Shown here: one piece after another, positions 1 through 36,746 of the stretch
Position numbering within the stretch: position 1 is the first letter of the stretch
Layout: every line of letters begins with the position of its first letter
The notes under the pieces: generated by a model
Seen by the model: only the letters and a program-made list of their open reading frames with translations
Databases searched by the model: none
What the model was told of the DNA's origin: nothing
Position numbers and translations under genes: made by a program
Source of the DNA: Patescibacteria group bacterium
GTDB taxonomy: Bacteria > Patescibacteriota > Patescibacteriia > Patescibacteriales > UBA12465
Direction: 5' to 3'
DNA: 36,746 nucleotides
Assembly (NCBI GenBank): GCA_022710685.1
Contig: JAKLGM010000008.1
Coordinates: 1 to 36,746, forward strand

Positions 1-866
1 CCATCCCTTTCACCGCTTGGGCAGAAAAAGCTGAGTATCGGTCCGCAGGTCGGATTTCTTTTAGCACCCCCTATAATGAAGTAACCATTTCTGCCGGAGT
101 CGATGGCGCTAGCGGGAGAGAAGTCATTAACTTAGCTACCGATCGTTTCGGCCATCAGTCTAGCCGTTTTGTTGACTCGGTGGATTTAGTTTCGCCCTAT
201 ACTAAATTTTACCGCCTAGCCGAACACTTCAACCCTAACTTCCAGAAGACCTTGATGATTGGCGGCGGCGCTTATGTCTTTCCCCAATATTATCTGAAAG
301 CCTATCCCCAGGCCAGTATTGATGTGGTAGAAATTGATCCGGAGTTAACAAAATTAGCTAAGGAATGTTTTTCTTTGCCCGATGATCCGCGCCTTCATAT
401 TATCCATCAAGATGGTCGGAGTTATCTAAATCAGAATCAAGAAAAATACGACGTGGTTCTGATGGATGCCTTCAACTCCATTTCCATTCCGCCGCAGCTC
501 ACCACCAAAGAGGCGGTCCGGAAAATAGCCGGTTCCTTGACGCCAGAAGGCGTGGTTTTGGTAAATGTCATATCGGCTGTAAGCGGCCCGCGCAGCGCTT
601 TCTTTCAAGCCGAATATGCCACCTATCAATCAGTCTTTCCCCAGGTATTAGCATTCGCAGTTAACCGGCCGGATCTGCCTGAGATGGCCCAGAATATAAT
701 GATAGTAGCCCTGAAATCGCCCTCTAAGCCTAGCCTAGAGAGTTCTAGCCCGGATATCCAGGCTTTTCTGCAAAATATCTCTTGGCCTCAATTAGAAGCC
801 GAAAAGGGGATTCTGACCGATGATTATGCCCCGGTAGATTATTATATGTCCCAAATTCTGCTCTAG
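1..866 (+). CDS. Spermidine synthase-like protein (5' partial)
   Basis: The reading frame is open from base 3 of the window, so the gene starts upstream; the ATG-like start near 180 lies inside the domain and is not the real start. About 287 residues are visible. The N-terminal part has the small beta-domain motif TPYNEVTI and RFGHQSSRFVDS. Next comes a Rossmann methyltransferase-like core with GGGAYVFP, the acidic ligand-binding VVEIDPEL, and MDAFNS before IPPQLTT. These match the aminopropyltransferase (spermidine synthase) fold, which moves an aminopropyl group from decarboxylated SAM to an amine. In many bacteria this domain is the C-terminal half of a membrane-spanning fusion protein; the missing upstream part would decide that. 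The true substrate is unknown. Confidence 0.8.
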   Translation, partial: IPFTAWAEKAEYRSAGRISFSTPYNEVTISAGVDGASGREVINLATDRFGHQSSRFVDSVDLVSPYTKFYRLAEHFNPNFQKTLMIGGGAYVFPQYYLKAYPQASIDVVEIDPELTKLAKECFSLPDDPRLHIIHQDGRSYLNQNQEKYDVVLMDAFNSISIPPQLTTKEAVRKIAGSLTPEGVVLVNVISAVSGPRSAFFQAEYATYQSVFPQVLAFAVNRPDLPEMAQNIMIVALKSPSKPSLESSSPDIQAFLQNISWPQLEAEKGILTDDYAPVDYYMSQILL

Positions 867-874
867 AGGAACTA

Positions 875-903
875 TTGTCTTATTTTTCATAATATTGTAT
901 ATT
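875..903 (+). promoter_or_regulatory. Promoter of greA-lysS
   Basis: TTGTCT and TATATT are separated by exactly 17 bp. Transcription would start near 910, about 40 nt before the greA start codon. It lies directly after the upstream stop codon, with no terminator visible between. Confidence 0.6.
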
Positions 904-950
904 AGATAGCATCAAAATAATAAAAAACTTTAGAAAATATAAAAAACATT

Positions 951-1415
951 ATGCCAGAACAACAAATCATCACTCCGGAAGGCTTCAACAAGTTAAAGGA
1001 AGAAATGGATTTTTTAGCGACCGTCAGACGCCGTGAAATCGCCGACAGAATCGAGAAAGCCAAAGAACTGGGTGATTTAAGCGAGAATGCTGAATACACC
1101 GAAGCCAAAGACGCTCAAGCCTTGAATGAAGGGCGAATCGCTGAGCTTTTGGGTATATTGAAGAACGTGACCGTGGTTAATAATGTGAAGAAGCCAAAGA
1201 ATGAAGTGGCTATGGGATCAACCGTTTTAGTAAAATATGATGGCAAAGAAAAAGAGTATACTATCGTCAGCTTCAACGAGGCTAATCCGGCTGAAGGCAA
1301 GATTTCTAACGAGTCTCCGATTGGCCTAGCCTTCTTGGGCAAGGGTAAGGGCGACGAGGTCAAGGTGGAAACCCCGAAGGGCGAGGTGAAATATAAAATT
1401 ATTGATATCAAATAA
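951..1415 (+). CDS. greA: Transcription elongation factor GreA
   Basis: A 154-residue protein, close to the usual 158. The N-terminal coiled coil carries the conserved GDLSENAEY segment, whose acidic residues reach into the RNA polymerase secondary channel and stimulate cleavage of backtracked transcripts. The C-terminal half is the FKBP-like domain with ISNESPIGLAFLGK. The ATG at 951 is preceded by AT-rich sequence without a clear Shine-Dalgarno site. The gene lies 8 nt upstream of lysS and probably shares its mRNA. The family assignment is certain. Confidence 0.97.
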   Translation: MPEQQIITPEGFNKLKEEMDFLATVRRREIADRIEKAKELGDLSENAEYTEAKDAQALNEGRIAELLGILKNVTVVNNVKKPKNEVAMGSTVLVKYDGKEKEYTIVSFNEANPAEGKISNESPIGLAFLGKGKGDEVKVETPKGEVKYKIIDIK

Positions 1416-1423
1416 AATCCTAT

Positions 1424-2905
1424 ATGGAAAATACTAACAACATCAACCCGGGCAATGAGCGGGAAGAGCGCTTGAAAAAGCTAGCTGATTTAAACGCTAA
1501 AGGCATTAATCCCTATCCGGCTTCATCGCGCCGTAATTTGAGTGTGGCCGAAGTTTTAGCTGATTTTTCTGCTTTAGAAGGCAATCAGAAGGAGTTTTTC
1601 TTGGCTGGGCGCCTGCGGACTTTGCGCGCTCATGGCAACTTGACCTTCGCCAACCTCCAGGATGGCAAAGAAACTATCCAAATAGCTATTTCTAAAAAAG
1701 AAGTTGGAGATGAGCCCTACAAGACTTTCAGCAAACTGGTTGATATGGGTGACTTTATTGAAGTCAAAGGAAGCTGCTTTGTGACCCACAAAGGCGAGCA
1801 GAGTGTGATGGTGAAGGAATGGAAGCTTTTGACTAAAACCCTGAGACCCCTACCGGAGAAATGGCATGGCTTACAGGATGAGGATGAAAGTCTGCGCAAG
1901 CGCTATTTGGACATCATGTTGAACTGGGAGGTCTATGAAATGGTGGAAAAAAGAAGCAAATTCTGGCAGGCTACCAGAAATTTCCTATTAAATAGAGGGT
2001 TTTTAGAGGTAGAAACACCGGTTTTGGAAACTACTACCGGTGGCGCTGATGCCAAACCTTTTGTTACCCATCATAATGCCTTGGATATTGATGTCTTTTT
2101 ACGCATTTCCATGGGCGAATTATGGCAGAAAAAACTGATGGTGGCTGGCTTTCCTAAAACCTTTGAAATCGGCCGCCAATTCAGGAATGAAGGCATGGAC
2201 GCCGAACATCTCCAAGACTATGGCCAAATGGAATTTTACTGGGCCTATGCCAATTATGAACAGGGAATGGAACTGGTAGAAGAGCTGTACAAATATATTG
2301 CACAGGAGGCCTTTGGAACTTTGAAGTTCAAGATAAAAGGATTTGATGTTGATCTGGGAAAGGCTTGGGAAAAATATGATTATGTTGAAACTGTCAAAAA
2401 ATACACGAAAATTGATGTTTTGAACACTAACGAGGCTGAAATGAAAGCCAAATTGGATGAATTAGGCGTCAAGTATGATGACAAGGGCTTTAACATTACA
2501 AGAGCGATTGATAATCTTTGGAAATACTGCCGCAAGCAGATTGTTGGCCCCGGCTTCCTTATCAACACCCCGGTGGCCATATCACCCTTAGCTAAGAGAG
2601 ATGAAAAGAACCCGCTCATCACCCAGCGCTTCCAGGTCATTCTGGCCGGCTCAGAGTTAGGTAACGGCTACAGCGAGTTGAATGATCCGGTAGATCAGGA
2701 GGGTCGTTTCCAAGAGCAGCAGAAATTGCGTGAAGCCGGAGATGATGAAGCTCAGATGCATGATCATGATTTTGTGGAAGCTTTAGAATATGGCATGCCT
2801 CCGACTTGCGGCTTTGGTTTTTCCGAAAGATTATTCAGCTTCTTGATGGACAAGTCAGCCCGGGAGTGCCAGATATTCCCCTTGATGAAACCTAAAAATG
2901 AATAG
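1424..2905 (+). CDS. lysS: Lysyl-tRNA synthetase, class II
   Basis: A 493-residue class II enzyme that charges tRNA-Lys. An N-terminal OB-fold anticodon-binding domain (about residues 55-150) is followed by the class II core. Motif 2 is visible as RQFRNEGMDAEHLQDYGQ. The late region ELGNGYSELNDP and the motif 3 region ending FPLMKP are present. The motif 3 arginine sits in GFGFSERL, where most LysRS have GIDRL. An insertion at about residues 290-345 between motifs 2 and 3 is longer than in E. coli LysRS. Translation probably couples to greA, 8 nt upstream. A terminator follows. Confidence 0.95.
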   Translation: MENTNNINPGNEREERLKKLADLNAKGINPYPASSRRNLSVAEVLADFSALEGNQKEFFLAGRLRTLRAHGNLTFANLQDGKETIQIAISKKEVGDEPYKTFSKLVDMGDFIEVKGSCFVTHKGEQSVMVKEWKLLTKTLRPLPEKWHGLQDEDESLRKRYLDIMLNWEVYEMVEKRSKFWQATRNFLLNRGFLEVETPVLETTTGGADAKPFVTHHNALDIDVFLRISMGELWQKKLMVAGFPKTFEIGRQFRNEGMDAEHLQDYGQMEFYWAYANYEQGMELVEELYKYIAQEAFGTLKFKIKGFDVDLGKAWEKYDYVETVKKYTKIDVLNTNEAEMKAKLDELGVKYDDKGFNITRAIDNLWKYCRKQIVGPGFLINTPVAISPLAKRDEKNPLITQRFQVILAGSELGNGYSELNDPVDQEGRFQEQQKLREAGDDEAQMHDHDFVEALEYGMPPTCGFGFSERLFSFLMDKSARECQIFPLMKPKNE

Positions 2906-2920
2906 TTAATATAACAAAAT

Positions 2921-2945
2921 AGAGGTAATTTTAGCCTCTTTTTTG
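2921..2945 (+). terminator. Terminator after lysS
   Basis: AGAGG and CCTCT form a stem, with a bulged G and a further TAA/TTA pairing, followed by six Ts. It rules out the TTG at 2943 as a start for the next gene, because that codon lies in the U-tract. Confidence 0.7.
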
Positions 2946-2954
2946 TGCCTAAAT

Positions 2955-3737
2955 ATGATGATTGAAGTCAAAAAACTACAAAAGAGATTTAAAAATTTCA
3001 CAGCCGTGGATGATATTTCTTTTTCCGTCAAAGAGGGCGATATTTTTGCCTTCCTTGGCCCTAATGGCGCTGGCAAAACTACCACTATCAAGATGTTGAC
3101 TACGACTTTGAAACCAAGTGGCGGCGAGATAACCCTTAATGGCTACAATCCGCTGACGCAGAAAGACAAGGCGCGGCATTCTTTCGGTATTGTTTTTCAG
3201 GACGCCAGCTTGGACGATGAGCTGACCGCTTACGAGAACATGATGATTCACGCAGTGTTATATCGCGTGCCTAAGGCAGAGCGGAAAACAAAGATCAAGC
3301 ACCTTTTGGAATTCGTAGAGCTCTGGGACAGGAAGGGCAAGCTGGTGAAGACTTTTTCCGGTGGCATGAAACGCCGGCTGGAAATAGCCAAAGGGCTCTT
3401 GCATCATCCCAAGATATTATTTCTAGATGAACCGACTCAAGGATTGGATCCCCAGACCCGGAATCATATCTGGGAATATATAAAGAAGATGAATCAGGAA
3501 GAGAAGATGACGGTCTTTTTTACCACCCACTACATTGAAGAAGCTGAGAAAATGGCTGATACTGTGACGGTTATTGATCACGGTAAAATTATCGATTCTG
3601 GCACGCCGGAAGAGCTGAAAATCAAGACTGGAAAAACTAACCTAGAAGAAGCTTTCATTGCTTTAACTGGAAATATTATTAGAGATGAAGAAGCGGACGG
3701 ATTAGAACAAATGCGCCGCCGCCAGCGCCATCATTAA
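2955..3737 (+). CDS. ABC transporter ATP-binding protein (DrrA/ABC-2 type)
   Basis: An ATPase of about 260 residues that energises the permease encoded 12 nt downstream. It has Walker A GPNGAGKTT, signature FSGGMKRR, Walker B ILFLDEPTQGLDP and the switch histidine in FTTHYIEEA. The match is to the DrrA/NatA group that pairs with ABC-2 permeases for drug, lipid or polysaccharide export. The start is ATG at 2955 or 2958; an upstream TTG lies in the preceding terminator. The C-terminus is an arginine- and histidine-rich tail. The exported substrate cannot be told from sequence. Confidence 0.93.
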   Translation: MMIEVKKLQKRFKNFTAVDDISFSVKEGDIFAFLGPNGAGKTTTIKMLTTTLKPSGGEITLNGYNPLTQKDKARHSFGIVFQDASLDDELTAYENMMIHAVLYRVPKAERKTKIKHLLEFVELWDRKGKLVKTFSGGMKRRLEIAKGLLHHPKILFLDEPTQGLDPQTRNHIWEYIKKMNQEEKMTVFFTTHYIEEAEKMADTVTVIDHGKIIDSGTPEELKIKTGKTNLEEAFIALTGNIIRDEEADGLEQMRRRQRHH

Positions 3738-3749
3738 TCAATTACTACT

Positions 3750-4496
3750 ATGCCCATCGTTTATATTCTATGGTTGAGACAGATAAAAAGATATCTAAGA
3801 TCCAAGGCCCGCATTATCGGCTCTTTGGGACAGCCTTTATTATTCATGGTCGCTTTTGGTTTCGGTTTCGGACCGGTTTTTTCTAAAGCCGGAGAAGGGA
3901 ATTATATCCAATTTCTGGTACCAGGCGTCATCTGTATGAGTATCCTATTTACCGCAACTTTTACCGGTCTAGAGATCATCTGGGACCGCCAATTCGGCTT
4001 TTTGAAAGAAATGCTAGTAGCACCGGTCTCTCGGATCAAGATTATGATTGGCCGCAGCTTAGGTGGCGCTACCGTGGCCGTGATCCAAGGTTTGATTGTG
4101 CTTTTTCTGTCCTATATAATCGGCTTCAGTTTGCCGGGTCCGATGGCGTTAGTATTGTCCTTAGGCTTTATGTTTCTGATTGCTTTTCTCTTTACCCTCT
4201 TCGGCACTGCTATCGCTTCTTCCCTGAAAGATGTCCAAGGCTTCCAGTTGATAGTGAACTTCTTGATCATGCCGATCTTTTTTCTTTCCGGCGCTTTCTT
4301 TCCGTTGGATGGCCTGCCTAAAGGGATCCTGTCAGTGGTCAAATTCAACCCCTTGTCCTATGGCGTTGACGCTCTGCGCGGCAGCTTAGTGGGATTAAAC
4401 CATTTCAGCCTTTGGCACGATTTCTATGTCTTAGGTGCGGTTATTGTCGTCTTCTTGCTCTTGTCCAGTTACTTATTCTCTAAAATCGAAGCCTAA
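3750..4496 (+). CDS. ABC-2 type transporter permease
   Basis: A 248-residue membrane protein with about six hydrophobic segments, starting with GSLGQPLLFMVAFGFGF and ending with a C-terminal helix before SKIEA. The segment FLKEMLVAPVSR is the characteristic coupling region of ABC-2 (DrrB-like) permeases. It is co-transcribed with the preceding ATPase, and together they form a complete exporter of two permease and two ATPase subunits. It is followed 2 nt later by an unrelated DNA-repair gene. Confidence 0.92.
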   Translation: MPIVYILWLRQIKRYLRSKARIIGSLGQPLLFMVAFGFGFGPVFSKAGEGNYIQFLVPGVICMSILFTATFTGLEIIWDRQFGFLKEMLVAPVSRIKIMIGRSLGGATVAVIQGLIVLFLSYIIGFSLPGPMALVLSLGFMFLIAFLFTLFGTAIASSLKDVQGFQLIVNFLIMPIFFLSGAFFPLDGLPKGILSVVKFNPLSYGVDALRGSLVGLNHFSLWHDFYVLGAVIVVFLLLSSYLFSKIEA

Positions 4497-4498
4497 CT

Positions 4499-4927
4499 AT
4501 GAGACTCTGGAGCCTAGATCCTAAGTACTTAGACCGCCAAGGATTGTTAGCTGTCTGGCGGGAAGGATTGTTGGCGAAGAAGGTGTTGGCCGGCCGAACC
4601 AAGGGCTACAAGAACCACCCTCAGCTGCTTAGATTCAAGGCGGGCCAGAATCCGCAGGGCTTGATAAATAATTATTTATTTTGTATATTGGAAGAAGCTC
4701 AGAAACGAGGCTATCATTTTTCCGAGGATAAAGTGAGGAAATCAACAACGAAAGAAAAGATTGCGGTTACCTCAGGTCAGCTAGAATATGAGCGAGAGCA
4801 TCTCCTCAAGAAGCTGAAGCAGAGAAGCCCGGAAGACTACAGGACATTCAGGCAAGAGAAAAATATTCAATCAGCCAAGCTGTTTAGAACAACAAAAGGG
4901 AGGGTGGCTGACTGGGAAAAGATATAG
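4499..4927 (+). CDS. Pyrimidine dimer DNA glycosylase-like protein
   Basis: A 142-residue protein matching the pyrimidine-dimer glycosylase family (PF03013, T4 endonuclease V-like), which removes UV-induced cyclobutane dimers and cuts the abasic site. Visible family features are the N-terminal MRLWSLDPKYLD, WREGLLAKKVL with Glu22 at the place of the T4 catalytic Glu23, and KNHPQLLRF. T4 endonuclease V uses an N-terminal Thr2 as nucleophile; here residue 2 is Arg, so the chemistry may differ. The start is 2 nt after the ABC permease stop, so it rides on that operon. Confidence 0.8.
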   Translation: MRLWSLDPKYLDRQGLLAVWREGLLAKKVLAGRTKGYKNHPQLLRFKAGQNPQGLINNYLFCILEEAQKRGYHFSEDKVRKSTTKEKIAVTSGQLEYEREHLLKKLKQRSPEDYRTFRQEKNIQSAKLFRTTKGRVADWEKI

Positions 4928-4944
4928 ACAATTAAATATTTTAT

Positions 4945-5015
4945 TCGGGGATCGTCTAACGGTAGGACAACAGGTTCTGGTCCTGTTTATTGGGGTTCGA
5001 ATCCCTATCCCCGAG
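4945..5015 (+). tRNA. tRNA-Gln (anticodon CTG)
   Basis: A full cloverleaf can be folded. The acceptor arms are TCGGGGA and TCCCCGA, the D-arm is GTC...GAC, and the anticodon stem ACAGG/CCTGT encloses loop TTCTGGT, giving anticodon CTG for glutamine. The T-arm is TGGGG/CCCTA around TTCGAAT. The discriminator is G, and CCA is not fully encoded (CAA follows). It lies 17 nt after the glycosylase gene. Part of its 3' end is repeated downstream (see 5431-5526). Confidence 0.93.
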
Positions 5016-5083
5016 CAAATCAGGATAAGCAGTCCGCCAGCGTCTGCTTTTCTTTAATATGAGCCAAAAATATTCGGTTCGGA
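4995..5083 (+). repeat. Direct repeat copy 1: tRNA-Gln 3' end plus downstream sequence
   Basis: This copy begins in the tRNA T-loop (gttcgaatcc), runs through the tRNA 3' end, the hairpin AGCAG...CTGCT followed by Ts, and ends near TTCGGAA. The same order of blocks recurs at 5431-5526. Hand alignment of the last 75 bp gives roughly three quarters identity, including an unbroken 17-bp block around CCAGCGTCTGC. Confidence 0.75.
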
Positions 5084-5112
5084 AGTAATCCTTATACACG
5101 AGCATATACATT

Positions 5113-5139
5113 AAATAGGTTAATTTAAGCCTATTTTTT
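5113..5139 (+). terminator. Terminator after tRNA-Gln
   Basis: Stem AAATAGG/CCTATTT with a short extra TTA/TAA pairing, followed by TTTTTT. It closes the ABC transporter-tRNA transcription unit. Confidence 0.65.
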
Positions 5140-5168
5140 GATATATAATTATAGACTTGATTAGATAC

Positions 5169-5197
5169 TTGACAAATTAAAATATACGTGCTATTAT
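5169..5197 (+). promoter_or_regulatory. Strong promoter upstream of a non-coding unit
   Basis: Consensus TTGACA, 17 bp, TATTAT (with an overlapping TATAAT 6 bp on). No gene starts within the following 400 bases; a hairpin terminator ends the unit at 5419. It therefore most likely drives an RNA rather than a protein. Confidence 0.7.
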
Positions 5198-5203
5198 TAT
5201 AAT

Positions 5204-5419
5204 CGCAAAGATGTTCTTTGGTATATTAAAATCATCCTTAATCCGAGAGAGTGGAAAGAAATTGCTAATTTCCATGGACGCCGTGGGGAATAAAAAGATT
5301 TTTTTGGCTTAGCCTCACTAGATGAATTCATCCAATTTTATTGGTGAAAATCATTATGATGACAGAAAGTCATCACGAAAAGGACATCGGAACCAGCGGA
5401 CAACATTCGCTGGTTTTTT
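5204..5419 (+). ncRNA. Candidate structured RNA or orphan leader, about 216 nt
   Basis: Bounded by a consensus promoter and a strong terminator, with no convincing reading frame. Several hairpins can be seen: TGGAAA/TTTCCA (5252-5274), GGC/GCC (near 5307), the palindrome GATGAATTCATC, CCAAT/ATTGG, GATGAC/GTCATC and the final AACCAGCG/CGCTGGTT. Two details resemble T-box leaders, which sense uncharged tRNA: AGAGAG directly before a stem with an 11-nt loop (5246-5274), and GGAACCAGCG at the terminator arm, near the T-box TGGNACCGCG. The conserved loop sequence of T-boxes is absent and no synthetase gene follows, so the class is open. Confidence 0.5.
5391..5419 (+). terminator. Terminator of the non-coding unit
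   Basis: Perfect 8-bp stem AACCAGCG/CGCTGGTT with a 9-nt loop, running into TTTTTT. Confidence 0.85.
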
Positions 5420-5430
5420 CTTACAAAAAA

Positions 5431-5526
5431 GTTCCAATCTTATCCCAGCCCCCGAGCATCGATGGACAAGTAGTCGCGCCAGCGTCTGCTTTTTTGTAAT
5501 ATGAACCAAAAAATATAGGCTCGGAA
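5431..5526 (+). repeat. Direct repeat copy 2: decayed tRNA-Gln 3' end plus downstream sequence
   Basis: Starts with a damaged T-arm (gttccaatct) and a 4-base insertion before CCCGAGCA, then repeats the sequence after tRNA-Gln. The hairpin of copy 1 is kept by a compensating wobble: AGCAG becomes AGTAG against the unchanged CTGCT. The tRNA part cannot form a tRNA. It marks the right edge of a 440-bp segment that begins at the intact tRNA. Confidence 0.7.
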
Positions 5527-5655
5527 ATTTAAATAATGAATCAGGTATTTTGGCAAATAGGCCATTTTTATTAAATTAAATTGGTTCGAATCCAGCTAAC
5601 TGTTTTTAAGGTCATAATTTTGATATAATAAGCTCATATAAATAATTACGGTGAT
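5527..5655. other. Gene-free AT-rich spacer with a third T-arm-like sequence
   Basis: No reading frame of note. At 5541-5565 a weak TGGC/GCCA hairpin precedes Ts. At 5581-5595 GGTTCGAATCC with 4 bp of flanking pairing looks like another isolated tRNA T-arm, but no acceptor or anticodon arm is present. TATAAT at 5624-5629, without a good -35, could serve the next gene. Confidence 0.45.
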
Positions 5656-6408
5656 ATGACAATCAATAAAAAACTACCTTTATTTTTGCACGACGAAAAA
5701 ACTAGCGAAATATTTAAAATAGTGATTGCCTCAATTCCTAAAGGTACTAAGGCCTATTTGGTTGGCGGTGCCATTAGAAATGCCATTTATTATAAATATT
5801 TTAAGAAAGAATTGCCTCGCAGGGATTTTGATATAATGTTAATAGGAGATAAAGACAGTTTCGTAAAGAATCTAAGAGGCAACGGCTTTGTTTACGGCAA
5901 AATTAAAAGAAAACACGAGGTAGTCGTAAAAATGAAACGAATTCCAAAACCAATTCATATTCATAATGATTATTTATATCTGGATATTCATATATCAGAA
6001 GAAAAAAGTGCTTTAAAAAATTTATCTCAAAACTCTAATTTTACCATTAACGGTTCAACCATATCCTTAAAAGATATTTTTAAAGAAGACTGGTTTGATA
6101 AATTAATATCTTTGCCTGGCGCTTTAGCTGATCTTAAAAATAAACAATTGAGACTGAATCAATTAAGTCATCCAGCTAATTTATTCGCTTGCATGAGATT
6201 TATGTCTTTGGGTTTCAAGCCGCCCAAACAAGCCGAAATAGATTTGTTATTAAAAAGTTTGGGTGGTTTAGAAAAGCCACGCTATGAGAAAAATATAAAG
6301 AAATTATTTGGCTATGTCGGCGGGGAAGCGAATGCGAGAGGATTATTAAAAAAATTAAAAATAAAACAAGATATTTTTGACCTAAAAGTCATTAAAACAC
6401 TTAAATAA
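5656..6408 (+). CDS. Divergent poly(A) polymerase / CCA-enzyme head-domain nucleotidyltransferase
   Basis: A 250-residue protein with the nucleotidyltransferase fold of class II CCA-adding enzymes and poly(A) polymerases: YLVGGAIRNAIY (residues 34-45) and the metal-binding pair in RRDFDIML (Asp57, Asp59). The later segments NFTINGSTISL and HPANLFACMRFMSLGF resemble the RDFTINAL and LRAIRFAARLGF motifs of CCA enzymes. It is much shorter than the usual 380-450 residues and lacks the C-terminal tRNA-binding part. Codon use is strongly AT-rich compared with genes before 4930 and after 7420, which suggests transfer. Whether it acts on tRNA is unknown. Confidence 0.7.
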   Translation: MTINKKLPLFLHDEKTSEIFKIVIASIPKGTKAYLVGGAIRNAIYYKYFKKELPRRDFDIMLIGDKDSFVKNLRGNGFVYGKIKRKHEVVVKMKRIPKPIHIHNDYLYLDIHISEEKSALKNLSQNSNFTINGSTISLKDIFKEDWFDKLISLPGALADLKNKQLRLNQLSHPANLFACMRFMSLGFKPPKQAEIDLLLKSLGGLEKPRYEKNIKKLFGYVGGEANARGLLKKLKIKQDIFDLKVIKTLK

Positions 6409-6438
6409 AATTCGAAAGCAGTCCCTCCAAGCGAGCAG

Positions 6439-6467
6439 TTGACAAAAAGGCATACTTATAGTATGCT
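6439..6467 (+). promoter_or_regulatory. Promoter overlapping a terminator
   Basis: TTGACA, 17 bp, TATGCT. The spacer and -10 box are the stem of the terminator at 6450-6472, so the same bases end one transcript and start the next. Start expected near 6474, 40 nt before the following gene. Confidence 0.5.
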
Positions 6468-6472
6468 TTTTT
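6450..6472 (+). terminator. Terminator after the nucleotidyltransferase gene
   Basis: Stem GCATAC/GTATGC with loop TTATA, followed by TTTTTT. Confidence 0.8.
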
Positions 6473-6513
6473 GATAGTTAAATTATCGTCGAACCTTAAA
6501 AACCTAATATATT

Positions 6514-7221
6514 ATGAAGAATTTGGATGAAATATTGTATAATTTAGGCCTGGAACAAAAACAGGAGGATAAATTAACCCTTCCGGAAAATAAAAATATT
6601 CTTCAAATGGCAATAGATTTTTGTTATGCTTGCCACCTAGAAGATATCGTCGATTTAGTCCCTTTAAAAATTCGTAATAATGAATTGGAAAAGGGCCTTA
6701 AAAGAGCCAGAGAAAAAGCGCCGCATTGTCTTGATTGGCACTTTACAATTGCAAAACTGCTAACTGAGCCGCAACGTAGCAAGGAGATGCTGTATATATA
6801 TCAAAATTCCGTTGCACATGGGGACCAAGCTGGCTATAGCGCTCTTTATTACAAGCTCAAATTTATCAACGAGGTCGCTGAGCCTAATCGCACCGATGAA
6901 TTAGAAAAATTGTTGGCCGATTCAATCAGAGCGTATTGCCTAAAGCGCGATTATTGGGCAGCTGACCCTGAGTGGGATGGAGTTTTCCCGCAAAATGATT
7001 GCGAAAAGATTATTGGCGTCATGGCTGACGATAAAAGATTAGAAAAGATTAAAAAAATTACTGATAATTTTTTTATCAATAATCTTTTGGATGAAGCAAT
7101 TAAAGCTGCAAATTTTCTTCCCGATTCAGAGAAAAAAGATATGGTATTAAAGATAGAAGCCCGAAGACCTTTTGAAAAAAGATACGTGTTGCGCTATGTG
7201 GCAAGAATGATTGGTGACTAA
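6514..7221 (+). CDS. Hypothetical protein, alpha-helical
   Basis: A 235-residue soluble protein that I do not recognise. It has no signal peptide or membrane segment, and the predicted content is almost wholly helical with many charged residues, in the style of helical-repeat proteins (for example AIDFCYACHLEDIVDLVP and HFTIAKLLTEPQ). Composition is AT-rich, like the preceding gene, and both sit in the stretch bordered by tRNA-Gln repeats. It has its own promoter and terminator. The reading frame is long, uses ordinary codons and starts at a good ATG, so it is very likely real. Confidence 0.75.
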   Translation: MKNLDEILYNLGLEQKQEDKLTLPENKNILQMAIDFCYACHLEDIVDLVPLKIRNNELEKGLKRAREKAPHCLDWHFTIAKLLTEPQRSKEMLYIYQNSVAHGDQAGYSALYYKLKFINEVAEPNRTDELEKLLADSIRAYCLKRDYWAADPEWDGVFPQNDCEKIIGVMADDKRLEKIKKITDNFFINNLLDEAIKAANFLPDSEKKDMVLKIEARRPFEKRYVLRYVARMIGD

Positions 7222-7312
7222 AAATCATTTGCTAACTCATCATTAACGAAGCAATAACTACAGCTTAATCAGACTCCGGCAAAGAACTAAATATTTTCGC
7301 CCTGAACCAGCG

Positions 7313-7343
7313 AAAAAGCTATTCCCAAAGGAATAGCTTTTTT
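7313..7343 (+). terminator. Terminator upstream of the DUF378 gene
   Basis: AAAAAGCTATTCC pairs with GGAATAGCTTTTT around loop CAAA. Its 5' arm shares four As with an upstream hairpin (TTTTCGC 7294-7300 with GCGAAAA 7310-7316), so the two stems cannot both form fully. Confidence 0.85.
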
Positions 7344-7345
7344 AT

Positions 7346-7374
7346 TTGCCCAAAAAGCGATAAAATGTTATAAT
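7346..7374 (+). promoter_or_regulatory. Promoter of the DUF378 gene
   Basis: TTGCCC, 17 bp, TATAAT. Start near 7381, giving a leader of about 42 nt that contains the hairpin at 7393-7414. Confidence 0.6.
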
Positions 7375-7392
7375 TAAGGTATTATAATTAAT

Positions 7393-7414
7393 ACTCGGAC
7401 TTATTAGTCCGGGT
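7393..7414 (+). promoter_or_regulatory. Leader hairpin before the DUF378 start codon
   Basis: A 9-bp stem ACTCGGACT/AGTCCGGGT with one G-T wobble and a TATT loop ends 8 nt before the ATG. It has no U-tract, so it is not a terminator; it occupies the place of a ribosome binding site and may control translation or mRNA stability. Confidence 0.5.
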
Positions 7415-7422
7415 CCAAAAAC

Positions 7423-7617
7423 ATGAAAACATTAAATGCTATTGCGTTAGTGTTGGTTATCGTGGGCGCTTTAAACTGGGGCTTAGTTGGTTTATTCAAC
7501 TTTGACCTAGTCGCCACAATCTTTGGCGACATGTCGACTTTGAGCCGGGTAGTTTATTCCTTGGTCGGCGTTAGCGCCATCTTAGTAGCAGCTAAACTAC
7601 CGAAATTGGTTAAATAA
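7423..7617 (+). CDS. DUF378 family small membrane protein
   Basis: A 64-residue protein with two membrane helices, matching DUF378 (YuzA-like): TLNAIALVLVIVGALNWG followed by LVGLFNFDLVATIFG and a second helix VVYSLVGVSAILVAAKL. The family is widespread and its role unknown. It is a single-gene unit with its own promoter, leader hairpin and terminator. Confidence 0.9.
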   Translation: MKTLNAIALVLVIVGALNWGLVGLFNFDLVATIFGDMSTLSRVVYSLVGVSAILVAAKLPKLVK

Positions 7618-7631
7618 GCACATATCTAAAA

Positions 7632-7658
7632 AGAGGCGGTGTCTATCCGCCTCTTTTT
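7632..7658 (+). terminator. Terminator after the DUF378 gene
   Basis: Perfect stem AGAGGCGG/CCGCCTCT with a 7-nt loop, then TTTT. Confidence 0.88.
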
Positions 7659-7659
7659 A

Positions 7660-7688
7660 TTGTAATATTTTAGCAGCCTGGTTATAAT
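7660..7688 (+). promoter_or_regulatory. Promoter of the six-gene operon 7723-12407
   Basis: TTGTAA, 17 bp, TATAAT, directly after the preceding terminator. The only promoter seen for the following six genes, whose gaps are 2 to 15 nt. An ATG at 7687 overlaps the -10 box and cannot be a start. Confidence 0.65.
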
Positions 7689-7722
7689 GCTATTAAATAT
7701 AAGTTTATTAATCTACAAAACT

Positions 7723-8115
7723 ATGAAATCAATCGTAATTTGCGGCAGCCGCCGCTTTGACAAGGAGATCGGTGACTTCGCCCAAAAACTAAAAGACTTA
7801 GGGGTGGTCGTTTATCGTCCTTTTTTCTATCGTGATTCTCTGGGAAATTGGGAAGGCCTATCTGATTATGATAAGCAGCTAGTCGCCGCCGGATTAACCC
7901 ATGATCATTTTTATAAGATTCGAATGGCTGATGTCGTTTTCATCTTTAACCAAGAGGATCATATCGGGGTTAATACTACTATGGAAATGGGCTATGCGGC
8001 CGCCTTAAATAAGCCGATCTATGCCTTGTCTGGAGTTGATGATGAGATCGGAAGAAAAATTATCTTTTCCGGCTTCATAGACAATCCAAAGGATTTATTT
8101 AAAATCTTGCAATAA
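7723..8115 (+). CDS. Nucleoside 2-deoxyribosyltransferase-like protein
   Basis: A 130-residue Rossmann-like protein. Features of the nucleoside 2-deoxyribosyltransferase / DUF4406 group are visible: N-terminal IVICGSRRF, the ADVVFIFN strand, and TTMEMGYAAALNKPIYAL, in which the glutamate sits where the catalytic nucleophile lies in the transferases. Such enzymes cleave or exchange the N-glycosidic bond of nucleosides or nucleotides. The start is taken as ATG 7723, since an upstream in-frame ATG falls in the promoter. It is the first gene of the operon, 5 nt before the aminotransferase, hinting that a nucleoside or nucleotide is a substrate or by-product of the pathway. Confidence 0.75.
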   Translation: MKSIVICGSRRFDKEIGDFAQKLKDLGVVVYRPFFYRDSLGNWEGLSDYDKQLVAAGLTHDHFYKIRMADVVFIFNQEDHIGVNTTMEMGYAAALNKPIYALSGVDDEIGRKIIFSGFIDNPKDLFKILQ

Positions 8116-8120
8116 TCAGA

Positions 8121-9227
8121 ATGCCTATGAAAATTCCTTTATACAAGCCCTATATCAGCCAAAGGGAAATCAAGGCGGTCGTCAACGTCTTGAAATCTGG
8201 TAAATTGAGCAAGGGGCAAGAGGTTGAATATTTTGAAAGGGAATTTGCCGATTATGTCGGCAAAAAATATGCGGTAGCAGTCAACAGCGGTACTAGCGGA
8301 CTACATCTTTTAGTTAGGGCTTTGAACTGGCAGAAGGGGGATGAAATTATCACCACCCCTTTCAGCTTCATCGCTTCCTCTAACGCTTTGCTCTTTGAGG
8401 ACGTTACCCCCGTCTTCGTAGATATCGATCCAAAGACTCTCAATATTGATGCCAATCAGATAGAAGCGAAAATAACGCCCCGCACTAAGGGCCTGCTTTT
8501 GGTTCATATTTTTGGCTTGCCGGTTGATTATCAAAAGATAAAAAGGCTGGGGAAGAAATATAAGTTACCGATAATTGAAGACGCCTGCGAGGCGCTGGCT
8601 CGGCCCAGCCATAAATTTAGAGTTAATGATTTGGGGGTCGCCACCGTTTATGGCTTATATGAAAATAAGCAGATAACTTCCGGCGGCGAAGGCGGAATGA
8701 TTGTGACAGATAGTAAGATTATCGCGCAGAAGTGCCGCTCTATGCGCGACCAAGGACGTTCTTTTCTAAAAAACTGGAAAGATAATGTCGTTTTAGGCTT
8801 TAACTTCAGGATGACGGAAATGCAAGCCGCTTTTGGCCGGCAGCAACTAAAAGTTATTAATAAAATTTTAGCTCAGCGGGAAAAGATAGCCGAAAAATAT
8901 TCCGCTTTGTTCGCCGGAATTGATGGCATAATAACACCCCATCAGCTGACAAAAAATCAAAGAAGCTGGTTTGCTTATTTCATCATATTAAAAGATAAGG
9001 CTACTCGCGACCAGGTTTGCCGCGACCTTTCAAGCCGCGGAATCGCTTCAAGCACCAACTATTTTCCTCCGATTTACACGTTTCCGATGTACGCCGCCGT
9101 TAATCCTAATTGCCCGGCCGCCGATGATATCTCGGATCGGATTTTGACGCTCCCGCTATTTTACGGAATGACTAACGCCGAGATCAAGCTAGTCATAAAT
9201 ACAATCATTAATTCTTTAAAAAAATAA
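8121..9227 (+). CDS. DegT/DnrJ/EryC1/StrS family PLP aminotransferase
   Basis: A 368-residue sugar-aminotransferase-like enzyme of fold type I. VNSGTSGLHLL (about 55-65) is the cofactor phosphate region, IIEDACEALA the aspartate that contacts the PLP nitrogen, and NKQITSGGEGG (182-192) holds the Schiff-base Lys183. SSTNYFPPIY is typical of the C-terminal part. Relatives make aminodeoxy sugars for glycans and antibiotics by transamination of NDP-keto sugars, and some act as dehydratases. No NDP-sugar genes are next door, so the substrate is open. ATG at 8121 or 8127 could start it. Confidence 0.92.
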   Translation: MPMKIPLYKPYISQREIKAVVNVLKSGKLSKGQEVEYFEREFADYVGKKYAVAVNSGTSGLHLLVRALNWQKGDEIITTPFSFIASSNALLFEDVTPVFVDIDPKTLNIDANQIEAKITPRTKGLLLVHIFGLPVDYQKIKRLGKKYKLPIIEDACEALARPSHKFRVNDLGVATVYGLYENKQITSGGEGGMIVTDSKIIAQKCRSMRDQGRSFLKNWKDNVVLGFNFRMTEMQAAFGRQQLKVINKILAQREKIAEKYSALFAGIDGIITPHQLTKNQRSWFAYFIILKDKATRDQVCRDLSSRGIASSTNYFPPIYTFPMYAAVNPNCPAADDISDRILTLPLFYGMTNAEIKLVINTIINSLKK

Positions 9228-9229
9228 AT

Positions 9230-9943
9230 ATGGATTCATCTGATAATTTTTATACATCATTTTCCGAATCTTACGCTGATTATTCTTCTTTGCGGAATAA
9301 TTATCTTTCTGCCGTTAATAATTTTATAGTAAGCGAAGTCCGCGAGGGAAAAAATATGGTTGACGTTGGCGGCGGTGACGGCAAACGCGGCCGGGAAATT
9401 GCTGATAGCCTCGGCCTTAAACAGTTCACTATCATTGAAAGCAGCGCTGGCATGGCTAAGCTGGCGCGGAGCATACCAAACGCTCAGGTTATAGAGAAAG
9501 ATATCTCCGACAGCTCTTTTGAACCAGATGGTAAATATGATGTCATATTATGCCTCTGGAATGTTTTGGGTCACATACCTGTAGACCGGCGCGCTATGGC
9601 TTTGAAGAATCTGAGAGCCTTATTATCTGATGGTGGCTTTATTTTTTTAGATGTCAATAACCGCTATAATCTCCATTATGGATTAAAAGCGGTTATCAAG
9701 AATATCGGCCGGGACATCTTTTCTCCTGACAAAAACAATGGAGATTTTGTTTTGAATATGGAGAATAAGCAGGGGCAGAAAATAAGCACTATTACCCATG
9801 TCTTTAGCCCTTATGAAACTGAAAGATTATTCAAGCAGGCCGGACTCCGAGTAGTGAAGCGCGCCTATATCCATTACAAGACTGGCCAGAGAAAGAATAA
9901 TTTCTGGGGCGGGCACCTGGTATATAAGCTCGGAAAATATTAA
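9230..9943 (+). CDS. Class I SAM-dependent methyltransferase
   Basis: A 237-residue methyltransferase. SAM-binding motif I is MVDVGGGDGKRG, followed by the acidic IIESS, an aspartate before KYDVILCLWNVLGHIP (motif IV region) and GGFIFLDVNNRYN. The C-terminal RLFKQAGLRVVKRAYI is usual for small-molecule methyltransferases. It lies 2 nt after the aminotransferase gene, so the two are translationally coupled and probably act in one pathway, for example on an amino group introduced by the former. The substrate is unknown. Confidence 0.9.
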   Translation: MDSSDNFYTSFSESYADYSSLRNNYLSAVNNFIVSEVREGKNMVDVGGGDGKRGREIADSLGLKQFTIIESSAGMAKLARSIPNAQVIEKDISDSSFEPDGKYDVILCLWNVLGHIPVDRRAMALKNLRALLSDGGFIFLDVNNRYNLHYGLKAVIKNIGRDIFSPDKNNGDFVLNMENKQGQKISTITHVFSPYETERLFKQAGLRVVKRAYIHYKTGQRKNNFWGGHLVYKLGKY

Positions 9944-9958
9944 TTTAGCGACATCTAT

Positions 9959-10360
9959 ATGAAAAATTGCGTTTTTTGCTCAATTATAAAAGACAACAAG
10001 CCCTTCCATCAAATTGTTTGGCAAGACAAGAATCATCTAGCTTTTTTAGACGCTTTTTCTTCGCTAGACGGACATCTCCAGGTGATTCCGAAAAAGCACG
10101 TCAACTATCTGTTCGATTTAGATGATCGAGAATATGCCGCTCTTTTCCGGGCAGTTAAAAAAGTCGCCGCACTCTTGAAAAAAACTTTTAAGTGCAAGCG
10201 GGTCGGTCTTGCCGTCGAAGGATTCAGCGTCCCGCACGCCCACATCCATTTAGTGCCATTAAATTCCAGCACTGCCTTTCAAACTGACAACAGGGGACAG
10301 GAACGGCGCTCGCCCGAAGACTTGCTTCGTATTGCCAACCGAATTCGCAAAAACATTTAA
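9959..10360 (+). CDS. HIT (histidine triad) family hydrolase
   Basis: A 133-residue HIT protein with the N-terminal CVFCSII and the catalytic triad HAHIHLVPL after VEGFSVP. HINT-type enzymes cleave AMP from phosphoramidates and from acyl- or aminoacyl-adenylates. It lies 3 nt before a methionyl-tRNA synthetase paralogue, whose chemistry would make an aminoacyl-adenylate, so a substrate link is plausible. The fold is certain; the link is inferred. Confidence 0.93.
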   Translation: MKNCVFCSIIKDNKPFHQIVWQDKNHLAFLDAFSSLDGHLQVIPKKHVNYLFDLDDREYAALFRAVKKVAALLKKTFKCKRVGLAVEGFSVPHAHIHLVPLNSSTAFQTDNRGQERRSPEDLLRIANRIRKNI

Positions 10361-10363
10361 TTT

Positions 10364-11635
10364 ATGAAAAGGTTAATTCTTGATAAAAAATCATATATAA
10401 TTACGATTTCGCCGCCATATGTCAACTCCGCCCCGCACATCGGTTATGCTTTTGAAGCAGCCATTGCTGATACCTTGGCGCGATATCTGAGATTTTTAGG
10501 CAAGACGGTAACTTTTATTGGCAGCACGGACGATAATAGTTTTAAACTGGTGGAAGCGGCTAAACGCGCCGGGATGGACACCAAAGCTTTTGTCGATAAA
10601 TTCGCGGCTGAGTACGCCGCCCTGCCGAAAAAACTAGGACTCTCCTATGATGTCTTTTACCGAACCGCGACCAAAGAACATGGCGATTTCGTAAACTCAT
10701 TGATCGACCGGATAGATCGCCGCCAAATCTACAAAGACAGATTCAAATCATATTTTTGTATTGATTGCGAGCAATTTTTCGGGCTAGACATACCGGAGCC
10801 GAGAATTTGTCCCATCCATAATAAAGCCTATTCTTTTTTTGATGAAGAAAATTACTTTTTAAAAATAGACGACTCGGACAAGGAGCGGCTACTAACAGAA
10901 TTGACGAGCAAGAGTATTTTTCCGGCCAAAGCTCTAGATTTAAGCCGAGAAATAATAGCCGGTTATAAAAGCTTTAATTTTACAGTGAGGAACCGCTACG
11001 ACTGGGGTTTAGTATTCAAGCAAGACCCGGAATACGTTTTTTATTCATCTTTTGACGCCGTGTTGGGATATTTAGGCAGTTGCCCGAATCAAGATGCCGA
11101 TTGGCGCGATCCTGACACCTGCCTGATACAAAATTTCGGCTTGGATATATTGAAATTCCACTCCGCCTATTTGCCGCTCATCATGTTGAAGCTAGGATTA
11201 TCACCCTTGCCTGATTATTTGTTGGCTCATGGCCTAATCCAGGCAAATGGCGCCAAGATGTCCAAATCAAAGAATAATGCCGTTAGCGTTGATGATCTAT
11301 TGAAGAAATTTGATCCTGCCAGTCTACGCTTATATTTGTTGCGGCATGATTTATTCGCTGATTTTGATTATAACGAAGCCGAGATTGAAAAGATCCATTT
11401 AATTTATAATAAATTCATCGACAAGTTTCTGCCTGATGTTAAAAAAGCGCCTCGCCCCTTAGCGGCTAGACCGGATCTGTTTGATGCTAACATTTGCAGC
11501 TTTGACTTTAAAGCCAATATTGATGAATTTATTGATCTAATTGAAAAAAAGGATAATTTTATAGATCTAGATCCGGCCCAAACTAACTTTTTGCTTAAAT
11601 TTTTTACAGTATTTTTATCCTTTGACACTAAGTAA
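10364..11635 (+). CDS. Methionyl-tRNA synthetase paralogue (class I, altered pocket)
   Basis: A 423-residue class I synthetase core, clearly homologous to the genuine MetRS at 34901. It keeps HIGY (25-28), KMSKS (298-302) and a zinc knob (Cys132, Cys135, Cys149), so adenylation looks possible. Methionine-pocket positions have changed: LPY is PPY (Pro17), the TDEHG motif is TDDNS (56-60), and the pocket tryptophan in YVWFDA is a serine (Ser229 in FYSSFDA). The C-terminal anticodon-binding helical region is short and degenerate. It probably activates another amino or carboxylic acid for a small-molecule pathway and is not a second housekeeping MetRS. Confidence 0.85.
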   Translation: MKRLILDKKSYIITISPPYVNSAPHIGYAFEAAIADTLARYLRFLGKTVTFIGSTDDNSFKLVEAAKRAGMDTKAFVDKFAAEYAALPKKLGLSYDVFYRTATKEHGDFVNSLIDRIDRRQIYKDRFKSYFCIDCEQFFGLDIPEPRICPIHNKAYSFFDEENYFLKIDDSDKERLLTELTSKSIFPAKALDLSREIIAGYKSFNFTVRNRYDWGLVFKQDPEYVFYSSFDAVLGYLGSCPNQDADWRDPDTCLIQNFGLDILKFHSAYLPLIMLKLGLSPLPDYLLAHGLIQANGAKMSKSKNNAVSVDDLLKKFDPASLRLYLLRHDLFADFDYNEAEIEKIHLIYNKFIDKFLPDVKKAPRPLAARPDLFDANICSFDFKANIDEFIDLIEKKDNFIDLDPAQTNFLLKFFTVFLSFDTK

Positions 11636-11642
11636 GATTGAT

Positions 11643-12407
11643 ATGGAAAAACTATTTATCAAAAATCGAAAAAATCAGAATCTCTCGGTTATTGTTGAGC
11701 GATCAAATGACCAAAAGGGCCTGGCTTTCGTTATGCATGGCTTGGGGGATTCCAAAGACTCAGACCACATCAAGATGTTCTCCAAATGTTTCCAAGATAA
11801 TCATTACACGACGGTCAGGTTTGATACTACAAACACTTTGGGCGAGAGCGATGGTGTTTTTGAGAACGCCAACATCACTAATTACTACGAAGACTTAGAG
11901 GATGTTATCGCTTGGTCAAAAATCCAAGATTTTTACCAAGAACCATTCATTCTGTGCGGCCATAGCCTGGGGGCAATTTCTACCGCTTTTTATGCCGAAA
12001 GCTATTCTGAAAAGGTCAAAGCCTTAGCTCCATTTTCTACTGTAATCAATGCTGATCTCAGCCGCCAAACATACACCGAAGAAGAATTAGAAGATTGGGA
12101 AAAAACCGGCTGGCTAGTGGAGGACTGGGGGCCGCAGGGCAAGATTAGACTGAAATGGTCATACATGGAAGAAAAAGAAAAGTATGATTTATTAAAAAAG
12201 GTTGATAGATTGACCATGCCGACATTAATGATTGTGGGGGAATTAGATAACACCACTCCGCTACGACACCAACAAATTCTATTTGATAAATTGCCGGGGA
12301 GAAAAGAATTACATGTTATTAATGACGCCCCGCATACTTTCAGGAGTGAGGCGCACTTAGAGAAGGTTTATCAAATTTTAGATAAATGGATCAAGTCTTT
12401 AGAGTAA
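11643..12407 (+). CDS. Alpha/beta hydrolase
   Basis: A 254-residue alpha/beta hydrolase. The oxyanion-side motif is FVMHGLGD, the nucleophile elbow is GHSLG (Ser108), the acid is in VGELDNTTP and the histidine in NDAPHTF. The family includes esterases, lipases and acyl-transfer enzymes. ATG 11643 is chosen because homologues start at MEKLF; an ATG at 11622 would overlap the previous gene. It is the last gene of the six-gene operon, where an ester- or thioester-cleaving step would fit. No terminator is evident after it. Confidence 0.88.
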   Translation: MEKLFIKNRKNQNLSVIVERSNDQKGLAFVMHGLGDSKDSDHIKMFSKCFQDNHYTTVRFDTTNTLGESDGVFENANITNYYEDLEDVIAWSKIQDFYQEPFILCGHSLGAISTAFYAESYSEKVKALAPFSTVINADLSRQTYTEEELEDWEKTGWLVEDWGPQGKIRLKWSYMEEKEKYDLLKKVDRLTMPTLMIVGELDNTTPLRHQQILFDKLPGRKELHVINDAPHTFRSEAHLEKVYQILDKWIKSLE

Positions 12408-12489
12408 TAAAAAACAAAAATGAAACTAATAACAGCCCCTAACAAAATAAACTAAAACTGGATTATATAAAAAACAATAAAATTAATAT

Positions 12490-13587
12490 ATGAAAAAAAT
12501 ATTTATTGTATTTGCCTTGAGTTTCTTGTTTATACCATCCTTGACTCAAGCCCAAGTTACCGGCACCGGAGCAAACACCTTTAAGGCAAGGGTAATCGGA
12601 GTGGAGCAAACAGTGGAAAAAGAGCGGGAAGACGGCAGTAAGTTCCAGCAACAAAACCTTAAACTTCTAGGCTTGGAAGGCCCCTTAAAAGATAAAGAAG
12701 TAATGTATAATGGCATCACCGAAATAGAAGTAGCCAATATTAATTTCTACAAAGTGGGCGATCGTGTTTTTGTCGATAGCCAGACAGATGAGAACGGAGA
12801 AACAACTTTCTATGTCGTTGATTTTGTTCGCAGCAACTCCCTGTATATACTATTTGTAGCTTTTGTCTTGATCGTCCTGCTAGTCGGCCGTTTCAAAGGA
12901 TTTAAGGCTTTAATCAGTTTGGTGATAAGTTTCATTGTCATTATAAAATTTATTTTGCCCCAAATCTTACAAGGTCATGATCCTTTCTTGGTAAGCTTGA
13001 TTGGCGGCTTATTAATACTAGCGGTCATTATATACTTTACTGAGGGATTCAAGAAAAAATCCCACATTGCCATCATATCAGTATTATTATCTCTGGCAGT
13101 GACGCTGGTTTTGTCAATTGTCTTTACCAAACTAACAAAACTCTCCGGACTTTCTCAAGAAGAAGCGACTTTCTTGATCGGAATGACCACCATCCCCATT
13201 AACTTCCAAGGCTTGCTCTTGGCCGGATTCATTATCGGCGCTATCGGTGTCCTGGATGACATTATTATCGGCCAAATTGAAGCAGTGGAACAAATCAAAG
13301 AAGCTAACCCAAGTTTACCATCCAAAAAAGTATTCAGCATGGCATACAAGATTGGCAATACTCATCTCGGCGCCATCATTAACACCTTGTTTTTGACTTA
13401 TGCTGGCGCCGCCTTGCCCTTACTGCTACTTTTTGTCCTAAACGAAGACTCTGGCCTGACTTTTGACAGATTAATGAATACCGAGGTCATTAGCACTGAA
13501 ATAGTCCGGACCCTGGTCGGTAGCATCGGCGTCATGCTTTCCATGCCGATAGCTACCTTTTTGGCATCAATTAAATTTAAAAAATAG
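12490..13587 (+). CDS. YibE/F family membrane protein
   Basis: A 365-residue protein. A cleavable signal peptide (MKKIFIVFALSFLFIPSLTQAQ) is followed by an extracytoplasmic beta-rich region (about 23-115). About seven membrane helices follow, beginning YILFVAFVLIVLLVGRFKG. The conserved LAGFIIGAIGVLDDI and GNTHLGAIINTLFL are typical of YibE/F (PF07907), a family common in Gram-positive bacteria and CPR with unclear function. AT-rich sequence precedes the start with no clear Shine-Dalgarno site. It stands alone between operons. Confidence 0.9.
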   Translation: MKKIFIVFALSFLFIPSLTQAQVTGTGANTFKARVIGVEQTVEKEREDGSKFQQQNLKLLGLEGPLKDKEVMYNGITEIEVANINFYKVGDRVFVDSQTDENGETTFYVVDFVRSNSLYILFVAFVLIVLLVGRFKGFKALISLVISFIVIIKFILPQILQGHDPFLVSLIGGLLILAVIIYFTEGFKKKSHIAIISVLLSLAVTLVLSIVFTKLTKLSGLSQEEATFLIGMTTIPINFQGLLLAGFIIGAIGVLDDIIIGQIEAVEQIKEANPSLPSKKVFSMAYKIGNTHLGAIINTLFLTYAGAALPLLLLFVLNEDSGLTFDRLMNTEVISTEIVRTLVGSIGVMLSMPIATFLASIKFKK

Positions 13588-13600
13588 CCAGATTAGCCCC

Positions 13601-13629
13601 TTGCTTTTATCAATCAAAAAGGTTAGAAT
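13601..13629 (+). promoter_or_regulatory. Promoter of the 40-residue basic protein gene
   Basis: TTGCTT, 17 bp, TAGAAT. Start near 13636, 18 nt before the ATG. Confidence 0.6.
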
Positions 13630-13653
13630 GGTTATTATTTATTAACCACTTAT

Positions 13654-13776
13654 ATGGCTAAAAGAACTACGGGAGTCGGCGTGCGCAAGAAATCCCATTC
13701 CCACAAGACTAAGAAGCGCTTGGAAGCTAAGCGCGTGATGTTAGAGGCTAAAGCCGCTAAAAGAAAGATCAAATAA
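13654..13776 (+). CDS. Small basic protein, 40 residues
   Basis: A short frame from ATG 13654 to TAA 13776 encoding a lysine- and arginine-rich peptide (starts MAKRTTGVGVRKKSHSHKT, ends AKRKIK). Its own promoter lies upstream and a GC-rich terminator follows at 13812, so the unit is a dedicated gene. Composition recalls very small ribosomal or nucleic-acid-binding proteins, but I cannot match it to a named one. The C-terminal half looks like one charged helix. Confidence 0.65.
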   Translation: MAKRTTGVGVRKKSHSHKTKKRLEAKRVMLEAKAAKRKIK

Positions 13777-13811
13777 CGGATTATAACGCAGCTTGAACTA
13801 ATTCGGGGATG

Positions 13812-13835
13812 AGCGGGGTCAAGGCCTCGCTTTTT
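13812..13835 (+). terminator. Terminator after the small basic protein gene
   Basis: Stem AGCGGGG/CCTCGCT with one G-T pair and a 6-nt loop, then TTTTT. The next gene begins only 19 nt later and no separate promoter is obvious, so it may depend on read-through. Confidence 0.75.
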
Positions 13836-13853
13836 CTTTCCTCTGTCTAAAAA

Positions 13854-14432
13854 ATGAAAAAAGAAATTGTCCTGGCCGGACATAAAATCGAATATACCGT
13901 CCGGAAGCAAGCCCGGTCCAAAAACCTCCGCTTGGCCATTAACAGCCAAGGGGCTTTAGTGGCTAGCCGTCCTTGGTTTTTGAGCGAGGCCGCGATTGAA
14001 AAGTTCATCCGCTCTAAAGCCCAATGGGTAGTGGAAAAATTAGAACAATTCAGCGGCCGAAAGAGTGACCAGGAGCAGAGCAAGTTAGAATATGCCAGAT
14101 ATCACAAAGCAGCGGCTGAATTGGTTGGAGAAAAGGTAAAAAAGTTTAATAGCCGCTACCATTTGCCTTTGGGCAAAATTAGTATCCGCAATCAAAGAAC
14201 CAGATGGGGCAGCTGCTCCAGCCGCGGCAACCTGAATTTCAATTATCGGATAATTTTCCTGCCCGAAGCCATGGCTGATTATATCATCGTCCATGAACTC
14301 TGCCACCTAAAAGAAATGAACCATTCGCCTAAATTCTGGGCTTTAGTGGCCCGAGAAATTCCGGATTACAAAAAAATTAGAAAAGATCTGCAGAAACGCG
14401 GCCTCCGCGGCGGACCGCGAGAGTTAGATTAA
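13854..14432 (+). CDS. YgjP-like zinc metallopeptidase (DUF45)
   Basis: A 192-residue protein of the YgjP/SprT-like group (PF01863). It has the zinc site HELCH (147-151) with a third ligand His157 in MNHSPKFW, and the family mark RTRWGSCSSRGNLNFN (116-131). Members are thought to be cytosolic or membrane-facing proteases, sometimes linked to restriction systems; no such genes are near here. The gene is 18 nt upstream of the ABC-F gene. Confidence 0.92.
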   Translation: MKKEIVLAGHKIEYTVRKQARSKNLRLAINSQGALVASRPWFLSEAAIEKFIRSKAQWVVEKLEQFSGRKSDQEQSKLEYARYHKAAAELVGEKVKKFNSRYHLPLGKISIRNQRTRWGSCSSRGNLNFNYRIIFLPEAMADYIIVHELCHLKEMNHSPKFWALVAREIPDYKKIRKDLQKRGLRGGPRELD

Positions 14433-14450
14433 AAACAATAATTATTTTAT

Positions 14451-15902
14451 ATGGCTGAAGAAGTGATATTAAGGTTTGATGATATTAACTTTGAATACGT
14501 GCATAAAAAACCCATCTTAGCCGGGGCTGACTTTAGCGTCCGCCGGGGTGCTAAGATCACTCTGATGGGTCAGAATGGGGCCGGCAAAAGCACTATCTTC
14601 GGCCTGATTAAAGGCGAACTAAAACCGAAGAGCGGCCGGCTGTCAATTACTAACGGCGCCACTATCGGCACTGCCCGCCAAACGATTGCCCGGGAAGATT
14701 TGCCCCTGACAGTCTTGGCTTATTTCGAGAAAGCTTTTGCAATCGTACCCGGAAACATCAAAAGCCGCATCAGTAAAGTACTAGAAGCGGTTGACTTTGA
14801 TATTCCTCTAGATCGAATCGTGGGCGATCTTTCCGGCGGCCAACAAGCCCGTCTGCTCCTAGCCTATGCCTTAATCCAAGATCCGGATATACTGCTTTTA
14901 GATGAGCCGACTAACAATCTAGACCAGAAAGGCATTGATCATCTGATCACTTTCCTAGTCATGTATGACAAGACGGTAATCGTCATTTCCCATGATGCTG
15001 ATTTCCTAAATTGCTTCACCGAAGGCGTCATCTATCTGGATGTCTTCACCCACAAAACCGAACTCTATGTGGGCGACTACTACTCCGTAGTGGAAGAAAT
15101 CAATCAGCGGGTGGAAAGGGAAATCATGAAGAACGCCCAATTGGAAAAACGGATTCAGGACCGCAAAGAAAAGGTCAACTTCTTTGCCAACAAAGGTGGC
15201 AAGATGCGCAAGCTGGCTCAAAAAATGAAGGCTGAAACGGAAGAACTGGAAGAGAACAAAGTTGACGTCCGGCGCGAAGACAAGACTATCAGGAAGTTTG
15301 AAATTCCAGTCCAGGATATCAGCGGGGAAATTGTGACCCTGAAAAAAGTCCGGGTGATAAAAAACCATGAACCAATATTTAAGGATGTTGATAAGGTTTT
15401 AGGGAAGAAGGATCGCTTGCTGATAACCGGGCCCAATGGCATCGGCAAAAGCACCTTGCTCCGAGCTTTAGTTGGCGGCACGCAAGACGGAGTCAGCATC
15501 ATGCCCGGAGTAACCGTCGGTTATTACAGCCAAGACTTTTCCACCCTGGATTTTAACGACAAAGTATTTAATTCGCTCCAAAGCGTCTTGGCTGACGGCA
15601 TTGATGAGCAAACCATGCGCGCGGTAGCGGCCGGATTTTTGATTACCGGAGATTTAATGGATAATAAAGTTGGTGATTTGTCTGAAGGGCAAAAAGGCCT
15701 GCTTTCTTTTGCCCGTCTAGTATTGATGCAACCGGGACTGCTAATTTTAGATGAACCGACTAACCACATCAACTTTCGCCATTTGCCGGTTATTGCCGAA
15801 GCGATTAATAAATACCACGGAACCATCATTATGATCAGCCATATGCCTGATTTTATCAAAGAGATAAAGTTTAATGACGAATTAGACTTAGGCCGCCTGT
15901 AA
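14451..15902 (+). CDS. ABC-F family ATPase
   Basis: A 483-residue soluble protein with two ABC domains and no membrane part. Domain 1 has Walker A GQNGAGKST (40-48), signature LSGGQ (127-131) and DEPTNNLD. Domain 2 has GPNGIGKST (327-335), a variant signature LSEGQ (410-414) and DEPTNHIN. A charged helical linker (about 215-285) is the part that enters the ribosomal E site in EttA/Uup-like proteins. ABC-F proteins act on translating ribosomes, and some give antibiotic resistance. The length is at the short end of the family, lacking a C-terminal extension. Confidence 0.92.
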   Translation: MAEEVILRFDDINFEYVHKKPILAGADFSVRRGAKITLMGQNGAGKSTIFGLIKGELKPKSGRLSITNGATIGTARQTIAREDLPLTVLAYFEKAFAIVPGNIKSRISKVLEAVDFDIPLDRIVGDLSGGQQARLLLAYALIQDPDILLLDEPTNNLDQKGIDHLITFLVMYDKTVIVISHDADFLNCFTEGVIYLDVFTHKTELYVGDYYSVVEEINQRVEREIMKNAQLEKRIQDRKEKVNFFANKGGKMRKLAQKMKAETEELEENKVDVRREDKTIRKFEIPVQDISGEIVTLKKVRVIKNHEPIFKDVDKVLGKKDRLLITGPNGIGKSTLLRALVGGTQDGVSIMPGVTVGYYSQDFSTLDFNDKVFNSLQSVLADGIDEQTMRAVAAGFLITGDLMDNKVGDLSEGQKGLLSFARLVLMQPGLLILDEPTNHINFRHLPVIAEAINKYHGTIIMISHMPDFIKEIKFNDELDLGRL

Positions 15903-15914
15903 TTAAATAAAAAT

Positions 15915-16175
15915 ATGCCCGCCAAAAATAATTTGATGTCAAAAATAAAAAGAACCATAACCTCGGTCCTACCGATTGACAAGAAACGACAGGGTCATTG
16001 TGCTAATTGCGGTAAATGCTGCTGCTTACCCCAGCGTTGTCCTTTCTTAAAAGAAGCTGGAGGCAAAAGCTATTGCTCTATTTACAAAGTCCGGCCCTTA
16101 AATTGTCGGAAATATCCTCGGACGGCTGACGAATTTGTCAGCAACGACCAGTGCGGTTTTAAATTTAACGACTAG
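15915..16175 (+). CDS. YkgJ family cysteine cluster protein
   Basis: An 86-residue protein with the zinc/iron-chelating cluster pattern HCANCGKCCCLPQRCPF, then YCSIY, RPLNCRKYP and a final CGF. Eight to nine cysteines in this arrangement are typical of YkgJ (PF03692), a putative Fe-S or zinc-binding domain of unknown role. It lies 12 nt after the ABC-F gene and 2 nt before the DUF1294 gene, in one transcript. Confidence 0.88.
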   Translation: MPAKNNLMSKIKRTITSVLPIDKKRQGHCANCGKCCCLPQRCPFLKEAGGKSYCSIYKVRPLNCRKYPRTADEFVSNDQCGFKFND

Positions 16176-16177
16176 CT

Positions 16178-16468
16178 ATGAATAACGTAGCTAAAATTCT
16201 GGCTGGGTTCCTGTTGACCATCAACATCAGCTCCTTGCTGATCATGGGGCTAGACAAGAGTCGATCCCGGACTAACAAAAGACGGGTAAGCGAAAAGAGT
16301 TTGTTTCTCCTGGCCTTATTCGGCGGCGCCCTGGGCATTTATTTGGGCATGCTTCTGTTCCGCCACAAGACTAAAAAATGGTATTTTGCCTGGATAATAC
16401 CGCTTATATTGGCCTCAAACCTCTACCTATTTTTTATCCTCTTTCAATTGACAAAATCAAGCTTTTAA
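16178..16468 (+). CDS. DUF1294 family membrane protein
   Basis: A 96-residue protein with three membrane helices. The family signature is clear: MGLDKSRSRTNKRRVSEKSL, then GGALGIYLGMLLFRHKTKKW. DUF1294 proteins are common and uncharacterised. It is the last gene of the ABC-F unit; the next promoter (16448-16476) begins inside its 3' end. Confidence 0.9.
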   Translation: MNNVAKILAGFLLTINISSLLIMGLDKSRSRTNKRRVSEKSLFLLALFGGALGIYLGMLLFRHKTKKWYFAWIIPLILASNLYLFFILFQLTKSSF

Positions 16469-16476
16469 TGTAAAAA
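16448..16476 (+). promoter_or_regulatory. Promoter of the Nudix-like gene
   Basis: TTGACA, 17 bp, TAAAAA. The -35 box lies within the last codons of the DUF1294 gene. Start near 16483. Confidence 0.5.
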
Positions 16477-16517
16477 TACAGAGTTCTTTAAATGTTTCAT
16501 TCCAAAAAACCAAAGTC

Positions 16518-17057
16518 ATGAATAAAATCCGTTCCTATCTTGATCCCTTGTATCCGGTTAATGTCCAGACCAAAAATCAGCATCTCAGCGATTCCGCCTA
16601 CACAGAGGTAGTCCAAAAAATGATTATTCCTTGCACCGATGTGGTGTTTTACCAGAAGAATCCTAAAGCCGTCTATCTGGCCCAGAGATCAATTTTTCCG
16701 ATGAAAGGAGTCTGGTGCATCGGCGGCCGCATGTGGTTTAATGACAAGAATGGGGAAGAATCAATCAGTCGCTGCGTCCAAATCGAAACCGGGATAAAAA
16801 TAGTTCCGGATCGGTTTAAACTGATTGCTACCAACCTCTACTCTTGGTCTAAGGTTGAGCAGGGAGATTTCCCGGGGAGAAATTTGGCCCTGACGTTTTC
16901 TTGCGAACTCAGCCCGAAGGAAGTTGAGCTGGTAAGCCAAGGATTGTCTTCCAAAGAATACGACAAGAAATTTGGTCTCCAAGCCTTTGACCGCGCCCGA
17001 CTGGAAAAAGAGAATGTCCATCCGGCCATGTTAGATGCCTACAAAGAAATTTTCTAA
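16518..17057 (+). CDS. Nudix-fold protein with degenerate Nudix box
   Basis: A 179-residue protein resembling the GDP-mannose mannosyl hydrolase branch of Nudix proteins (PMKGVWCIGGRMWFND, later NLALTFSCEL). The expected Nudix box G-x5-E-x7-R-E-u-x-E-E-x-G-u is only partly kept. The stretch GEESISRCVQIETGI has the arginine, the second glutamate and the glycine, but Cys and Ile replace the other two metal-binding glutamates. Hydrolase activity is therefore doubtful, and a binding or regulatory role is possible. It is a single-gene unit with its own promoter and terminator. Confidence 0.8.
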   Translation: MNKIRSYLDPLYPVNVQTKNQHLSDSAYTEVVQKMIIPCTDVVFYQKNPKAVYLAQRSIFPMKGVWCIGGRMWFNDKNGEESISRCVQIETGIKIVPDRFKLIATNLYSWSKVEQGDFPGRNLALTFSCELSPKEVELVSQGLSSKEYDKKFGLQAFDRARLEKENVHPAMLDAYKEIF

Positions 17058-17064
17058 AAAAACA

Positions 17065-17096
17065 CCCCAGCTTTTTGAAAGGCTGGGGATTTTTTA
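17065..17096. terminator. Bidirectional terminator between the Nudix-like gene and the lipoprotein gene
   Basis: CCCCAGC pairs with GCTGGGG, followed by ATTTTTT on the plus strand and preceded by a run of As that serves the minus-strand gene ending at 17094. Confidence 0.85.
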
Positions 17097-17519
17097 ATAA
17101 GGATTTATTTCATTAGTTTTTTTAAGTGGGATAAGTTCGGTGAATTTAGTCTTATTATCCAGGGTTGAGTGATAAAGAAAACGATAGGAGAGTTGACTCC
17201 GATTAAAACCATTCGGCAGAGTAAAGACAAACTTGGAACAGGGGACTGAATTTGAATAACGCTTCCGATCCTTTCTGGAAGTTTTATTCAACTCCGTTTT
17301 ACTCTTGCAAATGACGGGGTCTAATTTTAACTCAGCTACTTTTTTGAAATCGCTAGTTGAAATAATTTCTACAACTACTTCCTGGGTGGAAAAATTTTCA
17401 AAAACAACCATTTTTTTAGGAAGTTTTTGGTTATCCTGACTGCTAGGACTAGGCAAATCATCTTTTTGACAAGCCGAGAAAACCAGGATAATGGCGGGAA
17501 TACACATTAATAAACGCAT
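17094..17519 (-). CDS. Putative lipoprotein, unknown function
   Basis: A 141-residue protein with a lipoprotein signal: hydrophobic MRLLMCIPAIILVFSAC, the cysteine at 17 being the probable lipidation site in VFSAC, although Phe at -3 is unusual. The mature part starts with a polar linker (QKDDLPSPSSQDNQ) and continues as a likely beta-rich domain with two further cysteines. I do not recognise the family. A consensus promoter stands upstream. Confidence 0.7.
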   Translation of the reverse strand: MRLLMCIPAIILVFSACQKDDLPSPSSQDNQKLPKKMVVFENFSTQEVVVEIISTSDFKKVAELKLDPVICKSKTELNKTSRKDRKRYSNSVPCSKFVFTLPNGFNRSQLSYRFLYHSTLDNKTKFTELIPLKKTNEINPY

Positions 17520-17562
17520 TTCTCAAAAGTTTTCGTTAATAAAAAGGACTATCTAATAAAAG

Positions 17563-17591
17563 ATTATACCATATTATTAGCTTTATGTCAA
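17563..17591 (-). promoter_or_regulatory. Promoter of the lipoprotein gene (minus strand)
   Basis: Read on the minus strand: TTGACA (17591-17586), 17 bp, TATAAT (17568-17563). It is a perfect consensus and one of the strongest in the window. Start near 17556, about 37 nt before the gene. Confidence 0.75.
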
Positions 17592-17634
17592 TATATAATT
17601 ATTAGCCCTAAATCTAGGCCAATTTTTGAAATTG

Positions 17635-17643
17635 TGCTATGCT
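17635..17643 (+). promoter_or_regulatory. Extended -10 promoter element before the GH3 gene
   Basis: TG-C-TATGCT with no good -35. Start near 17650, only a few bases before ATG 17658. Confidence 0.4.
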
Positions 17644-17657
17644 TTATCTGATAAAAT

Positions 17658-19175
17658 ATGAAACTACTACCTCGAATTATCGGCTCCCGTCGGTGGCGCC
17701 AAATTGAACGCTTCAAATCCAATCCTTCTTCAACGCAAGAAAAGGTCTTATTGGCTTTACTCAAAAAAGCGGCCCGAACTAAAATCGGCCAAGAATATAA
17801 TTTCTCTAAAATAAAAAACAGCGCCGACTTCCAGCAAAAAATTCCAGTCAGAAGCTATGACGATTTTAAACCCTATATTGAACAAGCCTTGGCGGGAGAA
17901 CCCAATATTATTTGGCCCGGAAAGATTACTTGGTTTGCTAAATCATCTGGCACTACCAGTGACAAAAGCAAATATCTACCCATTACTCAGGAGGCGTTAA
18001 AGCGCTGTCATTATCGCGCCGGCAAAGATGTCTTGTGGATGTACTACCTTAATTATCCGGAAACCAGAATCTATCGTGGCAAAAGCTTGATAGTCGGCGG
18101 CAGCCACCAGATTAGTAGTTTTAACAGCGGTTCGCGCTTAGGCGATCTGTCGGCCATTTTGATTCAGAATCTTCCAGTCTTCGCCCACTTAGTCCGAACA
18201 CCAAATCTTGAAGTAACATTAATGAACGAATGGGAAAGCAAGATAAAAAAGATGGCGGAAGAAACCATCAAAGAGAACGTCACTAATATTTCCGGCGTGC
18301 CTTCTTGGACGCTAGTGCTAATTAAAACCATCCTGCAAATGACAGGCAAAAGCAACCTACGTGAAGTCTGGCCCAGCTTGGAGGTATTTATCCATGGCGG
18401 CGTCAGCTTCAATCCCTATCGCGCGGAATTTGCCCGCGTTATTCCGGCGGACAATATGCGCTATCTGGAGGTCTACAACGCCTCGGAAGGATTCTTCGCC
18501 ATCCAAGACAAAAAGGACCGCGATGACCTCCTGCTAATGCTTGACTATGGAATTTTCTACGAATTTATTCCGATTGATGACTTCCACTCCGGTAATTGGA
18601 AAGCGCTATCCCTTAACGAAGTCGAGCTAGACAAAAATTATGCCTTAGTTATTAGCACTAACGCCGGCTTGTGGCGTTATCTTATCGGCGATGTAGTCAA
18701 ATTTACCAGCCGCGATCCATATCGGATAAAGATTACTGGGCGCACTAAGCATTTCATCAATGTTTTCGGCGAAGAATTAATGATTGATAATGTTGAGCAA
18801 GCCCTGGCCTTAACCTGTCACCAGCACAATACTTCAATTAAAGATTATACGGTGGCACCGATTTTTATGGACCAAAACCAGAAAGGACAGCACGAATGGC
18901 TGATAGAATTTTATCAAGCTCCATCTGATTCGCAGAAGTTTATGGCAGAATTAGACGCTAATTTACAGCAGCTCAACTCTGATTATGAATCTAAGCGCTA
19001 TAAAGATATTACACTCGCAGCGCCAAAACTAACGATTGCGCGCGCTGATCTTTTCTATGACTGGCTCAAAGCTAAGGGCAAGTTAGGCGGTCAGCACAAG
19101 GTTCCGCGCCTAAGTAATGAAAGGAACATCATGGAAGAAATAAAAAGTCTAAATAATAAAGCCAAGTCGGATTAA
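17658..19175 (+). CDS. GH3-family acyl/amino-acid adenylase
   Basis: A 505-residue member of the GH3 family (PF03321), named after plant enzymes that adenylate a carboxylic acid and join it to an amino acid. The ATP phosphate loop SSGTTSDKSKYLP (96-108) and the hinge-region GRTKHFINVFGEEL are clear, as is the N-terminal PVRSYDDFKPYIE. Bacterial members are thought to activate fatty or aromatic acids. No acyl partner gene is adjacent, but acyl-carrier-like genes lie at 28796-29409. The last codons lie in a terminator stem shared with the convergent gene. Confidence 0.9.
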   Translation: MKLLPRIIGSRRWRQIERFKSNPSSTQEKVLLALLKKAARTKIGQEYNFSKIKNSADFQQKIPVRSYDDFKPYIEQALAGEPNIIWPGKITWFAKSSGTTSDKSKYLPITQEALKRCHYRAGKDVLWMYYLNYPETRIYRGKSLIVGGSHQISSFNSGSRLGDLSAILIQNLPVFAHLVRTPNLEVTLMNEWESKIKKMAEETIKENVTNISGVPSWTLVLIKTILQMTGKSNLREVWPSLEVFIHGGVSFNPYRAEFARVIPADNMRYLEVYNASEGFFAIQDKKDRDDLLLMLDYGIFYEFIPIDDFHSGNWKALSLNEVELDKNYALVISTNAGLWRYLIGDVVKFTSRDPYRIKITGRTKHFINVFGEELMIDNVEQALALTCHQHNTSIKDYTVAPIFMDQNQKGQHEWLIEFYQAPSDSQKFMAELDANLQQLNSDYESKRYKDITLAAPKLTIARADLFYDWLKAKGKLGGQHKVPRLSNERNIMEEIKSLNNKAKSD

Positions 19176-19190
19176 GACTTGGCTTTTTTT
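19158..19190. terminator. Terminator embedded in two convergent gene ends
   Basis: AAAGCCAAGTC pairs with GACTTGGCTTT over 11 bp, with a T-run on the plus strand. The left arm encodes the end of the GH3 protein and the right arm the end of the minus-strand AlaE-like protein. Because the stem is palindromic, both proteins end in Lys-Ala-Lys-Ser. Confidence 0.88.
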
Positions 19191-19633
19191 GTTGGCAGAC
19201 CTAAAACTTTTACTATCCTGTCTCTTAAAATGCTATAAAGAGCACCGAAGAGCAGGCAAAAGATAACAGCAAAAATCAGAGTAGTCCCGATATTATTCCA
19301 AGAAATTGCTTCTATTTTGAAGCCCCATTCTTGTAATTGCGGAATAGCAGTCGTATTGACAAAAACGACCTTTAGGACATAAATCACGGGGAATTGAATC
19401 AGTAATTTCACGCCGGCCAAAAGGTGGTCAACGGCGGTTTTGTTGGGTTTTTCAGCATCCCAAATTTTCTTAGTGTTGAAGAAAAAAATAACCACAACTA
19501 AGTCGGTAATACTAGCAAAGATCCGACAAACCAGGGATTGGGCGAAGGAGAAGCCAATCAGATAAACTTCATAGGGCAGGATCAAATAATTAATGACCTC
19601 CAGGGCGAGATAGAATAAAAGTCGTTCTTTCAT
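19172..19633 (-). CDS. AlaE-like L-alanine exporter
   Basis: A 153-residue membrane protein with four helices. The segment EVYLIGFSFAQSLVCRI corresponds to the E. coli AlaE segment EVFLSGMSFEQSFYSRL. The late NNIGTTLIFAVIF and GALYSILRD match its C-terminal helix. AlaE exports L-alanine in E. coli. The family match is fairly firm, the substrate only by analogy. Its end overlaps the GH3 gene end by 4 bp (tail to tail). Confidence 0.7.
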   Translation of the reverse strand: MKERLLFYLALEVINYLILPYEVYLIGFSFAQSLVCRIFASITDLVVVIFFFNTKKIWDAEKPNKTAVDHLLAGVKLLIQFPVIYVLKVVFVNTTAIPQLQEWGFKIEAISWNNIGTTLIFAVIFCLLFGALYSILRDRIVKVLGLPTKKAKS

Positions 19634-19687
19634 CGGGCGGATTTTAGTAAAAGATTGGAAAATAACTACAAAAACCCTACTCTATTT

Positions 19688-19716
19688 TTGCTGGAGTGTC
19701 AATGATATGATATAAT
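19688..19716 (+). promoter_or_regulatory. Promoter of flavodoxin-GlmU unit (leaderless)
   Basis: TTGCTG, 17 bp, TATAAT. Only 7 nt separate the -10 box from ATG 19724, so transcription should begin at or next to the start codon. Confidence 0.65.
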
Positions 19717-19723
19717 AAAGCAT

Positions 19724-20197
19724 ATGAAAGCATTAATTATCTATGATTCATTATATGGCAACACCAAGCTTCTTGCCGAAGCAATGGTGCAGGTTTTTCC
19801 ACCTGATTCCGCTGAGGCTTTGGCAGTTGACACAGCAGATTTATCCGGCCTAAAAGCTATCGACCTCCTAGTCGTAGGTTCGCCCACTCACGGTGGCCGT
19901 CCCAAGACTGAACTCCAAGCTTGGCTGGATAAAATACCGGAAGGCGCTTTGAAAAATATCAAGCTAGCTGTTTTTGACAGCCGTTTTTTGGAAAAAGAAC
20001 AAAAGCTTCCTCTCCGACTATTAATGAAAACTATCGGCTATGCCGCGCCGCGCTTAGCCAGAATATTGGAAAGCAAGGGCGGAACGATAATAGCGCCACC
20101 CCAAGGCTTCATAGTGACTAAAATGAAAGGACCGTTACAGACCGGGGAGCTGGATCGAGCCCAGGCTTGGATAAAAGAAATATTATGGACAAAGTAA
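19724..20197 (+). CDS. Flavodoxin-like FMN protein
   Basis: A 157-residue flavodoxin. The FMN-phosphate loop is YDSLYGNTKLLAE, followed by DLLVVGSPTHGGRPKTE and AVFDSRF, which contact the isoalloxazine ring. Flavodoxins carry electrons or act as small quinone or FMN reductases. The 3' end overlaps the GlmU-like gene by 13 nt, so the two are translationally coupled, though no shared pathway is evident. Confidence 0.9.
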   Translation: MKALIIYDSLYGNTKLLAEAMVQVFPPDSAEALAVDTADLSGLKAIDLLVVGSPTHGGRPKTELQAWLDKIPEGALKNIKLAVFDSRFLEKEQKLPLRLLMKTIGYAAPRLARILESKGGTIIAPPQGFIVTKMKGPLQTGELDRAQAWIKEILWTK

Positions 20198-20922
20198 TAA
20201 TTTTAGCCGCCGGCAAGGGAACCCGGATGAAATCAGAACTACCTAAAGTGCTAGCTCCGCTTAACGGACGTCCGATAATTGATTATCTGATTGAAGCGGT
20301 AATAGCTTCCGGAATCTGCACCAAACCCCTCTTAGTGGTTTCGCCTGACAATCAATCTATAATTGCTAATGCCCTGAGCAAATATGACTTAGATTATGCT
20401 CTCCAAACAGAACAACTAGGCACTGGCCACGCTGTTAATTCAGCGCGACCCCTACTAGCGAGCCAAGATTATGAAAACATTGTCATCCTCTACGGTGACC
20501 ATCCTTTTATCCGCCCAGCCACACTGCAGAAGATAATAAAAAATCATCGGGGGGCGCTGACTATGATGACTACCACCGTTGAAGATTTTTCCGGTTGGCG
20601 CCAAAATTTCTACCACTGGGGCCGGATAATCAGGAGCCAAGGAAAAATTTCCGGCATCGTGGAATACAAAGATGCCAATGACGACCAAAAGAATATTACC
20701 GAAGTCAACCCGGCTCTATTTTGCTGCAACAGCAGGTGGCTCTGGCAAAAAATTGAAAAGATAAAAAATAATAATAGCCAAAAAGAATACTATCTCACTA
20801 GCTTAGTAGCCTTGGCCGCCGAGGAAGGGGAGACTATCGGCGACCTAGCAATCGATCAGCGCGAAGCTGTGGGCATTAATAGCCCAGAAGAACTGCTGGT
20901 AGCGGCTAGCCTAATTTCCTAA
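20185..20922 (+). CDS. GlmU N-terminal-type sugar-nucleotide pyrophosphorylase
   Basis: A 245-residue nucleotidyltransferase with LAAGKGTRM (phosphate loop), QLGTGHAV, YGDHPFIRP and GIVEYKD, all typical of the GlmU uridylyltransferase domain that makes UDP-N-acetylglucosamine. The left-handed beta-helix acetyltransferase half of normal GlmU (about 200 residues) is missing, and the gene ends at a terminator, so it is a single-domain enzyme. ATG 20185 is chosen over an upstream TTG at 20167, since the protein then begins directly before the first strand. Confidence 0.88.
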   Translation: MDKVIILAAGKGTRMKSELPKVLAPLNGRPIIDYLIEAVIASGICTKPLLVVSPDNQSIIANALSKYDLDYALQTEQLGTGHAVNSARPLLASQDYENIVILYGDHPFIRPATLQKIIKNHRGALTMMTTTVEDFSGWRQNFYHWGRIIRSQGKISGIVEYKDANDDQKNITEVNPALFCCNSRWLWQKIEKIKNNNSQKEYYLTSLVALAAEEGETIGDLAIDQREAVGINSPEELLVAASLIS

Positions 20923-20926
20923 AAAT

Positions 20927-20957
20927 AAAAAAGCCCTGATGCACAAGGCTTTTAATT
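20927..20957. terminator. Bidirectional terminator after the GlmU-like gene
   Basis: AAAAGCC/GGCTTTT stem with an 11-nt loop, followed by T-rich sequence; the A-run on the left serves the convergent gene ending at 20974. Confidence 0.75.
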
Positions 20958-20973
20958 TTTTTGTAACTGTCTT

Positions 20974-21402
20974 TTATTGCTCCAAACTCTTCATCCTTTC
21001 TAAATCATCCAATAAGGCTCCGGATAAATACTCGTTGAAACCGTCAATAACCAACTGGATTAAACCCGGGTCTTTAGCTAAAAGGGAATCAAGGCAAGGA
21101 TATTTCTGCTTAATATACTCCGTTACCCAAGTGATTGAATTCGTCCGATTAGACGGAGATTCAAAGTATTGAACTACTTCTTGGATGAAAACCGAATCGT
21201 CTTCTTCGGCGCTACCATCATATTGCTCTAGCTCAACCGGAACATCCAGGTCATATTCTTGCAGAGCGAAAAGAGTAGTCTTTTTGCAAAGATAATCACG
21301 CCAAGGCGTATTTCCAAAATATTGGCTAACATCCGGTTCTTGGGCAATAACGGTAGCGATAAATGATAAAAGAACGGTCAAAGATAAGAGAATTTTTTTC
21401 AT
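20974..21402 (-). CDS. Secreted protein, unknown function
   Basis: A 142-residue protein with a clear signal peptide (MKKILLSLTVLLSFIATVIAQ). The mature part is acidic and mostly helical, with two cysteines (DYLCKK and YPCLDS) that could form a disulfide. I do not recognise the family. One of the few genes here with a good Shine-Dalgarno site: GGAGG about 9 nt before the ATG on the minus strand. Confidence 0.75.
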   Translation of the reverse strand: MKKILLSLTVLLSFIATVIAQEPDVSQYFGNTPWRDYLCKKTTLFALQEYDLDVPVELEQYDGSAEEDDSVFIQEVVQYFESPSNRTNSITWVTEYIKQKYPCLDSLLAKDPGLIQLVIDGFNEYLSGALLDDLERMKSLEQ

Positions 21403-21434
21403 CAGTCAGATCCTCCATTTTTAATTATGCCAGG

Positions 21435-21463
21435 AAATTATCACAGATATTAAAAACTGTCAA
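21435..21463 (-). promoter_or_regulatory. Promoter of the secreted protein gene (minus strand)
   Basis: Minus-strand TTGACA (21463-21458), 17 bp, TAATTT (21440-21435). Confidence 0.55.
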
Positions 21464-21488
21464 ATATAATGCCTTGCAACAATAATTA

Positions 21489-21497
21489 TGCTATAAT
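21489..21497 (+). promoter_or_regulatory. Extended -10 promoter of the SIMPL operon
   Basis: TG-C-TATAAT with no -35 at proper distance, 30 nt before ATG 21528. Divergent from the minus-strand promoter at 21435-21463. Confidence 0.5.
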
Positions 21498-21527
21498 AAT
21501 AGAGTTAATAATATTAACAAAAACCAT

Positions 21528-22247
21528 ATGGAAAAATCCAATAAACTAATTATCTTCGGGTTAATTCTAGGCGCGGCCTTTCTCGCCGGCACATATCTCG
21601 TTAGCCAGACTTTTTTAGCAGTCAAAAAGATGGATAACATCATCAGCGTTTCCGGATCAGCCAAGCAATTAGTGCAAGCTGATAATGCGCGCTGGACAGG
21701 AAATTTTTCCCGCACCATAGCCAAAGACGCTCTAGCCGAAGGCTATGCTTTGATGCGCCTAGACGAAAAAGCCATAACTGATTTTTTCCAATCCGAAGGC
21801 TTCGGCGGCCAATTTGAAATTTCACCAATCTTCATGAATGAGGTCTACAAAAGCGATCCGAATGCCCCGAAAGAATATAATTTAATCCAAAACATTGAGG
21901 TTAAGTCAAATGATGTTAACAAAACTAAAGAATTAGCTAAAAAAACCGAGATCTTGGCCCAAAAAGGCATTATCTTTTCCGCCTATCCGGTAGAATACTA
22001 TTATTCCAAGCTGCCCGAAGTCAGGGTTTCTCTCCTGCCGGAGGCTATAAAAGACGCCAAGAATAGAGCCGCCAGTATCGCCCAGAGCAGCGGCAAGATA
22101 GTTGATTCCATCAAGTCAGTCTCAATGGGCGTGGTCCAGGTGATGACTGCTGGCGCGGTTGATGTTTCCGATTACGGGTCATATGACACCTCCGCGATTG
22201 ATAAAGAGATAATGATTACCGTTAAAACAACTTTCAGTTTAAAATAA
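21528..22247 (+). CDS. SIMPL domain (DUF541) membrane-anchored protein
   Basis: A 239-residue protein. One N-terminal membrane helix (about residues 7-30) precedes an extracytoplasmic SIMPL domain that starts with ISVSGSAKQLVQADNARW and ends with IMITVKTTFSL. KDAKNRAASIAQSSGK is the conserved helix of the fold. SIMPL proteins are poorly understood periplasmic or surface proteins linked to stress or signalling. It is the first of three tightly spaced genes (gaps of 4 and 8 nt). Confidence 0.88.
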   Translation: MEKSNKLIIFGLILGAAFLAGTYLVSQTFLAVKKMDNIISVSGSAKQLVQADNARWTGNFSRTIAKDALAEGYALMRLDEKAITDFFQSEGFGGQFEISPIFMNEVYKSDPNAPKEYNLIQNIEVKSNDVNKTKELAKKTEILAQKGIIFSAYPVEYYYSKLPEVRVSLLPEAIKDAKNRAASIAQSSGKIVDSIKSVSMGVVQVMTAGAVDVSDYGSYDTSAIDKEIMITVKTTFSLK

Positions 22248-22251
22248 AAAT

Positions 22252-23058
22252 ATGAAAAAAGTCGTAGCGATTATAGCCAGCATTATTATTATCGGCAGCG
22301 GCACCTGGCTTTTCAGTGAATGGCGCAAAAATAATCAACCAAAAGTAGATATTGATTCATCTCTGAAAGTCGTCCAAGAGCGCGGCAGCTTGATAGTGGG
22401 GGCAGATGCGCCCTATGGAGTGATGGAATTTTTTGACCAGAATGGCCAAATTATTGGCATGGATGTCGACGTCGCCCAAGCCATCGCCTCTGGCTTGAAA
22501 GTAGATTTAGAATTTAAAAAATACGCTTGGGATAATTTATTTGATGCTGTTAAAAAAGGCGAAATTGATTTGGCGCTTTCCAGTATCACTATTACGCCGG
22601 AACGTTCCCAGGAAATACTCTTCAGCTCACCCTATTTTAGCGGTGGCCAGGCAATATTGGCTCGATCTGGTGATTATAGTATCAAAAAACTAAGCGACCT
22701 AGCTGGAAAAAAGATCGGCGTCCAGATCGAAACTACCGGCCAAACCGAAGCCAGAAAGATTAACCCCGATGAATTGATAATTACTTATGCCGGTTATGGG
22801 AACGGAGAAAAAGATATTATCTCTGACTTGAAAAATGGCACCATTGATGCCGTTATCGCTGACTACGTCCAAGTAGCTAAAAATGCCTATGATGACCCGG
22901 AGTTGAAGATAGTAGGCGCGCCTTTTACCCAGGAATACTACGGCGCCGCGACTAATTTAAATAATATTTCCTTGATGACAGCTGTTGACAACATTATTAG
23001 GGAAATGAAACGAGATGGTCGGTTGAGTCAGATAGAAACAAAATGGATAAAAAAATAA
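22252..23058 (+). CDS. Family 3 solute-binding protein, membrane-anchored
   Basis: A 268-residue amino-acid-type solute-binding protein (SBP_bac_3). Family features are GSLIVGADAPYGVMEF, MDVDVAQAIA, FDAVKKGEIDLALSSITITPER and DLAGKKIGVQ. The N-terminal helix (about 3-22) has no lipobox cysteine and no clear cleavage site, so it is probably a membrane anchor. No ABC permease or ATPase gene is near; the next gene is a HAMP sensor-like protein. The protein may thus present a ligand to a receptor instead of a transporter. Confidence 0.9.
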   Translation: MKKVVAIIASIIIIGSGTWLFSEWRKNNQPKVDIDSSLKVVQERGSLIVGADAPYGVMEFFDQNGQIIGMDVDVAQAIASGLKVDLEFKKYAWDNLFDAVKKGEIDLALSSITITPERSQEILFSSPYFSGGQAILARSGDYSIKKLSDLAGKKIGVQIETTGQTEARKINPDELIITYAGYGNGEKDIISDLKNGTIDAVIADYVQVAKNAYDDPELKIVGAPFTQEYYGAATNLNNISLMTAVDNIIREMKRDGRLSQIETKWIKK

Positions 23059-23066
23059 TTTAAAAT

Positions 23067-24101
23067 ATGAAGCGAAAAATTGCTAACAAAATAGTCTTTA
23101 CAATCGCTCTCCTGTCTTTTGCTATTTTCTCAATCTTGGCCTTTAATGATATCTCCAGCCGCCGGAATGACATTCTGCCGCTTTTTGTCGCGCGCGGTGA
23201 GGCCGTGGCTCGCTCTTTGGAGTCTAGCATTGCCAATGAAGATGAGCTTAAAAATCAAGAAAGACTAGCTAATATTATTGAAAAAAATCTTTGGCTTGAC
23301 CCAGAGATTATCAATATCAGCTTCCATTTACCCCAAGAAAATGATTTAAAAGTCTACATGTCCGGCCAAAACAAAGAAATTGGGGCTCTTTCCAGCGATC
23401 AAAATAATGACAGCTTCAACCAGAACAAAACAACAAATCAGAGAAAAAAGACTACCGCCGATGAATTACTGATAATAACCGCCCCCATCCATATTAGCGG
23501 CCAAGTAGTTGGAACCGTACAAATTGATTTTTCTTTAGGTGTTGTTAATCGACAAATTGCCACAGACACAGCACTAGAAATAATTATTTATATAATCGCG
23601 CTTCTATTATTTGTAGTCGCTCTTTTTATATCTTTGAAAATAATGGTTATCAGTCGGATTAAGAAAATTAACAACAGCATCCAAAACATCGCGCAGGGTA
23701 ATTTTGATAAAACTTTCTTGATAAAATCTCAAGACGAATTAGGACAACTGTCTCGCGCTGTCAACCAGATGGCCCAAACGCTAGAAAAATCGCAAAGAGA
23801 AATGCTCCATTACAATGAATCGCTAAAAGATGAGGTACTGGCCCGGACTAACGAATTAGAGCGCACCAAAAAACAACTGGAAAACGCTAACCTAGATTTG
23901 GAAGACAAGGTAAAAGAAAGGACGGCGGAGCTGGAAAAATTAAAGCACAACCAAGAAAAGGTGATTAAGGACAAAACCGAAGAACTCAATAAAAAATTAA
24001 CGGAATTGGAAAAATTAAATAAATTCATGATCAACCGGGAAAATAAAATGATTGAATTAAAAAAAGAGAACGAAAACCTTAAGAAAAAAATGAAACAATA
24101 A
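23067..24101 (+). CDS. HAMP-domain sensor-like protein without kinase domain
   Basis: A 344-residue protein: membrane helix 1 (about 8-27), an outer domain (28-170), membrane helix 2 (about 171-195), a HAMP domain (RIKKINNSIQNIAQGNFD to SQDELGQLSRAVNQMAQTL), then a coiled coil of about 95 residues rich in Glu and Lys to the end. In a histidine kinase the kinase would follow the coil; here a terminator comes at once. It resembles a truncated sensor or chemoreceptor without an output module. The likely ligand partner is the preceding solute-binding protein. Confidence 0.85.
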   Translation: MKRKIANKIVFTIALLSFAIFSILAFNDISSRRNDILPLFVARGEAVARSLESSIANEDELKNQERLANIIEKNLWLDPEIINISFHLPQENDLKVYMSGQNKEIGALSSDQNNDSFNQNKTTNQRKKTTADELLIITAPIHISGQVVGTVQIDFSLGVVNRQIATDTALEIIIYIIALLLFVVALFISLKIMVISRIKKINNSIQNIAQGNFDKTFLIKSQDELGQLSRAVNQMAQTLEKSQREMLHYNESLKDEVLARTNELERTKKQLENANLDLEDKVKERTAELEKLKHNQEKVIKDKTEELNKKLTELEKLNKFMINRENKMIELKKENENLKKKMKQ

Positions 24102-24103
24102 AC

Positions 24104-24131
24104 AAAAAGAGGCCGCTAGGGCCTCTTTTTT
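24104..24131. terminator. Bidirectional terminator between HAMP and SDR genes
   Basis: AAAAAGAGGCC pairs with GGCCTCTTTTT around loop GCTAG. The stem touches the stop codon of the minus-strand SDR gene (24130-24132). Confidence 0.9.
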
Positions 24132-24909
24132 ATTGATTTAATTTTTTTACAATTTTAGTAACAAGCCGATGGGGCAAAAAACGATTTAGAAAAACTATAG
24201 CTTTGCCAATCTTTCCCGGAACAACCACCCGGCGTCCCTGCATTAACCCTTGGTAAGCGGTTTGAGCCACATCGTCTACTGACAATTCCCACAAACGGCG
24301 ACCGCGAGTCAGGCAGGGTTTTTGATTGCCAGTCTTAGTCCAAAAGGGGGTCGCCACCGGGCCAGGACAGAGAGCAGTAACAGTCACTCCGGTAGATTCC
24401 AGTTCTTCGGCCAAGGCCTCGGATAGAGATAGCACATAGGATTTAGTGGCAAAATAGACAGCCATCAATGGCCCTGGTTGGAAGGCGGCCAAAGAAGAAA
24501 CTTCCAAGATGCGGCCCGAACGATTTTCTAACTGCTTCAAAAACAGTTTAGTCAACACAGTCAAAGCCTCGACGTTCAATCTGATCGTGCGGATTTGAAC
24601 ATCCAAATCAATATCGCTGAACTTTCCTAAAGCGCCAATACCAGCATCATTGACCAGGATGTCAACTCGGATTTTTTTGCTTTTTAACTGCTGAAAAATA
24701 TTCTCGGCGGCAGGAGGTAAGGTTAAATCTTGCACAATTAATAACGGGGCAATATTATATTTACCTTTTATCTCTGCTCCGGCGCGCTGCAAAAACACCT
24801 GGTCATTATCAACCAGGACTAACTCATATTTATTCCGAGCAAAGATATCGGCTAACGCCCGACCAATGCCGCTAGCGGCTCCGGTTATCAAGACAATTTT
24901 GTTTTCCAT
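24130..24909 (-). CDS. Short-chain dehydrogenase/reductase (SDR)
   Basis: A 259-residue classical SDR. The cofactor loop is TGAASGIG (9-16), followed by NDAGIG (usually NNAG), the catalytic serine in EVSSLAAF, YFATK with catalytic Tyr and Lys, and CPGPVATPF. The cofactor is NAD(P)H and the substrate unknown; the closest style is that of DltE-like reductases. The promoter leaves only 7 nt before the start codon, so the mRNA is probably leaderless. Confidence 0.92.
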   Translation of the reverse strand: MENKIVLITGAASGIGRALADIFARNKYELVLVDNDQVFLQRAGAEIKGKYNIAPLLIVQDLTLPPAAENIFQQLKSKKIRVDILVNDAGIGALGKFSDIDLDVQIRTIRLNVEALTVLTKLFLKQLENRSGRILEVSSLAAFQPGPLMAVYFATKSYVLSLSEALAEELESTGVTVTALCPGPVATPFWTKTGNQKPCLTRGRRLWELSVDDVAQTAYQGLMQGRRVVVPGKIGKAIVFLNRFLPHRLVTKIVKKLNQ

Positions 24910-24916
24910 ATAAGAT

Positions 24917-24945
24917 ATTATAGCTTATCGCTTTAATTAGGTAAA
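24917..24945 (-). promoter_or_regulatory. Promoter of the SDR gene (minus strand, leaderless)
   Basis: Minus-strand TTTACC (24945-24940), 17 bp, TATAAT (24922-24917). The ATG begins 7 nt after the -10 box. Confidence 0.6.
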
Positions 24946-24956
24946 TCCGCGAGGAC

Positions 24957-24985
24957 TTGCCTAATTTTCATCTTTAACTTATAGT
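24957..24985 (+). promoter_or_regulatory. Promoter of the nitronate monooxygenase gene
   Basis: TTGCCT, 17 bp, TATAGT, divergent from the SDR promoter. The leader of about 50 nt carries a GAGGT Shine-Dalgarno site at 25033-25037. Confidence 0.55.
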
Positions 24986-25043
24986 AATAGTTCGTGATAT
25001 AGTTCTTAAATAATAACAACTAACAATGAAAGCGAGGTAATTA

Positions 25044-26118
25044 ATGAAAAATTACGAGTATTCCCAATTAAGGATAAAAGATCACCGCCCTCGGTTTCCG
25101 GGCGTACAAGGCGGCATGGGCATCGGCGTTAGCCTAAAAAAACTAGCCGCTGCCGTCGGTCAAAATGGCTGGATGGGAACGATTAGCAGCGCCGCTATTG
25201 ACGTTATCGGAAGCAACGAAAGCGGCCGAAAACTTGGAACCTACGAAGCGGTCTATCGGGAAATATCTTTAGCTAAAGAGATGGCGCCTAATGGTCTGAT
25301 TGGAATAAACATCATGGTTTATCTCCAGCGAGACTATCGGGCCGCGGTCCAAGGAGCTTTAGATGCCAAGGCTGATTTTATTATCAGTGGCGCCGGTTTG
25401 CCTTTTGAACTGCCAACAATCCAAGCTGCTGGTCCTACCGCTCGAATCCCGATTGTATCATCAGCCCGCGCTCTAAACGTACTACTCAACCGCTGGGAAA
25501 AGAACGGCCATCGTCCCGACGCCATTGTTTTGGAAGGTCCTTTAGCTGGCGGCCATTTGGGGTTTAAAATTACGGATATAGACAATCCGGAATTCCAGCT
25601 GGAAAAACTGTTGCCACCGATAAAAGAAATGGCTATCCAGCATGGCGACTTTCCCGTAATAGTAGCTGGCGGCATTTATACTAATGCTGATGTCAGGTAC
25701 TTTTTGGAAAGAGGCGCTGACGGCGTCCAGATCGGAACTAGATTTATGGTAGCCACCGAATCTAGCGCCAGTCTGGAAGCCAAACAGGCAGTTTTGCGAG
25801 CAGAGAAGGAAGATATTTTAGTCTGCCCTCATTCACCTTGCGGTTTACCTTTCCGGATTATCAAACAATCCCCGGTTTACCAGGAATTACTCCGGAAAAA
25901 AACAAACAAATGCGACCGCGGTTATCTTTTGCAAAAAAAACAAAAACGGCCAGATCGGTTATTGCCCAGCCCAACAAGACGGTTCCAATTATTTCTGTAT
26001 CTGTAACGGACTGCTTGATTACCGGCTTTACACGGTTGGCGCCAATGCCTACAAGTTAAAAGAACAGGGCATTGTCCCGGCGCAAACCATTATGGAAGAT
26101 TTAGAAGGACTTACTTAA
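25044..26118 (+). CDS. Nitronate monooxygenase-like FMN protein, frameshifted near its C-terminus
   Basis: A TIM-barrel flavoprotein related to nitronate monooxygenase/2-nitropropane dioxygenase: FPGVQGGMGIGVSLKKLA at the N-terminus, VLEGPLAGGHLG and FPVIVAGGIY in the barrel, and RGADGVQIGTRFMVATE. In the original frame the product stops at 26006 with an unlike tail. Dropping one A from the A8 run at 25933-25940 restores a family-typical end (YFCICNGLL, YTVGANAYK) that runs to the TAA at 26116-26118, which is the loop of a terminator. So it is either a fresh frameshift, a sequencing error in the homopolymer, or slippage-dependent expression. Confidence 0.8.
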
Positions 26119-26133
26119 AGTAAGTCCTTTTTT
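26105..26133 (+). terminator. Terminator whose loop is the stop codon
   Basis: AAGGACTTACT pairs perfectly with AGTAAGTCCTT; the 3-nt loop is the TAA stop of the restored nitronate monooxygenase frame. TTTTTT follows. Confidence 0.88.
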
Positions 26134-26141
26134 ATTAGCTC

Positions 26142-26170
26142 TTGACCTTTAACCGTTTTTATTTTAAAGT
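26142..26170 (+). promoter_or_regulatory. Promoter of the acyltransferase gene
   Basis: TTGACC, 17 bp, TAAAGT, immediately after the terminator. Start near 26177. Confidence 0.55.
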
Positions 26171-26194
26171 AAAAGCAACCAAAAATCGTACCTC

Positions 26195-26920
26195 ATGAAA
26201 AAAATTATCAACGCCATTCTCAGTTATGCCCTTTTTTGGGTAATGTATTTTTTGGGGGTTTATATCTTTAAAATCCGCAACCGCATCAAAGTCGAGGGCC
26301 GGCACAACTTGCCTCAAGGCTCCAGAATCCTCTACCTGTCTAATCATCAAACCCTAATTGACTCTCTCCTGATTGGCATCAACGTCATTAGTCTCAAAGA
26401 TTTGGCTTTTAGGCAAAAGCGCATCCCCTATAATGCTCCGGACAAAAACAATTTCTTTAGCCATAGAATCGGTAAGCATTTTATCAGGCTATTGAAAAAC
26501 ATTCCGGTCCAGCGGGATTTACGCAGCCCTAAAGCCATAGAAAGACAGATTCGCAGCTTCTGCAAAATACTGCAAGACAATAATCTAGTCTTATTCTTTG
26601 AAGGCACCAGGACCAGAAATGGACAAATCGGCGAATGCAAACAGGGAATAGCCCTGACCATATTGCAAGCTAAGCCTGACTATGTCATTCCTATCACCCT
26701 GATTGGCGTCCAGCCCATCATGCCGATTTCCAGCGGCTTCAATTACCGCAAAATCTACTTTGGCCATCGCGGTAAAATGATTATCGGCAAACCGATTGAT
26801 TTTAACGACATCCTTCGTTCCAGCACCGAAGAATCGGACAAAGTTAAAAGGATCTGCCGCCGCGTGAAAATTCATGCGGAATTAGATTACCACCCAGAAA
26901 AAGAGAACCCTTTGTCTTAA
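26195..26920 (+). CDS. 1-acyl-sn-glycerol-3-phosphate acyltransferase family (PlsC-like)
   Basis: A 241-residue PlsC-type acyltransferase. An N-terminal membrane helix is followed by the catalytic NHQTLID (HX4D) and the substrate motif LFFEGTRTRNGQ. VIPITLIGVQPI is the usual later strand. PlsC adds the second acyl chain to lysophosphatidic acid; relatives modify other lipids. No PlsX or PlsY gene is in the window. The last codons and stop are part of a terminator hairpin. Confidence 0.9.
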   Translation: MKKIINAILSYALFWVMYFLGVYIFKIRNRIKVEGRHNLPQGSRILYLSNHQTLIDSLLIGINVISLKDLAFRQKRIPYNAPDKNNFFSHRIGKHFIRLLKNIPVQRDLRSPKAIERQIRSFCKILQDNNLVLFFEGTRTRNGQIGECKQGIALTILQAKPDYVIPITLIGVQPIMPISSGFNYRKIYFGHRGKMIIGKPIDFNDILRSSTEESDKVKRICRRVKIHAELDYHPEKENPLS

Positions 26921-26936
26921 GATGAAGGGTTTTTTA
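26906..26936 (+). terminator. Terminator with the acyltransferase stop codon in its loop
   Basis: AACCCTTTGTC pairs with GATGAAGGGTT (two G-T pairs) around loop TTAA, which holds the TAA stop (26918-26920). TTTTTT follows. Confidence 0.82.
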
Positions 26937-26938
26937 TT

Positions 26939-26967
26939 TGGACAAAAACAAAATAATGTGTTAGATT
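26939..26967 (+). promoter_or_regulatory. Promoter of the DUF4015 gene (leaderless)
   Basis: TGGACA, 17 bp, TAGATT; 6 nt remain before ATG 26974. Confidence 0.5.
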
Positions 26968-26973
26968 AATCTT

Positions 26974-28137
26974 ATGCTTATAACCCAAAAACATCCCCGC
27001 CTGATTCCGCTTTTACTATTATTATTACTAGTAATACTATTCTTTGGACTGACATTTTTCTGGTCCTGGTCCAAAATCAATCGGATCAGGGTGGTGGTGG
27101 CCAACAATATAAATCCGCTTTCCACCAGCACTGTTCTAATCGGGGAAGAAATAAAAACTAAGCCTCAACCAAAAACTATCCGAGGCATCTATCTCACTGC
27201 CTATTCCGCCGGTAATCCAACTAAGGTTGATAAGATCATCACTCAAGCCAAGAACAGCCAGATCAATGCTGTCGTGATTGATATTAAGGATTATTCCGGC
27301 TATTTAAGCTATGATAGTAGCATCCCCTTAGTTAACGACCTAAAGTTAGAGCAGATAAAAATCAAAGACGTTAAAGCCCTGACCGAAAAGTTACACCAAA
27401 ACAATCTCTACGCCATCGCCCGCATCTCAGTCTTTCAAGATACGGCTATGGCTGAAGGCCGGCCGGAATGGGCCGTCCAGAATAAAAATACCGGAAAAAT
27501 TTGGCGCGACCGGAAAAACTTAGCTTGGTTAGATCCGGCTAATATGTCAGTCTGGAAATATCATGTTGGCATTGCCCAAGAAGCCGTGAGCCTCGGGTTT
27601 GACGAAGTCAATCTAGATTATATCCGTTTTCCTTCGGACGGATCAATCTCCGCCATGTCTTTTCCAAAATGGAAAAACGGAACCAAAGCTGACGTTATCA
27701 AGAGCTTCTTTGCTTATTTTTCCAAAGAGATGATCAATGAACCAGTTTATACCTCGGCTGATCTTTTCGGCCTGACGACCACAGTCAAAAATGACATGAA
27801 CATCGGCCAACTATTAGAAAATGCGGCGCCCTATTTTGATTATCTTTGCCCGATGGTCTACCCCTCCCACTATCCCAATGGCTATTTAGGTTATTCCAAC
27901 CCAGCTACCCAACCCTATCAGATAGTTTACAAGGCCATGGCTAGCGCCAACGAAAGACTAGCTTCCAGTACCCCGGCCAGGGCCAAAATGCGCCCCTGGA
28001 TCCAAGATTTTGACCTCGGAGCCACCTACACCGCAGAAATGATTCGGCAGGAGATAAAGGCTGCTAAAGACGGCGGAGCTGACGGCTACTTAGTCTGGGA
28101 CCCGAAGAATATTTATACCTGGGAAGCCTTCAAATAA
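26974..28137 (+). CDS. DUF4015 putative glycoside hydrolase, membrane-anchored
   Basis: A 387-residue protein. One N-terminal membrane helix (about 9-31) precedes an extracytoplasmic TIM-barrel of the DUF4015/PF13200 putative glycosyl hydrolase family: IRGIYLTAYSAG, INAVVIDIKDYSG, AIARISVFQD, WLDPANMSVW, and GFDEVNLDYIRFPSDG near the presumed active site, with YLVWDPKN near the end. A role on cell-wall or exopolysaccharide glycan is likely, but no member's substrate is used here as proof. Confidence 0.88.
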   Translation: MLITQKHPRLIPLLLLLLLVILFFGLTFFWSWSKINRIRVVVANNINPLSTSTVLIGEEIKTKPQPKTIRGIYLTAYSAGNPTKVDKIITQAKNSQINAVVIDIKDYSGYLSYDSSIPLVNDLKLEQIKIKDVKALTEKLHQNNLYAIARISVFQDTAMAEGRPEWAVQNKNTGKIWRDRKNLAWLDPANMSVWKYHVGIAQEAVSLGFDEVNLDYIRFPSDGSISAMSFPKWKNGTKADVIKSFFAYFSKEMINEPVYTSADLFGLTTTVKNDMNIGQLLENAAPYFDYLCPMVYPSHYPNGYLGYSNPATQPYQIVYKAMASANERLASSTPARAKMRPWIQDFDLGATYTAEMIRQEIKAAKDGGADGYLVWDPKNIYTWEAFK

Positions 28138-28166
28138 TTGCCGGGTAAAGCAATTTGTGCTATTAT
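28138..28166 (+). promoter_or_regulatory. Promoter of the secreted helical protein gene
   Basis: TTGCCG, 17 bp, TATTAT, starting right at the previous stop codon. Leader of about 27 nt. Confidence 0.55.
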
Positions 28167-28199
28167 TAATTTAGGTTAAAATAAATTAAAAATAAATCT

Positions 28200-28697
28200 A
28201 TGAAAAAACTAATCGTCCTCTTGGTCGCTTTTTCACTTCTCTTTGGCGTCCAAGTTTTAGCTGGTATCTATGTCGGCCAGACTTCCGCTCTTAAAAGCAC
28301 TTCAATCATGACCGAATCCCAGCTTAAAGCCGCCCGATTAAAGTACCCGGCCGTAGAGTTTGACCGGGAATGCGTCAAGGTCGCCATGAATTATCGCGAT
28401 GAAGAAGTTCTCAACGCCCTAGCTAAAAAGAATGACCAAATCTATAGCGCCCTTAAAAATCGGCATGAGCAAATCACTGCTGCTCAAGATTTAAGAACCA
28501 GCGCCGAAATCACTGCCGCCATCACTAAAGCCCAACAAACTTTTAAAGATACTCGCTATAAGGCAACTGTTGAATACCAAAAGATTACCCGCAATGCTTG
28601 GCTCAATTTCAGCGTCTACCGCGCTAAATGCAAGAATGCTTCTAAAGCTCCAGGCGAACCGACTGCTGGCGGCCAATATATTGACCCCGGCCTTTAA
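28200..28697 (+). CDS. Secreted helical protein, unknown function
   Basis: A 165-residue protein with a signal peptide (MKKLIVLLVAFSLLFGVQVLA). The mature region is charged and almost entirely helical, with two cysteines (DRECVK and RAKCKN) about 105 residues apart that could pin an antiparallel helical pair together. The tail is Gly/Pro-rich (APGEPTAGG). I do not recognise the family. It has its own promoter and a strong terminator. Confidence 0.75.
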   Translation: MKKLIVLLVAFSLLFGVQVLAGIYVGQTSALKSTSIMTESQLKAARLKYPAVEFDRECVKVAMNYRDEEVLNALAKKNDQIYSALKNRHEQITAAQDLRTSAEITAAITKAQQTFKDTRYKATVEYQKITRNAWLNFSVYRAKCKNASKAPGEPTAGGQYIDPGL

Positions 28698-28706
28698 TCA
28701 TCAATC

Positions 28707-28739
28707 AAAAAGATTCCTCTCTGGAGGAATCTTTTTTTT
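28707..28739 (+). terminator. Terminator after the secreted helical protein gene
   Basis: Thirteen-base-pair stem AAAAAGATTCCTC/GAGGAATCTTTTT with loop TCTG, then Ts. Confidence 0.9.
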
Positions 28740-28741
28740 GT

Positions 28742-28771
28742 TTGACTTTAGCCAAAACATTCTGCTATATT
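28742..28771 (+). promoter_or_regulatory. Promoter of the first acyl-carrier-like gene
   Basis: TTGACT, 18 bp, TATATT, beginning 2 nt after the terminator U-tract. Start near 28778. A TTG start at 28742 is excluded because it is the -35 box. Confidence 0.6.
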
Positions 28772-28795
28772 AGAAGAAACCAACCAGGATCATTT

Positions 28796-29047
28796 ATGAA
28801 GACAACCGTTAGTACTTTAGATTTGCTTCGGCTGATTTGCAAAGACGTTGGCATTGAAGCCGAAGTTTTTCCCGAAACTACCATCCAAAATCAACAAAAA
28901 GACGAAGGAACGATTGATTATCTTGATTTCATTGATATCATCGTTGAAGTCCAAAAAGAATTTAGGATAAAATTGCCCGAAGATGAGCTGCGGGCAGTAA
29001 AGAATATTGATGATTTAGGAGCATTGATAGACCGGATGGTTGAATAA
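28796..29047 (+). CDS. Acyl carrier protein-like protein lacking the pantetheine serine
   Basis: An 83-residue helical protein with the acyl carrier protein plan: IDYLDFIDIIVEVQKEF matches the helix II region, followed by KLPEDELRAVKNIDDL. At the spot of the phosphopantetheine serine (D-S-L) it has Tyr42 (D-Y-L), so it cannot carry an acyl group by the normal route. It lies 104 bp upstream of a second acyl-carrier-like gene that keeps the serine. It may be a regulator, a scaffold or a decoy of that protein. Confidence 0.75.
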   Translation: MKTTVSTLDLLRLICKDVGIEAEVFPETTIQNQQKDEGTIDYLDFIDIIVEVQKEFRIKLPEDELRAVKNIDDLGALIDRMVE

Positions 29048-29050
29048 GGG

Positions 29051-29082
29051 AAGAGGCGCTTGTTAACCCAGGCGCCTCTTTT
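29051..29082 (+). terminator. Terminator between the two acyl-carrier-like genes
   Basis: AAGAGGCGC/GCGCCTCTT stem with a 12-nt loop, then TT. The two genes are thus separate transcripts. Confidence 0.85.
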
Positions 29083-29086
29083 ATAT

Positions 29087-29115
29087 TTGACACTTTTATT
29101 ATTATCTGCCAATAT
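29087..29115 (+). promoter_or_regulatory. Promoter of the second acyl-carrier gene
   Basis: Consensus TTGACA, 17 bp, CAATAT (weak -10). Start near 29122, 30 nt before ATG 29152. Confidence 0.5.
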
Positions 29116-29151
29116 AAGGTCTGTCCTTTAAATCTTTAATAAACACTGAAT

Positions 29152-29409
29152 ATGACTGAAAAAACTGACATTGAAGCCACGATTAAAGCAATAGTGGCGG
29201 AAACTACGGGGAAAAAACTCTCTAAAGTAAGGTTGGAATCCCACCTAGAAAATGATTTGGGGGTAGACTCCATTGATACTGTTGATATTATTTATGAAGT
29301 GGAAAAAAAGTTTAAATTTACCGTTCCCATGAGCAGCGAAACCGTCAAAAAAATAAAGACGGTTGGAGATTTGGTGCGAGAGGTAAAAACCACCTTGAAC
29401 CGAAACTAA
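29152..29409 (+). CDS. Acyl carrier protein
   Basis: An 85-residue acyl carrier protein. The phosphopantetheine site is GVDSIDTVD with Ser40, followed by the acidic helix IIYEVEKKFKFTVP and TVGDLVREV. Residues 1-39 hold helix I and the long loop. It would carry an acyl chain or another thioester-bound group. No fatty-acid synthase or phosphopantetheinyl transferase gene is in the window. A possible loader is the GH3-type adenylase at 17658, but they are 10 kb apart. Confidence 0.85.
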   Translation: MTEKTDIEATIKAIVAETTGKKLSKVRLESHLENDLGVDSIDTVDIIYEVEKKFKFTVPMSSETVKKIKTVGDLVREVKTTLNRN

Positions 29410-29419
29410 ATTTTCGGCT

Positions 29420-29450
29420 AGCATTTCCCCCTAAAGGAAATGCTTTTTTT
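29420..29450 (+). terminator. Terminator after the acyl carrier gene
   Basis: AGCATTTCC/GGAAATGCT stem, 7-nt loop, then seven Ts. An in-frame ATG at 29440 for the next gene lies in this stem and is excluded as start. Confidence 0.88.
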
Positions 29451-29451
29451 A

Positions 29452-29480
29452 TTGCTAAAATTTAGAAAAAGACTTACAAT
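29452..29480 (+). promoter_or_regulatory. Promoter of uppP (leaderless)
   Basis: TTGCTA, 17 bp, TACAAT; 7 nt remain before ATG 29488. Confidence 0.55.
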
Positions 29481-29487
29481 AAATGAT

Positions 29488-30264
29488 ATGACTATTATCC
29501 AATCCATTATCATCGGCCTAGTCGAAGGCCTGACCGAATTCTTGCCGGTTTCATCAACGGCTCACATGATCATCAGCTCCAAGCTGATGGGGATTACCGC
29601 CACCGATTTCACTAAAACTTTTGAAATCGTCATCCAGCTTGGCGCTATCTTGGCGGTGGTAATTTTATATTTCAAGCAATTATTGCAGTGGGGGAATATC
29701 AAAAAATTAATAGCCGCTTTTATCCCCACGGCGCTCATCGGTTTCGGTCTATACAAGATTGTGAAATCTTTTCTAATGGAGAGCTTGCCCTTAATCACTG
29801 GCGCTCTGCTCATCGGCGGCTTAATCTTAATAATCTTTGAGACTTGGCATAAAGGCAAGGGAGAGAAGAAAGAATCGGGGAACGGCTTGGCCGACATCTC
29901 TTACCGCCAATGTTTTTATATCGGCCTCTTCCAGGCGTTAGCTATCGTTCCAGGCGTTTCTCGCTCTGCCGCTACCATCATCGGCGGCTTGGCCTTAGGA
30001 TTAAAGCGCCGGACGATAGTGGAGTTTTCTTTCCTCCTGGCTGTCCCGACTATGATCGCGGCTTCAGGCTGGGATTTATTGCAAAGCGCTAATAATATTT
30101 CTTCTGATCAGATAGGAGTACTGGCGATTGGATTCATTACCGCTTTCATTATCGGCGGTTTAAGCGTCAAATTCTTCCTTAAATATATCCAGAAATACAG
30201 CTTTACCCTCTTCGGCATTTACCGAATAATAATCGGCCTGCTATTGCTATTGTTTCTCCTCTAA
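29488..30264 (+). CDS. uppP: Undecaprenyl-diphosphatase
   Basis: A 258-residue membrane enzyme that removes one phosphate from undecaprenyl diphosphate, recycling the lipid carrier of peptidoglycan synthesis. The family's two active-site repeats are visible: GLVEGLTEFLPVSSTAH near the N-terminus and PGVSRSAATI in the middle. There are about seven to eight membrane helices. The start is ATG 29488, which begins the canonical MTIIQSIIIGLVEG; an ATG 48 nt upstream falls in the previous terminator. A 15-bp bidirectional terminator follows. Confidence 0.95.
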   Translation: MTIIQSIIIGLVEGLTEFLPVSSTAHMIISSKLMGITATDFTKTFEIVIQLGAILAVVILYFKQLLQWGNIKKLIAAFIPTALIGFGLYKIVKSFLMESLPLITGALLIGGLILIIFETWHKGKGEKKESGNGLADISYRQCFYIGLFQALAIVPGVSRSAATIIGGLALGLKRRTIVEFSFLLAVPTMIAASGWDLLQSANNISSDQIGVLAIGFITAFIIGGLSVKFFLKYIQKYSFTLFGIYRIIIGLLLLLFLL

Positions 30265-30299
30265 AACAAAAAACAGCTTAGATCAAGCTGTTTTTTGTT
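30265..30299. terminator. Bidirectional terminator between uppP and rplA
   Basis: A perfect 15-bp stem, AACAAAAAACAGCTT/AAGCTGTTTTTTGTT, with a 5-nt loop and T-tracts on both strands. It closes uppP and the minus-strand ribosomal operon. Confidence 0.92.
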
Positions 30300-30321
30300 A
30301 TCTAAAAATAAACGTAATCAA

Positions 30322-31020
30322 TTAGATGCTGACTCTGACACCCGGGCCCATAGTAGAGCTGATGCTAGCATTCTTGATATAAACGCCTTTAGCCGAGCTC
30401 GGTTTAGCCTTTCTGATGGTTTCTAAAAGGGTATTAAAGTTGTCAGCTAACTTAGCGCTCTCAAAGCTGACCTTGCCAATGACCGCATGGACATTGCCGG
30501 TGTCATCATTCTTGAAGCTAATTTTGCCTTTCTTTAATTCTTCTACCGCCTTAGCCGGATTCTGGGTAACGGTATCATTCTTAGGGGAGGGCATCAAGCC
30601 GCGGGTACCTAAGATTTTAGCAATCTGAGCTAAATTCTTCATCATATCCGGCTCGGCTACCGCCACCTGAAAATCAGTCTTTTCGGTTTTCTTAATCTCG
30701 GCGATTAAATCATCGCCACCGACTAAATCAGCGCCGGCAGCTTTGACGGCTTTTTCATTAGCGGAAGAAACAAAGGCTGCTACTCTGACGCTTTTGCCAG
30801 TGCCATGAGGCAAGCTGACAGCGCCTCTAACTTGCTGATCGCCTTTCTTCGGGTCAATTCCTAAGCGGAAATGGACTTCAATGGAAGCGTCAAATTTAGC
30901 CTTGTTAGTTTTTTTGGCTAACTCGATAGCTTCAGCGATACCATAAGTCTTAGTGTTGTCAAAAAGAGACTCAACTTTCTTTTTGGCCACTGGGGCCTTC
31001 ACATTTTTTTCTTTCGGCAT
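30322..31020 (-). CDS. rplA: 50S ribosomal protein L1
   Basis: A protein of about 232 residues that binds 23S rRNA at the L1 stalk. Family segments are PHGTGKSVRVAAF, ADLVGGDDLI, RGLMPSPKNDTV and the C-terminal SSTMGPGVRV. The start is taken as ATG 31020 (MPKEKNVK); an in-frame ATG at 31044 would add eight residues. It lies 57 bp after rplK in the minus-strand operon and is followed by the bidirectional terminator, not by rplJ-rplL. The N-terminal tail is lysine-rich. Confidence 0.96.
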   Translation of the reverse strand: MPKEKNVKAPVAKKKVESLFDNTKTYGIAEAIELAKKTNKAKFDASIEVHFRLGIDPKKGDQQVRGAVSLPHGTGKSVRVAAFVSSANEKAVKAAGADLVGGDDLIAEIKKTEKTDFQVAVAEPDMMKNLAQIAKILGTRGLMPSPKNDTVTQNPAKAVEELKKGKISFKNDDTGNVHAVIGKVSFESAKLADNFNTLLETIRKAKPSSAKGVYIKNASISSTMGPGVRVSI

Positions 31021-31077
31021 AGTGTTACTCGTGGTTCTATCCAACCATTAATGGCTGTCCCACAAATTAGTTAATAA

Positions 31078-31500
31078 TTATTTTACTTCCACGCCCATTT
31101 GTCTGGCAGTGCCGGCGATGATGTTCATTGCGGCTTCCAAATCATTGGCGTTTAAGTCGCTCATTTTAATCTGAGCGATTTCTTTCAATTGATCCTTGGT
31201 AATTGATCCGACCTTGTCAGTCAATGGCTTGCTGGAACCTTTTGAGATCTTGGCAAACTTCTTGATTAATTCGGAAGCCGGTGCGGTTTTAGTGATAAAA
31301 TCATAGCTTCTGTCCTCATAGACTCTGATTTCCACCGGGACCACATCGCCCATTCTGTCCTTGGTAGCTTCATTGAAGCGTTGGCAGAATTCTTGGATAT
31401 TCAAACCGTGCTGGCCTAAAGCCGGACCCACTGGCGGAGCCGGATTAGCTTGGCCGCCCACGATTTGCAACTTAATTAAAGTTTTTAATTTTTTGGCCAT
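31078..31500 (-). CDS. rplK: 50S ribosomal protein L11
   Basis: A 140-residue ribosomal protein of the GTPase-associated centre. It has [20 protein letters not shown] near the N-terminus and the C-terminal [18 protein letters not shown], both invariant family marks. It lies 68 bp downstream of nusG. Confidence 0.97.
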
Positions 31501-31568
31501 ATTAATTAATAATATTTCCGTAGAAGCTCAACCCAAAAGGGCAGAACGAAAATATGCTATTTATATAT

Positions 31569-32114
31569 TTATACTTTTTTAATCTGTAAAAAGTCTAATT
31601 CCACCGGGGTCTCGCGTCCGAACATGGAAACATTGACCTTGACTTTGCCTTTAGCTTCGTCAATGTTGGTAATCTTGCCTTCCATATTCTTAAACGGACC
31701 TTCGGTAATGCGAACCAAATCGCCGACACTGACATCGATCTTGAATTTCGGATCTTCTTGGCCCATACGCTTCATCAATCCTTGGATTTCTTCGTTGCCC
31801 ACCGGAGTCGGAGTCGAGCCGACACCGATAAATCCGGTGACGTTCGGGGTGTTTCTAACTACATACCAAGACTCATCAGTCACGATCATTTCGACGATAA
31901 CGTAGCCGGGGAAGATCTTTTCTTCCACGATCTTACGTTTACCGTTCTTAATTTTAGTCTTCTTTTCGGTCGGAACTAAGACATTGAAGATTTTGTCTCC
32001 CATGTCTAAGGTTTCAACCCTTTGTTTCAAATTTCTGGCCACATTTTCTTCATACCCGGAATAGGTGTGAAGGACATACCAGCGTCGCCCCTGGTTTAAA
32101 ATTTGTTTAGCCAT
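31569..32114 (-). CDS. nusG: Transcription termination/antitermination factor NusG
   Basis: A 181-residue protein. The NGN domain (RRWYVLHTYSGYEENVA, then KKIFPGYV-like EEKIFPGYVIVEM) contacts RNA polymerase, and the C-terminal KOW domain (VGDLVRITEGPFKNMEGKI) contacts ribosomal protein S10 or Rho in other bacteria. It follows secE with 40 bp between the genes, the standard order. Confidence 0.97.
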   Translation of the reverse strand: MAKQILNQGRRWYVLHTYSGYEENVARNLKQRVETLDMGDKIFNVLVPTEKKTKIKNGKRKIVEEKIFPGYVIVEMIVTDESWYVVRNTPNVTGFIGVGSTPTPVGNEEIQGLMKRMGQEDPKFKIDVSVGDLVRITEGPFKNMEGKITNIDEAKGKVKVNVSMFGRETPVELDFLQIKKV

Positions 32115-32154
32115 AATGATGGTTGCTCCAAGCCTAAGCTTGGAATTTTATGAA

Positions 32155-32340
32155 CTATTTAATGATAATGAGGTTAAATCCCCAGCTAAAGATATAGTCT
32201 AAGGCGCCCAAGAAAAGAGCGGTGCCCAAAGAAACGCCCAGAACCATCAAAGTGTAGTTATAGGTTTCTTTCTTGGTGGGCCAAGTCACTTTTTTCATTT
32301 CAGCGGCTGACTCTCTGATATAATTGGAAAGCTTGCTCAT
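32155..32340 (-). CDS. secE: Preprotein translocase subunit SecE
   Basis: A 61-residue protein with one membrane helix, the minimal SecE. The conserved cytosolic amphipathic segment EMKKVTWPTKKETYNYT precedes the helix VLGVSLGTALFLGALDYIF. It is part of the SecYEG translocon and the first gene of secE-nusG-rplK-rplA. Confidence 0.95.
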   Translation of the reverse strand: MSKLSNYIRESAAEMKKVTWPTKKETYNYTLMVLGVSLGTALFLGALDYIFSWGFNLIIIK

Positions 32341-32394
32341 AGCGCTTTTGTAATTAAAAATAGCCTCTGCGGGCCATTTGTTTTATATATCTAT

Positions 32395-32423
32395 ATAATA
32401 CCCAATATAAAAGAGCTTGTCAA
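32395..32423 (-). promoter_or_regulatory. Promoter of secE-nusG-rplK-rplA (minus strand)
   Basis: Minus-strand TTGACA (32423-32418), 17 bp, TATTAT (32400-32395). Start near 32388, a leader of about 48 nt. Confidence 0.75.
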
Positions 32424-32445
32424 GGAAGTTAGACCCCGGATTTAT

Positions 32446-32474
32446 TTGCTTTTTATAGGGGAAAAGGGTAAAAT
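32446..32474 (+). promoter_or_regulatory. Promoter of the 558-residue membrane protein gene
   Basis: TTGCTT, 17 bp, TAAAAT, divergent from the secE promoter with 22 bp between the two -35 boxes. Leader of about 57 nt. Confidence 0.55.
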
Positions 32475-32537
32475 AATAGGGAATAATAATTATCTTTTCT
32501 GTTAGGCCATCTCGGGCTTAATAGCTTTTCTTATTTT

Positions 32538-34214
32538 ATGGTTAGCCCTAATTTAATCAAAAAAGGCCAAAGTTTTCTAACGGTGAACCCTAATGCCAAA
32601 AAGCTTTTTCAGCTTATCTATGGCAAGAAGCAGAAAGCGGAAACTGCCTTTGACGATGAAACCCCGAAAATTCATGTCTCCCATATCGTTTCTCAGCTAT
32701 CCTTCCTCTACGAGAAGATCAGAAATGCCGTCGATTATGACGACGATCATTTACTCCGGAAAAATGCCATTAAAAGAATAATCAAGCGCCAAATCTTCAT
32801 CGAAGGCGCCTTGGTTGATTATGACAGCGAAGAGATAGCGATGAAACTTCTAACCGAGCTAATTCAGGCCGGTTATTTGCCGAATGACAAGATTCCAGAG
32901 ATAAAAATCAAAGAGGTCGCCAGCTTGCTGGAAAAATATATCATGCTTCGCCACCGCTACAAGAAAATCCATCCTGCCAATCTGGACATGAAAGAAAAGG
33001 AAAGCCATGAACGGTCGCTAGTCATGAACTGGATTATCACTCTCGCCGCCACTGAAATCGAGGAAAATTTGAATCGGGATGACGTCAAGCGCCTAGTGGT
33101 TTCTAATATCTTTGAAATTCTTTCCCGCACCATCAAGATGCCGAACGATCTGCCTTACCAAAAAGACTTAGATATCCAAATCTACCTATCAATCGCGCGC
33201 AATTTTCTAAAATTAGATCTAGACATGCAAAGCTTTGTGGCTTTCAAATATTATAATAACTGGGAAGAAGCTACCGGCGAAGATATCAAAAGGATTGCCG
33301 CCGACCTGAATGCTATCCACGCCTTAGTGGAGAAACAGCTGAAACACCCCCTGATAAAGCAGATAGACAAGATTGTCCGCCGTTATTCCTTATACTATTC
33401 CTTGCTAACCGAAGTGATTGAGGAAAACCCCAGCAAAGTCTATGATAATGCCACTAGTAATACTAAGGCTTTTTTGAACCTAATCAAAGAAAAGTGCGAA
33501 AAAAAATATTCCAAGGTTAAATCCCGACTCTGGCGTTCCGGCTTGCGCAGTATTATTTATATCTTTTTAACCAAATCTATTTTTGTCTTGCTGCTAGAAA
33601 TACCAGCCATCAAGTTCTTTGGCGAAAAAGTCAACCCGTTAGCCTTAATCATCAACATCTCTTTCCCGGCCATCCTACTATTTATCATAATCCTTTTTAC
33701 CAAGACACCGAACAAGAAGAACACCGAAAAAATCATTGAAGGCATCAAGGAAGTAACTTTCATAGAAAACCAAAAGTTCCAGCCGATTTATCTGCGCAAG
33801 GATACTCGCCGTAATTACCTGATGAACATCCTTTTCAATTTGATCTACACCACTGCCTTCCTCTTGACTGTTTATCTGTTGATAAAGTTACTACACCTAT
33901 TCTCCTTTAACTGGGTCAGCGTCACTATCTTCTTGTTCTTCTTGGCTTTTGTCAGCTTCTTCTCCTTCCGCATCAAGCGCGACGTCAAACAATGGATAAT
34001 CACTGAAAGCCGGGAAACCATCCTGAGTTTCATCTTTGATTTTTTCTACATGCCAATCGTAGCTGTCGGCAAATGGCTTTCTAGCAATATTTCCCGCATC
34101 AACGTCTTCATCTTTGTCTTAGACTTCATTATTGAAACTCCTTTCAAAGTTATCGTCGGCATCATCGAGGACTGGACCAAATACTTGAAAGAAAAGAAAG
34201 AGGATTTATCATAA
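32538..34214 (+). CDS. Large membrane protein, unknown function
   Basis: A 558-residue protein I do not recognise. The first 335 residues are soluble, charged and helical. Then come two hydrophobic pairs (IIYIFLTKSIFVLLLEIPAI, ALIINISFPAILLFIIIL, then NILFNLIYTTAFLLTVYLL and VSVTIFLFFLAFVSFFSF), and a C-terminal part with weaker hydrophobic stretches ending in a lysine-rich tail. No catalytic motif stands out. It shares a promoter region with the secE operon and is followed 4 nt later by rsmI, suggesting co-expression with translation genes. Confidence 0.8.
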   Translation: MVSPNLIKKGQSFLTVNPNAKKLFQLIYGKKQKAETAFDDETPKIHVSHIVSQLSFLYEKIRNAVDYDDDHLLRKNAIKRIIKRQIFIEGALVDYDSEEIAMKLLTELIQAGYLPNDKIPEIKIKEVASLLEKYIMLRHRYKKIHPANLDMKEKESHERSLVMNWIITLAATEIEENLNRDDVKRLVVSNIFEILSRTIKMPNDLPYQKDLDIQIYLSIARNFLKLDLDMQSFVAFKYYNNWEEATGEDIKRIAADLNAIHALVEKQLKHPLIKQIDKIVRRYSLYYSLLTEVIEENPSKVYDNATSNTKAFLNLIKEKCEKKYSKVKSRLWRSGLRSIIYIFLTKSIFVLLLEIPAIKFFGEKVNPLALIINISFPAILLFIIILFTKTPNKKNTEKIIEGIKEVTFIENQKFQPIYLRKDTRRNYLMNILFNLIYTTAFLLTVYLLIKLLHLFSFNWVSVTIFLFFLAFVSFFSFRIKRDVKQWIITESRETILSFIFDFFYMPIVAVGKWLSSNISRINVFIFVLDFIIETPFKVIVGIIEDWTKYLKEKKEDLS

Positions 34215-34218
34215 AACT

Positions 34219-34899
34219 ATGCCTCTAGCAATCGTCGCCACTCCTATCGGTAACCTGGAAGATATCAGCCTCCGCGCCCTCAACACCCTGAAGGCGGCGG
34301 ATACTGTTTTATGCGAAGACACGCGCGTCACCCAGAAGCTCCTGAGCCATTATGAAATCAAGAAGCCGCTCCTGTCATATCACCAACATTCCAATTTGAC
34401 TAAAATCAATCAAATCATTGAGCTGCTGCGCCAAGGTAAGCAGTTAGCTTTAGTAAGCGATGCCGGCACCCCGGGCATTTCTGACCCAGGCGGGGAATTA
34501 GTCCATCAGATCCTAGCTGAATTGCCCGAAACCCAAATTGAGGCCATTCCAGGAGCTTGCGCAGCCATTGCCGCTCTTTCCATTTCCGGCATGCCAACCG
34601 ACAAGTTCTTGTTCTTGGGATTTCCGCCCCACAAGAAGGGCAGACAGACTTTTTTAAAAAAAATAGCTAGCAGCGAATACCCGGTAGTAGTCTATGAATC
34701 CAAACATCGGATTATAAAATTCTTGGAAGAATTGGAGGCCACAATGAAGCCAGAAGAAATTATGGTCGGCCGCGAGCTGACAAAAATGTATGAATGCGCC
34801 TATCGTGGCGATTTAAAAAATATAATAACAGCCATTAAATCAGACGCTAATGCCCAGAAAGGGGAATTCGTCGTGATTATAAAACCAAAGAAAAAATAA
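34219..34899 (+). CDS. rsmI: 16S rRNA (cytidine-1402-2'-O)-methyltransferase RsmI
   Basis: A 226-residue SAM-dependent enzyme of the tetrapyrrole-methylase fold. It has VATPIGNLEDISLRAL at the N-terminus, CEDTRVTQKLL, LVSDAGTPGISDPG and FLGFPPHKKGR, all RsmI marks. It 2'-O-methylates C1402 in the ribosomal decoding centre. Typical RsmI has 270-290 residues; the small C-terminal domain is missing here. It is 1 nt upstream of metG. Confidence 0.95.
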   Translation: MPLAIVATPIGNLEDISLRALNTLKAADTVLCEDTRVTQKLLSHYEIKKPLLSYHQHSNLTKINQIIELLRQGKQLALVSDAGTPGISDPGGELVHQILAELPETQIEAIPGACAAIAALSISGMPTDKFLFLGFPPHKKGRQTFLKKIASSEYPVVVYESKHRIIKFLEELEATMKPEEIMVGRELTKMYECAYRGDLKNIITAIKSDANAQKGEFVVIIKPKKK

Positions 34900-34900
34900 T

Positions 34901-36334
34901 ATGACTGACCATAACCATTTCTATATCACTACCACCTTGCCTTATATCAACGCTGAGCCGCACATCGGTTTTGCCGCGGAAATTATCCGCGCCGATGCCA
35001 TCGCCCGCTATGAGCGTCTCTTAGGTAAGAAGGTTTTCTTCAACACGGGTACAGACGAGCACGGCCTGAAGATATTCCGCAAAGCGGAAGAAAACAAGAT
35101 TGAACCGCAAGCCTATTGCGACCAGCTAGCCAAAAAATTTGAAGCTCTAAAACAAACGCTAAACCTGAGCTATGACAGTTTTATCCGCACCACTGACCAG
35201 CATCATCTAGAGGCGGCCCAAGAATTCTGGCGCCGCTGTCTGGCCAAAGGCGATATCTACAAAAAAGCCTACCAGGTAAAATATTGTGTCGGCTGCGAAT
35301 TGGAAAAGACCGAATCAGAACTAGTTAACGGCCGCTGTCCGCTCCACCCGGACAAGGACCCGGAAATGATCGAAGAGGAAAATTACTTCTTCCGTTTTTC
35401 CAATTATCAAAAGCCGCTCCTAGATTTCTATAACAATAATCCGGATTTTGTCTTACCCCATCATCGCTTCACTGAAATCAAGAATTTCGTGGAAGGTGGC
35501 TTACAAGATTTTTCCATTTCTCGCCTCAAAAGCAAGATGCCTTGGGGCGTGGCCGTGCCTGATGATCCGGAGCAGGTGATGTATGTCTGGTTTGATGCTT
35601 TGATAAACTATATTTCTTGTCTTGGATGGCCAAAAAATGACCAAAAATTCAGCAATTTTTGGCCCGGACTCCAAGTCTGCGGCAAAGATAATCTGCGCCA
35701 ACAAACTGCCATGTGGCAAGCCATGTTGCTTTCGGCCGCGCTACCGAACTCCGAACAAGTCCTAATCTTCGGCTTCATCACCAACAACGGCCAGAAGATG
35801 AGCAAGTCTTTAGGCAATGTGGTTGATCCTCTGGCTCTGGTGGAAAAATTTGGCATTGATCCGACCCGCTATTATCTTTTGAAAGAAATCCAAGTCTTTG
35901 AAGACAGCGACTTCAACGAAGAAAATGTTACCAAGCTATACAATGCCGACCTAGCCAATGGCTTAGGCAATTTAGCCGCTCGCACTGCTAACCTCTTAGA
36001 AAAGAATGAGATCCAATTAGAGTTAAAGTTAAACAGCGATGAAGAGTTGGAAAATTCTTTCAAGGACAAGATGAGCGAATATGCTTTAGGGGAAGCCTTA
36101 AAAGTATTATGGGACAAGGTCAAAGCCAGCGATGAGTTCTTGAGCCAGACCACTCCTTGGAAATTATCCGATAAAGAAGAAATTGCTACAATTCTCCGGC
36201 CAGTAGCCCAAAACATCTTAAACATCGCTTATTGGCTCTCACCCTTCATGCCCGAGACCGCTAAAAAAATCCGAGAACAATATAGTGCGACTCAAATCAA
36301 AAAAGGCGAACCGCTCTTTCCGCGCTTAGCCTAA
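34901..36334 (+). CDS. metG: Methionyl-tRNA synthetase
   Basis: A 477-residue class I synthetase that charges tRNA-Met. HIGF (21-24), TGTDEHG (49-55), the pocket Trp230 in MYVWFDA and KMSKS (299-303) are all present, with a zinc knob of Cys129, Cys132 and Cys146. The C-terminal helical anticodon domain is complete to about residue 475, with no C-terminal dimerisation domain. It keeps the normal methionine pocket, in contrast to the paralogue at 10364. Confidence 0.95.
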   Translation: MTDHNHFYITTTLPYINAEPHIGFAAEIIRADAIARYERLLGKKVFFNTGTDEHGLKIFRKAEENKIEPQAYCDQLAKKFEALKQTLNLSYDSFIRTTDQHHLEAAQEFWRRCLAKGDIYKKAYQVKYCVGCELEKTESELVNGRCPLHPDKDPEMIEEENYFFRFSNYQKPLLDFYNNNPDFVLPHHRFTEIKNFVEGGLQDFSISRLKSKMPWGVAVPDDPEQVMYVWFDALINYISCLGWPKNDQKFSNFWPGLQVCGKDNLRQQTAMWQAMLLSAALPNSEQVLIFGFITNNGQKMSKSLGNVVDPLALVEKFGIDPTRYYLLKEIQVFEDSDFNEENVTKLYNADLANGLGNLAARTANLLEKNEIQLELKLNSDEELENSFKDKMSEYALGEALKVLWDKVKASDEFLSQTTPWKLSDKEEIATILRPVAQNILNIAYWLSPFMPETAKKIREQYSATQIKKGEPLFPRLA

Positions 36335-36340
36335 ATTATT

Positions 36341-36746
36341 ATGACTAAAAAAAATCGGGCCGGCTTTACCCTGATAGAACTCATCATCGTCATCGTGATT
36401 ATCGCCACCATTATCACTGCCGCTTTTATTTATTTTGACAATCTTTTGGAAAGCGGCCGCGATACCAGACGGGTGAGTGATATTGCTCAGATCCAAAACG
36501 CTTTGAAATTATATTACCGCGATGAAGGCCAATATCCCGACTCTTTAACCTTTGGCAGTGCCTTAGAAGGAAGCAACTCCAGTATTACTTATATGCTGAA
36601 AGTGCCGCAAAACCCGACGCCAAGAAATGACGGCGATTGCGCTGATAGTGAATACGTCTATACTAGAAATGTTGATTTAGGTGGCAACGAAGGCTACCGC
36701 CTAAGCTTCTGTCTGGGCGGCCAAACCCAAACCGTATCAGCCGGAA
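36341..36746 (+). CDS. Type IV pilin-like / pseudopilin protein (3' partial)
   Basis: Begins with ATG 36341 and runs off the window after 135 codons. The prepilin leader and helix are clear: KKNRAGFTLIELIIVIVIIA, with the peptidase cut expected after the glycine and Phe, Thr, Leu, Ile, Glu(+5) following. After the helix comes DIAQIQNALKLYYRDEGQYPDSL, typical of type II secretion and type IV pilus pseudopilins, then a globular part with two cysteines (GDCADS, LSFCLGG). It probably belongs to surface pili or DNA uptake. Confidence 0.92.
   Translation, partial: MTKKNRAGFTLIELIIVIVIIATIITAAFIYFDNLLESGRDTRRVSDIAQIQNALKLYYRDEGQYPDSLTFGSALEGSNSSITYMLKVPQNPTPRNDGDCADSEYVYTRNVDLGGNEGYRLSFCLGGQTQTVSAG

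Follow-up and report, generated by a model that had tools for sequence, protein, structure and literature searches.

The genome of this Patescibacteria group bacterium apparently includes a laterally acquired operon in which a truncated paralog of methionyl-tRNA synthetase (MetRS) would join an amino acid onto an acceptor of amino-sugar and possibly nucleoside type, a reading to which a probability of roughly 55% is assigned. The window (the whole 36,746-nucleotide stretch of DNA that was analyzed) contains six open reading frames at 7723-12407, all on the + strand and tightly packed, with successive intergenic gaps of 5, 2, 15, 3 and 4 nt. The six genes with gaps of 2-15 nt of the preliminary description are thus upheld, their families are confirmed by Pfam, and the label of MetRS paralog is borne out by the presence of the ordinary MetRS in the same window. 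The features are as follows:

7629-7688, + strand: terminator-like hairpin (upstream DUF378 gene), then a sigma-70-like promoter match (by eye and consensus match)
7723-8115, + strand: nucleoside 2-deoxyribosyltransferase-family (NDT) protein (PF05014, 5e-9)
8121-9227, + strand: DegT/DnrJ/EryC1/StrS aminotransferase (PF01041, 3e-103)
9230-9943, + strand: class I SAM methyltransferase from a rarely found family (Methyltransf_23, 5e-13)
9959-10360, + strand: HIT-domain protein (Pfam HIT, 1e-16)
10364-11635, + strand: truncated MetRS paralog (tRNA-synt_1g, 6e-50)
11640-12407, + strand: alpha/beta hydrolase (Abhydrolase_1, 1e-15)
34901-36334, + strand: ordinary MetRS of the genome, outside the operon (comparator)

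A GC-rich hairpin with a run of T (approximately 7629-7660, recognized by eye) lies immediately before the promoter-like sequence (TTGTAA-17-TATAAT, 7660-7688, a consensus match only), an arrangement that favors ATG 7723 as the start of the first gene, in agreement with the preliminary description; the mechanical list of open reading frames instead has the first gene starting at ATG 7687 and the sixth at TTG 11622. The promoter scan gave 15 sites versus 13 +/- 4 in shuffled sequence, and since there is no enrichment, the single promoter previously claimed for all six genes, which retains its consensus match, is only plausible. The next gene downstream, after an 82-nt gap, encodes YibE/F. Patescibacterial genomes being compact, the short gaps are no proof of a pathway.

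The paralog retains the adenylation motifs HIGH (as HIGY, residues 25-28) and KMSKS (residues 298-302) and, by alignment, Asp52, Asp296, A256 and Y260 (E. coli MetRS numbering), but its methionine pocket is altered at Val252 (S228), Trp253 (S229) and Trp305 (L270), of which the first two are invariant among 34 ordinary MetRSs and the third is found in 33 of them; P257 is also changed, to V. The position of Arg233 is an alignment gap, for which Arg209 may substitute. The alignment also has a gap at the anticodon-binding Trp461, the C-terminus is shortened, and the anticodon-binding domain appears to have been lost. The paralog departs from 78 of the 147 columns conserved across 15 ordinary MetRSs, fails the NCBIfam MetRS cut-off (best score 214.6 versus 598 bits), has a single zinc knuckle (CIDC...CPIH, a CxxC-CPxH type) and occupies a very long branch of the tree, beside a patescibacterial MetRS. 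Two structure predictions were poor (pLDDT 56 and 41), leaving no usable model of the paralog. Because residues of both the methionine pocket and anticodon recognition are lost, it probably does not serve as a methionyl-tRNA synthetase, i.e. as a second methionine charger, and would instead adenylate another amino acid. A TDDNS motif shared with MetRS-like proteins of Embleya, Streptomyces and Rhizobium plasmids was considered as a family signature and is treated as convergent, because the plasmid proteins keep the methionine pocket and the full C-terminus and group elsewhere in the tree.

The NDT-family protein has a catalytic-type Glu (in ..TTMEMGYAAALNKPI) but not the NAHxxExWG block common to BlsM-type CMP hydrolases. 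The DegT aminotransferase, which has the PLP-lysine motif ENKQ, is closest among solved structures to sugar and scyllo-inosose aminotransferases. It resembles PseC, ArnB and perosamine-type aminotransferases in family, retained PLP lysine and extended sequence similarity, but reaches none of the NCBIfam equivalog cut-offs (281 versus 423.5 bits for PseC). The HIT protein, the second of the genome in addition to a core HIT protein (G000:C3:4736-5122), has an intact HAHIH motif (HAHIHLVP, fitting the HxHxHxx catalytic motif of HINT-type aminoacyl-adenylate hydrolases), and the alpha/beta hydrolase has a GHSLG nucleophile motif and a PHTF histidine, its nearest solved relatives including cinnamoyl-esterase-type hydrolases.

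For every step, substrate and product of the operon, the following assignments are predictions. DegT would aminate a keto-sugar (or cyclitol), and the methyltransferase would methylate the aminated product. The paralog would convert an amino acid other than methionine to an aminoacyl-adenylate and transfer it to the amine (or hydroxyl) of the sugar product, bypassing tRNA. The NDT-family protein would probably cleave or exchange an N-glycosidic bond, and so provide either a base or a sugar phosphate; the HIT protein may hydrolyze by-product nucleotides, either Ap4A or a stray adenylate, possibly that of the paralog; and the alpha/beta hydrolase may trim or deprotect an ester or aminoacyl group.

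The complete six-gene set and its order, whose presence in distant genomes had been named as a possible support, were found nowhere else among 380 genomes of the phylum and 111 of the order, and a conserved core operon of Patescibacteria was rejected. No ortholog of the paralog was found in the same 380 and 111 genomes or in a close-relative pattern scan of approximately 85,000 species, so its function has no support from conservation. A phage- or plasmid-borne system was rejected, there being no close homolog of the paralog in phages, plasmids or IMG/VR, as was a defense system, for which PADLOC gave only generic methyltransferase (mad2) and HIT (ThsC) matches. Legionaminic/pseudaminic-type clusters around other DegT matches in the phylum were set aside as being without an aminoacyl-tRNA synthetase (aaRS) paralog. 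No operon genes adjoin YibE/F in five relatives.

A sub-module of the operon does recur, so that the question of whether its genes are scattered in relatives has a divided answer, the full six-gene system being unconfirmed. The methyltransferase has orthologs in only two further genomes (G325 and G428) of the 380, and in both its neighborhood includes genes for a DegT aminotransferase and for a GT4 glycosyltransferase, the latter directly adjoining the methyltransferase in G428; the G428 DegT shares RPS and (Y/F)ENK features with that of the window. The G325 cluster also encodes an NDT-like protein, a LysRS-like protein (class I) that has the length of a catalytic domain, a UDP-sugar dehydratase, a PIG-L deacetylase, a formyltransferase, and a glycosyltransferase resembling cytosylglucuronate (CGA) synthase (TIGR04467, weak at 1.7e-6 and under the cut-off). 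Of the 380 genomes, 3 carry the methyltransferase and 1 carries the LysRS-like gene, so that chance can hardly account for the clustering of DegT, methyltransferase, NDT and truncated aaRS in G325. The sole plasmid homolog of the methyltransferase, on plasmid p1 of Rhodococcus sp. 2G, belongs to a DegT-GT4-methyltransferase-NDT-CGA synthase homolog set (TIGR04467, 1e-56, under the cut-off) that is accompanied by deoxysugar genes and by one for an ABC-F-type ATPase; its DegT is 25% identical to that of the window, which is no close orthology. A blasticidin-type cluster of Kitasatospora NBC_00039 contains NDT, DegT, methyltransferase, an ABC-F-type ATPase and an aminopeptidase. The biosynthetic appearance of the gene set is thereby supported, four of its families recurring in a distant member of the phylum and three in an antibiotic-type cluster of an actinobacterium. 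The resemblance is in part one of functional analogy, because the window NDT protein has no more than its family in common with those of G325 and Rhodococcus, and the aaRS paralogs are of different types (MetRS in the window, LysRS-I in G325). A further point against the main reading is that no GT4, CGA synthase or sugar dehydratase gene is near the operon within the window. The specific partnership of HIT protein and synthetase proposed earlier found no support: no HIT gene is in the examined stretches of the three related clusters, the related Patescibacteria clusters lack both HIT and alpha/beta hydrolase genes, and the closest HIT relative within the family adjoins a different alpha/beta hydrolase, a HIT-hydrolase pairing found without the other genes in G478.

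Several known systems resemble parts of the operon. MshC, the mycothiol cysteine ligase, is a class I aaRS paralog (derived from CysRS) that passes its aminoacyl-adenylate to an amino sugar and not to tRNA [PMC9437257], as the operon enzyme may do by analogy, and the GT4 and PIG-L families beside the truncated aaRS of G325 also recall mycothiol synthesis. The operon enzyme differs from MshC in being MetRS-derived and in having unlike partner genes, and the MshC model (TIGR03447) matches it only in the generic KMSKS region (39 bits versus a cut-off of 485). The blasticidin S and mildiomycin pathways (BlsM/MilB, BlsD/MilC, BlsH/MilD, BlsL, PepN; MilB and MilD precedents, [PMC11784345]) share with the operon an NDT-family protein, a DegT aminotransferase and a methyltransferase, as well as the aminoacyl-transfer and hydrolytic deprotection steps proposed here, and the CGA-synthase-like genes of Rhodococcus and G325 extend this likeness to the related clusters. 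However, neither CGA synthase (TIGR04467) nor CGA decarboxylase is near the operon, the NDT protein lacks the BlsM-type NAHxxExWG block, and aminoacylation is assigned to a truncated MetRS.

An unlikely alternative is that DegT and the methyltransferase produce an N-methylated amino sugar of a surface polysaccharide, which the paralog aminoacylates, the NDT and HIT genes being swept-in salvage functions. The dehydratase, deacetylase, formyltransferase and GT4 of G325 are a typical polysaccharide set, the GT4 of G428 adjoins the methyltransferase, and further DegT matches in the phylum sit in legionaminic/pseudaminic-type clusters, but the operon has no adjoining glycosyltransferase, flippase or polymerase, and the same methyltransferase is repeatedly accompanied by the NDT family and by a gene of CGA-synthase type. 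Rather improbable is a random pile of laterally acquired genes sharing a promoter through compaction, in which the paralog, as a second synthetase in decay or linked to stress, has an unrelated role, e.g. the production of Ap4A that the HIT protein degrades. The unique gene set and the HIT-hydrolase adjacency in G478 are in keeping with this, as are the production of Ap4A by aaRSs without bound tRNA and the degradation or binding of such nucleotides by HIT-superfamily proteins [PMC10148737], but the frame of the paralog is open with HIGH, KMSKS, Asp52 and Asp296 intact, and the G325 cluster also stands against it.

Membership of the paralog in the cupin-associated MetRS-like family of hydrazine synthetases (PyrN, Spb40, Tri28), with an N-N or N-O linked product, is very improbable. 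The general idea is alike, these enzymes being MetRS-derived with altered amino acid choice [PMC2922099], and activation of Glu, Gly, Ser, Ala or Tyr independently of tRNA is described for MetRS-like domains [PMC8664883], a behavior of the kind that would be expected of the paralog. The family was nevertheless rejected on three counts: no cupin matched among the operon proteins and most open reading frames of the window; the lysine/ornithine N-hydroxylase (PF13434) is absent from the genome (G000, 89% complete); and the paralog has a single knuckle instead of the duplicated Zn ribbon of archaeo-eukaryotic type described for the family [PMC2922099]. Its truncated C-terminus is a further difference, and its place in the tree also argues against this relationship. 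Additional aaRS copies often confer antibiotic resistance [PMC9437257], but with the tryptophans of the methionine pocket and the anticodon tryptophan gone, replacement of MetRS in translation is implausible, making a resistant back-up MetRS for self-protection extremely improbable.

A broader proposal, that antibiotics or signals of peptidyl-nucleoside type are made by some Patescibacteria through an assembly logic of their own, with independently recruited, truncated class I aaRS paralogs attaching the amino acid, is distinctly improbable at present. The recruits under that proposal would be of MetRS type in the window genome and of LysRS-I type in G325.

Patescibacteria are thought to depend on other cells, having minimal metabolism. 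In a genome of 0.9 Mb, an operon dedicated to a small molecule would be a concrete lead to action on hosts or competitors, and the paralog would add a further tRNA synthetase, apparently of independent origin, that shed recognition of tRNA and methionine while retaining its adenylation motifs. The G325 and Rhodococcus plasmid clusters may offer easier access to the chemistry. If the peptidyl-nucleoside proposal is true, the product would be a chemical weapon of an episymbiont against its hosts or competitors, or a signal to them.

Six plus-strand ORFs lie head to tail at 7723-12407, with intergenic gaps of 5, 2, 15, 3 and 4 nt, and their Pfam assignments are the families named in the preliminary description (NDT family, DegT aminotransferase, methyltransferase, HIT, MetRS paralogue and alpha/beta hydrolase), so that its observation of six packed genes is confirmed by both ORFs and Pfam. 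None of the six proteins reaches any NCBIfam equivalog cut-off. The operon is not distinctive in GC content (0.40-0.43), its terminal hydrolase gene being lower in GC, and 82 nt separate the last stop from the following gene, YibE/F. Two possible signals precede the operon:

about 7629-7660: terminator-like hairpin with a T run, seen by eye, closing the preceding DUF378 gene
3' of the hairpin: promoter consensus match, TTGTAA-17-TATAAT

Transcription from one promoter, as earlier proposed, is only plausible, because neither promoter nor terminator matches are enriched here over shuffled sequence.

The genome's single ordinary MetRS also lies in the window (34901-36334) and groups in the tree with the MetRS of a same-genus genome; the paralogue (10364-11635) is approximately 31% identical to this ordinary MetRS. 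Mapped on E. coli MetRS numbering (reference locus L088), the paralogue has kept His21/Gly23, KMSKS, Asp52, Ala256, Tyr260 and Asp296, and has changed Leu13 to Pro, Val252 to Ser, Trp253 to Ser, Pro257 to Val and Trp305 to Leu; Arg233 is an alignment gap adjoining Arg209, Trp461 is missing, and the C-terminus is about 60 residues short. Val252 and Trp253 are invariant in all 34 aligned ordinary MetRSs, and Trp305 is present in 33 of the 34; in E. coli MetRS, positions 252, 253 and 305 bind methionine and 461 binds the anticodon. On sequence, the simplest reading is that the paralogue retains adenylation with a changed choice of amino acid and has lost anticodon reading. In the tree it sits beside a patescibacterial MetRS (support 86/86) on a very long branch, which makes its origin uncertain. 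MetRS-like proteins encoded on plasmids of Embleya, Streptomyces and Rhizobium (L041, L042, L043, L044), in which TDDNS replaces TDEHG, form a separate, well supported clade with an intact Met pocket. The 558-aa product of the ORF at 32538-34214, which lies upstream of the ordinary MetRS gene, has no Pfam match at 1e-6.

The paralogue has no ortholog in 59 close relatives, 380 phylum-wide genomes or 111 genomes of the order, all other hits there being ordinary MetRSs. A pattern-based scan across ~85,000 species genomes, sensitive to close relatives only, recovered just an ordinary MetRS, and searches of IMG/VR, plasmids and phages yielded no close relative. Since the flanking ABC-F and YibE/F genes (75% and 68-70% identical to those of same-family relatives) are native, the contig itself is not of foreign origin, and lateral gain is the simplest account of the operon. 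The contig also encodes another adenylate-forming enzyme, a GH3-family acyl-acid-amido synthetase (17658-19175; PF03321, 1.7e-62) unexpected in a Patescibacterium, and a pyrimidine-dimer DNA glycosylase-like gene (4499-4927; PF03013) adjoining tRNA-Gln.

The operon-type methyltransferase is rare (3/380 phylum genomes), and in both other genomes bearing it, G325 and G428, genes for a DegT aminotransferase and a GT4 glycosyltransferase lie nearby. In the G428 cluster (G428:C1; L058:1-8967), DegT is followed by the methyltransferase and then GT4; beside them are an ABC-F gene and, on the opposite strand, a gene that by eye resembles a LOG-type nucleotide phosphoribohydrolase. The G325 cluster is convergent, with the methyltransferase at the contig end:

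one strand: NDT-like gene, class-I LysRS-like protein, GT-B protein
other strand: GT4, dehydratase, DegT, PIG-L, formyltransferase

The LysRS-like protein (PF01921, 337 aa), of a type encoded in 1/380 genomes, stops with the catalytic domain, and the GT-B protein weakly matches cytosylglucuronate synthase (TIGR04467, 1.7e-6). This putative nucleoside- or glycoside-type cluster in a Patescibacterium (G325:C6:80000-92328; L059:1-12329) additionally has an ABC-F gene and, by eye, an ITPase/HAM1-like gene. Neither the NDT-family genes nor the synthetase-like genes (MetRS type versus LysRS-I type) of the different clusters are orthologous to one another, and the window operon contains no GT4, dehydratase or cytosylglucuronate synthase.

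The sole plasmid homolog of the methyltransferase (28% over 96%, 1e-9) is on plasmid p1 of Rhodococcus sp. 2G, in a cluster (NZ_CP018064.1 41279-59033; L089 / L094) of which we know of no description. It comprises DegT and GT4 genes and the methyltransferase gene, the last followed directly by an NDT-family gene, and further encodes a cytosylglucuronate synthase homolog (TIGR04467, 1e-56), an ABC-F-type ATPase, a prolyl aminopeptidase and deoxysugar enzymes; NDP-hexose 2,3-dehydratase and RfbH are among its products. A Kitasatospora cluster of the mildiomycin/blasticidin type encodes NDT, DegT, methyltransferase, ABC-F-type ATPase and aminopeptidase. In mildiomycin/blasticidin S biosynthesis, an NDT-family hydrolase (MilB) releases the base from CMP, MilC/BlsD joins it to UDP-glucuronate, the DegT enzyme MilD is thought to install the 4'-amino group before amino acid attachment, and, for blasticidin S, PepN later removes a leucyl group (PMC11784345, PMC3715490, PMC5572114, PMC4664946). 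BlsM-type enzymes share a motif block, but the NDT-family protein of the window lacks it.

The truncated synthetase would act as an amino acid:amine ligase, for which there are precedents in the CysRS-derived MshC (PMC9437257) and in tRNA-independent enzymes of MetRS descent, which activate Glu, Gly, Ser, Ala or Tyr (PMC8664883). Among the papers searched, none takes nucleoside antibiotics in Patescibacteria as its subject.

The HIT and hydrolase genes have no conserved link to the DegT/methyltransferase module. In the relative G478 (L081:9609-10949), a HIT gene 42% identical to that of the window lies directly downstream of a different alpha/beta hydrolase gene, without the other operon genes; an ABC-F gene with 75% identity to the window's ABC-F is found 3 kb away. 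The earlier proposal of a small-molecule operon, with the HIT protein acting on the adenylate, is partly supported. The six genes probably form a small-molecule operon that uses a repurposed synthetase and is related to the DegT/methyltransferase/GT4 clusters, at least one of them resembling a nucleoside-antibiotic cluster, and the proposed use of a truncated synthetase as an amino acid:amine ligase appears to be new for this lineage and this set of partners.
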